Shown piece by piece: positions 1-64,000 of a stretch of DNA of 64,000 bases. Each line of letters starts with the position of its first letter. Position 1 is the stretch's first letter. Below the pieces are notes generated by a model. The model was not told the origin of the DNA and did no database searches. It saw only the letters and a program-made list of their open reading frames with translations. The stretch is from an uncultured Planctomycetia bacterium. GTDB lineage: Bacteria; Planctomycetota; Phycisphaerae; FEN-1346; JAACEH01. The DNA is taken from the NCBI GenBank assembly GCA_903929765.1, contig CAIYVX010000023.1:62001-126000 (forward strand), read 5' to 3'. A program made the translations under genes and the position numbers.

Positions 1-698
1 CGGTCCTTTTCGTTCAACTGCTCCAGGGCGTTGGGAAACAGCTTCAGGTCCGGGTGCGTGTCGTCGTAATGCTTGATCGTGTACCGCACCGTCTCCACCG
101 CCCGGCCCATCTTCCGGGCGATGCGCTTGCTCACCTCGTACAGGCAGCAATGGCAATAATGGCTCAGCCGCCGCGCCCGCCGGATGATCTCCCGCTTCTC
201 CTCCGGCGTCAGTTGCGAAAACCGCGACGCCTTCTCCACCTTCGGCTGATTACGGCTGATGAACGCCGTCACGCTCGACCCCAGAAACCCGACACGCTTC
301 TTGCCGTCCGGGAAAACGAATTTCCGCGACACCAGCCCCGCCTTCCGCCACCGGCTGATCGTCTTGCTCGTCACTTTGAACCGGGCCGAAATTTCCTCGA
401 TCGTCAGCACCTCTTCCGCCTGGTCCGCCGCCCGCAGGTTCATGCTGTCGCTCAGCGTCTCGATCATCCGCACCAGGTCCTGCCGCAACACCGCCCCGGC
501 AATCGTTTCCAGCGCCGCCGTCCGCGGCCGGTAGCCCGTGATCTGGTAACAGATAAAATCGTATGGGTAATTCTTGGTGGGATCGATCATCCCCAGAAAC
601 TTTTCCGCCCGCCCCACTTCCTGGGCCCGCACGTGCTCCGGCGAAAAGACCAACTGTTTCGCCAGTTCCTGAATTGCCGCACTGTGGTAGTTCACCAT
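1..698 (-). CDS. N-terminal part of a DNA-binding regulator, probably a planctomycete-type sigma-70 factor with N-terminal HTH extension (runs off window)
   Basis: Reverse-strand reading from ATG at 698: MVNYHSAAIQELAKQLVFSPEHVRAQEVGRAEKFLGMIDPTKNYPYDFICYQITGYRPRTAALETIAGAVLRQDLVRM...VLTIEEISARFKVTSKTISRWRKAGLVSRKFVFPDGKKRVGFLGSSVTAFISRNQ. MerR/HTH_17-like helix. The listed ORF 250..783 is a different frame. Confidence 0.6.
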   Translation of the reverse strand, partial: MVNYHSAAIQELAKQLVFSPEHVRAQEVGRAEKFLGMIDPTKNYPYDFICYQITGYRPRTAALETIAGAVLRQDLVRMIETLSDSMNLRAADQAEEVLTIEEISARFKVTSKTISRWRKAGLVSRKFVFPDGKKRVGFLGSSVTAFISRNQPKVEKASRFSQLTPEEKREIIRRARRLSHYCHCCLYEVSKRIARKMGRAVETVRYTIKHYDDTHPDLKLFPNALEQLNEKD

Positions 699-1208
699 GT
701 CGCACCTTCCGTTTCCGGTCGCCGCCGCTCTTGCCTTCTTCTCTCACCGTCCTCACCCTACCGCGCCGCCCGTTTCCGGTCAACTAGCGCCGTTTTATCC
801 CCCAAGTGTCCCGCCGCCACGCCCAGTGCCGCAAGTCCCTTAATTCCCGAATTCTACGCCTCTTTTCTGTCCTGTCCACCAGAAGTCCAATCTGGCGTTT
901 TGCCATTGATGTTTCACCCCTCCCCCTTGGGGGAGGGTAGGGTGAGGGTCGCTGTTTTTTCTTCACCACTCTCCCTTGAGGGGAGAGGGTAGGGTGAGGG
1001 TGTGATGTTTCTGTTGTTGTTTGCTGTTGTTGTTTCCAGGTGCCACACTTTGAAGCTCCGGCCCTGCCGGGGCCAAAGTGTGTTCTTTGTCGTGCCCCCT
1101 TGCCACAGAATGTCACCAAGTCCCATCAGGGCAGCCGTTTTTCTTGCTTCCCACGCCCCTTTTCCTTATCCTGTTCAATACGGAATTTTTTTCGCCGAGG
1201 CATAGCCG

Positions 1209-1679
1209 ATGACCGACCCCGCCCCCCAACCTCTCTCGCGCCGCGGCTTTCTCCAGGCCGCCGCCGTCGGCCTCGCCGCTGTCGCCACGGGCCTCGCCGC
1301 CTTCATGGCCGCACGCTTCATCACGCCCGCCCTCCCGCACGCCCAACTCTCCGATTTCACCCTCGACCTCCCCGCCGCATATCCCGAAGGCCAGTCCTTT
1401 GTCCCCACCGCGCGAATTTTCATTGAGCGCCGCGGCAACCGCTTCCGCTGCCTCTCCGCCGAGTGCACCCACCTCGGCTGCATCGTCGCCTGGAATGCCC
1501 CGCGCCGCGAGTTCGACTGTCCCTGTCACGGCTCGGTCTTCACCGCCGACGGCGCCGTACTCAAAGGCCCGGCCGCCCGCCCGCTTCCCGTCCTCCGCCT
1601 GACGCGCGACGCCGGCGGCCGACTCCTCGTCCAGCGCCGCACCTCCGTCGCCCCCGACCAGGCCTGGATCACAATTTGA
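1209..1679 (+). CDS. qcrA: Rieske iron-sulfur protein of a cytochrome bc complex
   Basis: Twin-arginine leader LSRRGFLQAA, 2Fe-2S motifs CTHLGC and CPCHGS. Confidence 0.93.
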   Translation: MTDPAPQPLSRRGFLQAAAVGLAAVATGLAAFMAARFITPALPHAQLSDFTLDLPAAYPEGQSFVPTARIFIERRGNRFRCLSAECTHLGCIVAWNAPRREFDCPCHGSVFTADGAVLKGPAARPLPVLRLTRDAGGRLLVQRRTSVAPDQAWITI

Positions 1680-1687
1680 GAACTGCT

Positions 1688-2947
1688 ATGAATACCATCA
1701 CGCCAACTCCCGACCGCCCCCGTTCCGCGTACCGCAACTTCTACCACCACCTCCACCCGCTTCGCATCCGCCGCGACAGCCTCCGTCCCGCCGCCACCTT
1801 CGGCCTCGGCCTGATCGCCGTCTCGCTCGTCATCATCATCGTCCTCACCGGTCTCCTCCTCATGTTCCACTACGTCCCCTCGACCGACCCGACCGCCGGG
1901 GCCTACGCTTCGATGCAGGACCTCCGCTGGATTGTCCCCTTCGGCCGCCTCGTCCGGGCCATGCACCGCTGGGCCGCCCACTTCCTCGTCCTCGTCGTCG
2001 TTCTCCACCTCGCCAGCGTCTTCCTGCGCGGTGCCTTCCAAGTCCCGCGCCGCACCAACTGGCTCTGCGGCCTCGGCCTGCTCCTGCTCGTCCTCGCCGA
2101 AAGTTTCACCGGCTATCTTCTCCCCTGGGACCAGTTGGCCTACTGGGCCACCGTCGTCGCCTCCAACATCGCCGGGGCCGTTCCGCTTCTCGGCGGCTGG
2201 CTCCGCCAGGTTCTCCTCGGCGGCAGCGACGTTTCCCAAGTCACCCTCGTCCGCTTCTACGCCCTCCACGTCTTCGCCCTGCCGCTCCTTATGTTCATCC
2301 TTCTGGCGATTCACCTCTGGCGCGTCCGCATTGACGGCGGCCTGGCCCACCGCTCAGAAAATGGTGTTTCCGTTTACCCCTCTCCCTTGGGAGAGGGTGC
2401 CGCGCCAGCGGCGGGTGAGGGGTTGAGGCCAAGAACTCCCGAACCACACCCACCAACGCGCCTTTCGGAAGACTCCTCCCTCCCCACCTGGCCGCACCTC
2501 GTCCTCCGCGAAGCCGCCATCTTCCTCGCCTGCCTCGCCGTCGTTGCCGCTGCCGCCCTCTTCTTCGACGCCCCGCTCGGCGAGCCGGCCAACCCTGCCC
2601 ACGCCCCGGAACCCGCCAAAGCCGCCTGGTATTTTCTTGGTCTCCAGGAACTCGTCAGCTACGACTACGGTCCGCTCTCACGACTCCACTGGCCGCCGTG
2701 GAACTCCGCCGGTCCCGTCCTCGGCCCGGAATTCTGGGGTGGCGTCCTCCTGCCCTTCCTCCTGTTCACGGCCCTTTGTGCCGTTCCTTACCTTCGCGCC
2801 AAGCCCTGCGGCATCGGCATTTATTTCGCCCTCGGCCGCCGCTGGTCCTGCATCATTTTTCTCGCCGCACTGCTCACCATTGCCGCCCTGACTTTTGTCG
2901 GCTACTTCCTCCGCGGACCGAATTGGATTCTGACCTGGACCTGGTGA
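1688..2947 (+). CDS. qcrB: Cytochrome b (b6 and subunit IV parts in one chain)
   Basis: RWIVPFGRLVRAMHRWAAHFLVLVVVLHLASVFLRGA, SFTGYLLPWDQLAYWATVVASN, C-terminal subunit IV-like part; ATG at 1688 is in frame with the 1463 ORF. Confidence 0.93.
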   Translation: MNTITPTPDRPRSAYRNFYHHLHPLRIRRDSLRPAATFGLGLIAVSLVIIIVLTGLLLMFHYVPSTDPTAGAYASMQDLRWIVPFGRLVRAMHRWAAHFLVLVVVLHLASVFLRGAFQVPRRTNWLCGLGLLLLVLAESFTGYLLPWDQLAYWATVVASNIAGAVPLLGGWLRQVLLGGSDVSQVTLVRFYALHVFALPLLMFILLAIHLWRVRIDGGLAHRSENGVSVYPSPLGEGAAPAAGEGLRPRTPEPHPPTRLSEDSSLPTWPHLVLREAAIFLACLAVVAAAALFFDAPLGEPANPAHAPEPAKAAWYFLGLQELVSYDYGPLSRLHWPPWNSAGPVLGPEFWGGVLLPFLLFTALCAVPYLRAKPCGIGIYFALGRRWSCIIFLAALLTIAALTFVGYFLRGPNWILTWTW

Positions 2948-2963
2948 CCGCCCGGCTTTGCCC

Positions 2964-5141
2964 ATGAACCTCGACCGCCTCTATTCTCTCGTTGCCGCCC
3001 TGTCGCTCACCGTCCTGGCCGTCCTCTTGGCCGCCCTCTGGACCGAGTCCGACCAGCCCTGGCAATGGTACCAGAAGGAATTCGCCGCGCGCACCGCCGC
3101 CGACCGCCCGGCCCGCCTTGCCGCCGCCTCGACGCCCATGGCCCGCCGCCAACTTTTCGACGCCATCGAACTCGCCGACGGTCGCCAACCGGCCCTCCGC
3201 GAAATCGCCGTCCCGCAACTCGGCGAAGTCTCTCGCTGCGTCACCTGCCACGTTGCCGTGACCGAGCCGCTCGTGGCCCGCGCCGAATTTCCCTTTAAAA
3301 AGCACCCCGAATCCTATCTCGATCCGCGCTGGCATCCCGTCGAACGCTACGGTTGCCTCATCTGCCACGGTGGCGAAGGCCGCGCTACCGACGCCGACGC
3401 CGCCCACGGACTGGAAGTCCGCGGCGCCACGCCGCGCCGCTCCGGCGAATATGTCCAGGCCGCCTGCTCCCGCTGCCACCGCGAACGCCCCATCGTCGCC
3501 GCACCCGCCTGGAACCTCGGCCGCGCCCTCGTCGCCGAGAACGGCTGTTCCGGTTGCCACGACCTCGGCCCCGACCTGCCCGGCGCCCTCACCGGCCCGC
3601 CGCTCTCGGGCCTCGGCTCGAAAACCACGGCCGCCTGGCTCACCGAATGGCTCCGCGATCCCGCCGCAGTCCGCCCCGACACCCGCATGCCGCGCACGCC
3701 CCTCGCGGCCGAAGAAATTAAATCCCTCGTCGCCTTGCTCTCCAACAGCCGCGAAAGGCAGGTCGACGCCCTGGGTGACGAATTCACCTCTCTGCCCGTC
3801 GATTTCGCCCGCCGCGGCCGCACCCTCGCCCAACAGGATCTCGCCTGCGCCGATTGCCACGATTTTCCCGGCCTCCAGCGCCCCGGCGGATATCCCATCC
3901 CCGGCCGCCGCCTGGCCCTCAACCTCGCCGGCGCCGGCGACAAACTTACCCCCGCCTGGATTGCCGCCCTCCTCGACGATCCCGCCCGCCGTCTGCCCAC
4001 CGCCGAAATGCCGCGCTACGGCCTCGCCGGCGACGACCGCCGCGCCCTCATCGCCTTCCTCGCCGGACTTCGCTCCTCGCTCAAACTTCCGCCCCCCGGC
4101 CGCCAACCTGCCGACCCTGCAATGGCCCCAAATGACGCCGAACTACGCAAAGGCCGCGACGTTCTGGCCCGCCAAGGCTGTCCCAGTTGCCACATCACGG
4201 GCGATCCCACCAGCTCTGAGTTGCGCATCGGCCCCTCTCTCGCCACAGTCGGCGACCTTCAACCTTGGCAAATCGATTGGGGCAGCGCCACCGTCTCGCC
4301 TGGAGATCGCCATCTGATCACCTACTTCCTCCGCAAGCTCCAGCGTCCGCGACAATTTCACGACGACCTCGGCGCCGTCAATCCCCTGCGCATGCCGACC
4401 TTTCGCTTTTCCGGCCCCCAGAGCCGCGCCGTCGCCACCTACCTCCTCAGCCGCTCCGTTCGCACCGTGCCCGATGAATATCTTGTGCCGCGATCAGCCG
4501 GCCCGACCGCGTTTGTTTCCTCCGTCGGCGAATCCGTACCCGGCCGCCTCGCGCCGCTCCTATCCCGCTATCGTTGCACCGCCTGCCACGCTCTCGCCGG
4601 GCAGGGCGGCGCGATTGCCCCCGCCCTCGACGGCCTCGGCACGAAGCTCCGCACCGATTGGCTGCGCGATTACCTCGCCGCCCCCTCGCCCATTCGCCCC
4701 GGAATTCAGGTCTCCATGCCCCGCCTTTTCCTCGCCCCGGCTGAACTCGACGCCATCATGGTCGCCCTGAACGCCGTCGCCGATCCTCGCGTTTCGGCTG
4801 ACGTTCCCGCAATCTCCGGCTCAAACGCAATGGCCACCGAAGCCGAACTCGGTCGCAAACTTTTCCTCACCGGCGTCGGCTCCGACGGCGAAACCGTCGG
4901 CGTCTGCGCCGCCTGCCATCGCCACGGCAGCCCGGGCGGCGCCGCCGGTCCCGACCTTACCCATGCCGCCGCCCGACTCCAGAGCGAGTGGGTCTACGCC
5001 TGGCTTCGCCTCGGCCACCGCCTCGTCCCCGCCACACGCATGCCGTCCTTCAATCTTTCCGACACCGAAGCCCGCCGCCTCGCCGCCTTCGTCTTCAGCG
5101 ACCTCCCGGCCAAAACTCCGGGGCAGGGTGGGAAACCATGA
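2964..5141 (+). CDS. Multiheme c-type cytochrome with eight CxxCH motifs
   Basis: CVTCH, CLICH, CSRCH, CSGCH, CADCH, CPSCH, CTACH, CAACH; N-terminal hydrophobic anchor. Confidence 0.9.
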   Translation: MNLDRLYSLVAALSLTVLAVLLAALWTESDQPWQWYQKEFAARTAADRPARLAAASTPMARRQLFDAIELADGRQPALREIAVPQLGEVSRCVTCHVAVTEPLVARAEFPFKKHPESYLDPRWHPVERYGCLICHGGEGRATDADAAHGLEVRGATPRRSGEYVQAACSRCHRERPIVAAPAWNLGRALVAENGCSGCHDLGPDLPGALTGPPLSGLGSKTTAAWLTEWLRDPAAVRPDTRMPRTPLAAEEIKSLVALLSNSRERQVDALGDEFTSLPVDFARRGRTLAQQDLACADCHDFPGLQRPGGYPIPGRRLALNLAGAGDKLTPAWIAALLDDPARRLPTAEMPRYGLAGDDRRALIAFLAGLRSSLKLPPPGRQPADPAMAPNDAELRKGRDVLARQGCPSCHITGDPTSSELRIGPSLATVGDLQPWQIDWGSATVSPGDRHLITYFLRKLQRPRQFHDDLGAVNPLRMPTFRFSGPQSRAVATYLLSRSVRTVPDEYLVPRSAGPTAFVSSVGESVPGRLAPLLSRYRCTACHALAGQGGAIAPALDGLGTKLRTDWLRDYLAAPSPIRPGIQVSMPRLFLAPAELDAIMVALNAVADPRVSADVPAISGSNAMATEAELGRKLFLTGVGSDGETVGVCAACHRHGSPGGAAGPDLTHAAARLQSEWVYAWLRLGHRLVPATRMPSFNLSDTEARRLAAFVFSDLPAKTPGQGGKP

Positions 5142-5611
5142 AAAAGGTTACGAAATCCGGGTGCCACACTTTGAAGCCCCGGCTTGGCCGGGGCCAAAGT
5201 GTGTTCTTCTTTGCTCTGCTCGCCATCATTCTATTATCCGTGGCCTTTGTCGGCTGCCGCCGCGAACCCCCCAAGACTCCCTCCGCCGCCACCGCCAATT
5301 ACCACGTCGATTGGCCGACGGCGCGCGGCTCCGAACTCTATTCCTTCTATTGTCTCGCCTGTCACGGCCCCGCCGGACGCGGCGACGGTTTCAATGCCCG
5401 CAACCTGGCTACGCCGCCGCGCGATTTTCAGGATCGCCGCCGCATGGCCGAATTGCCCGACCAGCGTCTGGCCGCCGCGATTCGCTCCGGCGGCGAGGCC
5501 GCGGGATTGAACGCCGAAATGCCCGCCTGGGGTTCATCCCTCAAGGATCTCGAAATCGACTATCTCGTCGCCTATCTGCGCTCGCTCGAGCAGGTGCCGG
5601 CGAAACGTTGA
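5138..5611 (+). CDS. Monoheme cytochrome c with an N-terminal signal/anchor
   Basis: ATGA overlap with upstream gene; CLACH motif followed by GPAGRGDGFNARNL and DYLVAYLRSL. Confidence 0.85.
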   Translation: MKKVTKSGCHTLKPRLGRGQSVFFFALLAIILLSVAFVGCRREPPKTPSAATANYHVDWPTARGSELYSFYCLACHGPAGRGDGFNARNLATPPRDFQDRRRMAELPDQRLAAAIRSGGEAAGLNAEMPAWGSSLKDLEIDYLVAYLRSLEQVPAKR

Positions 5612-5624
5612 AAGGAGGTCGGCA

Positions 5625-5831
5625 ATGAACTCATCTGAGGGCGAACCGACGAATGCGGCCTATGAACAGCGAGCGCCAGGATGGGATATTCGCTGCCTGA
5701 AATGCGGCTTTACCGAGCCGTTCGGTAAATACGGCATTCGCCTGGGCGGAGCCGGTCGCAAATGGACGCTGGCTCGCTGTCAGCGCTGTCGACGGTTTTG
5801 TTGTCATGTTATCGAAAAACGCAAAACGTAG
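5625..5831 (+). CDS. Small Cys-rich zinc-ribbon-like protein
   Basis: CLKC ... CQRC pairs; good SD (AAAGGAGG) before the ATG. Confidence 0.6.
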   Translation: MNSSEGEPTNAAYEQRAPGWDIRCLKCGFTEPFGKYGIRLGGAGRKWTLARCQRCRRFCCHVIEKRKT

Positions 5832-5845
5832 GGCGGGTCCGGTTC

Positions 5846-6799
5846 TTATAGTCCAATCGCCCACGGCAGCACAAATGGCAGAATCACCGCAAAAAACACC
5901 GCGTGACTCACGATAAAATTCGTCATCGCCAAATCCCGGTCGGTCCGAAACAGCGTCGGAATCATGATGCTGTAAACGGCGCAGGGCATGAACGCCAACA
6001 GCAGGCAAAGTTGCCGCCCGATTCCGGTGTACCCCAGGGCGCTCATGAGGCCGAACATCAACAGCGGCGCTACCGCAAACTTCAGACCGCACATCACCAC
6101 GCTCTGAACCAGGTATGGTCGCATCGCCCGCAACGAAATCGTCAGTCCGATCCCGACATAGCTCAGTACGATCCCGACCACCAGCAGCACGTCGATCAGA
6201 TGCACCCGTTCCAGTGTTTCAGCGGGGTAGGGCGCCTTCGTCAAACTCAACGCCAGCCCGGCCGTCACCGCATACAACGGCAGGCTCCGCAGGTCCGCCA
6301 CGCTCCGCCGCACCAGTTCCAGCGGTCCCAGGCCCGACTCGCTCGTGTAATGATGGGCAATCGGAAACAGCACCAGAAAAATGAAAAATGGCGATGATAA
6401 AATGTATATAAACTGATACCCCAACGCGTCCGGTCCCAGCAGCGACAGGGCCACGAAACCGCCCAGCGTGTAGCTCAGATTGCTGATCGAGGCCCCGAAC
6501 GCAAATGACGGCGTTTGCAGCCGACCCATCTTCAGCAGCCGCGCCACCGCAAACCCCGCCGCCAGCAAAGTCGCAATGACCGCCACGTTCACCAGCGGCA
6601 ACCGCCACGTTCCCGGTATGATGTGCAGCCGCCAAACCGCGAAAAATCCCAACGACGTATCGAACCCGACAATCGCCGCCTTCATGAACCAGCCGGCCCG
6701 TTCCGTGCTGATCCAACCCTGCCGCCGGGCCAGGTAGCCGAACAGGGTCGAAACCAGCGCCACCAGGCTGAAAAAAACTATCTGTGTCTGTGTGCCCAT
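5846..6799 (-). CDS. AEC (auxin efflux carrier) family permease
   Basis: About ten hydrophobic segments; MGTQTQIVFFSLVALVSTLFGYLARRQG start; typical AEC pattern. Confidence 0.75.
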   Translation of the reverse strand: MGTQTQIVFFSLVALVSTLFGYLARRQGWISTERAGWFMKAAIVGFDTSLGFFAVWRLHIIPGTWRLPLVNVAVIATLLAAGFAVARLLKMGRLQTPSFAFGASISNLSYTLGGFVALSLLGPDALGYQFIYILSSPFFIFLVLFPIAHHYTSESGLGPLELVRRSVADLRSLPLYAVTAGLALSLTKAPYPAETLERVHLIDVLLVVGIVLSYVGIGLTISLRAMRPYLVQSVVMCGLKFAVAPLLMFGLMSALGYTGIGRQLCLLLAFMPCAVYSIMIPTLFRTDRDLAMTNFIVSHAVFFAVILPFVLPWAIGL

Positions 6800-6816
6800 T
6801 TAGATCTGGTCGCCGT

Positions 6817-8235
6817 CTAAACTATGTTGTCCGCCGCGCCCTTGAGCGACTCAATCTCACGCTGCGTTTCCTCGTATCCCGCCCGGCCCATCAGCGCGAA
6901 GGTCGCCTTCTTGCCTTCCTCCACGCCCGGCTGATTATAGGTGTCGATCCCGAGCAGTTCCCCCGCGAACGAGGTCTGCACTTCCAACAGGTACAAAAGC
7001 TGTCCGACCGTGAACTCGTTCACCGCCGGTACCGTGATCGTCACGTTCGGCCGCCGGCTCTTGGTCAGGGCGAACGTCGTGGCCCGCCGTTCCGCGTCCA
7101 TCAATTCCGCCATTGTGTGCCCGCCCAGATAATCCGTCCCCGGCGAACCCTTGAACGCCCGCGGAATGGCCAGATCCTTCGCAAACTTCTCCACCGCGAT
7201 CAGCGTGAAGACCTTGTCGTTCGGCCCCTCGCGATAAAGTTGCACCTGACTATGTTGATCCGTCACTCCGAGCGACTTGATCGGCGTCGGCCCGACAAAT
7301 TCTTCCCGCCCGCCCGACAAGCGAATCTTCCCCAGGCTCTCCGCCCACAGTTGCCGGTACCAGTCCGCCACGTCCCGCAGGGCCTGCGAATACGGCATCA
7401 TCACGCTCATCGGCTTGCCCTTGCGATAGAACAGATATTGAATTGCCGCCCCCAGAAACGCCGGGTTCTCCCGCAGATTGTCACCGAGGCACGCCTGGTC
7501 CATCGCCGCCGCCCCCGCCAGCAGCCGGTCCACCTTCACTCCGATCATGGCCAGCGGAAAGAGGCCTACGGGACTCAGGACGCTGAACCGCCCGCCCACG
7601 CCGTCCGGCACCGGAAACGTCTCGTAACCTTCCTGCGCCGCAATCGGCCGCAAATAGCCCTTCGCCGTGTCCGTGATCGCCACCACGTTGGCCGCGTACT
7701 TCTTCCCCAGAACCCGCATCAGCCGCGCCCGGCAGATCAGAAATTGCGACATCGTTTCAGCCGTCTCGCCCGATTTGCTGATTACCACGAACAGGCTTTT
7801 TTTCACGTCGATCATGTCCACCAGCGCCGCAAACTGGTCCGGATCGACGTTGTCCATCACGAAGAGCCGCGGGCCCTTTCGCTTCTTGTCCGCCACCAGG
7901 TTGTGGAACGGATGGACGCAGGCCGAGGCCACCGCGATTGTCCCCAGGGCCGAGCCGCCGATCCCCAGCACCACCACATTCGCGTACTTTCCTTTCTTCG
8001 CCCGCACGCTCTTCTGAATCGCCGCCAGCTGCGCCGCCTGATACGGCAGGTCGCGATACGGCAGTTTCCCCGCCGCCCGCGCCGCCGCCAGCCGCGCCGC
8101 GATCTCCGGCGTCCGCGCCGCCACCTCGTCCAGGTCCGCCTGCGACAACCCGTGCTCCGGCCCCACCAGTTCCGCCAGGCAATTGTTGTAATCAAATTTT
8201 AATAACGCCTCTTGTCCTGTCTTCACCATCGACAT
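6817..8235 (-). CDS. pgi: Glucose-6-phosphate isomerase
   Basis: VVVLGIGGSALGT, VISKSGETAETMSQF, GIDTYNQPGVEEGK. Confidence 0.92.
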   Translation of the reverse strand: MSMVKTGQEALLKFDYNNCLAELVGPEHGLSQADLDEVAARTPEIAARLAAARAAGKLPYRDLPYQAAQLAAIQKSVRAKKGKYANVVVLGIGGSALGTIAVASACVHPFHNLVADKKRKGPRLFVMDNVDPDQFAALVDMIDVKKSLFVVISKSGETAETMSQFLICRARLMRVLGKKYAANVVAITDTAKGYLRPIAAQEGYETFPVPDGVGGRFSVLSPVGLFPLAMIGVKVDRLLAGAAAMDQACLGDNLRENPAFLGAAIQYLFYRKGKPMSVMMPYSQALRDVADWYRQLWAESLGKIRLSGGREEFVGPTPIKSLGVTDQHSQVQLYREGPNDKVFTLIAVEKFAKDLAIPRAFKGSPGTDYLGGHTMAELMDAERRATTFALTKSRRPNVTITVPAVNEFTVGQLLYLLEVQTSFAGELLGIDTYNQPGVEEGKKATFALMGRAGYEETQREIESLKGAADNIV

Positions 8236-8324
8236 CTCCTTTGCTGTGCCGTTCGTAGGGGCAGAGCTTGTCTCTGCCCTGCCTTTAAGAAATGATACCC
8301 AGACACCAGTTCTCCGTAAATCTC

Positions 8325-10637
8325 CTACCGCCCGCCCAGAATCTTCAGCTTCGCCAGGTGCGGCGCCAGCACCTTCTCCCCGATGTTCTGAAACCGCACG
8401 CGAACCCGCGCCCGTTCGCCTTCGCCGGAGGAATCGATGATCGTCCCCTGGCCGTACGTCGGATGCGACACCACCTGTCCGATCCGATACGCCGACCGCG
8501 CTCCCAGCGCCGCCCGCTCCCGCGCCAACTCCTCCTCATCCGGCTCGAACTCGCGATCTCCCGTCCGCTCCGGCTTCGTCTCAGCCGCAGGCTTCGGCCA
8601 CCGTCTCGTCGCCGCGCCGCCAAATCCACCGCCTCCGCCGAACCCGCCGCGACCGTACTCCCGCCGCCCATACGCCGCGCCGCTCGTCTCGCTGGCCAGC
8701 GACGTTCGCTCCACGCTTCGCTCGCCGATCTCGCGCAGAAACGGGCTCGGACCCTGTCGCAACGTCTCGCCCTGGTGCATCCGGTACCGCGCATAGCTCA
8801 GCGTCAAACGCTCCCGTGCCCGAGTCAGGCCCACGAAGCACAGCCGCCGTTCCTCCTCGATATCGCGGTTATTTTCCTCCCGCGCCATCTGGTGCGGCAA
8901 CAGTCCGTCCTCCACCGCCACCAGATAAACCGTCGGAAACTCCAGTCCCTTGGCCGCGTGCAGCGTCATCAAATGCACCCGCTCCGAGGTCTCGTTCAGA
9001 TCGTCCTGGTCGCTCGACAGGGCTACCCGCTCCAGGAACCGCTGAATCGGCGGCAGCACCTCCGCCTCCTCCGTCGGCCCTTCCAGCGCCTCCGCCTCGT
9101 CGAACTCCGCCGCCAGGTTGATCAACTCGTCCACGTTCGCCTGCCGCTCTTCGTCATCATCCCCCAGCTTGCGGCAATAATCCTTGTAGCGCGTCTGGGC
9201 GATGATCGCCTCCAGCAGCGGCCGAATTTCCGCCCGATCCAGCGCCGCCAGATCGTCCATCAACTTCACGAACAGTTCCACCGCCCCGGCCCCGCGCCCC
9301 ACCAGGCCCTCCACCTCGCCCGCCAACCGGCACGCCTCCAGCAGGTTCAGCGTCCGCCCCGCCGCAAATTCCTTCAGCCGCGCCACCGTCGTGTCGCCGA
9401 TCCCGCGCGTCGGCGCATTGATGATCCGCTCCACCGCCCCGTCGTCCTCCGGCGTCGCCAGCACCCGCAGATACCCGATCAGCGTCCGAATTTCCTGTCG
9501 CTCGTAAAAGCTCGTGCCGCGCACAATCTCGTAGGGCACCCCCGCCGCCCGCAGCCCGTCCTCCAGCGCCCGGCTCAGCGAGTTGACCCGATAAAAAATC
9601 GCCACCCCGCTCAGCCCTTTGTTGTCCGGGTGATCGTGCCGCAACTCCTCCGCGATGAACCGCGCCTCCGCCTCCGCCGAATCCGTTTCGACCACCCGGA
9701 CCCGCGCCCCCGGCGGATTCTCCGTAAACAGGGCCTTCTGCTTGCGCTTCATGTTGTGCTTGATCAGCTCGCCCGCCACGTCCAGAATCTGCGGCGTCGA
9801 CCGGTAATTCCGTTCCAGCCGGATCACCTTGCAGCCCACGAAATCCTTCTCGAAATCCAGAATGTTCCTGATGTCCGCCCCGCGCCAGCCGTAGATCGAC
9901 TGGTCCGGGTCGCCCGTCGCACAAATGTTCCGAAATTTATCGGCGATCTGCCGCGTGATGCGATATTGCGCCTCGTTGGTGTCCTGGTACTCGTCGATCA
10001 GAATGTACCGGTAGCGCTCCTGGAGGGCCTCGCGAAACTCCGCCGTCGTCCCCAGCGCCGTCGCCACTCGCAACAGCAGGTCGTCGAAATCCAGGGCGTT
10101 GTTCCCGCGCAGAATCTCCTCATACGCCGTGTAAATCTTCGCCACCGTCTTGGCCGCGTAATCCACCGCCTCGCTCGCGTACTTGCCCGCGCTGACCATC
10201 TTGTTCTTCAGTTGGCTGATCCGGCTCTGCATCTTCTCCGGCGCCCAATGTGCCGCATCGAGGTTCAATCTTTCCAACGCCAGCTTCAATGCTCGCTTCG
10301 AGTCGGCCTGCGTGTAAATGGCGAATTGCGGATTGAGGCCGAGCATCTCGCCGTGCGTCCGCAGTACCCGGGCGCAGAACGAATGGAACGTTGCCGCCGT
10401 CAGGTGCCGCGCCGTCACCAGCGCCGCGATCCGCCCGCGCATCTCGTCCGCCGCCTTGTTCGTAAAGGTGATCGCCAGGATTTCCGCCGCCGGAATGCCC
10501 TGCGACATCAGGTAGGCCACGCGCCGCGTGATGACGCGCGTCTTGCCGCTCCCCGCGCCGGCCAGCACCAGCAGCGGTCCCTCCACGTGCCGTACCGCTT
10601 CCACCTGCGCCGGCGTTAGGTCTGAAAGCAAATCCAT
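8325..10637 (-). CDS. pcrA: UvrD/PcrA-type ATP-dependent DNA helicase
   Basis: LVLAGAGSGKTRVITRRVAYL, DEYQDTNEAQY, GDPDQSIYGWRGAD, LMTLHAAKGLEFPTVYL, FVGLTRARERLTLSYA. Confidence 0.93.
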   Translation of the reverse strand: MDLLSDLTPAQVEAVRHVEGPLLVLAGAGSGKTRVITRRVAYLMSQGIPAAEILAITFTNKAADEMRGRIAALVTARHLTAATFHSFCARVLRTHGEMLGLNPQFAIYTQADSKRALKLALERLNLDAAHWAPEKMQSRISQLKNKMVSAGKYASEAVDYAAKTVAKIYTAYEEILRGNNALDFDDLLLRVATALGTTAEFREALQERYRYILIDEYQDTNEAQYRITRQIADKFRNICATGDPDQSIYGWRGADIRNILDFEKDFVGCKVIRLERNYRSTPQILDVAGELIKHNMKRKQKALFTENPPGARVRVVETDSAEAEARFIAEELRHDHPDNKGLSGVAIFYRVNSLSRALEDGLRAAGVPYEIVRGTSFYERQEIRTLIGYLRVLATPEDDGAVERIINAPTRGIGDTTVARLKEFAAGRTLNLLEACRLAGEVEGLVGRGAGAVELFVKLMDDLAALDRAEIRPLLEAIIAQTRYKDYCRKLGDDDEERQANVDELINLAAEFDEAEALEGPTEEAEVLPPIQRFLERVALSSDQDDLNETSERVHLMTLHAAKGLEFPTVYLVAVEDGLLPHQMAREENNRDIEEERRLCFVGLTRARERLTLSYARYRMHQGETLRQGPSPFLREIGERSVERTSLASETSGAAYGRREYGRGGFGGGGGFGGAATRRWPKPAAETKPERTGDREFEPDEEELARERAALGARSAYRIGQVVSHPTYGQGTIIDSSGEGERARVRVRFQNIGEKVLAPHLAKLKILGGR

Positions 10638-10769
10638 CGTTTGGGACTCTTTCTAGCAGGTCCGAATTGAACCTGGAGCGCCGCAGTATAGCACTTCACC
10701 TGCCCCAGATTCAACCACGCCTTCAGTTTTGGTTTGAAATTCCACGCCGTAGACCGTAACCTACCCCGC

Positions 10770-11159
10770 ATGGCCATCGTCGGGCACGGCGTCGACATCA
10801 TCGAAGTGGACCGCATTCGCCGGATGATCGCCGATCATCCCGACCATTTCATCCCCCGCACCTACACGCCCGCCGAGATCGCCTACGCCCAGCGTGAAAA
10901 ACGTCAGGCCGAAGTTTACGCCGGCCGCTTTGCCGCCAAGGAAGCCGTCATGAAAGCTCTGGGCACCGGCTGGCGGCGCGGTGTCGCCTTTGCCGACATC
11001 GAAATCCTCCAGCTCCCCACCGGCGAACCCTACGTCCGCCTCCACGGCCGCACGGCCGAAGTTGCCCGCGAGCGCCAAATCGCCCGCATCTGGATTTCCA
11101 TCAGCCACATCGCCGCCGTCGCCACCGCCAGCGCCATCGCCGTCGACGAAAAAGGGTAG
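10770..11159 (+). CDS. acpS: Holo-[acyl-carrier-protein] synthase
   Basis: MAIVGHGVDIIEVDRIRR, YAGRFAAKEAVMKALGTG, ISISHIAAVATASAI. Confidence 0.9.
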   Translation: MAIVGHGVDIIEVDRIRRMIADHPDHFIPRTYTPAEIAYAQREKRQAEVYAGRFAAKEAVMKALGTGWRRGVAFADIEILQLPTGEPYVRLHGRTAEVARERQIARIWISISHIAAVATASAIAVDEKG

Positions 11160-11196
11160 GGGGCTGTCAGATTCCGGATTGTGTTATCAGATGGAT

Positions 11197-11243
11197 GTGC
11201 CACGGCGGGTCTTGCCCCGCCGTGCGAAAACCAATTGTGCCAT
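11197..11243. repeat. Interspersed palindromic element, family E (GTGCCACGG...CCGTGCGAA...TTGTGCC)
   Basis: gtgccacggcgggtcttgccccgccgtgcgaaaaccaattgtgcc; related copy at 29381-29431. Confidence 0.7.
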
Positions 11244-11267
11244 GTTTCGTGAAAAAAGTGCCGTTGC

Positions 11268-11867
11268 TTACGGCTTCGCCTTCTCGCTGCTGGCCGGGAT
11301 CGCGGCTGCTGCGGCCGACGTGTCCGTAACCGGCGACTCCGCCGCCTCCGGTCCTGCCGCCGCGGCCCCGCCGACCGCCCCCGCCGGCGACATACTCTCC
11401 ACCGTCAGCGACCATTTGTAGACGCCCGCGCCCGCCGGAGCCGAGGCCGACATGTCCGTCACCTTCAGAAACGGGTAGGCCGTCCGCAACTTGGCGAGAA
11501 ATTTTCCGAGGTCGATCATGGATATCTTGTCGATCACCACCTGGTATTGCTCGCCCTGGCCGGCCTTGCTGCCACCGCCGCTGCTCTTGGTGGTGTACTT
11601 GAAGTTCGCCTCGCTGATGGTGCACTCATTGCGCAATGCAATCAGGATCGTCGGAATATCCGCGCCCTTGGGCGTGGGGACGTACCCGAGGGCCGACAGT
11701 TCGTTTTGCTTGGCCAGCAAATCGCCGCGAAGCGTTTCCGTGTCGTTCCAGTTTGCGGACGCCTGCTGCTCCGCGTCCGCCGACAGATAATACAGATAAC
11801 CCGTAACCGCCAGGAAAACCAATCCGCAGGCGGCAAAAATCAAGGCGGCCAGAAGCGATTTCCTCAC
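11268..11867 (-). CDS. T2SS/T4P-type accessory inner-membrane protein (PilO/GspM-like)
   Basis: N-terminal TM, coiled region, position directly downstream of the GspL/PilM-like gene. Confidence 0.6.
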   Translation of the reverse strand: MRKSLLAALIFAACGLVFLAVTGYLYYLSADAEQQASANWNDTETLRGDLLAKQNELSALGYVPTPKGADIPTILIALRNECTISEANFKYTTKSSGGGSKAGQGEQYQVVIDKISMIDLGKFLAKLRTAYPFLKVTDMSASAPAGAGVYKWSLTVESMSPAGAVGGAAAAGPEAAESPVTDTSAAAAAIPASSEKAKP

Positions 11868-11877
11868 CGGAACTCTC

Positions 11878-13311
11878 CTACTTTTCTGATTTATAGCCTA
11901 TGGTAAAACTGAACTCCGCATCTTTCGGATGAGGCGTCACGTCACCCAAAAGCGAAGAAAATTCCTTCGAATTCTTGATTTGCAGCCGCAGCTTGTTCCC
12001 CGCTTCAACGTTGCTCGTTGTGCCGCGCAGCGTGATATTCTTCTGGTTGATGCTGATCTGGTTGAACTCCACCGGCTTCACGTCGCTGGGCGCCCCCGCC
12101 AACACCGCCACCAGCTCGTCCAGTTTTTCTTCGGCATCAATGTGGTTCTTCGCTTCCTTCAACTGCGCCGTCAGCCGCGCCACCCGGCGCGACAGATCAT
12201 CATGGAGGTTCTCCAACGCCGGGATCTTGCTGCCGCCCAGCACCGTTTTGTTATCCTTCCAGAACATCACGGGCTGATTTTGCATCTCCCGCAGGGTATT
12301 CTTCTCGCGTTCCGAGGCCAGCAGGAACATCGCTCCGCCCACCGCCAGGCAGAAGCCCAGCAGGAAAATTGCCACCGCACTCAGCAGCGAAACCGCCTGG
12401 GCCGTCTCGCGCGGCACAAACTCCTCCTGACGCATCGAGAGCGGGCGGTCGCTGTTGGTGGCCATGTACAGCGCCACCCCGGCCGCCAGCGGCCAGTGCC
12501 GCGGCGCCGAACTTTCCGCCGCAGACCCGGCCAACTGCGGCGGCGCCACCGTTTGCTGCGGACACCCCAGTTCGTCCGCCACCGCTCGTGCCAGCGTATC
12601 CGCCGCTTCACCCCCGAAACTGAGCACCGCCGCCGGAGTCGGAAAGCCCGGGGCCGACAGGAACAGACGCCGGACTTCCTGGAGCGGCTGGCCCGCCACC
12701 TCCGTCGCCCAGGTCAACGACCGAATCCGCCGGCAGCCCCAGATCAGCCGGCCGTCCGTCACCAGACTCAACGCCACGCTGTCCTCGTCGCCCGAAACTG
12801 CCAGCACCGGCTTGGCGCCAAACTCGCCGCCCAGCGCCCGCACCAGGCCCACGTGACCCAGCGCGTCCGGTGGCATGTATTCCGGAGAAAGGCCCGACGC
12901 CTCATACTTGGCCAACAGTTCGCCGATCCGCTTCTTCGTCGACGCCCAGGCCAGCACGTGGCTCGAATCCGCGCGTTGCTCCAGAATCTGGAACGGGATC
13001 AGCAGCGCCGCCGCCTCGTCCCCCAGATTCTCCTCCAACTCGAACTTGATCGTGTCCCGAATCTGCGACTCCGCCGTAAACGGGATCCACGTCTCGCGGA
13101 TCGAATAGTCGTCCCAGTTGACCAGCGCCGCCAGACCCAGGTTCAAAATCCCCTGTTTCCGGATCAACGCCGTGGCCACGGCCAGCGCGTCCTCGTCCGC
13201 CTTGATCTCCCGACGCTCCAGCGCCACCAGCGACGCCTCGGCCCCGTGGCCCGTGGCCTTGGCCAGTACCACGTACTTACCCGTGATTTGCACCGCTACA
13301 CTTTCCGGCAC
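11878..13311 (-). CDS. GspL / PilM-PilN-like protein
   Basis: Actin-like N-terminal half (MPESVAVQITGKYVVLAKA...), single TM (VSLLSAVAIFLLGFCLAVGGAMFLL), coiled coil; position in gsp cluster. Confidence 0.65.
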   Translation of the reverse strand: MPESVAVQITGKYVVLAKATGHGAEASLVALERREIKADEDALAVATALIRKQGILNLGLAALVNWDDYSIRETWIPFTAESQIRDTIKFELEENLGDEAAALLIPFQILEQRADSSHVLAWASTKKRIGELLAKYEASGLSPEYMPPDALGHVGLVRALGGEFGAKPVLAVSGDEDSVALSLVTDGRLIWGCRRIRSLTWATEVAGQPLQEVRRLFLSAPGFPTPAAVLSFGGEAADTLARAVADELGCPQQTVAPPQLAGSAAESSAPRHWPLAAGVALYMATNSDRPLSMRQEEFVPRETAQAVSLLSAVAIFLLGFCLAVGGAMFLLASEREKNTLREMQNQPVMFWKDNKTVLGGSKIPALENLHDDLSRRVARLTAQLKEAKNHIDAEEKLDELVAVLAGAPSDVKPVEFNQISINQKNITLRGTTSNVEAGNKLRLQIKNSKEFSSLLGDVTPHPKDAEFSFTIGYKSEK

Positions 13312-13320
13312 GGTTTTCTC

Positions 13321-14613
13321 CTAAGGTTCCAGACGACGCCACAAGATGTTCATGTCCCCTTTTCCGGTGCGCTGAACCACCATGGTCAGCCGCGCCGTGT
13401 ACATCGGTCCCTGGTCCGCCGGTGACGCCGCTGCTGCCGCCGCGTCTTTGGCCGCCGCCGACCCCGATGAAGCCGCTGTCGCCGAGACCGCCGTCGACCC
13501 GAACGGCATGAAGGGGATTTTTTTCAGCACCGGCACCGTCAGCACCGGCGCCGAAGGATCCAGCGGCGCCGTCTTCGCCAGCGGCGCATAAACCGCCGTC
13601 GCATGCACAATGAAATTCGTGCTCGTCACCGCCAGTTCCTTGCGCAGTTGCCGCGAATCTCGGGTCGATATACCCGCTGCCCGGCTGAGTTGTGACATGT
13701 TCGTGATCGGCTGTTGCTCCCGCGCCTGGATGATCTGGTCCACCTCTTCCATTTGGCCGGACAGCGTCGGCGTGGACCCCAGCACCTCCCGGAAGGCCGT
13801 GTTCACGTTCGGCGTCCCGCCGGTCCCGCCGCTGCTGCTCCAACTCGTCACCATGTCCATGAACCGCGTGTGGATCGTATCGCCTGTGGTCGGATCAGTA
13901 TCATCCACGCCCGCCGACTGGATCGCCGCGATGTCGTCCGCCGTCAACCCGGGCAAATTCAGGTAATCTTCCAGCCACACCGGCTGAAATTTCGCCGTCG
14001 GCTGGCTCGCCATTGATGGCGCCGGCGTCGTCGTCAGGGTGGATGTCCCGTTCGCCTGGTTGGCCGGACCGGTGTTCACCGCCGTCGGCTGCGTCACAAA
14101 AATCTGGTTCTCCGTGTACTTGAGCTGCGCCTGGGTCACGATCGCATTGGCCAGATCGTTCGCCACCGCCGGCGTCAGACCGCACGAGGTTGAAAACGTG
14201 ATAAAGTTCTGCACGTTCGTCTTCAGCGTGTCCGGATCGGTCGCCAGCAGTTGCGTCAGGTCGTACATCCGGTCCGCGTCCGTGATCTGGATGGCGATCA
14301 GCACCACCCGCGGCGATTCCAGGTCGCCCAGGTTGATCAGGAACGCCTTCGGAAAATTCCACTCGTCGAACAACGTATCCGCCTGGACGCTCGCCGCCGG
14401 CGCTGCAAAGATCTGCCGTACCAGACCCGGCACCGAATCCAGCGCCCGCCGGCATTCGTGAACGTACGTCCGCGTCTTCGCCTGGCGATACGACAGCGTC
14501 GCCGAAGTCTGAACCTGGGCGACCAGCAACGTCAACGCCAGCAGCACCAGCAGCGTCACCAGGAGCGCCACCCCGCGTCGCCGGCCGGAAGTTGTGGAAC
14601 GCCTAATGCCCAC
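13321..14613 (-). CDS. gspK: T2SS minor pseudopilin GspK (GTG start inferred)
   Basis: RRRGVALLVTLLVLLALTLLVAQ leader; size and helix-hairpin-like C-terminus; overlaps end of gspJ. Confidence 0.78.
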   Translation of the reverse strand: MGIRRSTTSGRRRGVALLVTLLVLLALTLLVAQVQTSATLSYRQAKTRTYVHECRRALDSVPGLVRQIFAAPAASVQADTLFDEWNFPKAFLINLGDLESPRVVLIAIQITDADRMYDLTQLLATDPDTLKTNVQNFITFSTSCGLTPAVANDLANAIVTQAQLKYTENQIFVTQPTAVNTGPANQANGTSTLTTTPAPSMASQPTAKFQPVWLEDYLNLPGLTADDIAAIQSAGVDDTDPTTGDTIHTRFMDMVTSWSSSGGTGGTPNVNTAFREVLGSTPTLSGQMEEVDQIIQAREQQPITNMSQLSRAAGISTRDSRQLRKELAVTSTNFIVHATAVYAPLAKTAPLDPSAPVLTVPVLKKIPFMPFGSTAVSATAASSGSAAAKDAAAAAASPADQGPMYTARLTMVVQRTGKGDMNILWRRLEP

Positions 14614-15667
14614 TTGGTCTTCCACCTCCGCCGAAAGGCGAACCGCCGCCCGTTCCACCAAAGGGCGATCTGCCGCCATTGCCGCTTGGGCCGCTGGTGC
14701 CGGTCGGACCACTGGCACCGCTCGGACCACTGGTACCAGTACCAGTTCTCGGACCCGTACTGCCGCGACCGCTTCCGCCCGCTCCCGTCATCCCACCCCC
14801 GCCGCCGTTGCCGGTCAGGAGGCTCGAACCGTTCAACCCGCTCGTATCGACCGAGATGTCCTGCGCCGCCAGGGCGCTCGTCAACGTCGCATTCAGCATC
14901 TCCGTCTGCACCGATATCATCGGCATCCGAATGATCCGTTCCAGTGAAAACGGCGGGCTCCCATTAACCCCGCCCCCGGTCAAATTGATCCGAACCGCCA
15001 CCGGAATCTTGTCTGCTCCGAACCCGCCCGTCCACTCGTTCTTGAACTCCGCCGGCGGTGGCGGCTGGCCGTTGGCCACCGGCAAGGGCGGCGGAAGAAA
15101 TTCAATTTTAAACTCCGTCAGGTTGTCCGCCAGCAGCACCAGACCCTGGTCCGAATTCCGAATCGTGTTGGCCGCCAGGTTCGTCTCAATCGCCATCTCG
15201 CGCCGCTGCACGACAATCAAGTTCGGATTCTTCGGATCCTGCGACGCCATATATGCCACCTCAATCAGCCCCGGGTTCTGCCGCAGATCGTCGCTCACAC
15301 GCATTCCCGACAGGCACGGAAAGGCGATGCTCGTCAGCTTGCTCCCCGAGGTGTCCTGCTGGTTCAGCATGAAGTACGTCCGCGTATCGTAAACGTGAAT
15401 CTGCTCCAGATCGTGCGCCAGCAGGTCCATCACCCCCGTCGCCGCCTCCAGCGTCCCCAGCCGGTCGTCGATCTTCTCCCGCGAGGAGACCGTCGTCGAG
15501 AACATCGTCATCAGGGCCAGGAACATCAGCGACAGAATCACGATCGCCGCCACCAACTCGATCAGCGTCATCGCCCTGGCCGTGAAATTTAACCCCTCTC
15601 CCTTGAGAGAGGGTGGCCCTTCAGGGCCGGGTGAGGGCTTGAGGCTAAGGTCTAACCGCAAGTTCAT
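14603..15667 (-). CDS. gspJ: T2SS minor pseudopilin GspJ with Gly/Ser/Thr/Pro-rich tail
   Basis: NFTARAMTLIELVAAIVILSLMFLALM prepilin segment; ATGA overlap with gspI. Confidence 0.75.
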   Translation of the reverse strand: MNLRLDLSLKPSPGPEGPPSLKGEGLNFTARAMTLIELVAAIVILSLMFLALMTMFSTTVSSREKIDDRLGTLEAATGVMDLLAHDLEQIHVYDTRTYFMLNQQDTSGSKLTSIAFPCLSGMRVSDDLRQNPGLIEVAYMASQDPKNPNLIVVQRREMAIETNLAANTIRNSDQGLVLLADNLTEFKIEFLPPPLPVANGQPPPPAEFKNEWTGGFGADKIPVAVRINLTGGGVNGSPPFSLERIIRMPMISVQTEMLNATLTSALAAQDISVDTSGLNGSSLLTGNGGGGGMTGAGGSGRGSTGPRTGTGTSGPSGASGPTGTSGPSGNGGRSPFGGTGGGSPFGGGGRPSGH

Positions 15668-16428
15668 GGCCGCTTCCCCGTTCCGCCCGTAGGACCAGTC
15701 CCGCCAGTCCCACCGGTTGCCCCAGTAGCTCCCGTGGTTCCCGTCGTCGGGCCTGTTGTCGTCCCTGTCGAAGCGATCACCGGTTTCGGCAGCCAAGCCT
15801 CCACCACCACCAGCGGTTTAGGCTGCGCCGTACCACCCATCATCCGGTGAACCTCGATCCGCACCGCCACGAACGTTCCTGGATCGAAATCGTTGTTCGC
15901 CGACGTGTCGCTCTTCGTCGCCATGGTCGATTTGAATCCGCCGCCCGGCGCCGTCCCGGAGGTCGCCAGGCCCAGGGCCACCAGCGCCGCCTGACGTCCG
16001 TCCGGATCGAGCTCGATCTGGTTCTGCTCCTGGAGCGGAGTGTGTTCCGCGATGATCCGGTGAATCTCGAATTCTTCCGTCGTGTAACCGTCCACCGACA
16101 CGGTGTCATCAGAACTGAACGTCCCGTCCGGCTCGGCCATGAACACCGGGCTGGCCAGGAACGCATCCAGCGCCGCCTCAGCCGCCGCCGTCGCCCGCGA
16201 CAACTCCGCCGTCCTCCGCGCCGTATCCACCGAACCGGCCTGGATCGCCAGCGTCGCCACCACCGCCGTCGCCACGATCACCATGGCCGCCACGACCTCC
16301 AGCAGCGTGAATCCAGTGGCACGGGCGTCTCGCCCGTGAGTCGCAGGGGCATCTTGCCCCTCCAATGCAGTTTGTAAGGGGAAGACGTCCAGGACATGAT
16401 TTTTCAACCGGCCGCTGCCAGCCATCAT
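15664..16428 (-). CDS. gspI: T2SS minor pseudopilin GspI with Gly/Thr-rich tail
   Basis: ATGFTLLEVVAAMVIVATAVVATLAIQAG; ATGA overlap with gspH. Confidence 0.78.
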   Translation of the reverse strand: MMAGSGRLKNHVLDVFPLQTALEGQDAPATHGRDARATGFTLLEVVAAMVIVATAVVATLAIQAGSVDTARRTAELSRATAAAEAALDAFLASPVFMAEPDGTFSSDDTVSVDGYTTEEFEIHRIIAEHTPLQEQNQIELDPDGRQAALVALGLATSGTAPGGGFKSTMATKSDTSANNDFDPGTFVAVRIEVHRMMGGTAQPKPLVVVEAWLPKPVIASTGTTTGPTTGTTGATGATGGTGGTGPTGGTGKRP

Positions 16429-17009
16429 TTCGTCCCCGGTTGCCGCGCCACCATCTCTATGTGAAGCTCCGAATCCGACGGTTGCTCGAATCCCGACATC
16501 AGCTTCGTCACTCCGGTCAGCGGGTTGATCTTCAGCGTCATCTTGTAATCACGTTGCTCGTGTTGAAAATATAGCCGCACCGGCGTACACACGCCCGTGG
16601 GCCAGAACCGCAGGATCACCGTCTCCGTTTTATTCAGCAGCGTGTCCGCGCCAACCATCGTCTTTTCCAGACTGACCCGCTCGCTCCAAGTTTGGGTCAG
16701 GTACGGCGCCGCGTCCGGCGAAAACGCATTCGGATCATCCGCCGCGTCCTCGTAAAAAAACGAAGCCGTGTGGGTGCGCGGATCCAACTCGCCCCGGACG
16801 ACCTTGCCGGTGATGACCGCCTCGGCCCGGGCATTGCGCAGCAGCCGCGCCACGTCGCTCGCCTCGCGGTTCGTCTCGAAGCGCGGATTGATCGAATCCA
16901 CGTGGAGCAACGCCATGCCCGTCACCAGGACGATTATGGCAACGACCACCATGATTTCGAGCAGCGTAAAGCCGCCCGCCCGTGGTCCCACCGCGCCAGG
17001 CTTGATCAC
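16425..17009 (-). CDS. gspH: T2SS minor pseudopilin GspH
   Basis: GGFTLLEIMVVVAIIVLVTGMALL prepilin motif. Confidence 0.78.
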   Translation of the reverse strand: MIKPGAVGPRAGGFTLLEIMVVVAIIVLVTGMALLHVDSINPRFETNREASDVARLLRNARAEAVITGKVVRGELDPRTHTASFFYEDAADDPNAFSPDAAPYLTQTWSERVSLEKTMVGADTLLNKTETVILRFWPTGVCTPVRLYFQHEQRDYKMTLKINPLTGVTKLMSGFEQPSDSELHIEMVARQPGTK

Positions 17010-17013
17010 ATCA

Positions 17014-17511
17014 CTATCCCCCGGCTATCCCCGATCCACCGGACTGCCACCCTTCCGGGTCCGTGACGCCATTGGAACCGAAGTCCGCCGCATAGCCCGT
17101 GCCGCCGGCCTTCTTGTCACTGCCGTAGCTAACGACCAGGAACTCCGTGGCGCCCGTAGTCTGATTTACCCGCGTGTGATACTGGTAGGGCGTGCCCCAG
17201 GGATCTTTAAAGGTAGTCGTCTGCTTCAGGTACGGGCCGCTCCAGTTTGTCGCGTCTGCCGGCGCCGTGATCAGCGCCTGGAGACCCTGGTCGTCGGTCG
17301 GATAACTCCCGACGTCCATCCGAAACAACTCCAGGGCCGTACAGAACGTACTCATTTCGCTCTTGGCCCCTTTGACCTTGTTTGAGTCGATGATCCCCGG
17401 CAACTCCAGCACCGCCGCGCTCACCATCACCCCGATGATCACCATGACGGCAATAATCTCCAGCAAAGTAAAGGCCCGAGTCGTCCGCCGCGCCTGGTTC
17501 TCTGTCCTCAT
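17014..17511 (-). CDS. gspG: T2SS major pseudopilin GspG
   Basis: RAFTLLEIIAVMVIIGVMVSAAV, YPTDDQGLQALI, DPWGTPYQY, VVSYGSD. Confidence 0.92.
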   Translation of the reverse strand: MRTENQARRTTRAFTLLEIIAVMVIIGVMVSAAVLELPGIIDSNKVKGAKSEMSTFCTALELFRMDVGSYPTDDQGLQALITAPADATNWSGPYLKQTTTFKDPWGTPYQYHTRVNQTTGATEFLVVSYGSDKKAGGTGYAADFGSNGVTDPEGWQSGGSGIAGG

Positions 17512-17525
17512 TGCCTGGCTACCTC

Positions 17526-18746
17526 CTATCCAATGCTGCTGCTCATCTTAAAGATCGGCAGCATCACCGCGGCCACGATGAAGCCCACGATGCTTGCCAC
17601 CACCAGTATCATCACCGGCTGTAACAACGCGTTCAGCCGGGCCACGCTGATCTCCACTTCCTGGTTCAGGCTTTGCGACATGCGGCCCAAAACCTGTTCC
17701 AACTCGCCGCTCTGTTCGCCCACGGCCACCATGTGCGCCACGCTCTTGGGAATGATCGGACTGCGCCGCAAGACCGTACTCACGTCCGACCCCCGAATCA
17801 CGCTCTCCTGAAGGTCGTTGATCGTCTCCCGTACCAGAGTATTGTTCGAAGTCTCCAGCAGCACCGCCATGCAGTCCGCCATCCGCACCCCGCTCGCCAG
17901 AAGAGTCCGCAGTGTACTCGTGAACAGCACCGTTTGCTGCTTGCGGATCACGTCGCCCAGCACCGGAACGCGCAGAACCTGCGTGTCCCAGAAGTGGTGT
18001 CCGCGCTTGGTCTTCAGCAACGTGATCAGGCCGACCACGCAAGCCACCGCCGCGATAATCATCAGCGGCCAGTAGTGCGACGAAAAACCGTAAAAGCCCA
18101 TCAAAATCCGCGTCGGCAGCGGCAATTCCGTCCCGGCGCTCAACAGCAGATCCCTGATCTTCGGCAGCACCGACGTCATCAGGTACGTCACCGCCCCGAT
18201 CGCCACCACCACCATGATAATCGGATAAATCATCACCGTGGCCACCTGACCGCGACGCGTGGCCTGCTCACGCAGATGCTCCGCCATCTTCCGCAGCACC
18301 TCCGGCAGGTTGCCCGCCGTCTCACCCACTCGAACCATGCTGATATACATGTGCCCGAACGTCCCCTCGTACGGCTCCAGGGCGTCCGCCACGCTGATCC
18401 CGCTCGCCACCCGGTCGCGGATGTCCCGCAGCATGTTCAGAAAACGCTTGTCCGACACGTCCTCCATCGCAATCCCCAACGCATCCGTCAGCTTGATCTC
18501 GTTCTCCAGCAGCACCGCCAACTGCCGCGTCACCGCCTCCAGCAGCACCGGGTTCCGCCCCCGGCCCCGCCACAGCGAAGACAGCGTGATGCCCTTGCGC
18601 TCCGCGTACGTCGCCGAGGCCAGGCCCGTCACGTGCAGATTCTGGTCGCGCAACACCCGCCGCGCGTCCTGCACCGACTCCGCCTCCAGCGTCCCGCTCG
18701 ACCGCTGGCCGCCCGCTCCCAGAGCCTCGTAACGATATACCGGCAA
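17526..18746 (-). CDS. gspF: T2SS inner membrane platform protein GspF
   Basis: VLLENEIKLTDALGIAM, GNLPEVLRKMAEHLREQ, VGEQSGELEQVLGRM, typical GspF repeats. Confidence 0.92.
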   Translation of the reverse strand: MPVYRYEALGAGGQRSSGTLEAESVQDARRVLRDQNLHVTGLASATYAERKGITLSSLWRGRGRNPVLLEAVTRQLAVLLENEIKLTDALGIAMEDVSDKRFLNMLRDIRDRVASGISVADALEPYEGTFGHMYISMVRVGETAGNLPEVLRKMAEHLREQATRRGQVATVMIYPIIMVVVAIGAVTYLMTSVLPKIRDLLLSAGTELPLPTRILMGFYGFSSHYWPLMIIAAVACVVGLITLLKTKRGHHFWDTQVLRVPVLGDVIRKQQTVLFTSTLRTLLASGVRMADCMAVLLETSNNTLVRETINDLQESVIRGSDVSTVLRRSPIIPKSVAHMVAVGEQSGELEQVLGRMSQSLNQEVEISVARLNALLQPVMILVVASIVGFIVAAVMLPIFKMSSSIG

Positions 18747-18767
18747 ATCTTACCTCTTCTTCTTTTC

Positions 18768-18800
18768 AAGCCCCCAGCACCGCTGGGGGACGCTGTTGTT
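18768..18800. repeat. Interspersed hairpin element, family C (AAGCCCCCAGCAYYGCTGGGGGACGCTGTTG)
   Basis: Copies at 26571, 47260, 52453, 54932; usually followed by a G-poor T/C-rich tract. Confidence 0.8.
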
Positions 18801-18870
18801 GTTTCTTCTTTTTCTTCTGTTTCTTCTTTTTCTTCTGCTGCGCCTGAAGCCTGAAGCCTGAAGCCTTCTT

Positions 18871-20571
18871 CTAATACACGTCCCGCTGCGTCACGCGCAT
18901 TACTTCTTCCAGCGTCGTCTCGCCCGCCACGGCCTTCAGCGCGCCGTCCATACGCAACGTCCTCATGCCCCGCTCCACCGCGGTGCTCTTCATCACCGAC
19001 GCGCTGGCGTGACTCTGAATCTGCGCCCGCACCTCGTCGTCCACCATCAGCAATTCATAAATCCCCGTCCGGCCGTAGTACCCCGTGTGCAGGCATTCCT
19101 CGCAGCCGCGCCCTCGCCATAGCGGCGTCCCCTCGCGAATCAGCGTGCCCACGTCCAACTGTCGCACGATCCGCGGATCCGGCGTGTAGGGTTCCTTGCA
19201 CTTCTGGCAGATGCGCCGCACCAGTCGCTGAGCCATCGCCGCCAACAGGCTCGACGACACCAGGTACGGTTCCAGCCCCAGGTCCAGGAGCCGGGCCATC
19301 GTGCTCGGCGCGTCGTTGGTGTGTACTGTCGAAAAGACCAAATGCCCCGTCAGAGAAGCCTGGATCGCCAACCGCGCCGTCTCCAGGTCGCGGATTTCCC
19401 CCACCATGATCACGTCCGGGTCTTGACGCATCAGGTGCCGCAGCGTCGTCGCAAACGTCAGGCCCTTCTTGGTCGCCACCTGAATCTGGCTGATCCCCTG
19501 GAGCTGATACTCGATCGGATCTTCCACGGTCAGCACGTTCAACTCCGCCGAGTTCACCCGGTTCAGGCATGCGTACAGCGTCGTCGTCTTGCCGCTGCCC
19601 GTCGGTCCCGTCACCAGGATGATCCCGTGATCCATCGTGATCAGGCTCATCACCTTCGCCCGCAGCTCATCGTCCAGACCGACCCGCTCCAGGTCGTACA
19701 CGCCCGAGCTCTTGTCCAGCAGACGCAGCACCACGCGCTCGCCATAACTGGTGGGCACGATGCTCACACGCAGGTCCACCTCGCGGTTCCCGATCCGGAC
19801 CGTGCAACGGCCGTCCTGCGGCATGCGCCGCTCCGCAATGTCCATCCCCGCCATGACCTTGATGCGCGACGTGATCAGCGGCTGAACGCTACGCGATGGG
19901 CTGAACACGTCGTACAGCAAGCCGTCGATCCGGTACCGGATCTGTACCTTGTTCTCGTACGGATGAACGTGAATGTCGCTGGCCCGCGTCTTCAGCCCGC
20001 GGAACAGAATGCTGTTTACCAGCCGGATCACCGGCGGTTTGTTCACCACGTCCAGCAGGTCGTCGCTGGAGCCTACCTGGTGGGCCAGCGACTCCATCGC
20101 CGCATCGTCCAACTCCTCCACGATCTCGTCCACCACGTCCATGCGGTCTTCGTACGCCGAATCGATCGCCCCGGCCACCTCGCTTCGCGGCGCCACCACC
20201 AGACGCACCACCTGGCCCAGACGCTTCTCCACGTCCTCCAGCGGATAGGCCGCCAGCGGGCTGCACGTCGCCACGATCATCGTCCCGTTATCCGTCCCCA
20301 CGCCCACCAGGCCGTGACGCCGCGCGAACATCGCCGGAATTTTCTCCTTGAACTCGACCGGAACATCCTTGCCGTGCAGCGCCTCACGGTACTCCAGGCC
20401 CAGCACCTCCGAAAAGTGCCGCAGCACTTCTTCCTCGGTGAACCGCCCGTCTTCCGCCAGAACCTGTTCCAGCGATCGACCGTGCGCCCCGGCCTCCACC
20501 AGCGCCGCCTGGAGTTGTTCGTGCCCCATCGACTTGAACGAGTCCAGCCATTTAAAATAATACTCTGCCAT
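18871..20571 (-). CDS. gspE: T2SS ATPase GspE
   Basis: ILVTGPTGSGKTTTLYACLNRVN, DPIEYQLQGISQIQV, MRQDPDVIMVGEIRDLETARLAIQASLTGHLVFSTVHTNDA, CxxC zinc motif. Confidence 0.95.
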   Translation of the reverse strand: MAEYYFKWLDSFKSMGHEQLQAALVEAGAHGRSLEQVLAEDGRFTEEEVLRHFSEVLGLEYREALHGKDVPVEFKEKIPAMFARRHGLVGVGTDNGTMIVATCSPLAAYPLEDVEKRLGQVVRLVVAPRSEVAGAIDSAYEDRMDVVDEIVEELDDAAMESLAHQVGSSDDLLDVVNKPPVIRLVNSILFRGLKTRASDIHVHPYENKVQIRYRIDGLLYDVFSPSRSVQPLITSRIKVMAGMDIAERRMPQDGRCTVRIGNREVDLRVSIVPTSYGERVVLRLLDKSSGVYDLERVGLDDELRAKVMSLITMDHGIILVTGPTGSGKTTTLYACLNRVNSAELNVLTVEDPIEYQLQGISQIQVATKKGLTFATTLRHLMRQDPDVIMVGEIRDLETARLAIQASLTGHLVFSTVHTNDAPSTMARLLDLGLEPYLVSSSLLAAMAQRLVRRICQKCKEPYTPDPRIVRQLDVGTLIREGTPLWRGRGCEECLHTGYYGRTGIYELLMVDDEVRAQIQSHASASVMKSTAVERGMRTLRMDGALKAVAGETTLEEVMRVTQRDVY

Positions 20572-20579
20572 CTTCTTCC

Positions 20580-20617
20580 TTTTTACATTTTTAATTTTGC
20601 ATTTTTAATTTTTAATT
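20580..20617. repeat. AT-rich interspersed element, family D (TTTTACATTTTTAATTTTGCATTTTTAATTTTTAATT)
   Basis: Copies at 28888, 32127, 52506, 54992. Confidence 0.8.
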
Positions 20618-20622
20618 CGTCC

Positions 20623-23142
20623 TTATTTCGTCACGCTTCCCGGCGTCGCCGGAATGTTCGATGACGGCGCCTGGTCCGGCGTCATCACGGGCATGGGCAG
20701 TCCGCCCTTGTGCGTCCTGCGTTCCTCCGCCCGCGCCGCTTCCTCCAACACCTTCTTCTCCGCCGCACGCTTCCTAATCACGGAGTTCAGTTTATCCGCC
20801 TCTTTGGCCGCCGCCTCCTCGGAAAGACCCGGATCAAGAACCCTGATGTCCTTCGACAGCACCGTCCGCGTCGACCGGGTCTCGTCGAACATGTCGTCGA
20901 ACGACACGTCGCGCAGAATGCTCGCCTTGACGAACAGATAATCGGTCGTGTTCTGATCGGTGTTGGCATGCGCCTTGAACAGTTCGCCCAGAATCGGGAT
21001 GTCCCCAATGATCGGCACCATGGTCGTCCCTTCCGTGTGGTTGCGGCCCTTCAGTCCGCCCACCACCACCGTCATCTGATCCGGCACCGTCACCTGCGTC
21101 GTCAGCGTCCGGTCCGATTGCGGCGGGGGAATGCTTCCGTCGGCCGAACTCGGGCCGGTGAATGCGCTCACCTCCAGGTTGATGTCCAGCTTGATGAAGT
21201 TTCCGTCGCTGATCATCGGCGTAATCTGCAACTTCGTCCCGGCCTGGATATAGCCCTTGAAGCTCACGGTCGTCACGTTCGACGTCAGTGCGTCCAGCGA
21301 GGTCGTCGGCTGCTCGTCCACACTCTGGAGGGTCGCGTTCTTGAAGTTGTTATTCACGAGCATGCGCGGCTTCGACAGCGTCCGCGACTTTGTCTTCGCG
21401 TCCACCGCCTGCAGCAGCGCCAGCACCTGGCCGTCATCCAGAAACGCCATCGTGCCGCCCAAAAGCGAAGACGCTCCGCCCGAGGCCGTCACCGACAGAA
21501 TCGGCGGCTTTACGTTGGTCAGACCCAACGCCGTCCCCGCATAAGGCGAGCCTACGCCACCCCTGGTTTTCGGCCGGAAGTTTTCCAACTCCACCCCGAG
21601 GTTGAAATTGTCCCCGTCCACCACCTCCAGCAGCGTCGCCTCCAGCAGCACCTGCGGCTGGCTGGCGTCCACCTGCGCGATCAACCGCGCGATGTCCTCG
21701 TGTTGCTGCGGCGAGGCGCTGGCGATCACCGCGTTGATATCCGTCAGCGAAACGACCGTCGGCGCGCCTTCCACTCCCGGCAGCGCCGCATGCGTTCGCG
21801 GGTCCACGCTTCCGGCGTTGAACACGCTCTTGAGCATCGTCGCCACGTCGTCCGAGTTGCGCCGCGCCAGCGGATAGACCCGGATCGCCCCGAACTCCGA
21901 CGGCATCTGGTCCACCTGCTTCACGAACTCCGCCACCACCTTCTGGTCCTCCGGCAGGGCCACCAGAATCAGCGTGTTCTGATTTTCCAGCACCGTCAGT
22001 TTTGGCGGCGCCCCCGTCCCGTACAGCATCGTCCCGCCGCCGCTCGCCGGCGTCTGGTTCCCCGGCATCACCGGGCCCGCCGGTCGCGCACTAGTCTTTT
22101 TCCCGGCGCCGCTCGTGTTCAAGTCCGGACCCAGCAGGCTCAGGGCCGTGATCGCCGCTACCACGTCGTCGGCCGCCTGGTATTGCAGCGGATAGAACTT
22201 TATCTCCTGCAAGTTGATCTTGGGCACGTCGTACAGATCCACCAGTTCCTTCAGATCGTCCAGGTCGGCCGGTACGCCGATGATCACCAGCGCGTTCGTC
22301 CGCTCATTGACGTCGATGAACGGCGGCAGCTCCTGCGGCGCCGCCACTACGGTGTAAACTATTTTCGACGTCGGACCAGCGCCCTGCCTCGTCGGTATTG
22401 TCTTCGTCAACTTCCCCTGACGCGACGCGATGAACATTTGCAGCCGCGCTTGCATGTCCGGCGCCTTCACAAATTTCAGTTGATAGTCGCGCTTCTCGAA
22501 CTTCTTTACCGGCACGTCCAGCAGCTTGATGAATTGCCGCAGGTCGTCCACCCGGCTCTTGTACTCCGTTATTTGCAGCAACTTCCGGTCCGGCATCGGC
22601 GTCACGAACCCGTAGTCGCTCATGTACGGCATCAGGGCGTCCTGGATGTCGCGCGGATCCGCGTACGTCAGCGACATCGTCTCCGTCACGATCGTTTCGC
22701 CCTGCGCCGCCGGCGACTGCTTGTTCGGCGGCAGAAGTTCCGTAAACGATGACGCCTTGCCCGTCGGCATGATCCGAATCCAATCCCCGTGCGAGGCCCG
22801 CATCATCACCAGGTTCTTCGTCCGCAACGCTTCTTCCAGAACAGAGTACAGTTCCGAAACCTTCACCTTCTTGTTCGGTTCGACCACGATGGTCCCCGCC
22901 AGATCGGCATTGTCATAGATGAATTTCAGTTGCAACCGCGCTCCGACGTATTCCACGAACATTTGGATGCTGACCGGATTCGGAAAAGTGTCAAAAGACA
23001 CCGTTTCCTCTGCCGCCGCCGGCGTCGCGCTCGACCCCTGGCCCCACGACCACGATGGCCCGCCCAACAGCAGACCCGCCGCCACGGTCGTCGCCAGCAC
23101 CATCTTGACAGCTACGCCGTTCGTGAATATCCTCTTCTTCAT
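20623..23142 (-). CDS. gspD: T2SS secretin GspD
   Basis: N0 then N1-N3-like repeats, secretin core VPDQMTVVVGGLKGRNHTEGTTMVPIIGDIPILGELFK; start at MKKRIFTNG (or MGEKMEIMKK at about 23163). Confidence 0.93.
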   Translation of the reverse strand: MKKRIFTNGVAVKMVLATTVAAGLLLGGPSWSWGQGSSATPAAAEETVSFDTFPNPVSIQMFVEYVGARLQLKFIYDNADLAGTIVVEPNKKVKVSELYSVLEEALRTKNLVMMRASHGDWIRIMPTGKASSFTELLPPNKQSPAAQGETIVTETMSLTYADPRDIQDALMPYMSDYGFVTPMPDRKLLQITEYKSRVDDLRQFIKLLDVPVKKFEKRDYQLKFVKAPDMQARLQMFIASRQGKLTKTIPTRQGAGPTSKIVYTVVAAPQELPPFIDVNERTNALVIIGVPADLDDLKELVDLYDVPKINLQEIKFYPLQYQAADDVVAAITALSLLGPDLNTSGAGKKTSARPAGPVMPGNQTPASGGGTMLYGTGAPPKLTVLENQNTLILVALPEDQKVVAEFVKQVDQMPSEFGAIRVYPLARRNSDDVATMLKSVFNAGSVDPRTHAALPGVEGAPTVVSLTDINAVIASASPQQHEDIARLIAQVDASQPQVLLEATLLEVVDGDNFNLGVELENFRPKTRGGVGSPYAGTALGLTNVKPPILSVTASGGASSLLGGTMAFLDDGQVLALLQAVDAKTKSRTLSKPRMLVNNNFKNATLQSVDEQPTTSLDALTSNVTTVSFKGYIQAGTKLQITPMISDGNFIKLDINLEVSAFTGPSSADGSIPPPQSDRTLTTQVTVPDQMTVVVGGLKGRNHTEGTTMVPIIGDIPILGELFKAHANTDQNTTDYLFVKASILRDVSFDDMFDETRSTRTVLSKDIRVLDPGLSEEAAAKEADKLNSVIRKRAAEKKVLEEAARAEERRTHKGGLPMPVMTPDQAPSSNIPATPGSVTK

Positions 23143-23620
23143 GATCTCCATCTTCTCTCCCATCCGTCTGTTGATCGTCCTGGCCTGTGCCGCCCTGGCT
23201 CCGGCCCTGCCCGGCTGCCCGCCGGCCGCCAAAACCGGTCTCAATGCCGCGGCCAATTCCCACGAATCCGCCGCCGATGTCCTCCGTCTCAGAACCGACA
23301 GCCTGCTACACGCCATTGTGCTCTTCAAAAACGACGAAATCAAAAACTTCTTTCCCCCCGGCGCCGACGTCGACGTTATCCGGCAACTCGACCTTTATCT
23401 GAAAGCGCCCTACCCCAGAACCCGCGTTCTGAGCTGGAACGCCGAAAACGTTTTTGTCCAAATATCTCCCGACGGTCGCTTCGCTCGAACCGCCACGCGC
23501 CTCGAATTTCTTGCCTCCGACCCCAAGGCCAAACCCCTCCCTCAGGAAATCACCTTTGAGTGGCAAGCCGACGAAAAAGGCGCCGTCTTCTACCTCGTCC
23601 CCCTTAAGCTCGCCCCATGA
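23141..23620 (+). CDS. Small putative lipoprotein of unknown function
   Basis: MISIFSPIRLLIVLACAALAPALPGC lipobox-like signal; soluble C-terminal domain; start codon overlaps that of divergent gspD. Confidence 0.6.
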   Translation: MISIFSPIRLLIVLACAALAPALPGCPPAAKTGLNAAANSHESAADVLRLRTDSLLHAIVLFKNDEIKNFFPPGADVDVIRQLDLYLKAPYPRTRVLSWNAENVFVQISPDGRFARTATRLEFLASDPKAKPLPQEITFEWQADEKGAVFYLVPLKLAP

Positions 23621-23650
23621 AAAACTATCTCGCCTGATTCCGCGCCGCCA

Positions 23651-24442
23651 CTACTGGCCTGGACCGTTCGGTCCGCCGCCGCCCCGCTGGCCACGCATTT
23701 GACGCAACCGCGCCCGGTTGTCTGGTCCTGCTGTCGGTGTCGCGCTCGACGACACCGTCGGTGGACCGCTTGGCGGACCGCCGATCATCCGGCCGCTGAA
23801 CGTAACCCGGCTCACTGGCGGCGGAGTTGACACAGTCGGCATCGCAATGGCCGGCGGCGGCAACCCTGCGCCGTTCCACGTCGCTGCTCCAACGGTCCCC
23901 GCCATCGGCCCCGGACCACCTGGGGTCCCGGGCTGACCCGCCGGACCGGCTAGGGCCACCGAACGCCTCAAGGCCCCGGTCTCCCCGTTCACGGTAATCT
24001 TGACCATCCCGTTGTGAATCTGTTCGACGGCCAATTCGTCTAGTTTCCGGAATTGCTGCACCGTCATGACCAGGGTCCTGTTGTCCCCCTTGTGTTGCAG
24101 GAACACGAAACCCTTATCATCCCCCTCCGACGCCAGACCGACCATTGTCCAACCGTGGAACTCATCCGTCGCCCGCGACCAGATGTCGGTCTGCTCCGAC
24201 GTCTTCGGCGGCGGATAGAGAAAGTCGCTCAGTTGCGCCAGGTTCTGGTCGATCGCCACCTCTTTCGGTTTGATCAACTGTCGCACCCTGGGCTTCACCG
24301 CGGTCGGCTTTGATCCTTGTGCCGCCTCGCCGCTGGCCAGGCTGGGATAGACCATCACCCCAACCATGCCTAAGAGGCCCAGCGACAACACGCCGATGGC
24401 CGCGCACAGCAACCGAAACATCGTCGAGGATCGAAGTGCCAT
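23651..24442 (-). CDS. GspC-like inner membrane protein (tentative)
   Basis: Single N-terminal TM, Pro-rich linker, small beta-type domain, position upstream of gspD. Confidence 0.45.
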   Translation of the reverse strand: MALRSSTMFRLLCAAIGVLSLGLLGMVGVMVYPSLASGEAAQGSKPTAVKPRVRQLIKPKEVAIDQNLAQLSDFLYPPPKTSEQTDIWSRATDEFHGWTMVGLASEGDDKGFVFLQHKGDNRTLVMTVQQFRKLDELAVEQIHNGMVKITVNGETGALRRSVALAGPAGQPGTPGGPGPMAGTVGAATWNGAGLPPPAIAMPTVSTPPPVSRVTFSGRMIGGPPSGPPTVSSSATPTAGPDNRARLRQMRGQRGGGGPNGPGQ

Positions 24443-24809
24443 CTCTGATACCTCCTCATTTTACCACGTCGCCGACCGGCTCTTCTCCGACCGCCGAAAC
24501 CGTTCACCTGACCACACTTTGCCGCACAGTGTATTATCGTCCTTGCCTGACGACACTTCCAGCATTATTTTCCGTCTTTTGCCTCTTCGCCTGCATTTCC
24601 TCTCAATTTAACCAGCGTGCCGCCTTTTCGGACCGCTCAAAAATCCAAACACCTGTTTTTTCCGATGATTGTCGTTTCACGCGAATGATTCAAATATGTT
24701 TGACGTGGCTGAAAGCCTCCCGCACGCCTCCAGGCCCTGGCTTCCTATGACACTGGAGTCCCAGCGCCGCACTATTTCAGTCAACAAAATCATCTTGTTG
24801 CTGCTGCTT

Positions 24810-24860
24810 CACCCCTCTCCCTTGACGGGAGAGGGTGGCCCGAAGGGCCGGGTGAGGGGT
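24810..24860. repeat. Interspersed palindromic element, family B (ACCCCTCTCCCTTG..GGAGAGGGTGGCCCGAAGGGCCGGGTGAGGG)
   Basis: acccctctcccttgacgggagagggtggcccgaagggccgggtgagggg; copies at 915, 2376, 15592, 26453, 29842. Confidence 0.85.
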
Positions 24861-24932
24861 TCTCGTCTTAACCTTAACATCACCAGTGGCTGCGGCTTTT
24901 GTTGTTACTTCTTCTGCTGCTGTCACAGTCAA

Positions 24933-26354
24933 CTAACCACGGCCGTTCTCGCCCGCTCTCGGCCGCACCGTGGCCGACGGTTCCGTCACCGCCCGCACCT
25001 CCAGCGCCGCCGCCAACTCCGCCTCCGACATCAGGCCCCCTTCCCGGATCAGTTCCACCACGCTCTGCCCCGTCGCCATCGCCTTCTTCGCCAGCGTCGC
25101 GGCTTTCCGGTACCCGACCCGCTGATTCAGAATCGTCGCCAGGCCCACCGACCCCTCGAAATATGCCCGGCACTGCTCCTCGTCCACCGTGATCCCCTCG
25201 ACACACCGTTGGCTGAACACCGGCAGGAAGTTCTTCAGATATTCCATCGAGTCCAGCACCGCCGTCGCCATCACCGGCATCATCACGTTCAATTCCAACT
25301 GGCCCGCCTGCACCGCCAGCGCCACCACCGTGTCGTTCCCCACCACCTGGAAACAAATCATGGTCAGACACTCCGCCAGCGACGGATTCACCTTTCCCGG
25401 CATGATGCTCGACCCCGGCTGCGCCGCCGGCAAATGAATCTCCCCCAGACCCGTCCGCGGCCCGCTCCCCATCAGCCGCAGGTCGTTGGCAATCCGAATC
25501 AACTCCAGCGCCAGGTTCCGCAGCGCCCCGCTCAGCGCCGCCACTGCCCCCATGCTCTGCATCCGCAGCCGCAGATCCTTCGCCGGCTCCAGCGGCAGGT
25601 TCGTCAGTTTCCCCAACGCCTCCACCGCCGTCGCCGCAAACTTCTCATGCGTATTCAGCCCCGTCCCCACCGCCGACCCGCCCAGGGCCACCTCCTGCAG
25701 CCCCGCCGCCGCCGCCTCCAGCCGGGCCGTCGCCTCCCGCACCGCCCCCGCGTAGGCCCGGAACTCCTGCCCCAGCCGCACCGGCGCCGCGTCCTGCAAA
25801 TGCGTCCGACCGCTCTTCACCGTCTTGTCGAACAGCCGCCCCTTCGTCACCAGCACGCTCTCCAGCCGCGCCAGCGCCGCCCGCAACTGCCGCCACAACG
25901 CCAGCGCCGCCACGTGCGTCGCCGTCGGAAACGTGTCATTCGTCGATTGCGACATGTTCACATGATCGTGCGGACTCAGGTGCTGATACTCTCCACGCCC
26001 CTTGCCCATCAACTCCAAAGCCCGGTTCGCCAGCACTTCGTTGGTGTTCATGTTCAGGCATGTCCCCGCTCCCGCCTGGAACACGTCCACCACCCACTGA
26101 TCCAGCAGCAGCCTTTGCCCCAGCACCTCGTCGCACGCCCGACCAATCAGCCGCCCTCGGTTTTCGTCCAGCTTGCCCAGTGCCATATTCGTCGCTGCGC
26201 ACGCCTTCTTGATCGCCACGTACGCCCGCACCAACTCCACGTGCGCCCGCCGCCCGCTCACCGGAAAATTCGCCAAAGCCCGTTGCGTCTCCACCCCCCA
26301 GTAAGCCTCTGCCGGAACTTCCACCTCGCCCAACGTATCTGACTCCACCCGCAT
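24933..26354 (-). CDS. Aspartase/fumarase superfamily lyase (aspartate ammonia-lyase or class II fumarase)
   Basis: HDHVNMSQSTNDTFPTATH, GSSIMPGKVNPSLAECL signature; core starts MRVESDTLGEVEVP at 26354, although the frame is open to 26714. Confidence 0.88.
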   Translation of the reverse strand: MRVESDTLGEVEVPAEAYWGVETQRALANFPVSGRRAHVELVRAYVAIKKACAATNMALGKLDENRGRLIGRACDEVLGQRLLLDQWVVDVFQAGAGTCLNMNTNEVLANRALELMGKGRGEYQHLSPHDHVNMSQSTNDTFPTATHVAALALWRQLRAALARLESVLVTKGRLFDKTVKSGRTHLQDAAPVRLGQEFRAYAGAVREATARLEAAAAGLQEVALGGSAVGTGLNTHEKFAATAVEALGKLTNLPLEPAKDLRLRMQSMGAVAALSGALRNLALELIRIANDLRLMGSGPRTGLGEIHLPAAQPGSSIMPGKVNPSLAECLTMICFQVVGNDTVVALAVQAGQLELNVMMPVMATAVLDSMEYLKNFLPVFSQRCVEGITVDEEQCRAYFEGSVGLATILNQRVGYRKAATLAKKAMATGQSVVELIREGGLMSEAELAAALEVRAVTEPSATVRPRAGENGRG

Positions 26355-26401
26355 CGCCCGCCGCGCCGGCGCCGTTTCTGTTGCTGTTGTTTCTTCTTCT
26401 C

Positions 26402-26500
26402 GTAGGGACAGGGCTCTGCCCTGTCCGGCTGTTGTTGCTGTTGTTGTTGCTTCACCCCTCTCCCTCGGTAGAGGGTGGCCCGCCAGGGCCGGGTGAGGGG
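26402..26500. repeat. Tandem arrangement of a GTAGGGACAGGGCTCTGCCCTGTCC hairpin, a (TTG)n tract and a family B element
   Basis: Direct reading of sequence. Confidence 0.8.
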
Positions 26501-26570
26501 TTTCGTTCTTAACCACCCGAGTTCTGGCGGGTGTTGTTGATTCTTTTTCTTTTCCTTTTTCTTTTTCTTT

Positions 26571-26602
26571 TGAAGCCCCCAGCATTGCTGGGGGACGCTG
26601 TT
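26571..26602. repeat. Family C hairpin element
   Basis: gaagcccccagcattgctgggggacgctgttt. Confidence 0.85.
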
Positions 26603-26730
26603 TCTGTTTTTGTTGTTTCTGTTTCTGCTTCTCTTTCTTTTTTTCCGCGGCCTTCCCGCGCATCCCCCGCGCCGCCGCCTTCTTTTCGCTTCGCTTCTTC
26701 TCTTTTTTCGCCATGGCAGATCCTCTGCTG

Positions 26731-26837
26731 TCAGCCCCGAAGGGGCGAAAGTTTTTAGCCGGGGGCGTCAGCCCCCGGTGCGAATCTCGAAAGAAAAAAA
26801 CTTCTTTTTCTTCTTCTCAGCCCCGAAGGGGCGAAAG
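26731..26837. repeat. Two copies of TCAGCCCCGAAGGGGCGAAAGT flanking a GCCGGGGGCGTCAGCCCCCGGTGCGAAT hairpin
   Basis: Direct reading; copies at 26731 and 26817. Confidence 0.85.
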
Positions 26838-26869
26838 TGCCGCCCCGTCGCTGATTACTCTTTTGCCGC

Positions 26870-28669
26870 CTAACCCGGATACCGCACATAAACCGGGCAG
26901 GGGCCCACTTCAACTTTCACCTTCCCGCCCTCCACCTTCACCGTCCGCTCATGTCCGAACATGTCCGTCACCACCGCATCGGCTGCCCAGCCAAACATCG
27001 GCAACTCCACCGTCTTCGGCCCCGCTACGTTCCACGCCATAATCACTGGCATTACCTTGCCGCCCACGGGACGCCTGATATCCGCCTGAAGCGAGAAAGC
27101 ATAATACCCATCCGTACCTTCGCTGATCACTTTCTCAATCCGCGGTCGCGGCAACATCTTTATCATCGTCTGCGCCGCATATGCCGACGGCCGCCACGAG
27201 CCATCCCGCAGGAAAAATCCCCCGTTGAAACCATCCGTGTCCGTGCAGAACATGATATGCACCCGTCCCACCCCCAGCCGCAGTGCCAGCGCGTACAGCC
27301 GCACCACATACGCCGCCTGCAACAGCGGGGTCGTCGGACGCCCCGCCGTCTCGAACCGTCCGCCATCCTCTTTCCCTATTGCCCAGCCCACCTCCGTGTA
27401 CCAGATCGGCTTCCCCTCCGCGCCGTTCTCTTTCATCATTTTCCGGATTGCCGCCCAACTCCGGGCCACCGAATAGCTCCCCCACGACTCCACCTTGTCG
27501 CTCTCCGGCGGAACCTCGTGGACGTAGGGATGCGTCGACAAAATGTCGAAACTCTTTCCCGCCGCCTCATTCTTCGCAAACACGTGCTCGAAGAACCGCA
27601 GGTCGCCCTGGCTCGACCCGCCCGCCCCGAACCCCACCACCCGCACGAGCGGCCACTTCTTTTTCACCAACTCACACGCCGCCGGCAGCACCTTCGCATA
27701 GAGCGCCTCCCGTTCCGCCTCCACCTCGCCGGGATGTTTCTCCTTGTGCGGCGGAATCAGGTACTGAAAATTCGGCTCGTTCCAGATCTCCACCGCCATG
27801 ATCGGCCGCTTCGCCAGAGCCGGATTCTCCTCAAAAAACTTCCCTCCCGGCCCGTATCGCGTCAGAAACGCGTCGATGCTCTTCATATAATCCGCAATGA
27901 ATGCCTCATCCGAATCGTAATCCAGACGGTTTTTCTTCTCGCCCGATATCGCCGGATCCAGTTGCAGGCACTTCATCACTTCCATCTCATCCGCCACAAA
28001 GATCTTCATCGCCTCGTCATCCAGCGGCCCCCCGATGCGCAGCGACTTCCACCCCACCTTCAGAATGCTCGCCCGATTATTTTTGTATTCATCCGTCCAT
28101 GTGTACAATCCATACGGTGCGCCGCCACCGGCCTGCACCGTCTCCAGCGCCGGCCACGGCTGCGCCGACAACTTCCACGATCCCGGTATCTTCTCCGGCT
28201 GAACCACGGCCGCGCTCACGTCCACTTTCGCTGCCGCAGTTGCGTTCGCCGCCGCGGGCGTCAGCCCTTTCGGCACCGGCAGTTGCGTAAACGACGCCGC
28301 TTTGCTCTGCGGCAGAATCCTGATCCAATCCCCGTCTTTCGCCTTGATCATCACCAGGTGCTTCGTGCGCAGCACATCTTCCAGCAGGCCATACAGTTCC
28401 GAAATCTTCACCACGTTCGGCAGGATCGTGATGACTCCGCCGGCTTTCAAGTCCGCCGGATCATAGATGAATTTCAGTTGCAGTTTATTTCCGACGAAGG
28501 TCACAAACGATTGCACCGATTGATCCTGCGGCAGAGGTGTAAGATCAACTGTTGCCTCCGCCGCAACCGCCGACTGCCCGGCCATCGCCGAAACCGCCAT
28601 TTCCGCCCCAGGCGCCGACCCCGCCCATCCCGCCAGCACCAACACCATCACGGCCATTCGTATCATCAT
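26870..28669 (-). CDS. Secreted glycoside hydrolase (clan GH-A-like) with N-terminal secretin N0/STN-like domain
   Basis: SD AAGGAGG; signal peptide MMIRMAVMVLVLAGWAGSAPGAE; SFVTFVGNKLQLKFIYDPADL...ISELYGLLEDVLRTKHLVMIKAKDGDWIRILP parallels GspD; catalytic-type EIWNEPN and WYTEVGW. Confidence 0.82.
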   Translation of the reverse strand: MMIRMAVMVLVLAGWAGSAPGAEMAVSAMAGQSAVAAEATVDLTPLPQDQSVQSFVTFVGNKLQLKFIYDPADLKAGGVITILPNVVKISELYGLLEDVLRTKHLVMIKAKDGDWIRILPQSKAASFTQLPVPKGLTPAAANATAAAKVDVSAAVVQPEKIPGSWKLSAQPWPALETVQAGGGAPYGLYTWTDEYKNNRASILKVGWKSLRIGGPLDDEAMKIFVADEMEVMKCLQLDPAISGEKKNRLDYDSDEAFIADYMKSIDAFLTRYGPGGKFFEENPALAKRPIMAVEIWNEPNFQYLIPPHKEKHPGEVEAEREALYAKVLPAACELVKKKWPLVRVVGFGAGGSSQGDLRFFEHVFAKNEAAGKSFDILSTHPYVHEVPPESDKVESWGSYSVARSWAAIRKMMKENGAEGKPIWYTEVGWAIGKEDGGRFETAGRPTTPLLQAAYVVRLYALALRLGVGRVHIMFCTDTDGFNGGFFLRDGSWRPSAYAAQTMIKMLPRPRIEKVISEGTDGYYAFSLQADIRRPVGGKVMPVIMAWNVAGPKTVELPMFGWAADAVVTDMFGHERTVKVEGGKVKVEVGPCPVYVRYPG

Positions 28670-28813
28670 CCCGCCTCCTTCGGCTCCAGCCCGCCACACT
28701 CCTTTATACGTTCCCTACTCGCCCCACGCAAGACGCCACACATGACATTTTGCCTTTACCCCCGCCTCCCGTTTTGTACAATGCTCCCGCGCCCTTGCCG
28801 TTGTTGTTTCCGG

Positions 28814-28862
28814 GTGCCACACTTTGAAGCCCCGGCTTCGCCGGGGCCAAAGTGTGTTCTTC
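28814..28862. repeat. Family A element (GTGCCACACTTTGAAGCCCCGGCTTCGCCGGGGCCAAAGTGTGTTCTT)
   Basis: Near-identical copies at 1040-1087 and 5161-5210; composite version at 49903-50003. Confidence 0.88.
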
Positions 28863-28887
28863 TTCTTTTTCTTTTGTCGTTGTCGTT

Positions 28888-28919
28888 CTTTTTTAATTTT
28901 TCATTTTTCATTTTTAATT
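28888..28919. repeat. Family D AT-rich element
   Basis: ttttttaatttttcatttttcatttttaatt. Confidence 0.75.
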
Positions 28920-28937
28920 GCTGTTCCCGAGCCGCCC

Positions 28938-29453
28938 ATGACCCAACTCCCCCAACCCGCCGCCCCGCTCCGCGTTCCGCCCGCCGTCATCCTCGGCCTC
29001 ATTGCCGCCATTGTCCTCGACACGGCCGTCCAGATGCTCTGGAAGCACATCGTCCTGGCCATTCCCTCTTCCGCCGGCCTGGCTCAGACCCTCCTCGCCG
29101 CCGCAAGCCAGCCCGCCGCCTGGATCCTCCTCGCCCTCTTCCTCGCCCAGTTTTTCTGCTGGATGATCGTCCTGGCCAAAGCCGACCTCAGTTTCATCCA
29201 GCCCATCACCGCGCTCAGTTTCGTCACCGTCGCCGTCTGTTCCGTCTTCTTTTTCCACGAACGCCTCGGCCCGCTCCGCGCCGTCGGCATCGTCCTCATC
29301 CTCGCCGGCGTCCGTTTCATCAGCCGGACCGACCACCGCACCGCTCCGCTCGGCGGACATAAGAAAGACTCCAATGGTGAATGTGCCACGGTCGGCTTGT
29401 CCGACCGTGCGAATGGCCAAGTGCACAAAGATAATAAGGAGGCCGCCCCATGA
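28938..29453 (+). CDS. DMT/EamA-SMR-like membrane protein, subunit 1
   Basis: Four hydrophobic helices; LSFIQPITALSFVTVAVCSVFFFHERLGPLRAVGIVLILAGV. Confidence 0.7.
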   Translation: MTQLPQPAAPLRVPPAVILGLIAAIVLDTAVQMLWKHIVLAIPSSAGLAQTLLAAASQPAAWILLALFLAQFFCWMIVLAKADLSFIQPITALSFVTVAVCSVFFFHERLGPLRAVGIVLILAGVRFISRTDHRTAPLGGHKKDSNGECATVGLSDRANGQVHKDNKEAAP

Positions 29454-29821
29454 CCTCCGACCGACTCCTCGGCATCGCCTTCGTTCTCGCCGCCGCCCTT
29501 GGCGAAGCCGTCGGCCACGTTATCTTCAAAAATGCCGCCGACCGCGGCCACCGCCCAGAAGGCATCCTCGCCTCGCTCCGCGCCGCCCTGGCCGAACACG
29601 GTCACATCGCCGGCGGACTCGCCGCTTTCGTCCTCGACATCCTCTTCTGGACCCTCGCCCTCAAGTTCCTCGACGTCAGCCTCGCCTTTCCCCTCAGCAG
29701 CCTTTCGCTCATCATGGTCGTCTTTCTCTCGCGCCTCTGGCTCAAAGAAAAAATCTCCCCGCGCCGCTGGATCGGCGTCGCCCTCATTCTCATCGGCACC
29801 GTGTTTGTAGGGTTAAGCTGA
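29450..29821 (+). CDS. DMT/EamA-SMR-like membrane protein, subunit 2
   Basis: ATGA overlap with upstream; VSLAFPLSSLSLIMVVFLSRLWLKEKISPRRWIGVALILIGTVFVG. Confidence 0.75.
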   Translation: MTSDRLLGIAFVLAAALGEAVGHVIFKNAADRGHRPEGILASLRAALAEHGHIAGGLAAFVLDILFWTLALKFLDVSLAFPLSSLSLIMVVFLSRLWLKEKISPRRWIGVALILIGTVFVGLS

Positions 29822-29841
29822 TTGTTGTTGCTTCTGTTTCT

Positions 29842-29890
29842 TCACCCCTCTTCCTTGAGGGAGAGGGTGGCCCGAAGGGCCGGGTGAGGG
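29842..29890. repeat. Family B element
   Basis: cacccctcttccttgagggagagggtggcccgaagggccgggtgaggg. Confidence 0.85.
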
Positions 29891-29919
29891 TGCATCGGTT
29901 TCGCTCTAAAGCGTTTTTC

Positions 29920-30213
29920 TCAACTGGAATTAATCCACGAGAACTATGAGGCAGAACCCGAACCACCACCACTACCTCAGGAAGCGTACGGAATTGACGA
30001 TGCCATGGCAGGCCTTTTCATGCCACGAAGGCAGTTCGAGGTATCCTTGACGCTTTGCGGGTGAGGAAGAACGTTGTCCTTCAAGGTCCTCCGGGAGTAG
30101 GCAAGACCTTCGTAGCCAAACGGGTCGCCTGGACCTTGCTCGGTTTTAAGGACGAGTCGCGCGTGCAGATGGTTCAGTTTCACCAGTCCTATGCCTATGA
30201 AGACTTCATCTTG
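29920..30213 (+). pseudogene. McrB-like AAA+ restriction subunit fragment
   Basis: QLELIHENYEAEPEPPPLPQEAYGIDDAMAGLFMPRRQFE / frameshift / GILDALRVRKNVVLQGPPGVGKTFVAKRVAWTLLGFKDESRVQMVQFHQSYAYEDFI then abrupt end. Confidence 0.8.
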
Positions 30214-31286
30214 ATCTTCTCCGGGGCTGGCGCCTTGAACTCGCCGTCGCCCACGCGGATCTCGACCGGCGGCGTGGCGATCTGGCCGCCCCAGAACGCG
30301 CGAGCTCGGTCGACCCTGTCCCCTTGGTATCCATCCGCCTCGTAGTAGCCGGTTACGGTGTAGATGCCTTTCTGAGATGTGTCGAGTCCGAGATCCTTCA
30401 GTGACTTGACGATCACGTCGTTCGCAATGCCGGCGAGCGTCCAGGACTTCCCGGGTTGGATCGTGATCGGCGTGGGCACGTTCTTGTCCCACCCAGGTTG
30501 CTCCGGACGCCGCAGGATGCGGCTCTGCCCGTCCGGCGTGACGACAAGGTAGAAGTCAGCGCGGTAGCCATTCGAGTATTTGTTGTCCCAGACGAGAATT
30601 GAGTTGCTGCCGCCCGCGGGCTTCACGTTGCGCAGGCTCATGGTCAGCGAGATGTCGTCGCCGGGCTTGATCGTGGTCTGCTTCACCTCCAGACTCGCCT
30701 GCAGGCCGTCGGCCACATCACCCCAGGTGGAGTCGGCGGTCCAGATCTCATCCTTGCCGGGGCCGGGGACTTCGAGACGTTCGGCGCGGGGGATCCAGGC
30801 GCACGTCGCCTTCCAGCCGGGTCCGTTTTCATCAGCCGGCGTCTTTTTTGTTTCCAGCAAGAGTCGCAAGCCGCCTGCCACCTTTTGAGCGCCGGAGATC
30901 GACAAGTTGTCAGCCTGCATGATGTCGCGCCAGCAGACCACCTTTTGGCCTTTGTCAAAGGTGGGACCAACTCTGACCTGAAAGTCCATCCGCTTGGCCT
31001 TAGTCTGTCCCAGCCGGTCCAGGAACACCTTCTCCTCGGCCGCGTTGCGAATCACGGCAAAGCCATTGTAACCGAGCATCTGCAGCGCCTTCTCGCGCCC
31101 CGTAGCGTCGGTCTTGACGAACCAAAGAAGGTCATTGACTTGCACCCTTGTATTACTCTCCGGCGCGGGCTGGGGCGTCTCCGACTTCGACTGCGGTGTT
31201 GGCGGAGGTGCTGCCTGACCCAGCGCCGCACTGCCCGCTAGCATCGTTACCGCCAGAACCACGAACACGCTTCGTAGAGTCTTCAT
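30195..31286 (-). CDS. Secreted protein of unknown function
   Basis: Signal peptide MKTLRSVFVVLAVTMLAGSAALGQA; C-terminal Ig-like/beta-rich region (TTIKPGDDISLTMSLRNV). Confidence 0.75.
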   Translation of the reverse strand: MKTLRSVFVVLAVTMLAGSAALGQAAPPPTPQSKSETPQPAPESNTRVQVNDLLWFVKTDATGREKALQMLGYNGFAVIRNAAEEKVFLDRLGQTKAKRMDFQVRVGPTFDKGQKVVCWRDIMQADNLSISGAQKVAGGLRLLLETKKTPADENGPGWKATCAWIPRAERLEVPGPGKDEIWTADSTWGDVADGLQASLEVKQTTIKPGDDISLTMSLRNVKPAGGSNSILVWDNKYSNGYRADFYLVVTPDGQSRILRRPEQPGWDKNVPTPITIQPGKSWTLAGIANDVIVKSLKDLGLDTSQKGIYTVTGYYEADGYQGDRVDRARAFWGGQIATPPVEIRVGDGEFKAPAPEKIKMKSS

Positions 31287-31627
31287 CTTCGCTTCTCCTT
31301 GTGTTCAGCCCGGGAGGGGCTGTTGAATTCTTAGACGCGCCGCCAGGACAACGGTTTCAAAAATCCCGAGCCAAGCCGAACCCGTGTCCCTCAGCCGACT
31401 TTTTCCATTTGGCGTTGCCCGGCACCACGACCGGGCTCTTCAGATAACAATTATGACGTTCGGCACCGAAAAAGCAATCCCGTTTCGCCCGATGCCCCCA
31501 CGATTTGCCCCCAAAGCGGCCCCGGAAGCTGTGTTTGCAGGCGTCCGCGGTCGCGTTCGAGCCCCATGGGCGCAGCGTGACACCGCAGAACCGTCCAGAG
31601 GCCGCAGGTTGACCGGCCCTCGCTGTG

Positions 31628-31993
31628 TCACCACAGCGCTACAGCCGCAGGCCGGGCGGCGAAGCGGCGTATCCGCTCAAGGATCGTCCTGTACAGGTCA
31701 CGCGGGATCGCCACTTCGGCCAGTTGGAAGGTCACATATCGGGCATGATGCACCACCTTGGCCCCGATCTTGATCAGCTTTTCCCGTAGCGTCGTCAGCG
31801 TCCAGTGCCTCACGCTGGCCGGCAGCGCCAAACGTCGCACGAAGTTACCCAGGTTGTAGGCCAGCTGCGCTGCGTCATCGAGGTCGCGGTAGGGAAAGAG
31901 GCCGGCGTCGGAACTGACCCTGGCTCCGTGAAACTCCAGCGTGATGGCCCGGTCGAAACCGACCCGCAACGCCTTCTGACCTGCTTCACCCAT
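31628..31993 (-). pseudogene. IS1380-family transposase remnant with internal deletion
   Basis: N-terminal MGEAGQKALRVGFDRAITLEFHGARVSSDAGLFPYRDLDDA joined directly to C-terminal AQLAYNLGNFVRRLALPASVRHWTLTTLREKLIKIGAKVVHHARYVTFQLAEVAIPRDL. Confidence 0.8.
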
Positions 31994-32126
31994 GGGGTAC
32001 TCCGCTTATGGACGGGTTGAACATCGGTATCGAGCCTATTCTACCGAGCAACCACGCAGGGCGCTATCAAAGAATCGCAAGGGTCATCTGGGAAATGCGG
32101 GCTCTAATCACCTCGTGCTGTCGTTT

Positions 32127-32164
32127 CTTTTACATTTTTAATTTTGCATTTTTAACTTTTAATT
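32127..32164. repeat. Family D AT-rich element overlapping the stop codon of the adjacent gene
   Basis: cttttacatttttaattttgcatttttaacttttaatt. Confidence 0.78.
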
Positions 32165-32620
32165 CCCCTCCACCGCCACCTTCACCACCAGCTTCTTTAT
32201 CCCCAACCCCGTCGCTCCCGCCAGCGGCGCATGAGCATCCTCCGGAAAGAATATCGCAAACGAGCCTCGCGGCACGGCGACCCAAGTCTCCGCCGCATCC
32301 GCAAACACTCCGATGTCCTTCTTTTCATCATACGCCGCCGTCGGCTGTTTACACTCCGCCGCAGGCTTCCACCCGATCTCTTCCTCGCCCTCAAACGTAT
32401 ATTGAATATCGATGTACTTCCGATGTGCCTCCAGCTTCGTCCCCGCCCGGCCCCGGCCCACCTTATGATCCACGCTGACGTGCAACCGCCGACCGTCCAA
32501 CTCGATCTTTCCCGGCGGCAACTCGGCCGCCTTGGCCTCGCGCAAAAACTTGAAGGCCGCCGCAAAGCCCGGATACATCCCCGCATACCGCGCCGCATTC
32601 TCCAGCCGATCCAGAATCAT
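32159..32620 (-). CDS. YhcH/YjgK/YiaL family protein
   Basis: LEAHRKYIDIQYTFEGEEEIGW, GSFAIFFPEDAHAPL, IKKLVVKV. Confidence 0.88.
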   Translation of the reverse strand: MILDRLENAARYAGMYPGFAAAFKFLREAKAAELPPGKIELDGRRLHVSVDHKVGRGRAGTKLEAHRKYIDIQYTFEGEEEIGWKPAAECKQPTAAYDEKKDIGVFADAAETWVAVPRGSFAIFFPEDAHAPLAGATGLGIKKLVVKVAVEGN

Positions 32621-32643
32621 CTGCCACTCCTTGTTTTCAGACG

Positions 32644-33702
32644 CTAATTCTTCCACGGCCGGTACTGATCCGCCGTTTCGTACATCGTCACAATATTCTC
32701 CACCGGCGCATCCACCTGGATATAGGTGTGCCCGGGTCCCAGCACATAGCCCCCGTCGCGCCCCAGAATATCAATCAGCCGCCGCACCTCGTCCGCCACC
32801 CGCTCCGGCTCGCTGCTCCGCAGAATTTCCTGTAAATCCACCCCGCCGTAAAAACACAGGTCGCGACCGAAATCCCGCTTCAACCCCTCCGGTTCCATCC
32901 CCGCCGCCCGCACCTGGATCGGTTCCAGCATGTCCACCCCCGCCGCGATGATCTGCGGCAACAGCGGCCGCACCGCCCCGCAGCAGTGCAACAGAAACTT
33001 CTTGTCATGCCGGTGCGCCGTCTCCACCATCCGCCGCAGGTACGGCGCCACAAACTCTTTGAAGCACTCCGGGCTGAACATCGGACCGAGCTGCGAACAA
33101 TAATCGTCCGCCATGTACACAATGTCGAGGCCCGCGCCGCCCTCCTTCAGCATCTTCTCCAGATAGGCCTGCGAGCAATCCGCGATCGTCTCGAACAGGC
33201 AGGCCGCATAATCTTTCCGCAGCGCCAGGTCCAGCAGCAGGTTTTCCATCCCCCGAATATACGTCGCCAGAAAATACGCCCCCCAGGTGAAATGCCCGAT
33301 GATCGCCCGCTCCTGGTGCGCCGCTATTTCCGCCGGCATTCCCGCAAAACTCAGCTCCTCCGGCCCCGGCCACGCATGCTGCCGAATGTCCGACAACTCA
33401 TCTTTCCCCGCCAGCGGACTGTAACACAACTCTCCATACGACCCACCGACGTACTCCACCGTCCGCGTCCGGAACCCCCACATCGATTCCCCCTCCGCCC
33501 GCGGCCGTTCCGGTTTTGTTCCCGGCCCCGGCCCCACCAGCCACGTGTCCACGTGCAGCCGGTCGAACAGCGCCTCTTTCGTCTCCACGCCAAAGCGCTG
33601 CTTCAGCGCCGCGTAGACTTCTTTCTCCGCATCAAATGTGATCGCCGTCCGATCTCCCGGCCGATGCTCCAGCGCCGCCCGTACGCGTTCCTTGCCCGTC
33701 AC
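32644..33702 (-). CDS. Uroporphyrinogen decarboxylase (URO-D) family protein (GTG start inferred)
   Basis: VTGKERVRAALEHRPGDRTAI, FLLHCCGAVRPLLPQIIAAGVDMLEPIQVRAAGM, GGYVLGPGHTYIQVDAPVENI. Confidence 0.83.
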   Translation of the reverse strand: MTGKERVRAALEHRPGDRTAITFDAEKEVYAALKQRFGVETKEALFDRLHVDTWLVGPGPGTKPERPRAEGESMWGFRTRTVEYVGGSYGELCYSPLAGKDELSDIRQHAWPGPEELSFAGMPAEIAAHQERAIIGHFTWGAYFLATYIRGMENLLLDLALRKDYAACLFETIADCSQAYLEKMLKEGGAGLDIVYMADDYCSQLGPMFSPECFKEFVAPYLRRMVETAHRHDKKFLLHCCGAVRPLLPQIIAAGVDMLEPIQVRAAGMEPEGLKRDFGRDLCFYGGVDLQEILRSSEPERVADEVRRLIDILGRDGGYVLGPGHTYIQVDAPVENIVTMYETADQYRPWKN

Positions 33703-33785
33703 TTTCCGTTCCTCTCTCTGATAGTTCCTTGCCCCCGCGCCGCCGATTATATCGCCCGCCGCGCCGCCGCACAACTTTTTTGCCC

Positions 33786-33814
33786 TTGACCAAAACTTAG
33801 CTTCCCTGTACAAT
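33786..33814 (+). promoter_or_regulatory. sigma70-type promoter of feoB
   Basis: TTGACC (33786-33791), 17-bp spacer, TACAAT (33809-33814). Confidence 0.65.
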
Positions 33815-33831
33815 GTTAGCGTTGCCTAACA
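33814..33831. promoter_or_regulatory. Palindromic operator candidate TGTTAGCGTTGCCTAACA (DtxR/MntR-like)
   Basis: Inverted repeat TGTTAG-N6-CTAACA overlapping the predicted start of transcription. Confidence 0.55.
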
Positions 33832-33850
33832 ATAACCTGGGTCGCCAACA

Positions 33851-35980
33851 ATGCCCGACGAAAAATTGATTCGCGTCGCCCTGGCCGGCAACCCCAACGC
33901 CGGCAAGACCACCGTCTTCAACGCCCTCACCGGCGCCCGCCAGCACGTCGCCAACTATCCCGGCGTCACCGTCGAAAAACGCCTGGGCCGCCGGCGCCAC
34001 GCCGGCCGACTCATCGAATTCGTCGATCTCCCCGGCATCTACGGCCTCACCGCCTACACCCAGGAAGAGGTCGTCGCCCGCGACTACTGCCTTCGCGAAG
34101 CCCCCGACGTCGTCGTTGACGTCGTCGATGCCTCCAACCTCGAACGCAATCTCTACCTCACCGTTCAGTTCATGGAACTCCAGGCCCCGCTCCTTGTCGT
34201 CCTCAATATGTCCGACGTTGCCCGCGACCGCGGCATCTCCATCGATGCCCCCAGGCTCTCCCGCCTCCTCGGCGTCCCCGTCCTGCCCCTGGTAGCCACC
34301 AAAGGGCAGGGGATCCCCGAACTTCTCGACGCCGTCATCGCCGCCGCTGCCCACCGCCCGCAACCCGTCGAAGTCCACTATGGCGCCGAAATCGACGACC
34401 AACTCGTCGCCCTCGAATCCCTGTTGCCGGATGGGTGGCATGGCCGCTTGCGGCCATGCTCTGAGGTTCCGCCCCGCTGGCAAGCCCTGAAACTCCTCGA
34501 AGGCGACGCCCTCATCACCGCCCAGATTTTCGCCGCCTTGCCCGACCCCACGCCGCTCCGCGCCGCCCTCGCCCGCGCCCAATCCCGCCTCAAATCCCTC
34601 CTCGGCGACTCCTCCGAAATTCTCATCGCCGACCGCCGCTACGGTTTCATCTCCGGCGCGTGCCGCGAAGCCGTCCGCACCACCGTCGAACTCCGCCACG
34701 ACCTCTCCGACCGCATCGACGGCGTCGTCACCCACCAGCTTCTCGGCCCGCTCATTTTCCTCGCCGCCATGTTCGCCGTCTTCTCCTTCGTCTTCGCCAT
34801 CGGCAACCCCCTCAAAGACCTCATCGCCGCCGGTTGCGACCATCTCGCCGCCACCGTCGCCGCCCTCTGGCCCGCCGGTTCCGCTGGGGCAGACAACCCT
34901 TTCCGCAGCCTCCTCGTCGATGGCATCATCGGCGGCGTCGGGGCCGTTGTCTCTTTCCTACCCAACATCATGCTTCTTTTCCTCGCACTGGCTTTCCTCG
35001 AAGACTCCGGCTACCTGGCCCGCGCCGCCTTTATCATGGATCGCGTCATGCACCGCCTCGGCCTCCACGGAAAATCTTTCGTTCCCATGCTCATGGGCTT
35101 CGGCTGCTCCGTCCCCGCCATCCTCGCCACCCGCACCCTCGACACCCGCCGCGACCGCCTGACCACCATGCTCGTCCTGCCCCTGATGAGTTGCAGCGCC
35201 CGCCTCCCGATTTACCTCATGATCCTCCCGGCCTTTTTCCCCCTCCGCTGGCAGGCCCCCATGCTCTGGCTCGTTTACCTCACCGGCATCCTCGCCGCCG
35301 TCGTCCTCGCCCGCCTGCTGCGCCGCACCATCCTCCGCGGCGAAACCGCCGAATTTGTTCTCGAAATGCCACCATACCGCATGCCCACCCTGCGCAGCGT
35401 CACCCTCCACACCTGGGAGCGCAGCAAATCCTACGTCCGCAAGGCCGGCACCGTCATCCTTTTAATCTCAATCCTGATGTGGTTCCTCACGAGCTACCCC
35501 AAGCCCGCCCCCGACGACCTCCCCGGCCTCACCCCAGCCGAATCCAAATCAGTTGCCGTCGCCCACAGTTACGCCGGCCAACTCGGCCAGGCCCTCGCCC
35601 CCGCCGTCCGGCCCCTGGGCTTCGACTGGCGCATCACCACCGCCCTCATCCCCGCCATCACCGCCAAAGAAGTCTTCGTCAGCCAGATGGGCATTGTCTT
35701 CAACCTCGGCGAAGTCTCCACCCGCGCCCCCGACTCCATCTCCCCGCTTACCCAGCAAATCCGCGCCCACTACACGCCCCTCACCGGCCTCTGCCTCATC
35801 CTCTTCTGCCTGCTCAGTTCGCCCTGCCTGGCCACCATCGCCGTCACCTGGCGCGAGAGCGGCCACATCTTCTGGCCCGCCCTCCAACTCTTCGGCCTCG
35901 CCCTCCTCGCCTACGCCGCCACTTTCGCCGTCCACCAGATCGGCTCGCTTTTGCATCTGGGCACGCAGTTAGTGGGATAG
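33851..35980 (+). CDS. feoB: Ferrous iron transport protein B
   Basis: [57 protein letters not shown]-type segment. Confidence 0.95.
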
Positions 35981-36106
35981 GGGTAGGTCGGGTCAACAGA
36001 CCCGACATCCGCATGCCCATGTTGTCATTAGTATGTAGGGTGGCATCTTGTATTCCGGCCAAATGGCTTGTATAATCACGCCAGATGGTTAAACAAGGAG
36101 ACGCCC

Positions 36107-36568
36107 ATGTTGACAGCCAAAACCAGGACGTTAAGGTTAAAGGTGCGACCAGCCAAGCCTATACCGGGTATGCGAATTTTGGGCCTCCGCGCTGGTGGCG
36201 CTGGCGACATCGTCCGTCAGGTCGAGGCAGGCTTCGCCTTCAAACGGTTTCAAAAGTTACAGAAGGCCACCTTGTTGTCCAGGGCCACCATTGCTCATCT
36301 GGTGGCGATCCCGCAACGAACACTGGCCAGGCGGGAGGCCGAAGGCCGCTTGACCCCCGAAGAGTCGGATCGCGTCCTGCGTGCCTCTCGCGTCTTCGAT
36401 CTGGCCGTTGACCTGTTTGAAGGTAATGTCGACGCGGCAAGGAAATGGCTCTTGTCACCGCAGCACGGATTGGGTGGCGCGGTGCCTCTGGAGTTCGCCT
36501 CTACCGAGGTCGGAGCGAGGGAGGTCGAGAACCTGATCGGCCGACTGGAGCATGGGGTTATCGCATGA
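36107..36568 (+). CDS. Xre/MbcA/ParS-type (DUF2384) antitoxin
   Basis: LSRATIAHLVAIPQRTLARREAEGRLTPEESDRVLRASRVFDLAVDLFEGNVDAARKWLLSPQHGLGGAVPLEFASTEVGAREVENLIGRLEHG. Confidence 0.9.
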   Translation: MLTAKTRTLRLKVRPAKPIPGMRILGLRAGGAGDIVRQVEAGFAFKRFQKLQKATLLSRATIAHLVAIPQRTLARREAEGRLTPEESDRVLRASRVFDLAVDLFEGNVDAARKWLLSPQHGLGGAVPLEFASTEVGAREVENLIGRLEHGVIA

Positions 36569-37032
36569 CGGTAATCGCTTGGCGCATCGTCAAGGCCAAG
36601 CTGGCCGATGCGGCTTTTTCGGGCCTGGGGGCCAAGTTATCCGGCGGCCGCTGGAACAGTCCCGGCAGGGCGGTTGTTTATGTTTCTGACAGCGCCTCGC
36701 TGGCTATGCTCGAAATGCTCGTCCATCTCAATTCGCCGGAGTTGCTCAAACGCTACGTCATGTTCGAGGTGAAGTTCGACGAGTCGCTGGTGCAGACTGT
36801 CGATCCCAAAGAACTGCCTAAATCCTGGCGAAAATCTCCGCCACCGCTGGCCGTCCAGCAGATCGGCGATGCCTGGGTCGCCGCCAGCACTTCGGCCGTG
36901 CTCAGGGTTCCCAGCGTCATCGTCCCCGACGGCTGGAACTTTCTCCTCAACCCCGCCCACGCCGACTTCAAGTCGATTGTCATCGGCCACAGGCAGCCGA
37001 CCAAGTTTGACCCGCGGTTGCTGAAGCCGTGA
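36565..37032 (+). CDS. RES-domain toxin
   Basis: AWRIVKAKLADAAFSGLGAKLSGGRWNSPGRAVVYVSDSASLAMLEMLVHL; ATGA overlap with antitoxin. Confidence 0.92.
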   Translation: MTVIAWRIVKAKLADAAFSGLGAKLSGGRWNSPGRAVVYVSDSASLAMLEMLVHLNSPELLKRYVMFEVKFDESLVQTVDPKELPKSWRKSPPPLAVQQIGDAWVAASTSAVLRVPSVIVPDGWNFLLNPAHADFKSIVIGHRQPTKFDPRLLKP

Positions 37033-37045
37033 CCTACGTTAAAAA

Positions 37046-37082
37046 AGAAACCCCAAGCACTGCCGGGGGCTTCCTTTTCTTT
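37046..37082. terminator. Hairpin terminator-like structure between convergent genes
   Basis: aaaccccaagcactgccgggggcttccttttctttt. Confidence 0.5.
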
Positions 37083-37104
37083 TGCTGTTTCTGTTTTTGT
37101 CGTT

Positions 37105-37158
37105 AACTGTCCACTGTCCACTGACCACTAACCACTAACCACTAACCACTGATCACTG
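37105..37158. repeat. Degenerate short tandem repeats (CCACTAA / CCACTGT units)
   Basis: aactgtccactgtccactgaccactaaccactaaccactaaccactgatcactg. Confidence 0.85.
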
Positions 37159-37162
37159 TCGT

Positions 37163-38431
37163 TTACTTCTCCGCCTTGCTCTTCGCGCACTCCAGCGCCA
37201 CCAGGCCATAGGCCGTGACGATGTTCTTGCTGCCCTCGAAGAACTTGTCAGAAGAATTGTCCCACGAGCCATCCTCGTGCTGGAGGGCGACCAGCTTGGC
37301 CGAAAGTTCTTTCCGCCAATCGTGCTTGACGCCGTTGGCATCCACGATCACCGGTTCGCCGTAGGCCCGCAGCGCCTTGCCCATGGTCATCAGGTAATAA
37401 TAATAGCCTTGCTTGCCCATCTCCGGGTTCTCTTCCACCGTCCAATGTTTCTTCGCCCACCCGAGCGCCGCCTGCACGCGATGATCGTTCTTGTCCAGCC
37501 CGGCATAGATCAGGCTCAGGAACCCCGCGTAGGTCATTGAACCGTAACCCTTCAGGCCATCCACGCCCGAAGGCAGGATGCGGCCGTCCGCCAGTTTGGT
37601 CCCCGCGGGAATTTCTTCGGTCCCGGCTTTGGAATTGCCTTTGCCGTGCGGCGAGTAAATGAAGCTGCCGTCCGGCATACAGATAAAATGGGCATCCTCG
37701 CCCGCTTGACTGCGCTTCACGAAAACCAGGGCTGCCTTCACCGCCGGATCGTCCGCCGGCAGGCCGCTCTCGCGCAGGGCCTGGACGAACCACTGCTCGT
37801 TCGACATGTCCGGGCTTTTCAGCGCGCTGTACCCCGCGCCGCCGAAGTCGGTCGATTCCTGGGCGATGCCGTGCCCTTCGGTCCATTGCAGACCTTTCAG
37901 AAATTCCACCGCCTTCTTCATCGCCGGTTCATATTGCGGATCGCCGGTTGCCGCCAGCGTCATCACCAGGATCGAAGTGATGTAGTTCGGGAACATGCCG
38001 TGAATGCCGCCGTCTTTGTTCACGTCGCTGATAATATATTTCAGCCCCTTCTCGACCGCCGGATCGGTGTCCGGCACGCCGGCCCGCACCAGCCCCAGCA
38101 GGGCGATGGCCGTCGCTCCGTCGTTCGGGAAAAAGTCCTTGTTCTGGAGTCCCCAGCCGCCGTTGCCTGACTGCGACTTCTTCAGATAGGCGATGCCCTT
38201 GTCGATGGCCGCCTGTGTGCCCGGCGCAACGAAATCCGAATCCTTCGCTCCCGCCACCCACAACTCCGGCTTCGGCGCCACCGGCAGCGCCTTCGTCGCC
38301 GCTGCACCCGACCCCACGCCGGCCGCCGTCACCGTCGCGACCGCCGGACTTTCCGCCGCATACGACACGGCGGTAACGCCCAGAACCAACACGACCGCGA
38401 CCGCCAATCCGAGAACGTTCCATCGCTTCAT
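37163..38431 (-). CDS. Secreted prenyltransferase/squalene-cyclase-repeat protein
   Basis: Signal peptide MKRWNVLGLAVAVVLVLGVTAVSYAAES; repeated alpha-toroid motifs (AYLKKSQSGNGGWG, LVALQHEDGSWDN). Confidence 0.8.
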   Translation of the reverse strand: MKRWNVLGLAVAVVLVLGVTAVSYAAESPAVATVTAAGVGSGAAATKALPVAPKPELWVAGAKDSDFVAPGTQAAIDKGIAYLKKSQSGNGGWGLQNKDFFPNDGATAIALLGLVRAGVPDTDPAVEKGLKYIISDVNKDGGIHGMFPNYITSILVMTLAATGDPQYEPAMKKAVEFLKGLQWTEGHGIAQESTDFGGAGYSALKSPDMSNEQWFVQALRESGLPADDPAVKAALVFVKRSQAGEDAHFICMPDGSFIYSPHGKGNSKAGTEEIPAGTKLADGRILPSGVDGLKGYGSMTYAGFLSLIYAGLDKNDHRVQAALGWAKKHWTVEENPEMGKQGYYYYLMTMGKALRAYGEPVIVDANGVKHDWRKELSAKLVALQHEDGSWDNSSDKFFEGSKNIVTAYGLVALECAKSKAEK

Positions 38432-38650
38432 AGCCGCTTCTCCTTTTGGGGCGGGCCGCCCCAGCCTGTTGACCAAACTTCTCTGATGGGCTATCATACC
38501 GCAATGTTCGCTGATTATTCAATTTGTTTCCGTTTTTTTTCACCGGGCGAAATTCTTTTCGTAACCGGTTGCTGCGGGCGGAGTTGAATCCTTTGGACGT
38601 GCGGCGAATGATGGCCCGGTGGATTAACTTTTGAAAGAGGAGAATTGCGA

Positions 38651-39475
38651 ATGTTACGAAGCCTGACGATGGTTGCGGCAATGGCGGGAGGAATTTTTAT
38701 GGCGACGGCCTGTTCCACGGCCCGGGCCGACGGTCCGGCCAAATCAGCCACCTCGGCCGTTTCGGCGACCTCGGTGAAGGCGGCGCCGGTGACTCCGCCG
38801 CAGCCGGGCCGGCAGATCATCATCCTCAAGCTCGACGACGTGGTCAACATCGGCGCCGGCTGGGTGCGCGTCATCGACTATTGCGAGAAGAACAACGTCA
38901 AGGCCGGCCTGGGCATCATCTGCGATTCCCTCGAAAAGAATGATCAGGCCTACTTGAACTGGATCAAGGACCACCAGAAGAAAGGCTTTATCGAATTCTG
39001 GTGCCACGGTTACTTCAACGTCGCGAACTTTTATACCACCCACACGCTCGAAGAACAGACTGCCGCCCTGAAAAAGTGCGAAACGCTGGCCAAAGAGAAG
39101 CTCGGCTTCCCGCTGGTTGCCTTCGGGGAGCACAATAGCTTCACGACCAGCGAAACCCAGATCGCCGTCCAGGCGGTGCCGGAGCTCAAGGTCTGGCTCT
39201 ATGGGCCGAAGGATTCGCAGTATTACAAGAAGCTGTCGATTCCGCGAGTGAATGGCCTGGAGTACAAGGTGGGGGCGGTCGACTTCGACAAGTTCAAAGA
39301 CCCTTACGACAAATACGGGGCCAGGGAGAAGGTGCTGGTACTCCAGGGCCACGCCAATTATTGGGACGACACGTCGTTTGCGGCGTTTACCAAAATCATC
39401 GATTACCTGAAGAGCAAGAACGTGGTCTTCATGACGCCGACGGAATATCTGAACTTCGCGAACAAGGGCAAATAA
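38651..39475 (+). CDS. Secreted polysaccharide deacetylase-like protein
   Basis: IIILKLDDVVNIGAGWVRVIDYCEKNNVKAGLGIICDSLE ... FWCHGYFN. Confidence 0.7.
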   Translation: MLRSLTMVAAMAGGIFMATACSTARADGPAKSATSAVSATSVKAAPVTPPQPGRQIIILKLDDVVNIGAGWVRVIDYCEKNNVKAGLGIICDSLEKNDQAYLNWIKDHQKKGFIEFWCHGYFNVANFYTTHTLEEQTAALKKCETLAKEKLGFPLVAFGEHNSFTTSETQIAVQAVPELKVWLYGPKDSQYYKKLSIPRVNGLEYKVGAVDFDKFKDPYDKYGAREKVLVLQGHANYWDDTSFAAFTKIIDYLKSKNVVFMTPTEYLNFANKGK

Positions 39476-39495
39476 CCGCGGGGCAGGGGGGAACC

Positions 39496-40302
39496 ATGAA
39501 ACTCAGCAAGCGACTGATCGTGCCGCCCGGCTCGAAGGTCAATCTCGCCGCGTGGGATCAGAACGACACGGCGGGGTTCGACAAAAAGTCCATCGACGCC
39601 GCGCTGGAGCACAATCTCAAACGTCTCGGCGAACTTCAGTACCGCCTCTACGCCGAGAGTCGCCGCTCCCTGCTCGTCATCCTCCAGGGCCTCGACGCCG
39701 CCGGCAAGGACGGCACCATTCGCCACGTTTGCGGGGCCATGAATCCCCAGGGCTGCCGCGTTGCCGCCTTCAAAGTTCCCACGCCCGAAGAGGCCGCCCA
39801 CGATTTCCTCTGGCGCATTCACCGCCAGGCCCCCCGCACCGGCGAAGTCGTTATCTTCAACCGCTCCCACTACGAAGACGTCTTAATCGTCCGCGTCCAC
39901 GACCTCGTCCCCAAATCCGTCTGGCAGCGCCGCTACGACCGCATCAATGAGTTCGAGGCCGAGCTGGCCGACGCCGGCGTCCACGTCCTGAAATTTTTCC
40001 TCCACATCAGCAAGGACGAGCAACTCGACCGCTTCCGCGCCCGTCTCGACGATCCGGCCAAGAACTGGAAAGCCAGCCCCGCCGACTTCGCCGAACGCAA
40101 GTGCTGGACCGACTACACCGCCGCCTACGAGGACGCCATCTCCAAGTGCAGCACCAAAGCCGCCCCGTGGTTCGTCATTCCTGCCAACCACAAATGGTTT
40201 CGCAACCTGGCCGTCTCGCAAATCATCGTCGAGACGCTGGAGGCCCTGGATATGAAATTTCCCAAGCCCGCCTTCGACCTCTCGAAGATCAAGCTGAAAT
40301 AG
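39496..40302 (+). CDS. ppk2: Polyphosphate kinase 2 family protein
   Basis: LLVILQGLDAAGKDGTIRHV, IFNRSHYEDVLIVRV, WFVIPANHKWFRNLAVSQII. Confidence 0.93.
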   Translation: MKLSKRLIVPPGSKVNLAAWDQNDTAGFDKKSIDAALEHNLKRLGELQYRLYAESRRSLLVILQGLDAAGKDGTIRHVCGAMNPQGCRVAAFKVPTPEEAAHDFLWRIHRQAPRTGEVVIFNRSHYEDVLIVRVHDLVPKSVWQRRYDRINEFEAELADAGVHVLKFFLHISKDEQLDRFRARLDDPAKNWKASPADFAERKCWTDYTAAYEDAISKCSTKAAPWFVIPANHKWFRNLAVSQIIVETLEALDMKFPKPAFDLSKIKLK

Positions 40303-40316
40303 GAGGAGTCTCCCCC

Positions 40317-41066
40317 ATGAAATCCGTCTGCATCATCCCCGCCCGTTACGGTTCCACTCGCTTCCCCGCCAAAATCCTCGCCCGCGAAACCGGCAAGTTT
40401 CTTGTCCAGCACGTTTACGAACAGGCGAGCAAAGCCAAATGCTTTTCCCAGGTCATCGTCGCCACCGACGACGACCGCATCGTCGCCGCCGTCCGCTCTT
40501 TTGGCGGCGATGTCCGCCTGACCCGCTCCGACCATCCCACCGGCACCGACCGCATCGCCGAGGTCGCCGCCACGCTCGACGCCCCCGTCGTCGTCAACCT
40601 CCAGGGCGACGAGCCGCGCGTCCCCCCGGCCCTTCTCGAACAACTCGTCGCCCTCCTTGGCCGCGAAAGCGACGCCGTCTGCGCCACCCTCGCCGCCCGC
40701 TGCAAAACACTCGACGAAGTCCTCAGTCCCAACGTCGTCAAAGTCGTTTGCGACTCGCGCGGCCGCGCCCTCTATTTTTCCCGTTCCGCCATACCCTTCG
40801 ACCGCGCCGCCCACCTCGCCGGCCAACCACTTCTGGCCGCCAACCATCTCAAGCACATCGGCCTTTACGCCTATCGCCGCGACTTCCTCCTGGCCTTCCC
40901 AAAACTTCCCCAAACCCCGCTCGAAAAACTCGAATCGCTCGAACAACTCCGCACCCTCGAATCCGGCCGCGCCATCGCCGTCGCTGAAGTCGAGTTCGAC
41001 TCCCGCGGCATCGATACCTCCGAAGACTATGCGGCTTTTGTCGCCGAAATGAAATCGGGATTGTAG
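40317..41066 (+). CDS. kdsB: 3-deoxy-manno-octulosonate cytidylyltransferase
   Basis: IIPARYGSTRFPAKIL, VIVATDD, VVNLQGDEPRVPP, KHIGLYAYRRDFL. Confidence 0.93.
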   Translation: MKSVCIIPARYGSTRFPAKILARETGKFLVQHVYEQASKAKCFSQVIVATDDDRIVAAVRSFGGDVRLTRSDHPTGTDRIAEVAATLDAPVVVNLQGDEPRVPPALLEQLVALLGRESDAVCATLAARCKTLDEVLSPNVVKVVCDSRGRALYFSRSAIPFDRAAHLAGQPLLAANHLKHIGLYAYRRDFLLAFPKLPQTPLEKLESLEQLRTLESGRAIAVAEVEFDSRGIDTSEDYAAFVAEMKSGL

Positions 41067-41107
41067 GGTACTTAGCTCGCCACTGATATCAACTGTTTCA
41101 GGACGGG

Positions 41108-42313
41108 TTAGGTGCCGGCCTTGGGCGCGGACGGGGCGGGAGCGGGCTCCTTGACCTCCACCACGACCTTGTCGACGAGGTTCTGCTTGAGGGTGATGGT
41201 AGCCGTGAAGGTGGCGCCGGCGGCCTGCTTGAGTACCAGCTTCGGTGGGGCCGCCTTGTTGGCCTGTTGCTCGAAGGACCAGTCCTGGAGCTTGGCGGCC
41301 CGGTCAAGGGCTTCCTTAAGGAGTTCGTCGGGCAGGGCTTGCTTGGGATTTCTCTTGAGCGAACCGTCGCCGGCGGCCTTGAGGAAATCGTCCGCCGTGT
41401 CGAACTTCTGACCCTGGCTCCAGGCACGTCCGAGGAAACTCGCCAGGGTGGCCACGGTCGCCTGGGTCCGAGGACGGCCGACGACGCTCTCCTGCGACAC
41501 GGTCGCCCACCAGGCCAGGTAGGCTTTTTGCAGGGCGTCGGGGTTGCCAAAGTTGGCGGAAAAGGCTTGTTCAAAGGTGGCTCCGCCTGCAACGCTCTTC
41601 ATGAAGGCGACCAGGGCTTTCTGGTACTTGCCGTTCTCGGCGTGCAGGCAAAAATGAATCATGGTCAAGCCCTGGTCGTAGTCGTCGATGCCCGCCCAGT
41701 CCTTGGCTTTGAAAAGGATGATGTCTTTGAACGGTTTGATCTTGCCGTCCTTGACGCGCGGCATGAAACGGTCGTAGCGCGCCTTGGGAAGAAAGCCGCT
41801 GACCAGGCCGTCGCCGGTCCAGAGACTTTCGCCGAAGTACTCGGCCATGCCTTCATCCAGCCAGCCGGGCAACCGGTCGCTGGCCGCGTTGTGAAGGAAC
41901 TGGTGCCAGGCCTCGTGCTGGACGACGTGCCAGAACTCGTCCGGCACGCTGACCAGGCCCATCAGCCGGTCGGCGAAAGATACGCCATAGGCTTCCCCGC
42001 CGGCCGCCTTGTAGAGTTCCGGATCACCGATGATGTACAACTGAAACTTGCTCTTGACCACGCCGCCGAGAAACTTGGTGCGTTCGTTATAGATTTGGGC
42101 TACGGAGGTCATCCGGGCGATGATCAGCGGCATCTTAGCCGGATCGAGGTCACTGTAGATAGTGTAGTACGGGGAATCGTACTGCTTGAGTTTGGCCATG
42201 ACCTCGGGCGGAATCTTGGGGCCCTGGCGCATTCCGGCCAGCGCGACATCAGCCTGCGCTGCCACAATCAAGGCCCCGACCAGAAATAGGGTCAATCCAC
42301 TCATAAGCTTCAT
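41108..42313 (-). CDS. Secreted gluzincin-like metallopeptidase (DUF1570-like)
   Basis: HEAWHQFLHN ... LPGWLDEGMAEYFGESLW; signal peptide. Confidence 0.65.
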   Translation of the reverse strand: MKLMSGLTLFLVGALIVAAQADVALAGMRQGPKIPPEVMAKLKQYDSPYYTIYSDLDPAKMPLIIARMTSVAQIYNERTKFLGGVVKSKFQLYIIGDPELYKAAGGEAYGVSFADRLMGLVSVPDEFWHVVQHEAWHQFLHNAASDRLPGWLDEGMAEYFGESLWTGDGLVSGFLPKARYDRFMPRVKDGKIKPFKDIILFKAKDWAGIDDYDQGLTMIHFCLHAENGKYQKALVAFMKSVAGGATFEQAFSANFGNPDALQKAYLAWWATVSQESVVGRPRTQATVATLASFLGRAWSQGQKFDTADDFLKAAGDGSLKRNPKQALPDELLKEALDRAAKLQDWSFEQQANKAAPPKLVLKQAAGATFTATITLKQNLVDKVVVEVKEPAPAPSAPKAGT

Positions 42314-42450
42314 GCCGCTGCTCCTTTCACAAGGGCGGTTCCGAAACAGAGACTATACTTCGCAATCCACGGAACCACGAGAAAACTAACACGGATTCCG
42401 CCATAATCTTATGAACCGACATTGTCGCGGCAGGAACGTCGGTTGAGTTC

Positions 42451-42592
42451 GTAGGGTGGCTGATTGCAGCCACGCAGTCATTATCCCCTCGCCAGCAGCG
42501 CCGCCTCCAGCGCCGCCGTGAATTGCGGTTCTTCCGCCACCAATACTGGCCGGCCGAGGCACCGCGCCAGCATCGTCACCATCGCCGGGTTC
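42451..42592 (-). pseudogene. Fragment of an acyl-CoA dehydratase activase 3' end (imperfect repeat of 44300-44440)
   Basis: gtagggtggctgattgcagccac ... gccgccgtgaattgcggttcttccgccacca ... ccagcatcgtcaccatcgccgggtt matches the 3' end of the 44328..45104 gene. Confidence 0.8.
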
Positions 42593-42750
42593 GCAGTATC
42601 GGGTGACAGTATACCATATTAATCACCATCGAAAGAAAAATCGGCACACTGCCATCAGGAATAACAGCTATTATATTACCCTCAAAATGCCGATATTGAA
42701 GTAAAGGCCAACTAATTGTCTTTTCGTCTGAAATGTGGTAAAATACGGCC

Positions 42751-43062
42751 ATGAGCCATACAGTCCTGACATTATTGACGCCAGGCGAGATGGGCAAGGC
42801 CTTGGGCAACCGGGCCAAAGCCATCCGTCTGCTTAAAGGATTGAAGCGGGACACGCTGGCGGAGCGGGCCGGCGTCTCGGCGGCGTCACTCAAGCGTTTC
42901 GAGAACACGGGAAGGGGCTCGCTGGAACTGGTACTCAAGGTCGCCCTGGCCCTGGGGACTCTCGACGAATTCAAAGATGTCTTCAGGTCGCCACCGGCTC
43001 AGAGTCTGGCCGAGCTTGAAAAACAGGCCTCTCGACGGACCAGAAAGCGGGGGCGGCTATGA
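42751..43062 (+). CDS. HipB-like Xre antitoxin
   Basis: MGKALGNRAKAIRLLKGLKRDTLAERAGVSAASLKRFENTGRGSLELVLKVALALG. Confidence 0.88.
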   Translation: MSHTVLTLLTPGEMGKALGNRAKAIRLLKGLKRDTLAERAGVSAASLKRFENTGRGSLELVLKVALALGTLDEFKDVFRSPPAQSLAELEKQASRRTRKRGRL

Positions 43063-44288
43063 GGAAGCTTGAGGTTCGTTTCACGCGCCGCCCACAAGAA
43101 TCCCTCTTCGTCGGCACGCTGGCCGAAGACCAGGGGCGGATCTACTTTCAGTACGCCCCGGAGTTTCTGGCCCTCGGCCTGAACTTGTCGCCGTTCCACC
43201 TGCCGTTTGAACCCGGTTTGTTCGAGTACACCGACCGCGAATTCGGGCCGCTGCCGGGCCTGTTCGACGACTCCTTGCCCGATGGCTGGGGTCTGCTTTT
43301 GATGGACCGACACCTGCGCAAGATCGGCCTGGAGCCTGTCGCCGTCAGCCCGCTGGACCGCCTCTCTTGGCTGGGCACGCGGACCATGGGCGCCCTGACC
43401 TACCACCCGCCGGCCAAGCGGGAGAACATTGACGCCAGTGTGTTCGACCTGCACGATCTGGCACGCCAGTCGGAGGAGGTGCTCTCCGGCCGGGCCGATG
43501 ATGTGTTGCCTCAACTGCTCATTGCCGGCGGCTCGCCCGGCGGAGCCAGACCGAAGGTGCTGGTCGGCTATAACCCCGTCACCAGCCACGTCGTCTCGGG
43601 CGAGGACGATCTGTCCGAGGGCTTTGAGCACTGGATCGTAAAATTCCCGGCTCAGAGCGACTTCACCGATGCCGGGGCCGTCGAGTACGCCTACTCACTC
43701 ATGGCTCGGGCCGCCGGGCTGGTCATGCCGCCAACACGCCTGTTTGAAACAACCGAGAGCGACCGCTTCTTCGGCGTCCAACGGTTCGACCGCCAGGGCA
43801 ACCGGCGATTCCACGTTCACACCTTCGGCAACCTCATCCAGGCCAACTTCCGCATTCCCTCGTGCGACTACGCCGACCTGCTCCGGGCCACGGCACTGCT
43901 GACGCGAAACCATCAGGAGGTTCTGCGGGCCTTCCGGGCCATGGTCTTCAACGTGCTGGCCCATAATCGTGACGACCACGTGAAGAACTTCGCCTATGTT
44001 CTCGATGACGCTACCGGTGAGTGGGCCTTCTCGCCGGCCTACGACCTGATGTTCTCCAGCGGCCCGCGCGGCCAGCACACCATGACTCTGGCCGGAGAGG
44101 GCCGCCATCCCGGACGCCCGCACCTGCTCCGTCTGGCCGAACCAGCCGAAATCGCCCAGCGCGAGGCCACGATGATCGTTGACGAGGTGGCCGCAGCCGT
44201 GAGCCGCTGGACCGAGTTTGCCGACCAGGCCGGCGTTTCGGCGACCAGTCGTGATCAGATTGGCAAGATGCTTTCCCGCGGTTTCTGA
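43059..44288 (+). CDS. HipA-family kinase toxin
   Basis: FDDSLPDGWGLLLMDR, GGSPGGARPKVLV, IVKFPAQSDFTDAGAVEYAYSLMARAAGL, FNVLAHNRDDHVKNFAYVLDDATGEWAFSPAYDLMFS; ATGA overlap. Confidence 0.93.
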   Translation: MRKLEVRFTRRPQESLFVGTLAEDQGRIYFQYAPEFLALGLNLSPFHLPFEPGLFEYTDREFGPLPGLFDDSLPDGWGLLLMDRHLRKIGLEPVAVSPLDRLSWLGTRTMGALTYHPPAKRENIDASVFDLHDLARQSEEVLSGRADDVLPQLLIAGGSPGGARPKVLVGYNPVTSHVVSGEDDLSEGFEHWIVKFPAQSDFTDAGAVEYAYSLMARAAGLVMPPTRLFETTESDRFFGVQRFDRQGNRRFHVHTFGNLIQANFRIPSCDYADLLRATALLTRNHQEVLRAFRAMVFNVLAHNRDDHVKNFAYVLDDATGEWAFSPAYDLMFSSGPRGQHTMTLAGEGRHPGRPHLLRLAEPAEIAQREATMIVDEVAAAVSRWTEFADQAGVSATSRDQIGKMLSRGF

Positions 44289-44327
44289 ATTGCCTTTTGT
44301 AGGGTGGCTGCTTGCAGCCACCACTCG

Positions 44328-45104
44328 CTATGCTCTCGCCAACAGCGCCGCGCCCAGCGCCGCCGTGAATTGCGGCTCTTCCGCCACCACCACCGGCCGT
44401 CCTAAATACCGCACCAGCATCGTCACCATCGCCGGGTTCAGGGCCACGCCGCCCGAAAAGGCCACCGGACCGGTCGAGCCCATTTGTTCGGCAAGGGCCG
44501 CCACGCGCCGCGCCAGGGCCAGGTGGACCCCCGCGATAATCGCCCCGCGCGGCCGGCCTTCACCCAGCAGCCCGATCACCTCCGTCTCCGCAAACACCGT
44601 GCACGTCGAATTGATCTCAATCGGCTCGGATGACGTTTCCCCCGCCGCCCCGCCGAACCGCCCCAACTCCTCCACCGTCATCTCGAACCGCGCCGCCAGC
44701 ACGTCCAGAAACCGCCCCGTCCCGGCGGCGCACTTGTCGTTCATGGCGAAATCTTCCACCTGCCCGCCTGGACTGAGCCGAATCACCTTGCTGTCCTGCC
44801 CGCCGATGTCGATCACGAGCCGCGCCTCGGGCCGCGAGGCGTGTACGCCCACGGCATGACAAGTTATCTCCGTCACCGTCCGCGTGGCCAGGCTCATCGC
44901 CCGCCGCCCGTACCCCGTCGCCACCGCCCCCGCAAGTTCCCCCGCCGTTACACCCGCCGCCGCACTCAATTCCGCCCACAACCTCTGTGCCACCGCATCG
45001 CCATGAAGCCCCGTGGCCGCCACGCGCCGGCCGAGAACTTTCCCGTCCGCGCCGACCAGGACGAGCTTGGTACTCGTCGAACCGCTATCAATTCCCAGGT
45101 ACAT
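44328..45104 (-). CDS. BadF/BadG/BcrA/BcrD ATPase family acyl-CoA dehydratase activase
   Basis: MYLGIDSGSTSTKLVLVGADGKVLG, DIGGQDSKVIRL, FAMNDKCAAGTGRFLDVLA. Confidence 0.9.
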   Translation of the reverse strand: MYLGIDSGSTSTKLVLVGADGKVLGRRVAATGLHGDAVAQRLWAELSAAAGVTAGELAGAVATGYGRRAMSLATRTVTEITCHAVGVHASRPEARLVIDIGGQDSKVIRLSPGGQVEDFAMNDKCAAGTGRFLDVLAARFEMTVEELGRFGGAAGETSSEPIEINSTCTVFAETEVIGLLGEGRPRGAIIAGVHLALARRVAALAEQMGSTGPVAFSGGVALNPAMVTMLVRYLGRPVVVAEEPQFTAALGAALLARA

Positions 45105-45150
45105 TTCCTCAGATTACCGTCAAGCGGCAGTTCTGACAAGACAGGAAAAG

Positions 45151-45263
45151 CAGCAAATATCCAATAACCAACACCCAATAACCAATCATGAAGGGAAAAA
45201 CCCCCATTTCGGAATCCGCAGTTGGTGATTGGATATTGATTATTCGATATTGGATATTCGCTG
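45151..45263. repeat. Long imperfect inverted repeat of ATATCCAAT-type units
   Basis: cagcaaatatccaataaccaacacccaataaccaatcatgaag...gattggatattgattattcgatattggatattcgctg; second copy at 53822-53936. Confidence 0.88.
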
Positions 45264-45303
45264 TTTCTCTGCCGCTCCCCCAAGCCCCCGTGGATTAAAA
45301 TCC

Positions 45304-45342
45304 CTTAACCGTTTCCTAACGGAATCTTAACAAACTCTTGCC
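45304..45342 (+). promoter_or_regulatory. Pho-box-like 11-bp direct repeats
   Basis: CTTAAC(45304) CCTAAC(45315) CTTAAC(45326) CTTGCC(45337), each 11 bp apart, upstream of DUF47-pit. Confidence 0.7.
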
Positions 45343-45435
45343 TCCCAGGTCCGAATCGCTTAGGATATTCCGGTCTTGTTTTTGTTGTTGTTCCTGAAGA
45401 CTTAGGACTGAAGACTGCCGTTCCCGGAGGTGCCC

Positions 45436-46062
45436 ATGTTCGGATTCAACAAATCGCGGAAAGACGAGTTCTTCGGCATGTTCGACAAGACGGCCCAGAA
45501 CGTCCACGAAGCCTCCGAGGCCTTGCTCGACCTCCTGGAGCACTACGACGATGTGGCCAACAAGACCGGCCGGATCAAAAATCTGGAGCATGCCGGCGAC
45601 GAGTTTACCCATCGCATCCTCGAACGCCTGGCCAAGACCTTCATCACGCCGCTCGACCGCGAGGACATCCAGCGCGTGACTATGCGCCTGGACGACGTCC
45701 TTGACGAAATGGACACGGCCGCCAACCGCATGATCCTGTTCAAAATTACCAAAATCCCTGATGAGGCCAAGGCTTTCGGCCGGGTGCTGGTCCGGGCCAC
45801 GGGGCTGCTGGTCGAGGCCTTTGACCAGTTGCACGATCTCAAGCAGCACGAGTCGATTCTCTCTTTGTGCGTCGAGGTCCACACCCAGGAGAACGAGGGC
45901 GACCGCCTGGTCCAGACCGCCCTAGCCAACCTCTTCGAGAAGGAGAAGGACCCCAAGGAAATCATCAAGTGGAAGGACATCTACGAAATCCTCGAAAAGA
46001 GCATCGACCGCTGCGAAGACGTCGCCGACGTGCTGCACACGATTGTCGTCAAACATGCCTGA
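45436..46062 (+). CDS. DUF47 / PhoU-like phosphate transport regulator
   Basis: MFGFNKSRKDEFFGMFDKTAQNVHEASEALLDLLEHYDD; helical; immediately upstream of pit. Confidence 0.88.
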   Translation: MFGFNKSRKDEFFGMFDKTAQNVHEASEALLDLLEHYDDVANKTGRIKNLEHAGDEFTHRILERLAKTFITPLDREDIQRVTMRLDDVLDEMDTAANRMILFKITKIPDEAKAFGRVLVRATGLLVEAFDQLHDLKQHESILSLCVEVHTQENEGDRLVQTALANLFEKEKDPKEIIKWKDIYEILEKSIDRCEDVADVLHTIVVKHA

Positions 46063-46101
46063 TCGGCCTGATTTCCGGCCGCCCATGATACGGAAGGTTG
46101 C

Positions 46102-47118
46102 ATGACAACACTGGCTTTAGTAACGCTGATTCTGACGATTGTCTTTGCCCTGGTCTTCAATCTGGCCAACGGCTGGAACGATGCCGCCAACGCCGTGGCC
46201 ACGATCATCTCGACGCGCGTCCTCTCGCCGGCCCGGGCCATCGCCTTTGGGGCCGTGTTTAATTTTGTCGGGGCCTTGTTCAGTTCCGAGGTGGCCAAAA
46301 CCGTCGGCCTCAACATCGCCAATGCCGAATGCCTGACCGGGGCCACTTTTCTAGCCGCCGTCATGACCGCCCCGATCTGGATCACCTGGTGCGCCCGGCG
46401 CGGCCTGCCCAACAGTTGCTCCCACGCCCTACTTGGCGCCCTCATCGGCTCGGTCATCGCCTCTTCCGGCGGGCTGGCCGGACTCAAAGCCGACGGCATC
46501 CAGAAAATCTTCTTCGGCGTCCTCATCTGCCCCGTCGTCGGCTTCATCGCTGGGTATATCCTGGCCTGGGTGACGACCAAAATTTCGCAGAACCTGCGGC
46601 CCAAAGCGGCCGGGGCGGTCTTCGGCAAATTGCAACTCGTCTCCGCCGGGGCCATGGCCTTCGCCCACGGCACCGGCGACGGCCAGAAAGCCATGGGCAT
46701 CATCACCGGTGCCATGCTCGCCACCGGCGCCCTGGCCGCGACTTCACACGACAGTTTCCCCATTCCCTTCTGGGTCCGCATTGTCTGCGCCTTGACCATG
46801 GCCCTGGGCACCTCCCTGGGCGGCTGGCGTGTCATTCGCACCCTAGGCTCACGCCTGATTCACCTGCGCACCTACCAGGGTTTTTCCGCCGAGACCGCCG
46901 CCTCCACCACCATCCTCATCAACACCCTCGGCGGCATTCCCATCAGCACCACCCATTCCATCACCGGGGCGATCATGGGCGTCGGCGCTGTTCGCGGCGC
47001 CAAGGCTGTCCACTGGGGCGTCGGCCGAAAAATCGTCTTCGCCTGGATCGTCACCTTCCCCATCTGCATCGTCGCCGGCGCGTTAATGTACCTGTTGCTG
47101 CACGCCTGCGGCATGTAA
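46102..47118 (+). CDS. pit: PiT-family inorganic phosphate transporter
   Basis: NLANGWNDAANAVATIISTRVLSP, FAHGTGDGQKAMGIITGAM, GGIPISTTHSITGAIMGVG. Confidence 0.95.
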   Translation: MTTLALVTLILTIVFALVFNLANGWNDAANAVATIISTRVLSPARAIAFGAVFNFVGALFSSEVAKTVGLNIANAECLTGATFLAAVMTAPIWITWCARRGLPNSCSHALLGALIGSVIASSGGLAGLKADGIQKIFFGVLICPVVGFIAGYILAWVTTKISQNLRPKAAGAVFGKLQLVSAGAMAFAHGTGDGQKAMGIITGAMLATGALAATSHDSFPIPFWVRIVCALTMALGTSLGGWRVIRTLGSRLIHLRTYQGFSAETAASTTILINTLGGIPISTTHSITGAIMGVGAVRGAKAVHWGVGRKIVFAWIVTFPICIVAGALMYLLLHACGM

Positions 47119-47166
47119 TGCCTCTCCGAGGCTTTCATTTCCGCGACCGAGGCCTCCACCGACCGT

Positions 47167-47194
47167 CTTAACCAAAAACTAACACAATCTTAAT
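47167..47194 (+). promoter_or_regulatory. Pho-box-like 11-bp direct repeats upstream of pstS
   Basis: CTTAAC(47167) ACTAAC(47178) CTTAAT(47189). Confidence 0.68.
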
Positions 47195-47259
47195 GGTATT
47201 TTTGGGACAATGGCCACAATGACATAATGTACGGTCGTTGGGGTGCCGTTGCTTCTTTT

Positions 47260-47291
47260 GAAGCCCCCATCATTTCTGGGGGATGCTGCTT
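47260..47291. repeat. Family C hairpin element in pstS leader
   Basis: gaagcccccatcatttctgggggatgctgcttt. Confidence 0.8.
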
Positions 47292-47363
47292 TTTCTGTTG
47301 TTTTTTTGTTGTTGCTTTTGCTGAAGACGGAAGACTGAGGACTGCTGTTTAAGGCTTTCTCCC

Positions 47364-48170
47364 ATGAAATGGCTCCTGGCCGCTCTCGTTTTCTTCGCGG
47401 TCGTCACTTTTCTCGTCGTCGGCCTGGGCAAACGCCAAACGGCCGTGCGCGCCGTCGGGTCCACTTCCATTCAGCCCTTCGCCGAAATGCTCGCCGAGAC
47501 TTTCAACCGCGACCATCCCGACAACCAGGTTGACGTCCAGGGCGGCGGGTCGGCCGCCGGTCTCCAGGCCGCCAAGAACGCTATCGCCGACATCGGCATG
47601 TGCTCGCGGGCACTCAAGCCCGACGAAAAGTTCGACTCCGTCGTCATCGCCCACGACGGCCTGGCTATCATCGTTCATCGCTCCAATCCCCTGCGCGGCC
47701 TGACCCGCGACCAGATTCGCAATCTCTTCGCCGGTCGCATCGCCAATTGGTCCGAATTCCGCACGCCCGACGGTCCGCTCCCGAATCTCAAGATTCACCT
47801 CATCACCCGCGAGGAAGGTTCCGGCACGCGCGAGGCCTTCACCAAGCTGATCATGGGCAAGGATCACATCGCCGCCATGGCCCTCACGCAGGAATCCAAC
47901 GGCGCCGTCAAGGAACTCGTCCGCAACGACCCCGCCGCCATCGGCTACATGTCGCTCGGCCTCGTCGGCAGCGAACTCAAGGCCCTCCAGGTCGACGGCA
48001 TCGACCCCACCGTGGCCGAGGTCAAGGCCGGCCACTATCCGCTCGTGCGACCGTTCCTTTTTGTCTGGTCCGCCAAACCCGGACCCAAGGCCCAGCTTTA
48101 CATCGATTTTGTCTGCTCCGCCGCGGGCCAGCGCCTCCTCGAAAGCGAAGGGCTGGTGGGCGAACGATGA
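47364..48170 (+). CDS. pstS: Phosphate ABC transporter substrate-binding protein
   Basis: GSTSIQPFAEMLAETFNRDHPDNQVDVQGGGSAAGLQAAKNAIADIGMCSR; TREEGSGTREAFTKLI. Confidence 0.92.
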   Translation: MKWLLAALVFFAVVTFLVVGLGKRQTAVRAVGSTSIQPFAEMLAETFNRDHPDNQVDVQGGGSAAGLQAAKNAIADIGMCSRALKPDEKFDSVVIAHDGLAIIVHRSNPLRGLTRDQIRNLFAGRIANWSEFRTPDGPLPNLKIHLITREEGSGTREAFTKLIMGKDHIAAMALTQESNGAVKELVRNDPAAIGYMSLGLVGSELKALQVDGIDPTVAEVKAGHYPLVRPFLFVWSAKPGPKAQLYIDFVCSAAGQRLLESEGLVGER

Positions 48171-49027
48171 AAAAAGAAAAGATCATCTCCCTCGTCCTCC
48201 TTCTGATGGCCCTGTCGGCCATCTCCAGCCTCGCCGTCATCACCTTCTTCATCTTCCACGAAGGCCTGCCGATCATCTTCAAGGTCGGACTCGGCGGCTT
48301 TCTCCTCTCCGACCAGTGGTATCCCACCGAAGGCTCGTTCGGCATTCTCGGCATGATCGTCGGCTCGCTCGCCGTCACCGCCGGGGCCTTGATCATCGGG
48401 GTCGTCTTCGGCCTCGGCTGCGCCGTCCTCCTTACCCAGTTCTGCCCGCCCCGGCTCGTCGCCATCATCAAGCCCAGCATCGAACTCCTGGCCGGCATTC
48501 CCTCCGTCGTCTACGGCTTCATCGGCGTCAGCATCCTCGTCCCCTTCATCCGCGACTCTTTCGGCGGCCCCGGCCTCTCCGTCCTGGCCGCCTCGATTGT
48601 CCTGGGCGTCATGGTTCTGCCGACCATTACCAGCATCTCCGTTGACGCCCTCCAGGCCGTTCCGCGCACCTACCGCGAAGGCTCCATCGCCCTGGGCGCT
48701 ACCGAGTGGCAGACCACCCACATGGTCATCTTCAAGGCCGCCCGCTCCGGCATCGTCGCCGCCGTCATTCTCGGCATGGGCCGCGCCATCGGCGAAACCA
48801 TGGCCGTCATCATGGTCGCCGGAAATCCCATCGGCATGCCTCACGGTCTGCTCGACCCCGTCCGCACCCTGACCAGCAACATCGCCCTGGAGATGGGTTA
48901 CTCCGCCGGAGACCACCGCAAGGCCCTCTTCGCCACCGGCGTCGTCCTCTTCGTCATTATCATGATCCTCAACACCATTGCCCTGGCGGTCTCGCGCCGC
49001 CGGGCCGGAAAGGTTCTGGCCCAATGA
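48167..49027 (+). CDS. pstC: Phosphate ABC transporter permease PstC
   Basis: ELLAGIPSVVYGFIGVSILVPFI, GATEWQTTHMVIFKAARSGIVAAVILGMGRAIGETMAV; ATGA overlap with pstS. Confidence 0.93.
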   Translation: MKKEKIISLVLLLMALSAISSLAVITFFIFHEGLPIIFKVGLGGFLLSDQWYPTEGSFGILGMIVGSLAVTAGALIIGVVFGLGCAVLLTQFCPPRLVAIIKPSIELLAGIPSVVYGFIGVSILVPFIRDSFGGPGLSVLAASIVLGVMVLPTITSISVDALQAVPRTYREGSIALGATEWQTTHMVIFKAARSGIVAAVILGMGRAIGETMAVIMVAGNPIGMPHGLLDPVRTLTSNIALEMGYSAGDHRKALFATGVVLFVIIMILNTIALAVSRRRAGKVLAQ

Positions 49028-49860
49028 GAATCCCGCCCTTCCTCACGCAGCGCCTCGCCATCAGTTGCATGTGGATAATCACCGCCCTCACCCTCGGCGT
49101 TCTCATCTTCGTCGTCGCCTATATCCTCTACCACGGCCTGCCGCTGCTGACCTGGACCTTCCTCTCCGAAGCTCCCCGCTCCATGGGCCGTGAGGGCGGC
49201 GTTCTGCCCATGATCGTCGGCACGCTCTGGTGTACTGCCCTGGCCGTCCTCGTCGCCGCGCCCGTCGGCGTCGCCACCGCCATTTACCTCACCGAGTACA
49301 CCCGCGAGGGCCGCCTGACCAACATCATCCGCTTCGGCGCCGACTGCCTGGCCGGCATTCCCTCCATCATCTTCGGCCTCTTCGGCTTCGTCTTTTTCGT
49401 CATCACCCTGGGGATGGGTTTCTCCATCCTGGCCGGTTCGCTCACCCTGGCCATCATGGTTCTACCCACCATCATCCGCACCGCCGAAGAAGCCATCCGC
49501 CGCGTCCCGCAGTCCTACCGCGACGTCAGCTACGGTCTGGGCAGCACCCGCTGGCAGATGGTCACCCGCGTCGTCCTCCGCTCCGCTCTACCCGGCATCT
49601 GCACCGGCATCGTCCTCTCCGTCGGTCGCTGCGTCAGCGAAACCGCCGCCGTCATGCTCACCGCCGGCGCCGCCCTCGGTTTCCCCAGGTCCGCCCTCGA
49701 ATCTTCCCGCACCCTGGCCCTCCACTTTTACATCCTGTCGCGGGAGGGCATCTCCATGCCCCTGGCGTTCGCCACCGCCTCCGTCCTCATCCTCGCCATC
49801 CTGATCATTAACCTCTCCGCCTATTGGCTGATGCGCCGCTTCGTGACCAAGGTAGTCTGA
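49024..49860 (+). CDS. pstA: Phosphate ABC transporter permease PstA
   Basis: CLAGIPSIIFGLFGFVFFVITLGMGFSILAGSLTLAIMVLPTIIRTAEEAIRRVP; ATGA overlap with pstC. Confidence 0.93.
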   Translation: MRIPPFLTQRLAISCMWIITALTLGVLIFVVAYILYHGLPLLTWTFLSEAPRSMGREGGVLPMIVGTLWCTALAVLVAAPVGVATAIYLTEYTREGRLTNIIRFGADCLAGIPSIIFGLFGFVFFVITLGMGFSILAGSLTLAIMVLPTIIRTAEEAIRRVPQSYRDVSYGLGSTRWQMVTRVVLRSALPGICTGIVLSVGRCVSETAAVMLTAGAALGFPRSALESSRTLALHFYILSREGISMPLAFATASVLILAILIINLSAYWLMRRFVTKVV

Positions 49861-50042
49861 CCTATGACCGAACAGAACATAAAAACTTTAACCCGCGAAT
49901 CTGGGTGCCACACCTTGACCCGGCGGGCTGTTTCGCCGGGCAAGGTGTGTCTTCGTCCGGCACACTTTGCCCCCATACAGCCGGGGGACAAAGTGTGGCA
50001 CCCTGTTCTCAGGATGGCTTAACCTATGACCGAACAGAACAT
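49860..50042. repeat. Composite hairpin element flanked by 21-bp exact direct repeats at the pstB1 start
   Basis: ACCTATGACCGAACAGAACAT at 49860-49880 and 50022-50042; inner inverted repeat GGGTGCCACAC...GTGTGGCACCC (49903-50003). Confidence 0.9.
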
Positions 50043-50874
50043 CAACGCCCAGGTTCAGAGAAATTTCGCCCGCCTCGCCGGCGAGGCCGCGCCCCCGCCG
50101 CCCGTGCCCTGCGCCGTCGGCCAACCCAAGATGCGCATCGAAAACTTCTCCGCCTCCTTCGACGGCACGCCCGTCCTGCGCAATATCGCCCTCGACCTCT
50201 GTCCCCGCCAACGCCTGGCCATCATCGGACCCGCCGCCAGCGGCAAGACCACCTTCCTGCGCAGCCTCAACCGCCTCAATGACCTCAATCCGGCCTTCAA
50301 CCATACCGGCCGCATCCTTCTCGACGGCCAGGACATCTACCAGAGCGGCCAGGACGTGGCCCAACTGCGCCGCCGCATCGGCATGGTCTACGCCGTGCCC
50401 GTCCCGCTGCCCTGGTCCATCTACGACAACATCGCCTACGGTCCGCGCCTCGCCGGCATCGCCGCCAAGGCCGACCTCGACCGCCTCGTCGAATCCTCGC
50501 TCCAGAGCGCCTTCATCTGGGACGAGGTCAAGGACCGCCTCGGCGAACTCGCCACCAACCTTTCCGGCGGCCAGCAGCAACGTGTCTGCATCGCCCGCGT
50601 CCTGGCCCTGGAGCCGGAAGTCCTACTCCTCGACGAACCCTGTTCCGGCCTCGACCCCATCTCCACCGCCAAAATCGAGGACGCCCTCCTCGCCCTCAAA
50701 GAAAAATATTCCATCGTCCTCGTCACCAACAACACCAAGCAGGCCGCCCGCGCCTCCGACCGCACCGCCTTCTTCCTCATGTCCGACCTCATCGAGTGCG
50801 GCCCCACCAACCAGATTTTCACCAACCCCACGCACCAGCGCACCAGCGAATATATTACGGGACACTTTGGTTAG
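50026..50874 (+). CDS. PstB-type ATPase 1
   Basis: GPAASGKTTFLRSLNRLNDL, NLSGGQQQRVCIARVLALEPEVLLLDEPCSGLDP. Confidence 0.92.
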   Translation: MTEQNINAQVQRNFARLAGEAAPPPPVPCAVGQPKMRIENFSASFDGTPVLRNIALDLCPRQRLAIIGPAASGKTTFLRSLNRLNDLNPAFNHTGRILLDGQDIYQSGQDVAQLRRRIGMVYAVPVPLPWSIYDNIAYGPRLAGIAAKADLDRLVESSLQSAFIWDEVKDRLGELATNLSGGQQQRVCIARVLALEPEVLLLDEPCSGLDPISTAKIEDALLALKEKYSIVLVTNNTKQAARASDRTAFFLMSDLIECGPTNQIFTNPTHQRTSEYITGHFG

Positions 50875-50886
50875 GATTGCTTCGCG

Positions 50887-51645
50887 ATGACCGTCAAAAT
50901 CCGTTCCGAAAACCTCAACCTTTTCTACGGCCAGTTTCACGCCTTGATGGACGTCAACATCGCCATTAAGCCCCAGGCCATCACGGCCATCATCGGCCCT
51001 TCCGGCTGCGGCAAGTCCACGCTCCTGCGCTGCTTCAACCGCCTGAACGAACTCATTCCCACCGTCCGCACCACCGGCCGGATTCTGCTCGACGACCACG
51101 ACATCTTCGCCCCCGACACCGACCTGCCGCGCCTCCGCAAACGCGTCGGCATGGTCTTCCAGCGCCCCAATCCCTTCCCGCTCTCCGTCTTCGACAACGT
51201 CGCCTACGGCCTCCGCGTTCACGCCATGCGCTCTTCCCGGGCCGAGGTCGAAGCCGTCGTCGAGTCCAGCCTCCGCGCCACCATGCTCTGGGACGCCCTC
51301 AAGGACCGCCTCACCCTGCCGGCCCTCGAACTTTCCGCTGAGCAGCAGCAGCGCCTCTGCATCTCGCGCCTGGTGGCCGTCGAACCCGAAGTCCTCCTGA
51401 TGGACGAACCATGTTCCACCCTCGACCCCGGCGCCACCGAACACGTCGAAGAACTCATGCGCACTCTGGCCCGACAATACACCATCATCATCGTCACCCA
51501 CAATATGCAGCAGGCCGCCCGCGTCTCCGCCGAAACCGGCTTCATGCTCCTCGGCCAGCTCATCGAATTCGGCCCGACCAGGGCTATCTTCACCAACCCC
51601 TCCGACCGCCGCACCGAAGACTACGTCACCGGACGGTACGGCTAG
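50887..51645 (+). CDS. PstB-type ATPase 2
   Basis: GPSGCGKSTLLRCFNRLNEL, MVFQRPNPFPLSVFDNVAYGL, LSAEQQQRLCISRLVAVEPEVLLMDEPCSTLDP. Confidence 0.92.
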   Translation: MTVKIRSENLNLFYGQFHALMDVNIAIKPQAITAIIGPSGCGKSTLLRCFNRLNELIPTVRTTGRILLDDHDIFAPDTDLPRLRKRVGMVFQRPNPFPLSVFDNVAYGLRVHAMRSSRAEVEAVVESSLRATMLWDALKDRLTLPALELSAEQQQRLCISRLVAVEPEVLLMDEPCSTLDPGATEHVEELMRTLARQYTIIIVTHNMQQAARVSAETGFMLLGQLIEFGPTRAIFTNPSDRRTEDYVTGRYG

Positions 51646-51731
51646 GCAACAGAAATTGAATGAGTCGCTAACGAAATTCTCACCGATAAAGAGTAAATAG
51701 GCCCAATTGGCCGTCAGGAAGGAGACGTAAC

Positions 51732-52430
51732 GTGGAACAGGAACATCAGAGGCAATTCGACAAATACCTCGAAGACCTCAAGCAGAAGCTCATGCGCATG
51801 GCCGCCCTCGCCGAGACCATGATCGACAACACCATCGCCGAACTGGTCCAGCGCGACGAGAGCCTCGCCGCCAAGGTCCCCGATTACGAGGAGGAACTCA
51901 ACCGCCTCCAACTCGAAATCGACGAGGCTGCCCTCAATCTTCTGGCCACACAGCAGCCTGTGGCCAAGGATCTCCGTTTCATCCTCGCCGCCACCAAGAT
52001 CAACAGCGACCTCGAACGCATCGGCGACCTGGCCATCAACATCACCGAGAACGTCCGCATCCTGGCCGCCCACCCGCCGCTGAAGCCCCTGATCGACATC
52101 CCGCGCATGGCCGATCTGGTCCGCAAAATGGTCCGCGACTGTCTCGACGCCTTTGTCCGCGAGGATGTCCTGTTGGCCCAGTCGGTCATCGACGGCGACG
52201 ACCTGGTCGACGACCTCAAGAACCAGATTCTCCGCGAACTCCTCACCTACATGATCTCCGACCCCAAGGCCATCGAACGAGCCTTGGCCCTCATCCTCAT
52301 CTCGCGCCACCTCGAACGTGTCGGCGACCACGCCACCAACATCGCCGAGGACGTCATCTACATGATCCAGGGCCGCGACGTCCGCCATCCCCGCACCCCC
52401 AAGGAGCGCCCCGCCGACCTGGGCTTGTAG
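51732..52430 (+). CDS. phoU: Phosphate signalling protein PhoU (GTG start)
   Basis: DLKQKLMRMAALAETMID, DLRFILAATKINSDLERIGDLAINI, RHLERVGDHATNIAEDVIYMIQGRDVRH. Confidence 0.94.
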   Translation: MEQEHQRQFDKYLEDLKQKLMRMAALAETMIDNTIAELVQRDESLAAKVPDYEEELNRLQLEIDEAALNLLATQQPVAKDLRFILAATKINSDLERIGDLAINITENVRILAAHPPLKPLIDIPRMADLVRKMVRDCLDAFVREDVLLAQSVIDGDDLVDDLKNQILRELLTYMISDPKAIERALALILISRHLERVGDHATNIAEDVIYMIQGRDVRHPRTPKERPADLGL

Positions 52431-53799
52431 TTGCTTTTGTTGTTTTGGTTTGCGAAGTCCCCAGCACTGCTGGGGGATGCTGTTGTTTTCGCTGTAGTTT
52501 GTTGCTTTTCAATTTTGCATTTTTAACTTTTAATTTTTTCTTCCACGTCACCGCCGCCCAGACCGTCACCGCCGCCAGAAGCGCCAGATTGATCTGCACT
52601 GCCGTCTGCAGTCCCACCCGTTCCGCCAGCCACCCCAGCGCATACGCCCCCACCGGCATCATCCCCCCGAAGAACATCGCGTAGACTCCCATGATTCGCC
52701 CGTGAAACCGCCGGCTCACCTCCATCTGGATATAGCTGTTCACCCCGGCCATGCAGAGCATCAGCCCCAGGCCCATCCCGAACATCGGAACCAGCGCCAC
52801 TTGGAAACTCTCTACCAGCGTGAACGCCGTCGCACTTACCACGAACACCGCCAGCCCGCCCAGCACCAACTGCCGCCGCTTCCGATACCGCGACAGGAAG
52901 GCCATGACCAGCGCCCCGCACAGCGCCCCCAGCCCGAACGTGAACATGAACCACCGGTACGCGCCCACGTCCTTCCCGAACACCTTGTCCGTGAACGCCG
53001 GCAACTGGCTATGCACCGACCACCCGAAAATCGTCGCCGCCGCCAGCACCACCATCGCCCCGCGGATCTCCCGCTGTGTCCACGCGTAAATGATCCCGCC
53101 CCACGGATGGTGCATCGTCCGGCCCTTGCCGCGCACATGGTAGAGCGCCCCCACGCTCATCATGAGCAGCACCGCCACCAGCGCCAGGTAACTCAACCCG
53201 TTGGCCGCAAAGCAACTGGCCGCGCCGTATGCCGTCAGCAGCCAGACGCCGACCAGCGGCCCCAACGTCCGCGACAGGTTGAACAGAAACGAGTTCAACG
53301 CGATCGCGTTCGGCACATCCCGCCGGTCCACCAAATCCATCACGAACGCCTGCCGCGCCGGCACGTCGAAGGCCATCAGCGTCCCGCTCGCTATCGCCAC
53401 CGCAAACAGGTGCCACAGTTGAACCTGGTAGCCCGACAGCATCAGCACCGCCAGCGCCACCGGCGGCAAAAACAAGAGCGGCTGCGTCACCAGCAGCACC
53501 CGCCGCTTCTGGAACCGTTCCGCCGCCAATCCGCCCACCGGCGACAAGAGCAGCATCGGAATCGAACCCACGGCCGCCAGCACCCCCAGCATGTACTCCG
53601 ACTTTGTCATCTGCCACACCAGCCACGCCATTACCGGCTGTTGAATCCACATCCCCAGCGTCGAAACGAACTGCCCCACAAAAAACAGCCGGTAATTCCG
53701 ATACCGTAACGCCGAAACCATGTGCCCCCAGCGCGGCCCCTCCGCCCCGGCCTCCGCGAGAGGAAGTTGTTCGTTAGGTTCTGGAAGTTTGACGTTCAA
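52354..53799 (-). CDS. MFS transporter (enterobactin-exporter-like, DUF894/MFS_3 type); core probably ends near 52550
   Basis: YRNYRLFFVGQFVSTLGMWIQQPVMAWLVWQMTKSEYMLGVLAAVGSIPMLLLSPVGGLAAERFQKRRVLL. Confidence 0.85.
   Translation of the reverse strand: MNVKLPEPNEQLPLAEAGAEGPRWGHMVSALRYRNYRLFFVGQFVSTLGMWIQQPVMAWLVWQMTKSEYMLGVLAAVGSIPMLLLSPVGGLAAERFQKRRVLLVTQPLLFLPPVALAVLMLSGYQVQLWHLFAVAIASGTLMAFDVPARQAFVMDLVDRRDVPNAIALNSFLFNLSRTLGPLVGVWLLTAYGAASCFAANGLSYLALVAVLLMMSVGALYHVRGKGRTMHHPWGGIIYAWTQREIRGAMVVLAAATIFGWSVHSQLPAFTDKVFGKDVGAYRWFMFTFGLGALCGALVMAFLSRYRKRRQLVLGGLAVFVVSATAFTLVESFQVALVPMFGMGLGLMLCMAGVNSYIQMEVSRRFHGRIMGVYAMFFGGMMPVGAYALGWLAERVGLQTAVQINLALLAAVTVWAAVTWKKKLKVKNAKLKSNKLQRKQQHPPAVLGTSQTKTTKATTSPGRRGAPWGCGDGGRRGPGSCR
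52453..52540. repeat. Family C hairpin plus family D AT-rich element
   Basis: gaagtccccagcactgctgggggatgctgttg ... ttttcaattttgcatttttaacttttaatttttt. Confidence 0.8.
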
Positions 53800-53821
53800 G
53801 GCTTACTCTCGAAAAAATAAA

Positions 53822-53936
53822 CAGCGAATATCCAACACCCAATATCCAATCATGAAGTCAGATTCCGTAATGGAAGCTTTTTCCTTCATGATTGGATATT
53901 GAGTGTTGGATATTGGATATTCGCTGTTTCCGTTAA
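53822..53936. repeat. Long inverted repeat of ATATCCAA(T/C)-type units
   Basis: cagcgaatatccaacacccaatatccaatcatgaa / ttcatgattggatattgagtgttggatattggatattcgctg. Confidence 0.92.
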
Positions 53937-53960
53937 GCGCATAAATACCCCCGGCGTAAC

Positions 53961-53998
53961 AAAAAGCGGCCGGCCCGCGCATCACTGGCCGACCGCTC
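53961..53998 (-). terminator. Rho-independent-like terminator downstream of dapA
   Basis: Reverse strand agcggtcggccagtgatgcgcgggccggccgctttttg. Confidence 0.6.
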
Positions 53999-54026
53999 TT
54001 ATCATCTCTGATCGTCCGAAAAAATA

Positions 54027-54893
54027 CTAAATCAACCCGAACGCCTTCATCTCCTTCACCATCTGCACTTTCGCCGCCACCCCCATCTCACACAGCGGCA
54101 GCCGCATCTCCGCCGAGCAGAGTTTCATCAGACTCGCCGCCGTTTTCACGGGAATCGGATTCGTCTCGAAGAACATCGCCCGGCACAGCGGGAACAGCTT
54201 CCGGTGCAGGGCCAAAGCCCCGTCGAAATTCCCTTCCAGCGCCGCCGTACACATCTGGCTCACCTCCGCCGGTACGATGTTCGCCACCACGCTGATCACG
54301 CCCTTGGCGCCCAGGGCCATCAGCGGCAACGTCAGACTGTCATCCCCACTCAGCACCGTAATGTCGCACAACGACAGGATTTCGCTCGTCTGGTCCATCG
54401 ACCCCGTCGCTTCCTTGATCGCCACGATGTTCTTCAGTTTCGCCAGCCGTGCCACCGTCCCCGGCGCCAGCGTCACCGCTGTCCGGCCCGGCACGTTGTA
54501 GAGCACCACCGGCAGGTTCACCTTTTCCGCGATGGTCGCAAAATGGCGGTACAGCCCTTCCTGCGTCGGCTTGTTGTAATAAGGGCAGACCTGGAGCGTT
54601 GCGTCCGCCCCGGCCGCCTTCGAAAACCGCGCCAGTTCCAGCGCCTCGCTCGTCGCGTTCGCCCCGGCCCCCGCCACCACCGGGATCCGCCCCTGGGCCT
54701 GTTTGACCACGGTTTCAATGATCTTCTTATGTTCCGCCATGTCCACCGTCGGCGACTCGCCCGTCGTGCCCACCGGCACCAGACCGTCGGTCCCTTGGGC
54801 CACATGCCAATCCACCAGCGCACGCAGCGCCCCGAAGTCCACTTTCCCCTTCTTGAACGGCGTGATCAACGCTACCAGGCTTCCTTGGAACAC
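54027..54893 (-). CDS. dapA: 4-hydroxy-tetrahydrodipicolinate synthase
   Basis: GSLVALITPFKKGKVDFGALRALVDWHVAQGTDGLVPVGTTGESPTV, VVLYNVPGRTAVTL, IVAIKEATG. Confidence 0.95.
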   Translation of the reverse strand: MFQGSLVALITPFKKGKVDFGALRALVDWHVAQGTDGLVPVGTTGESPTVDMAEHKKIIETVVKQAQGRIPVVAGAGANATSEALELARFSKAAGADATLQVCPYYNKPTQEGLYRHFATIAEKVNLPVVLYNVPGRTAVTLAPGTVARLAKLKNIVAIKEATGSMDQTSEILSLCDITVLSGDDSLTLPLMALGAKGVISVVANIVPAEVSQMCTAALEGNFDGALALHRKLFPLCRAMFFETNPIPVKTAASLMKLCSAEMRLPLCEMGVAAKVQMVKEMKAFGLI

Positions 54894-54931
54894 AACTCCT
54901 CCTTCGCCTCTTTTGTTGTTTCTTCTTCTTT

Positions 54932-55025
54932 TGAAACCCCCAGTACTGCTGGGAAACGCTGTTGTTTCTGTTGTTGTTTCTGTTTCTTCCGCTTTTACAT
55001 TTTTAATTTTTCATTTTTAATTTTG
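54932..55025. repeat. Family C hairpin plus family D AT-rich element
   Basis: ttgaaacccccagtactgctgggaaacgctgttg ... cttttacatttttaatttttcatttttaatttt. Confidence 0.78.
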
Positions 55026-55733
55026 AATTAGCCGCTTCATCTCCCGCACCGCCTCTCTCAGCCCGACAAACACCGCCCGGCTGATAATGCTATGCCCGAT
55101 GTTCAGTTCCGCAATTCCCGGAATCTCCGCCACCGGACCGACATTCTGATAATTCAAGCCATGACCGGCGTGGCAAATCAGGCCCAGCCCCATCGCCCGC
55201 TGTGCCGCGCCGGCCAGCTCCGCGAACGTCGCTTCCTGTTCCGCGCCGCCCCAGGCCTCCGCGTACCGCCCCGTGTGCAACTCCACGGCCTCCGCGCCGC
55301 ACCGCGCCGCCGCCGCCACCTGCGGCTCGAACGGATCGATGAACAGGCTCACCACAATCCCCGCCCGTTTGAATTTCTCCGTCACCGCCGCCACGCGCTC
55401 TTCCTGACCGGCCACGTCCAGCCCGCCCTCGGTGGTGATTTCCTGCCGCTTCTCCGGCACCAGCGTCACCTGCGACGGCTTCGTCCGCAGGGCGATCTCG
55501 ATGATCTCGTCCGCCAGGGCCATCTCCAGGTTCAGCTTCACCTGCACCACGTCCTTCATCGCCCGCAGATCCCGATCCTGAATGTGCCGCCGATCCTCCC
55601 GCAGATGCAGTGTAATCCCGTCCGCCCCCGCCACCTGGGCCTCCACCGCCGCCCAGACCGGGTCCGGCTCCAACCCCCGCCGCGCCTGCCGCAGCGTTGC
55701 CACATGATCGATATTCACTCCCAGTTGCGGCAT
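55017..55733 (-). CDS. pdxJ: Pyridoxine 5'-phosphate synthase
   Basis: [55 protein letters not shown]. Confidence 0.95.
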
Positions 55734-55842
55734 ATCTTCGCCTCTTTTAACGGTCGGCCTGGCGGCCGCTGTGTGCCGCCATGTTTCGCTCTTAACCGTC
55801 CAATGATTATATCACCCCGCGCCCCAAATAAAACCCCCCGCT

Positions 55843-56508
55843 TCATCGCGGCCGCGGCACACCAATATCCGCCAACGTCACCAGCCCCAGGAATTCCTCC
55901 GCCTCCCGCGCCGCAAAACCCTTCTTTGCCGCCACGAACGTCACCGTCGCCGTCGCCCGCACCGCCGCCCCCAGCGGCCGCCCCGTGTCCGCATCGAGGC
56001 CGCTGGGAATATCTATCGCCAGCACCGGCTTTCCGCCCGCGCCGCTCGAATTAATCTCCGCAATGGCAGATAAAAAAGGTTCCCGCACCGTCCCCGTCAA
56101 CCCTGTCCCCAGCAGCGCATCGACCACCAGATCCGCCCCGCGCGCCGCCTCCGCAATCCGCGCCGCGGCATTCGCTCCGGCTTCGCAAACCGCAATTCCA
56201 ATCTTCCCCAGCACCGCAAAATTCACCGCCGCCTCGCCGCGCAACTTCGCCTTGTCCCCCACCAGCACCACTGCCGCCTCGAATCCGCGCACGGCCAGGT
56301 GCCGCGCCACCACAAACCCGTCACCCCCGTTGTTTCCGAGGCCGGCCACAATCACCGCCCGCCGGCCCCCGCACTCCCGCAGCAACCGCGCCGCCTCGTC
56401 CGCCGCCTGCCGTCCCGCATTCTCCATCAGCACCACCGCCGGCACGCCCAACTCCTCGATGGCCCGCCGATCAAACTCCCGTACCTCATCCCGACTCATG
56501 GTTGGCAT
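55843..56508 (-). CDS. nnrE: NAD(P)H-hydrate epimerase (YjeF N-terminal domain)
   Basis: REFDRRAIEELGVPAVVLMENAGRQAADEA, GLGNNGGDGFVVARHL, DIPSGLDADTG. Confidence 0.92.
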   Translation of the reverse strand: MPTMSRDEVREFDRRAIEELGVPAVVLMENAGRQAADEAARLLRECGGRRAVIVAGLGNNGGDGFVVARHLAVRGFEAAVVLVGDKAKLRGEAAVNFAVLGKIGIAVCEAGANAAARIAEAARGADLVVDALLGTGLTGTVREPFLSAIAEINSSGAGGKPVLAIDIPSGLDADTGRPLGAAVRATATVTFVAAKKGFAAREAEEFLGLVTLADIGVPRPR

Positions 56509-56594
56509 GATTTATTCTCCGGCTTTTATTTGCCGCTATTGTTTGGCAGGGGCGACATATATGTCGCCCGGTGGTTGTGCGAAGTGTGAGAAAA

Positions 56595-58088
56595 CTACCG
56601 CACCCGCCGCCGGCTCACCACGTCAAAATGATGTCCATAAATCGCCAGCGTGATCGCCAGGCCCAGATGCTGCGGTCGGAACAGTTGCGTCCAGATGATC
56701 AGCTTCCAGTACTGGAACCGGCTGCGGCCCAGCACGCCCAGGTGGACGGCCGAACGCACCAGGGCCTTGATGTCCTGCCATTGAATCTGGGCCTTGATCT
56801 TCGGCGCCTGATATTCCCGCAGGAACGTCCGCACCCGCTGATAGTACGGCCGCGGGGCATAAATGCTCTCCAGAATTCTCCGGTACCCGAGGCGCAACTG
56901 CTCAGCGTTCATCCGCGAAACGATGTTCGTCGTTCCATCCACGTTGTCGCCCGTCGAATTACCCACCAGGCGACCCTCGGCCTTCAGCCGCTCGTGCAAC
57001 TTCGTCCCCGGAATGGCCTGGAGCAACCCGACCATCGCCGTGACAATGCCGCTCTTCTGGATGAAGTCGATCTGTCGCTGGAAAATCGTCGGCAGGTCGC
57101 TGTCGAATCCGACGATGAATCCGCCCTGCACCTGCAATCCCGCCCGTTGCAGCCGCTTGATGTCCGCCACCAGGTCGCGCCCGGAGTTCTGCGTCTTGTT
57201 GCACTCCGCCAGGCTCGCCTCGTCAGGCGTCTCCAACCCGATGAACACCACCGAGAATCCTGCCTCCACCATCATTTGCGTCAGTTCCTCGTCGTCGGCC
57301 AGGTTCAGCGACACCTCGGTGTTGAACGGCATGCCCGGATGATTCTTCTGCCACGCGATCAGGGCCGGCAACAACTCCTTCTTCAGCAGCGCCTTGTTGC
57401 CGATGAAATTGTCGTCCACGAAAAAGATGCTCCCGCGCCAGCCCTGGGCGTAAATGCCGTCCAGCTCCGCGATGATCTGCGCCGTACTCTTAACCCGCGG
57501 CTTGTGACCGAACAGCGACGTCACGTTGCAGAAATCGCAGTTGAACGGGCAGCCCCGAGAATACTGGATGCTCATCCACCCGTAGCGCCGCAGGTCCGCC
57601 AGTTCCCACAGCGGCGTCGGCGTCAGGCTCAGGTCCGGCAGTTCCTTGCTCGTGTAAATGTGCTTGGCTTCCCCGCGGGCCAGGTCGTCCAGAAACGGCT
57701 GCAGCGTCAACTCCGCCTCGTTCAGCACCAGATGTTCCACGTCTTCGAACGTCTTCTCTTCATGGTCCTGCGCATAAATCGTAAACAGCGGCCCTCCCGC
57801 CACCACCTTCACGCCCGCCGCGTGGCACTGGTCGATCACCCGCCGTGCCGATTCACGCTGAATGCTCATGGCGCTGACGAAGGCGTAGTCCGCCCAGGCC
57901 AGATCCTTCGGCCCCAGCGTCGTCACGTTCAGATCCACCAGCCGCTTGCCCCACTCTTTCGGCAGCATCGCCGCCACCGTCAGCAGTCCCACCGGCGGCG
58001 ACCCCGCCCGCTTGCTGATGAACTTCAGCGCGTGCTTGAAACTCCAGAACGTGTCCGGGCATTCCGGGTAGATCATCAATATGTTCAT
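56595..58088 (-). CDS. B12-binding domain radical SAM protein (DUF4070-type)
   Basis: QYSRGCPFNCDFCNVTSLFGHKPRVKS; N-terminal cobalamin-binding-like domain. Confidence 0.88.
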   Translation of the reverse strand: MNILMIYPECPDTFWSFKHALKFISKRAGSPPVGLLTVAAMLPKEWGKRLVDLNVTTLGPKDLAWADYAFVSAMSIQRESARRVIDQCHAAGVKVVAGGPLFTIYAQDHEEKTFEDVEHLVLNEAELTLQPFLDDLARGEAKHIYTSKELPDLSLTPTPLWELADLRRYGWMSIQYSRGCPFNCDFCNVTSLFGHKPRVKSTAQIIAELDGIYAQGWRGSIFFVDDNFIGNKALLKKELLPALIAWQKNHPGMPFNTEVSLNLADDEELTQMMVEAGFSVVFIGLETPDEASLAECNKTQNSGRDLVADIKRLQRAGLQVQGGFIVGFDSDLPTIFQRQIDFIQKSGIVTAMVGLLQAIPGTKLHERLKAEGRLVGNSTGDNVDGTTNIVSRMNAEQLRLGYRRILESIYAPRPYYQRVRTFLREYQAPKIKAQIQWQDIKALVRSAVHLGVLGRSRFQYWKLIIWTQLFRPQHLGLAITLAIYGHHFDVVSRRRVR

Positions 58089-58138
58089 CTTTTACCTCCG
58101 ACGGCTGCCGAGCCGTCACATCACATCAATATTATACC

Positions 58139-59500
58139 TCATCGCCCGCGCTGCCTGTGGCTGCTCCGTCCTGAACTTTCGGACGAACTCTTCGTCTGGC
58201 GGGTCGATTTATGTCTGTTCCGCCAAAAATTATTTTTCTGCTGCTCCGGCGATCCCGACCGCTTGGCGCCGCCCGCTCCGGGCTTCCCGCCCGACGTGGT
58301 CGGTCGCGGGCCGCGCCCGCCGCTGCGTTCCTGAGACGGGGCCACGCCCGCCGGCGCCGCCGGCAACTCGATCCCTGGTTGCAGCACCTTGATATTCCCA
58401 CCTACCAGCCGCTCGATGGCCCGCCAATCCCCGCGCTGATCCGCCGAGCAGAGCGAGATCGCCTCGCCCGCCGCCCCGGCCCGGCCCGTTCGACCGATCC
58501 GGTGGACGTACGTCTCCGCCTCGTGCGGAATGTCGTAATTGATCACATGCGAAATGTCGTCCACGTCCAGCCCGCGCGAGGCAATGTCGCTCGCCGCCAG
58601 CACCCGCGTCTTGCCCGCCTTGAAATTGGCCAGCGCCCGCATCCGCGCATTCTGCGACTTGTTCGAATGGATCGCCTCCGCCGTAATTCCGCTGCGGCTC
58701 AGCCGCTGGGCCACCCGATCCGCCCCGCGCTTCGTCCGCGCGAACACCAGCGCCCGCGTCATCTCCGCGCTGCTCAGCAGATGCTCCAGCAACGGCAACT
58801 TCTGGTGCGACTCCACAAAATATACCGTCTGCCGCACCGTCGTTGCCGCCGGCGATTCCGACGCCACCCGCACTCGCACCGGCGTCTTCATCAGCGAATT
58901 CGCCAGCGCCTCGATCTCCTGCGGGATCGTCGCCGAAAAGAGCAGCGTCTGACGCTTCGCCGGAACCTGGGCGATCACCCGACGGATGTCGTGGATGAAG
59001 CCCATGTCCAGCATCCGATCCGCCTCGTCAAGCACCAGAATTTCCACGTGCCGCAGATTCACGATCCGCTGGTTCATCAGGTCCAGCAGCCGTCCCGGCG
59101 TCGCCACCAGAATGTCCACGCCGCCCCTGAGGGCCTTTTCCTGCGAAAATTGTTTCACGCCGCCGAAGATCACCGTGTGCCGCAATCCGGCATGGCGGCC
59201 GTAAGCGTGGAAACTCTCGCCGATCTGCGCCGCCAGTTCGCGCGTCGGCGCCAGCACCAGCGCCCGGATCGCCCGCGGCTGCCCGTGCTTCATCTCCACA
59301 GGCCGGCTATGAAGTTGTTGAATGATCGGCAGCGCGAACGCCGCCGTCTTGCCCGTCCCGGTCTGGGCGCAGCCCAGCACATCCTGACCAGACAGGATCG
59401 GCGGGATGGCTTGTTCCTGAATCGTCGTGGGCTTGGTGTAACCTTCTGACCGGACGGACCGCAGCAATGGCTCGATGAGCCCCAGATTGGTAAATGGCAT
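58139..59500 (-). CDS. DEAD-box RNA helicase (RhlE-like)
   Basis: [50 protein letters not shown]; basic C-terminal tail. Confidence 0.93.
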
Positions 59501-59703
59501 CAGGCGGGATCTGCTTTCATAATCTACTTACACGGACCAATAGTCGCGACACGCTGCCGCACTTCATCCTTCATTGTAGCAAAAAAAACCGTAACGGCAA
59601 GCGATTTCCATTTACCACTACCACCGGCCACTTCCATCCCACCGGAAAAATTGGTATGTTTTTCTTTTCGTCTAACCGTATCCGGATTTTCAGGAGCCCA
59701 CGC

Positions 59704-62358
59704 ATGGCGGCAAAGATCCGCCGTTCAACCCAGGACAATCTTTACCACGTCGGTCCGCAACGGACCTTTGCCGGCGAGGACCGCGCCCAGATCGCCTTTC
59801 CCCTGGGCGGCATCGGCACCGGCTCGATCTCCCTCGGCGGCTGGGGGCAACTGCGCGACTTTGAAATCTTCAACCGTCCGGCCAAAGGGCAGGGGTGCTA
59901 CGGCGCGTTTCTCACCCTTTTTGCCCACCGCCAGGGCGACGATCCCGTAACCCGCGTCCTCCAGGGGCCGGTCGCCGGCCCGGCCGATTTTTCCCACGGT
60001 TATCCGCGCGACCAGGGCGCCGGCTTGCCGCACTTCGCCGCCAACACCTTCACCGGCACGTTCCCCCTGGCCCGCCTCGACTTTCAGGACCGCCAGGTGC
60101 CTCTGGCCGTCTCGCTCGAAGCTTTCAACCCCATGATTCCCATGGAAGCCGATGACAGTTCCATTCCTGCCGCCATCCTCCTGGTCCACCTGAAAAACCC
60201 CTCGCGCACCAAGCCTGTCAAAGCCGTCCTCTTCGCTAATCTCCAGAACCTGGTCGGCTTGCCCGATCTTAGCGGCAACATCAATGAGTTTGTCGAAGAA
60301 CCCGCCGTGCGCGGTCTGAAATTTTCCAGCGGCAAACTGGCCGACGACGCGCCGCTCTTCGGCTCGATGGCCCTGACCACGACCTGGCGACGGCTCCAGG
60401 TCCAGACCCGCTGGCCGCAAACCAAATCCTGGGACGACTTCGAATTGTTCTGGAACCACGCCTCGCGGGGCAAGTTGGCCGAGAGGCGCGACCGCGCGGA
60501 GTCCACCGATGCCATCACCGCCGTCGGCTCGATGGCCCTTGACGTCCGCCTCGCCCCCGGCCAGTCGCAGACCCTGCCGCTCATCATCTCCTGGCATTTT
60601 CCGAACGTTCGCATGTACTGGTCGCCACCACTCGGCGCACCGGACTGCTGCTCGCCGGAGCAACCCACTTGGCGAAACTGGTACGCCTCCGCCTTCACCG
60701 ATGCCTGGGACGTGGCCCGCTACGTCGCCCGCCACCTCCCGCGCCTCGAAGAACGCACCCGTTGCTTCGCCGACACGCTCTACTCCTCGACCCTGCCGGC
60801 CCACGTCCTCGACGCCGCCGGCAGCCAGTTGGCCGTCCTCAAGTCCACCACCTGCCTTCGCCTCGAAGACGGTTCCTTCTACGGCTGGGAAGGTTGTTTC
60901 GGGAACGCCGGCTGTTGCGAAGGAACCTGTTCCCATGTCTGGAACTATGCCCAGGCCCTGCCACAACTCTTTCCCGCCCTTCAGGTCGGCGCCCTGGAGA
61001 ACCACCTCAAGTACGGTCTCCATGACGACGGCAAATTGGATTTCCGCCAGAGTCTGCCACTGGGCGTCGAGCGCTCCAGCGGCGACTTTCACGCCGCCGC
61101 CGACGGCCAGATGGGCGTCGTCCTCAACGTCTATCGCCACTGGAAGCTGACCGGCGACGACCGGTGGCTCTTTGCCTGGTGGCCCAAGACGAAATTGGCC
61201 CTGGAGTACGCCTGGAAATACTGGGACGCCGACCGCGACGGCGTCATGGAAGGCGTCCAGCACAATACTTATGACATCGAGTTCTATGGCCCGAACCCGA
61301 TGATGACCTCGCTTTATCTGGCCGCCCTCCGGGCCGGCGAACTCCTGGCCCGCCGCTGCGGCCAACCGGAGGCCGCCGATCAATATCGCCTGATCTATGA
61401 ATCAGGTCGCTGCAAGGCCGATGCGAATCTCTGGGACAAGGACTTTTATGTGCAGCGGATCGAGCCCCGCGCCGGCGATACCGGGCCTCATTATCAGCCC
61501 ATTTTCGAGGTCGGCGCCGAAGTTGGCCTGTCGCCCGACCAGCCGCCGCACCAGTTCGGCCTCGGCTGCCTCTCCGACCAGTTGATCGGCCAGTGGTATG
61601 CCCACATGCTCGACTTCGGCTATGTCCTGGACGAGACCCACGTGCGGCAAACCATGAAGTCGATCTTCCGTTACAACTTCCGGCCGACCATGCTGGAACA
61701 CGCCAACACCGAACGCATCTACGCCCTGGCCGACGAAGGCGGCTTGCTCCTGTGCACCTGGCCGCGCGGCGGAAAGGAAACCTTGCCCTTCCCGTATACC
61801 CACGAAGTCTGGCCCGGCATCGAGTACCAGGTCGCCGGCCACCTGATCTACGAAGGCCGAATCGCCGAAGGCCTGCGGATTGTCAAAGCCGTCCGCGACC
61901 GCCACGAAGGCTTCCGCCGTAATCCCTGGAACGAAGTCGAGTGTGGCAACCATTACGCCCGCAGTCTGGCCTCCTGGTCCCTCATCGACGCCCTCAGCGG
62001 CCACCAGTGGTCGGCCTCCGAACAGACCATCCGTTTCGCTCCGAAAGTCTTCGCCGACAACTTCCGCTCCTTCTTCGCCGCCGGCACGGCCTGGGGCGCG
62101 TTCAGTCAGAAGTTGTCCAAACGCGGCGGACGCGCCACCATCGACGTGCAGCACGGTGCCATAACCGCCTCGCGTGTGATTCTCGACCCCGGCCTTCGCC
62201 GCGTCCCGCGCTCCCTGAAAGTTTCTCTCGGCGGCCAGACGCGCCGCGGCAACTTGATCCTGCGCGACGATGGTCTTTTAGAATGGGCGTTCGACGCCCC
62301 CGTCACGCTCCGGCCCAACCGACCGTTGACTATTGCCTGGTCGCCCGCCACGCGGTAG
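59704..62358 (+). CDS. GH116-family-like glycosyl hydrolase (non-lysosomal glucosylceramidase type)
   Basis: IAFPLGGIGTGSISLGGWGQLRDFEIFNRPAKGQG; DRDGVMEGVQHNTYDIEFYGPNPMM; TCSHVWNYAQALPQLFPAL. Confidence 0.85.
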   Translation: MAAKIRRSTQDNLYHVGPQRTFAGEDRAQIAFPLGGIGTGSISLGGWGQLRDFEIFNRPAKGQGCYGAFLTLFAHRQGDDPVTRVLQGPVAGPADFSHGYPRDQGAGLPHFAANTFTGTFPLARLDFQDRQVPLAVSLEAFNPMIPMEADDSSIPAAILLVHLKNPSRTKPVKAVLFANLQNLVGLPDLSGNINEFVEEPAVRGLKFSSGKLADDAPLFGSMALTTTWRRLQVQTRWPQTKSWDDFELFWNHASRGKLAERRDRAESTDAITAVGSMALDVRLAPGQSQTLPLIISWHFPNVRMYWSPPLGAPDCCSPEQPTWRNWYASAFTDAWDVARYVARHLPRLEERTRCFADTLYSSTLPAHVLDAAGSQLAVLKSTTCLRLEDGSFYGWEGCFGNAGCCEGTCSHVWNYAQALPQLFPALQVGALENHLKYGLHDDGKLDFRQSLPLGVERSSGDFHAAADGQMGVVLNVYRHWKLTGDDRWLFAWWPKTKLALEYAWKYWDADRDGVMEGVQHNTYDIEFYGPNPMMTSLYLAALRAGELLARRCGQPEAADQYRLIYESGRCKADANLWDKDFYVQRIEPRAGDTGPHYQPIFEVGAEVGLSPDQPPHQFGLGCLSDQLIGQWYAHMLDFGYVLDETHVRQTMKSIFRYNFRPTMLEHANTERIYALADEGGLLLCTWPRGGKETLPFPYTHEVWPGIEYQVAGHLIYEGRIAEGLRIVKAVRDRHEGFRRNPWNEVECGNHYARSLASWSLIDALSGHQWSASEQTIRFAPKVFADNFRSFFAAGTAWGAFSQKLSKRGGRATIDVQHGAITASRVILDPGLRRVPRSLKVSLGGQTRRGNLILRDDGLLEWAFDAPVTLRPNRPLTIAWSPATR

Positions 62359-62396
62359 AATCCTCAGCATATCGTTACCGTTCTTGGAGCGACGCT

Positions 62397-63839
62397 TTGA
62401 AAATTGCCCTGATCAGTCCTGTCGCCCGCCGTTGCGTGGGCTATCACACCATCGGCACGCAGATTCCCTCGCACGGCCTGCGGGTCATCGCCCGCCTCAC
62501 GCCCCCGGAACATTCCGTCGACCTCATCGACGAAGCCTTCGGCCCCGCCCGCACCGTCGAATTCCTCGACTCCGGCGGCTACGGTCTGGTCGGCATCACC
62601 GCCTACACCAGCACCGCCACCAGAGCCTACGAACTCGCCGCCTTGTGCCGCGAGCGGAAAATTCCCTGCGTCATGGGCGGCCCGCACGCCTGGGCCATGC
62701 CGGACGAGGCGGGACAGTATTTCGACGCCGTCGCCGTCGGGGAAGGCGAATCCATCTGGCCGCAGATCGTCGCCGACGCTGCCGCCGGCCGCCTCCAGAA
62801 ACGTTACGAAGGCCGTCCCATCGAACTAACCGCCGGCCTCGCCGCCGCCGCTCAGACGCTCCAGCCCATCAACGGCCATTACGACATCAACTGCCTCCAG
62901 ACTTCGCGCGGCTGTCCCGTCGGCTGCGATTTCTGCTCCGTCACCCTCTTTAACGGCGGCAAAATCCGCCGCCGCCCCATCGACGAAATCGTCGCCGAAT
63001 GGAACGAAACCACCGAAGACTTCACCTTCGTTGTCGACGACAACTTTTTCGGCACCAGCCCCGACCACGCCCAGTGGGCCAAAGAACTTCTCCGCCAGAT
63101 CATCCGCCGCGGCAAAAAGCGCCGCTGGTTCAGCCAGACCACCATCAACATGGGCAAAGACCCCGAAGGCCTGAAGCTGGCCCACAAGGCCGGCTGCGAA
63201 GGCATGTTGGTCGGCTTCGAGTCCCTCAACCCCGAGAGCCTCAAGACCTTCCGCAAAAATCTAAATCGCAACATTCTTTCGCACTACAAGGAAATGGTCG
63301 ACGCCTTCCACAAGTCCGGCATCTCGCTGATCGGCTGCTTCATCGTCGGCTGCGACGAGGACAAAGAAGACGCCGTCGCCCGCACCGCCCTCCAGGCCGC
63401 CCAACTCGAAGTCGACATCCTCCAGATCACCACCATGACCCCGCTCCCCGGCACGAAGCTTTACGACCGCCTCAAGGCCGAGGGCCGCCTTCTGGCCACC
63501 AACTACCCCGAGGACTGGGAACGCTACACCTTCACCGAAACCGTCTTCCAACCCAAGCTGATCACGCCGCGCCGCCTCGACGAAATGGTTTACGAACTTC
63601 GCCAGGTCGCCGCCCAGGAAAATTGGGTCTGGAAGCGCACCCTCAAAACTCTCTGGCAAACCAAGTCCATCGCCGCTACCGTTTTCGTCCACATCATGAA
63701 CACCACCTGGGCCAGGCTGGCCAAAGACCAGGTGCCCCGCGACCGCGAGCGCTTCGGCTACGTCCCCCCCGAAAGCCCGCGTCTGGAAATGCTGCGCCGC
63801 TCCTACGCCTGGCGCCACGGCGCCCCGCCGCCGGTCTGA
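62397..63839 (+). CDS. B12-binding domain radical SAM protein (TTG start inferred)
   Basis: LQTSRGCPVGCDFCSVTLFNGGKIRRRPIDEIV; cobalamin-binding-like N-terminus; DDNFFG motif. Confidence 0.88.
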   Translation: MKIALISPVARRCVGYHTIGTQIPSHGLRVIARLTPPEHSVDLIDEAFGPARTVEFLDSGGYGLVGITAYTSTATRAYELAALCRERKIPCVMGGPHAWAMPDEAGQYFDAVAVGEGESIWPQIVADAAAGRLQKRYEGRPIELTAGLAAAAQTLQPINGHYDINCLQTSRGCPVGCDFCSVTLFNGGKIRRRPIDEIVAEWNETTEDFTFVVDDNFFGTSPDHAQWAKELLRQIIRRGKKRRWFSQTTINMGKDPEGLKLAHKAGCEGMLVGFESLNPESLKTFRKNLNRNILSHYKEMVDAFHKSGISLIGCFIVGCDEDKEDAVARTALQAAQLEVDILQITTMTPLPGTKLYDRLKAEGRLLATNYPEDWERYTFTETVFQPKLITPRRLDEMVYELRQVAAQENWVWKRTLKTLWQTKSIAATVFVHIMNTTWARLAKDQVPRDRERFGYVPPESPRLEMLRRSYAWRHGAPPPV

Positions 63840-64000
63840 AATCTTTTTGCTTTTATTTTTTCATCCCACACCCTTGCCGGTGAATGGCCTGGTCCGGCAG
63901 ACGGGCCATGAATAAGGACCTTCTTGTCGCCTCCTTTATCTCCTTGAATTGCCGCCGACAATTTTTTCCCCTCCGGCGTACGGAAACCTCGTTAACATGC

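Follow-up and report, generated by a model that had tools for sequence, protein, structure and literature searches.

How the T2SS recognises folded substrates is a long-standing open question, and a puzzling one because these substrates share no obvious signal. An exoenzyme naturally fused to the entrance domain of its own secretin would be a clean test of this recognition, and one gene in the DNA analysed here encodes a hydrolase preceded by a domain resembling the N0 of the secretin encoded nearby. Where did this domain come from, has it been maintained, and what might it do on an enzyme? The window, which is the whole stretch of 64,000 nucleotides analysed, corresponds to C23:62001-126000 of a draft genome of 3.83 Mb in 116 contigs.

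Layout of the fusion gene and its T2SS surroundings

The fusion gene and the parts of its product were read as follows.

26870..28669, (-): N0-hydrolase fusion gene, 599 aa, an uninterrupted open frame with its start ATG at 28669
28604..28669, (-): N-terminal stretch resembling a signal peptide, residues 1 to ~22, MMIRMAVMVLVLAGWAGSAPGA, judged by eye
28280..28552, (-): secretin N0 domain, residues 40-130, from beta1 TVDLTPLP to SFTQL, assigned by homology to the genome's own GspD and by predicted fold
28205..28279, (-): Ala-rich linker, residues 131-155, where the homology to GspD fades, about where GspD N1 begins
26873..28204, (-): GH39/PslG-like hydrolase domain, residues 156-599, assigned by alignment and profile similarity

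An in-frame GTG located 30 nt upstream of the ATG is a possible alternative start. The N-terminal hydrophobic stretch shows weak homology to the signal region of GspD, and an Ala-rich stretch also separates the signal-peptide-like start from N0.

The earlier note placed this gene close to a T2SS cluster, and the cluster proved to be genuine: GspL, K, H, G and F were recognised in the window by Pfam, and GspD was recognised by both Pfam and NCBIfam.

20623..23151, (-): gspD, the most likely source of the N0 copy (Secretin 4e-32, Secretin_N 8.5e-32), likely start MEIMKKR
11878..20571, (-): remaining genes of the T2SS cluster, GspL, K, (J), I-like, H, G, F and E, by Pfam and motifs
23651..24442, (-): GspC-like gene, judged by its position and by a topology of one membrane span followed by a small domain

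The mechanical ORF of gspD extends to 23343, and GspD matched the NCBIfam model TIGR02517 with 1.3e-81, which is below the model cut-off. The Pfam matches of GspL (5e-5) and GspK (7.6e-4) were both slightly under their cut-offs, and GspE (18871-20571) was read from motifs. Neither Pfam nor NCBIfam gave a match for the GspC-like gene; in the sister genus a homologue (E 7.7e-15) occupies the same place, immediately upstream of gspD. The fusion gene lies ~2.4 kb upstream of the GspC-like gene and on the same strand as the cluster, with a fumarase-type lyase gene between the two. It is near the gsp operon, not demonstrably part of it.

The N-terminal region matches the N0 domain of the genome's own GspD

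A genome-wide search with the 80-residue N0 block of the fusion protein returned three matches: itself, the GspD of the window (64% identity, E 6e-26) and another secretin, encoded on contig C4 (29%, E 6.5e-4). The corresponding part of GspD is the following.

22735..22971, (-): 79-residue N0 core of GspD, by sequence match to the fusion N0

The 64% computed over the 80-residue block agrees with the estimate made by hand in the earlier note, which had the block SELY...GDWIRI about two-thirds identical. The Smith-Waterman score against GspD was 257, while the maximum of 1,000 shuffles was 69. An alignment almost without gaps to the N-terminus of GspD had also been described; the homology held and is even wider than claimed (residues 4-148, 47% protein identity), but the alignment is interrupted by an insertion of two residues and a deletion of one. 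In DNA, the fusion gene and the 5' end of gspD agree at 278 of 421 positions (66%, E 2e-42), and this homology spans the signal region, N0 and the start of the linker and stops near the start of GspD N1. The fusion and its homology to the N0 of the genome's own secretin are real.

An assembly or gene-calling artefact would have to be considered for any draft genome in 116 contigs, and here it is extremely improbable. One frame runs through both N0 and the hydrolase, and the N0 segment is not a misassembled piece of gspD because the DNA identity is only 66%. In addition, the fusion N0 groups with the GspD of the same genome in the tree described below, and there was no other close genome match. 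Recent gene conversion or misassembly as the cause of the similarity was likewise set aside, as there is no near-identical tract between the fusion gene and gspD.

Family and fold of the N-terminal domain

The HMM check proposed for a secretin N0 gave a match to PF21305 that was seen, yet stayed below threshold: 14.4 bits for the whole fusion protein and 17.3 bits for the excised 80-residue segment, against a cut-off of 27. The window's own GspD was likewise below this cut-off, with 21.4 bits. When a profile of 23 N0 domains that included the fusion N0 was compared with the PDB, the matches were only to N0 structures of the GspD/XcpQ/PulD type. Structure prediction of the fusion protein alone, another check proposed in the earlier note, succeeded in part. 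With a two-row alignment, AlphaFold2 returned a beta-alpha-beta-beta-alpha-beta-beta arrangement with pLDDT ~70-85 over residues 41-110, and Foldseek paired the predicted model with the XcpQ N-terminal structure 4e9j (probability 1.00, E 0.03). However, the excised N0 modelled without an alignment reached pLDDT 45 and gave no usable model. The N-terminal region is predicted to adopt a GspD-type N0 fold with moderate support, moderate because a two-row alignment was used and the excised N0 failed without one.

The fusion N0 resembles the N0 of GspD/XcpQ/PulD (PF21305) in sequence homology, predicted fold and hydrophobic core, and it shares a beta1-loop insertion with its own GspD. It differs in being detached from N1-N3 and the barrel, enzyme-borne and faster evolving. 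By Pfam, PF00263 and PF03958 are missing from the fusion protein and present in GspD; N1-N3 and the secretin C-domain are absent after the fusion N0.

The hydrolase domain

The description of the remaining protein as a GH clan A-like hydrolase was confirmed and could be narrowed to GH39/PslG-like, by profile comparison with the PDB and by the presence of both catalytic Glu, in NEP and TExG motifs. The profile, built from seven hydrolase relatives, matched 5jvk (3.2e-27), PslG (2.7e-17) and then GH39 beta-xylosidases. The two presumed catalytic residues are invariant in the 7-sequence alignment.

27776..27778, (-): Glu298 of WNEPN, presumed acid/base
27392..27394, (-): Glu426 of WYTEVG, presumed nucleophile

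For the hydrolase, Pfam returned no family even at E 10 and NCBIfam no match; phmmer with the whole fusion protein found no match in the PDB, and a search of viral contigs with the hydrolase alignment found none. The AlphaFold2 model of the hydrolase domain, made from a shallow alignment, had pLDDT mostly <50, and Foldseek matches to it are for this reason weak support. From the profile and the conserved Glu pair, the catalytic part of the fusion is best described as a GH39/PslG-like hydrolase of clan A. Profile similarity and both catalytic Glu are shared with GH39/PslG hydrolases (5jvk, 4zn2/5bx9), whereas the subgroup of the fusion is missed by Pfam and, within what was searched, is preceded by a secretin N0 in this lineage alone.

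Origin of the fusion

Among the searched genomes, the closest relative of the hydrolase (55% identical) is found in the sister genus, within the same family, and there a signal peptide alone precedes the hydrolase, without N0. The next-closest relative (L066, G372:C264, 312 bits) has a signal peptide followed by the lead-in PGxW/Y...P.L..V. As L066 belongs to a different class of the phylum, horizontal movement of the hydrolase subfamily is suggested. All 19 other hydrolase loci inspected in the search for relatives likewise lack N0.

In the N0 tree, the fusion N0 is sister to the GspD N0 of the window (92/60), and both window N0s fall inside a 100/99 clade with the GspD of the sister genus. 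Furthermore, a one-residue insertion in the beta1 loop is common to both window N0s and absent from the other 21 N0s. The relatives in the sister genus and in the other class lack N0; therefore, N0 appears to have been added in the lineage of the window, from its own gspD. The most likely course, judging from these sequence comparisons, is that a duplicate of the 5' end of gspD (signal region and N0) became fused in frame with a secreted hydrolase that already existed. The fusion most likely postdates the divergence from the sister genus; support for the sister relation of the two N0s is moderate.

Selection on the copied N0

The fusion copy has evolved ~2.4-fold faster than its source, with branch lengths in the N0 tree of 0.68 for the copy vs 0.28 for GspD. 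The pairwise dN/dS between the fusion N0 and GspD ranged from 0.29 (ML) to 0.59 (NG86), with a bootstrap interval of 0.33-1.03 for the NG86 value. Relaxed constraint on the copy may apply, since this interval just reaches 1 and the branch is longer. Nevertheless, 27 of the 28 columns that form the hydrophobic core family-wide are still hydrophobic in the fusion copy. Neutral simulations started from GspD kept 20-27 core columns (median 23) when half of the differences were placed on the enzyme branch, and 15-24 when all of them were. The amino-acid identity of 0.56 also compares with 0.32-0.44 expected were all changes neutral. These values point to, though not overwhelmingly, an N0 fold kept by selection, with the surface constraint relaxed or changed.

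The same data bear on a serious rival to the docking role considered below, namely that N0 is a passenger domain from gene duplication. In this case, the 5' end of gspD would have been duplicated upstream of the hydrolase and would have given at most a signal peptide and a translation start, and N0 would be a relic that is tolerated but has no partner. Such an origin would fit a homology that takes in the signal region and stops close to the N0/N1 boundary, a copy that evolves faster than the GspD N0, a dN/dS interval that touches 1, and a fusion known from one genome only. The open frame alone proves no function for N0, because the hydrolase too would be lost with any frameshift in N0. However, the retained core lies at the top of the neutral range, and one would expect a useless periplasmic domain of 90 residues to be trimmed. 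Nor did the capture bring an obvious gain, because the relatives of the enzyme already have their own signal peptide. We regard a passenger N0 as possible, on balance doubtful. Even so, it would be a well-placed case of a cargo-type enzyme that has captured a domain of the secretion machine.

Possible roles of the copied N0

Our preferred reading, which we place somewhat short of probable, is that the copied N0 acts as a docking module of some kind at the secretin entrance or at GspC. In the periplasm, N0 would bind another protein and in this way hold or present the enzyme where its own T2SS secretin opens. The partner would be either the GspD ring, through N0-N0 contact, or the HR domain of GspC, through pairing of beta-strands, and the enzyme would be recruited for export or would stay at the site of secretion. 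The more specific proposal that the N0 of an exoenzyme is a tag dedicated to docking, which enters the N0 ring or replaces GspD at GspC, is by analogy conceivable and rather unlikely. If true, N0 would be a transplantable T2SS targeting domain, a kind of domain that classical T2SS substrates are not known to carry.

Contacts of the kind that docking would use are established for secretins. N0 binds the HR domain of GspC (PMC3169554) and that of GspB/OutB (PMC9239104), and face-to-face N0-N0 contacts occur in vivo, their flexibility being important for secretion (PMC10550240, PMC5646246). In addition, the N-terminal region of the secretin has been credited with substrate recruitment (PMC5646246, PMC9239104). 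For docking, the retention of 27/28 core columns favours a domain that has probably stayed folded, and the gene lies on the strand of the cluster, not far upstream of the GspC-like gene. Against docking, the fusion is known from one genome only and the fumarase gene intervenes before the gspC-like gene.

The distribution of differences within N0 helps to weigh the two contact routes. The beta1-alpha1 part of N0 binds GspC in the E. coli complex (PMC3169554), and this half is less conserved in the copy, with 11/25 residues identical vs 39/63 in the rest of N0. At the GspC face, the beta1 residues V-F-F of GspD are V-L-L in the copy and, in alpha1, Y is replaced by F and R by K, so that character is kept and identity is low; all these positions were matched by hand, the alpha1 ones to Thr20 and Asn24 of ETEC GspD (PMC3169554). 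Both the lower conservation of the GspC-binding half and the ~2.4-fold faster evolution of the copy weigh against a mimic of the GspC interface. Because the less conserved half faces GspC, N0-N0 contact appears at least as plausible as GspC mimicry.

Also against docking, N0 is a generic fold that serves signalling and assembly elsewhere. Outside secretins it is found in VirB7-XAC2622, where it mediates homotypic oligomerisation, and in DotD, the signalling domains of TonB-dependent receptors and phage gp44 (PMC3093366). The fusion resembles these proteins in the reuse of the N0 fold outside secretins. In contrast to it, they are structural or signalling parts with no enzyme, and none is described in PMC3093366 as a recent copy of the secretin of its own cell.

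A periplasmic tether or regulator, distinct from an export tag, would use the same contacts to a different end. N0 would then hold the enzyme back at the secretin, within the cell; there, a PslG-like hydrolase would trim exopolysaccharide, clear polymer at the secretion site or compete with GspD for GspC. PslG is a GH39 enzyme linked to exopolysaccharide, and it is among the relatives of the hydrolase; moreover, a domain bound to the ring is as likely to retain a protein as to export it. Nevertheless, no exopolysaccharide genes were identified next to the fusion gene, and we consider a tether quite unlikely.

Occurrence of N0 in the class

N0 matches were found in at least 133 of the 298 genomes of the class. 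The short-frame cases that were opened were all secretins or contig-end pieces of secretins, except for one N0/DUF4097 protein, and all ten further matches checked, in frames of 751 to 1914 aa, belonged to secretins. A 324-aa frame on contig C11 of genome G001 was rejected as a stand-alone N0, since it is a secretin cut by the contig end. The search for other N0-hydrolase fusions suggested in the earlier note therefore yielded none among the matches examined in the 298 class genomes, and one N0 on an unrelated non-secretin. One scan of the genome-contig collection with the fusion protein returned one distant hydrolase alone, and the literature searched contained no paper combining secretin, N0 domain, glycoside hydrolase and fusion. 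On the evidence of those matches that were listed and opened, the N0-hydrolase fusion can be called very rare, but this sample does not justify calling it unique. Both domains are known; their combination and the origin from the cell's own secretin were found nowhere else in the searched genomes and papers.

The N0/DUF4097 protein (L095:4158-5927, + strand, also L033:1159-2928) belongs to genome G264 of the same class and consists of N0 followed by a DUF4097-like region, with a partly masked sequence; its frame overlaps the end of an M56/BlaR1-like frame. Like the fusion, it has N0 on a non-secretin, but the partner domain is unrelated and its N0 is distant.

Several unusual secretins were also observed. 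Many PF00263 matches in the class, for example in G005:C18:6225-6725, G135:C22 and G008:C1, lie in giant open frames of 1,700 to 6,169 codons, and these giant secretin-domain proteins form a seemingly widespread family in the class, distinct from GspD. Two secretins of ~1,900 aa (L085:5114-10759 and L086:4980-10721) have a long extension ahead of N0, and the latter contains eight Secretin_N stretches.
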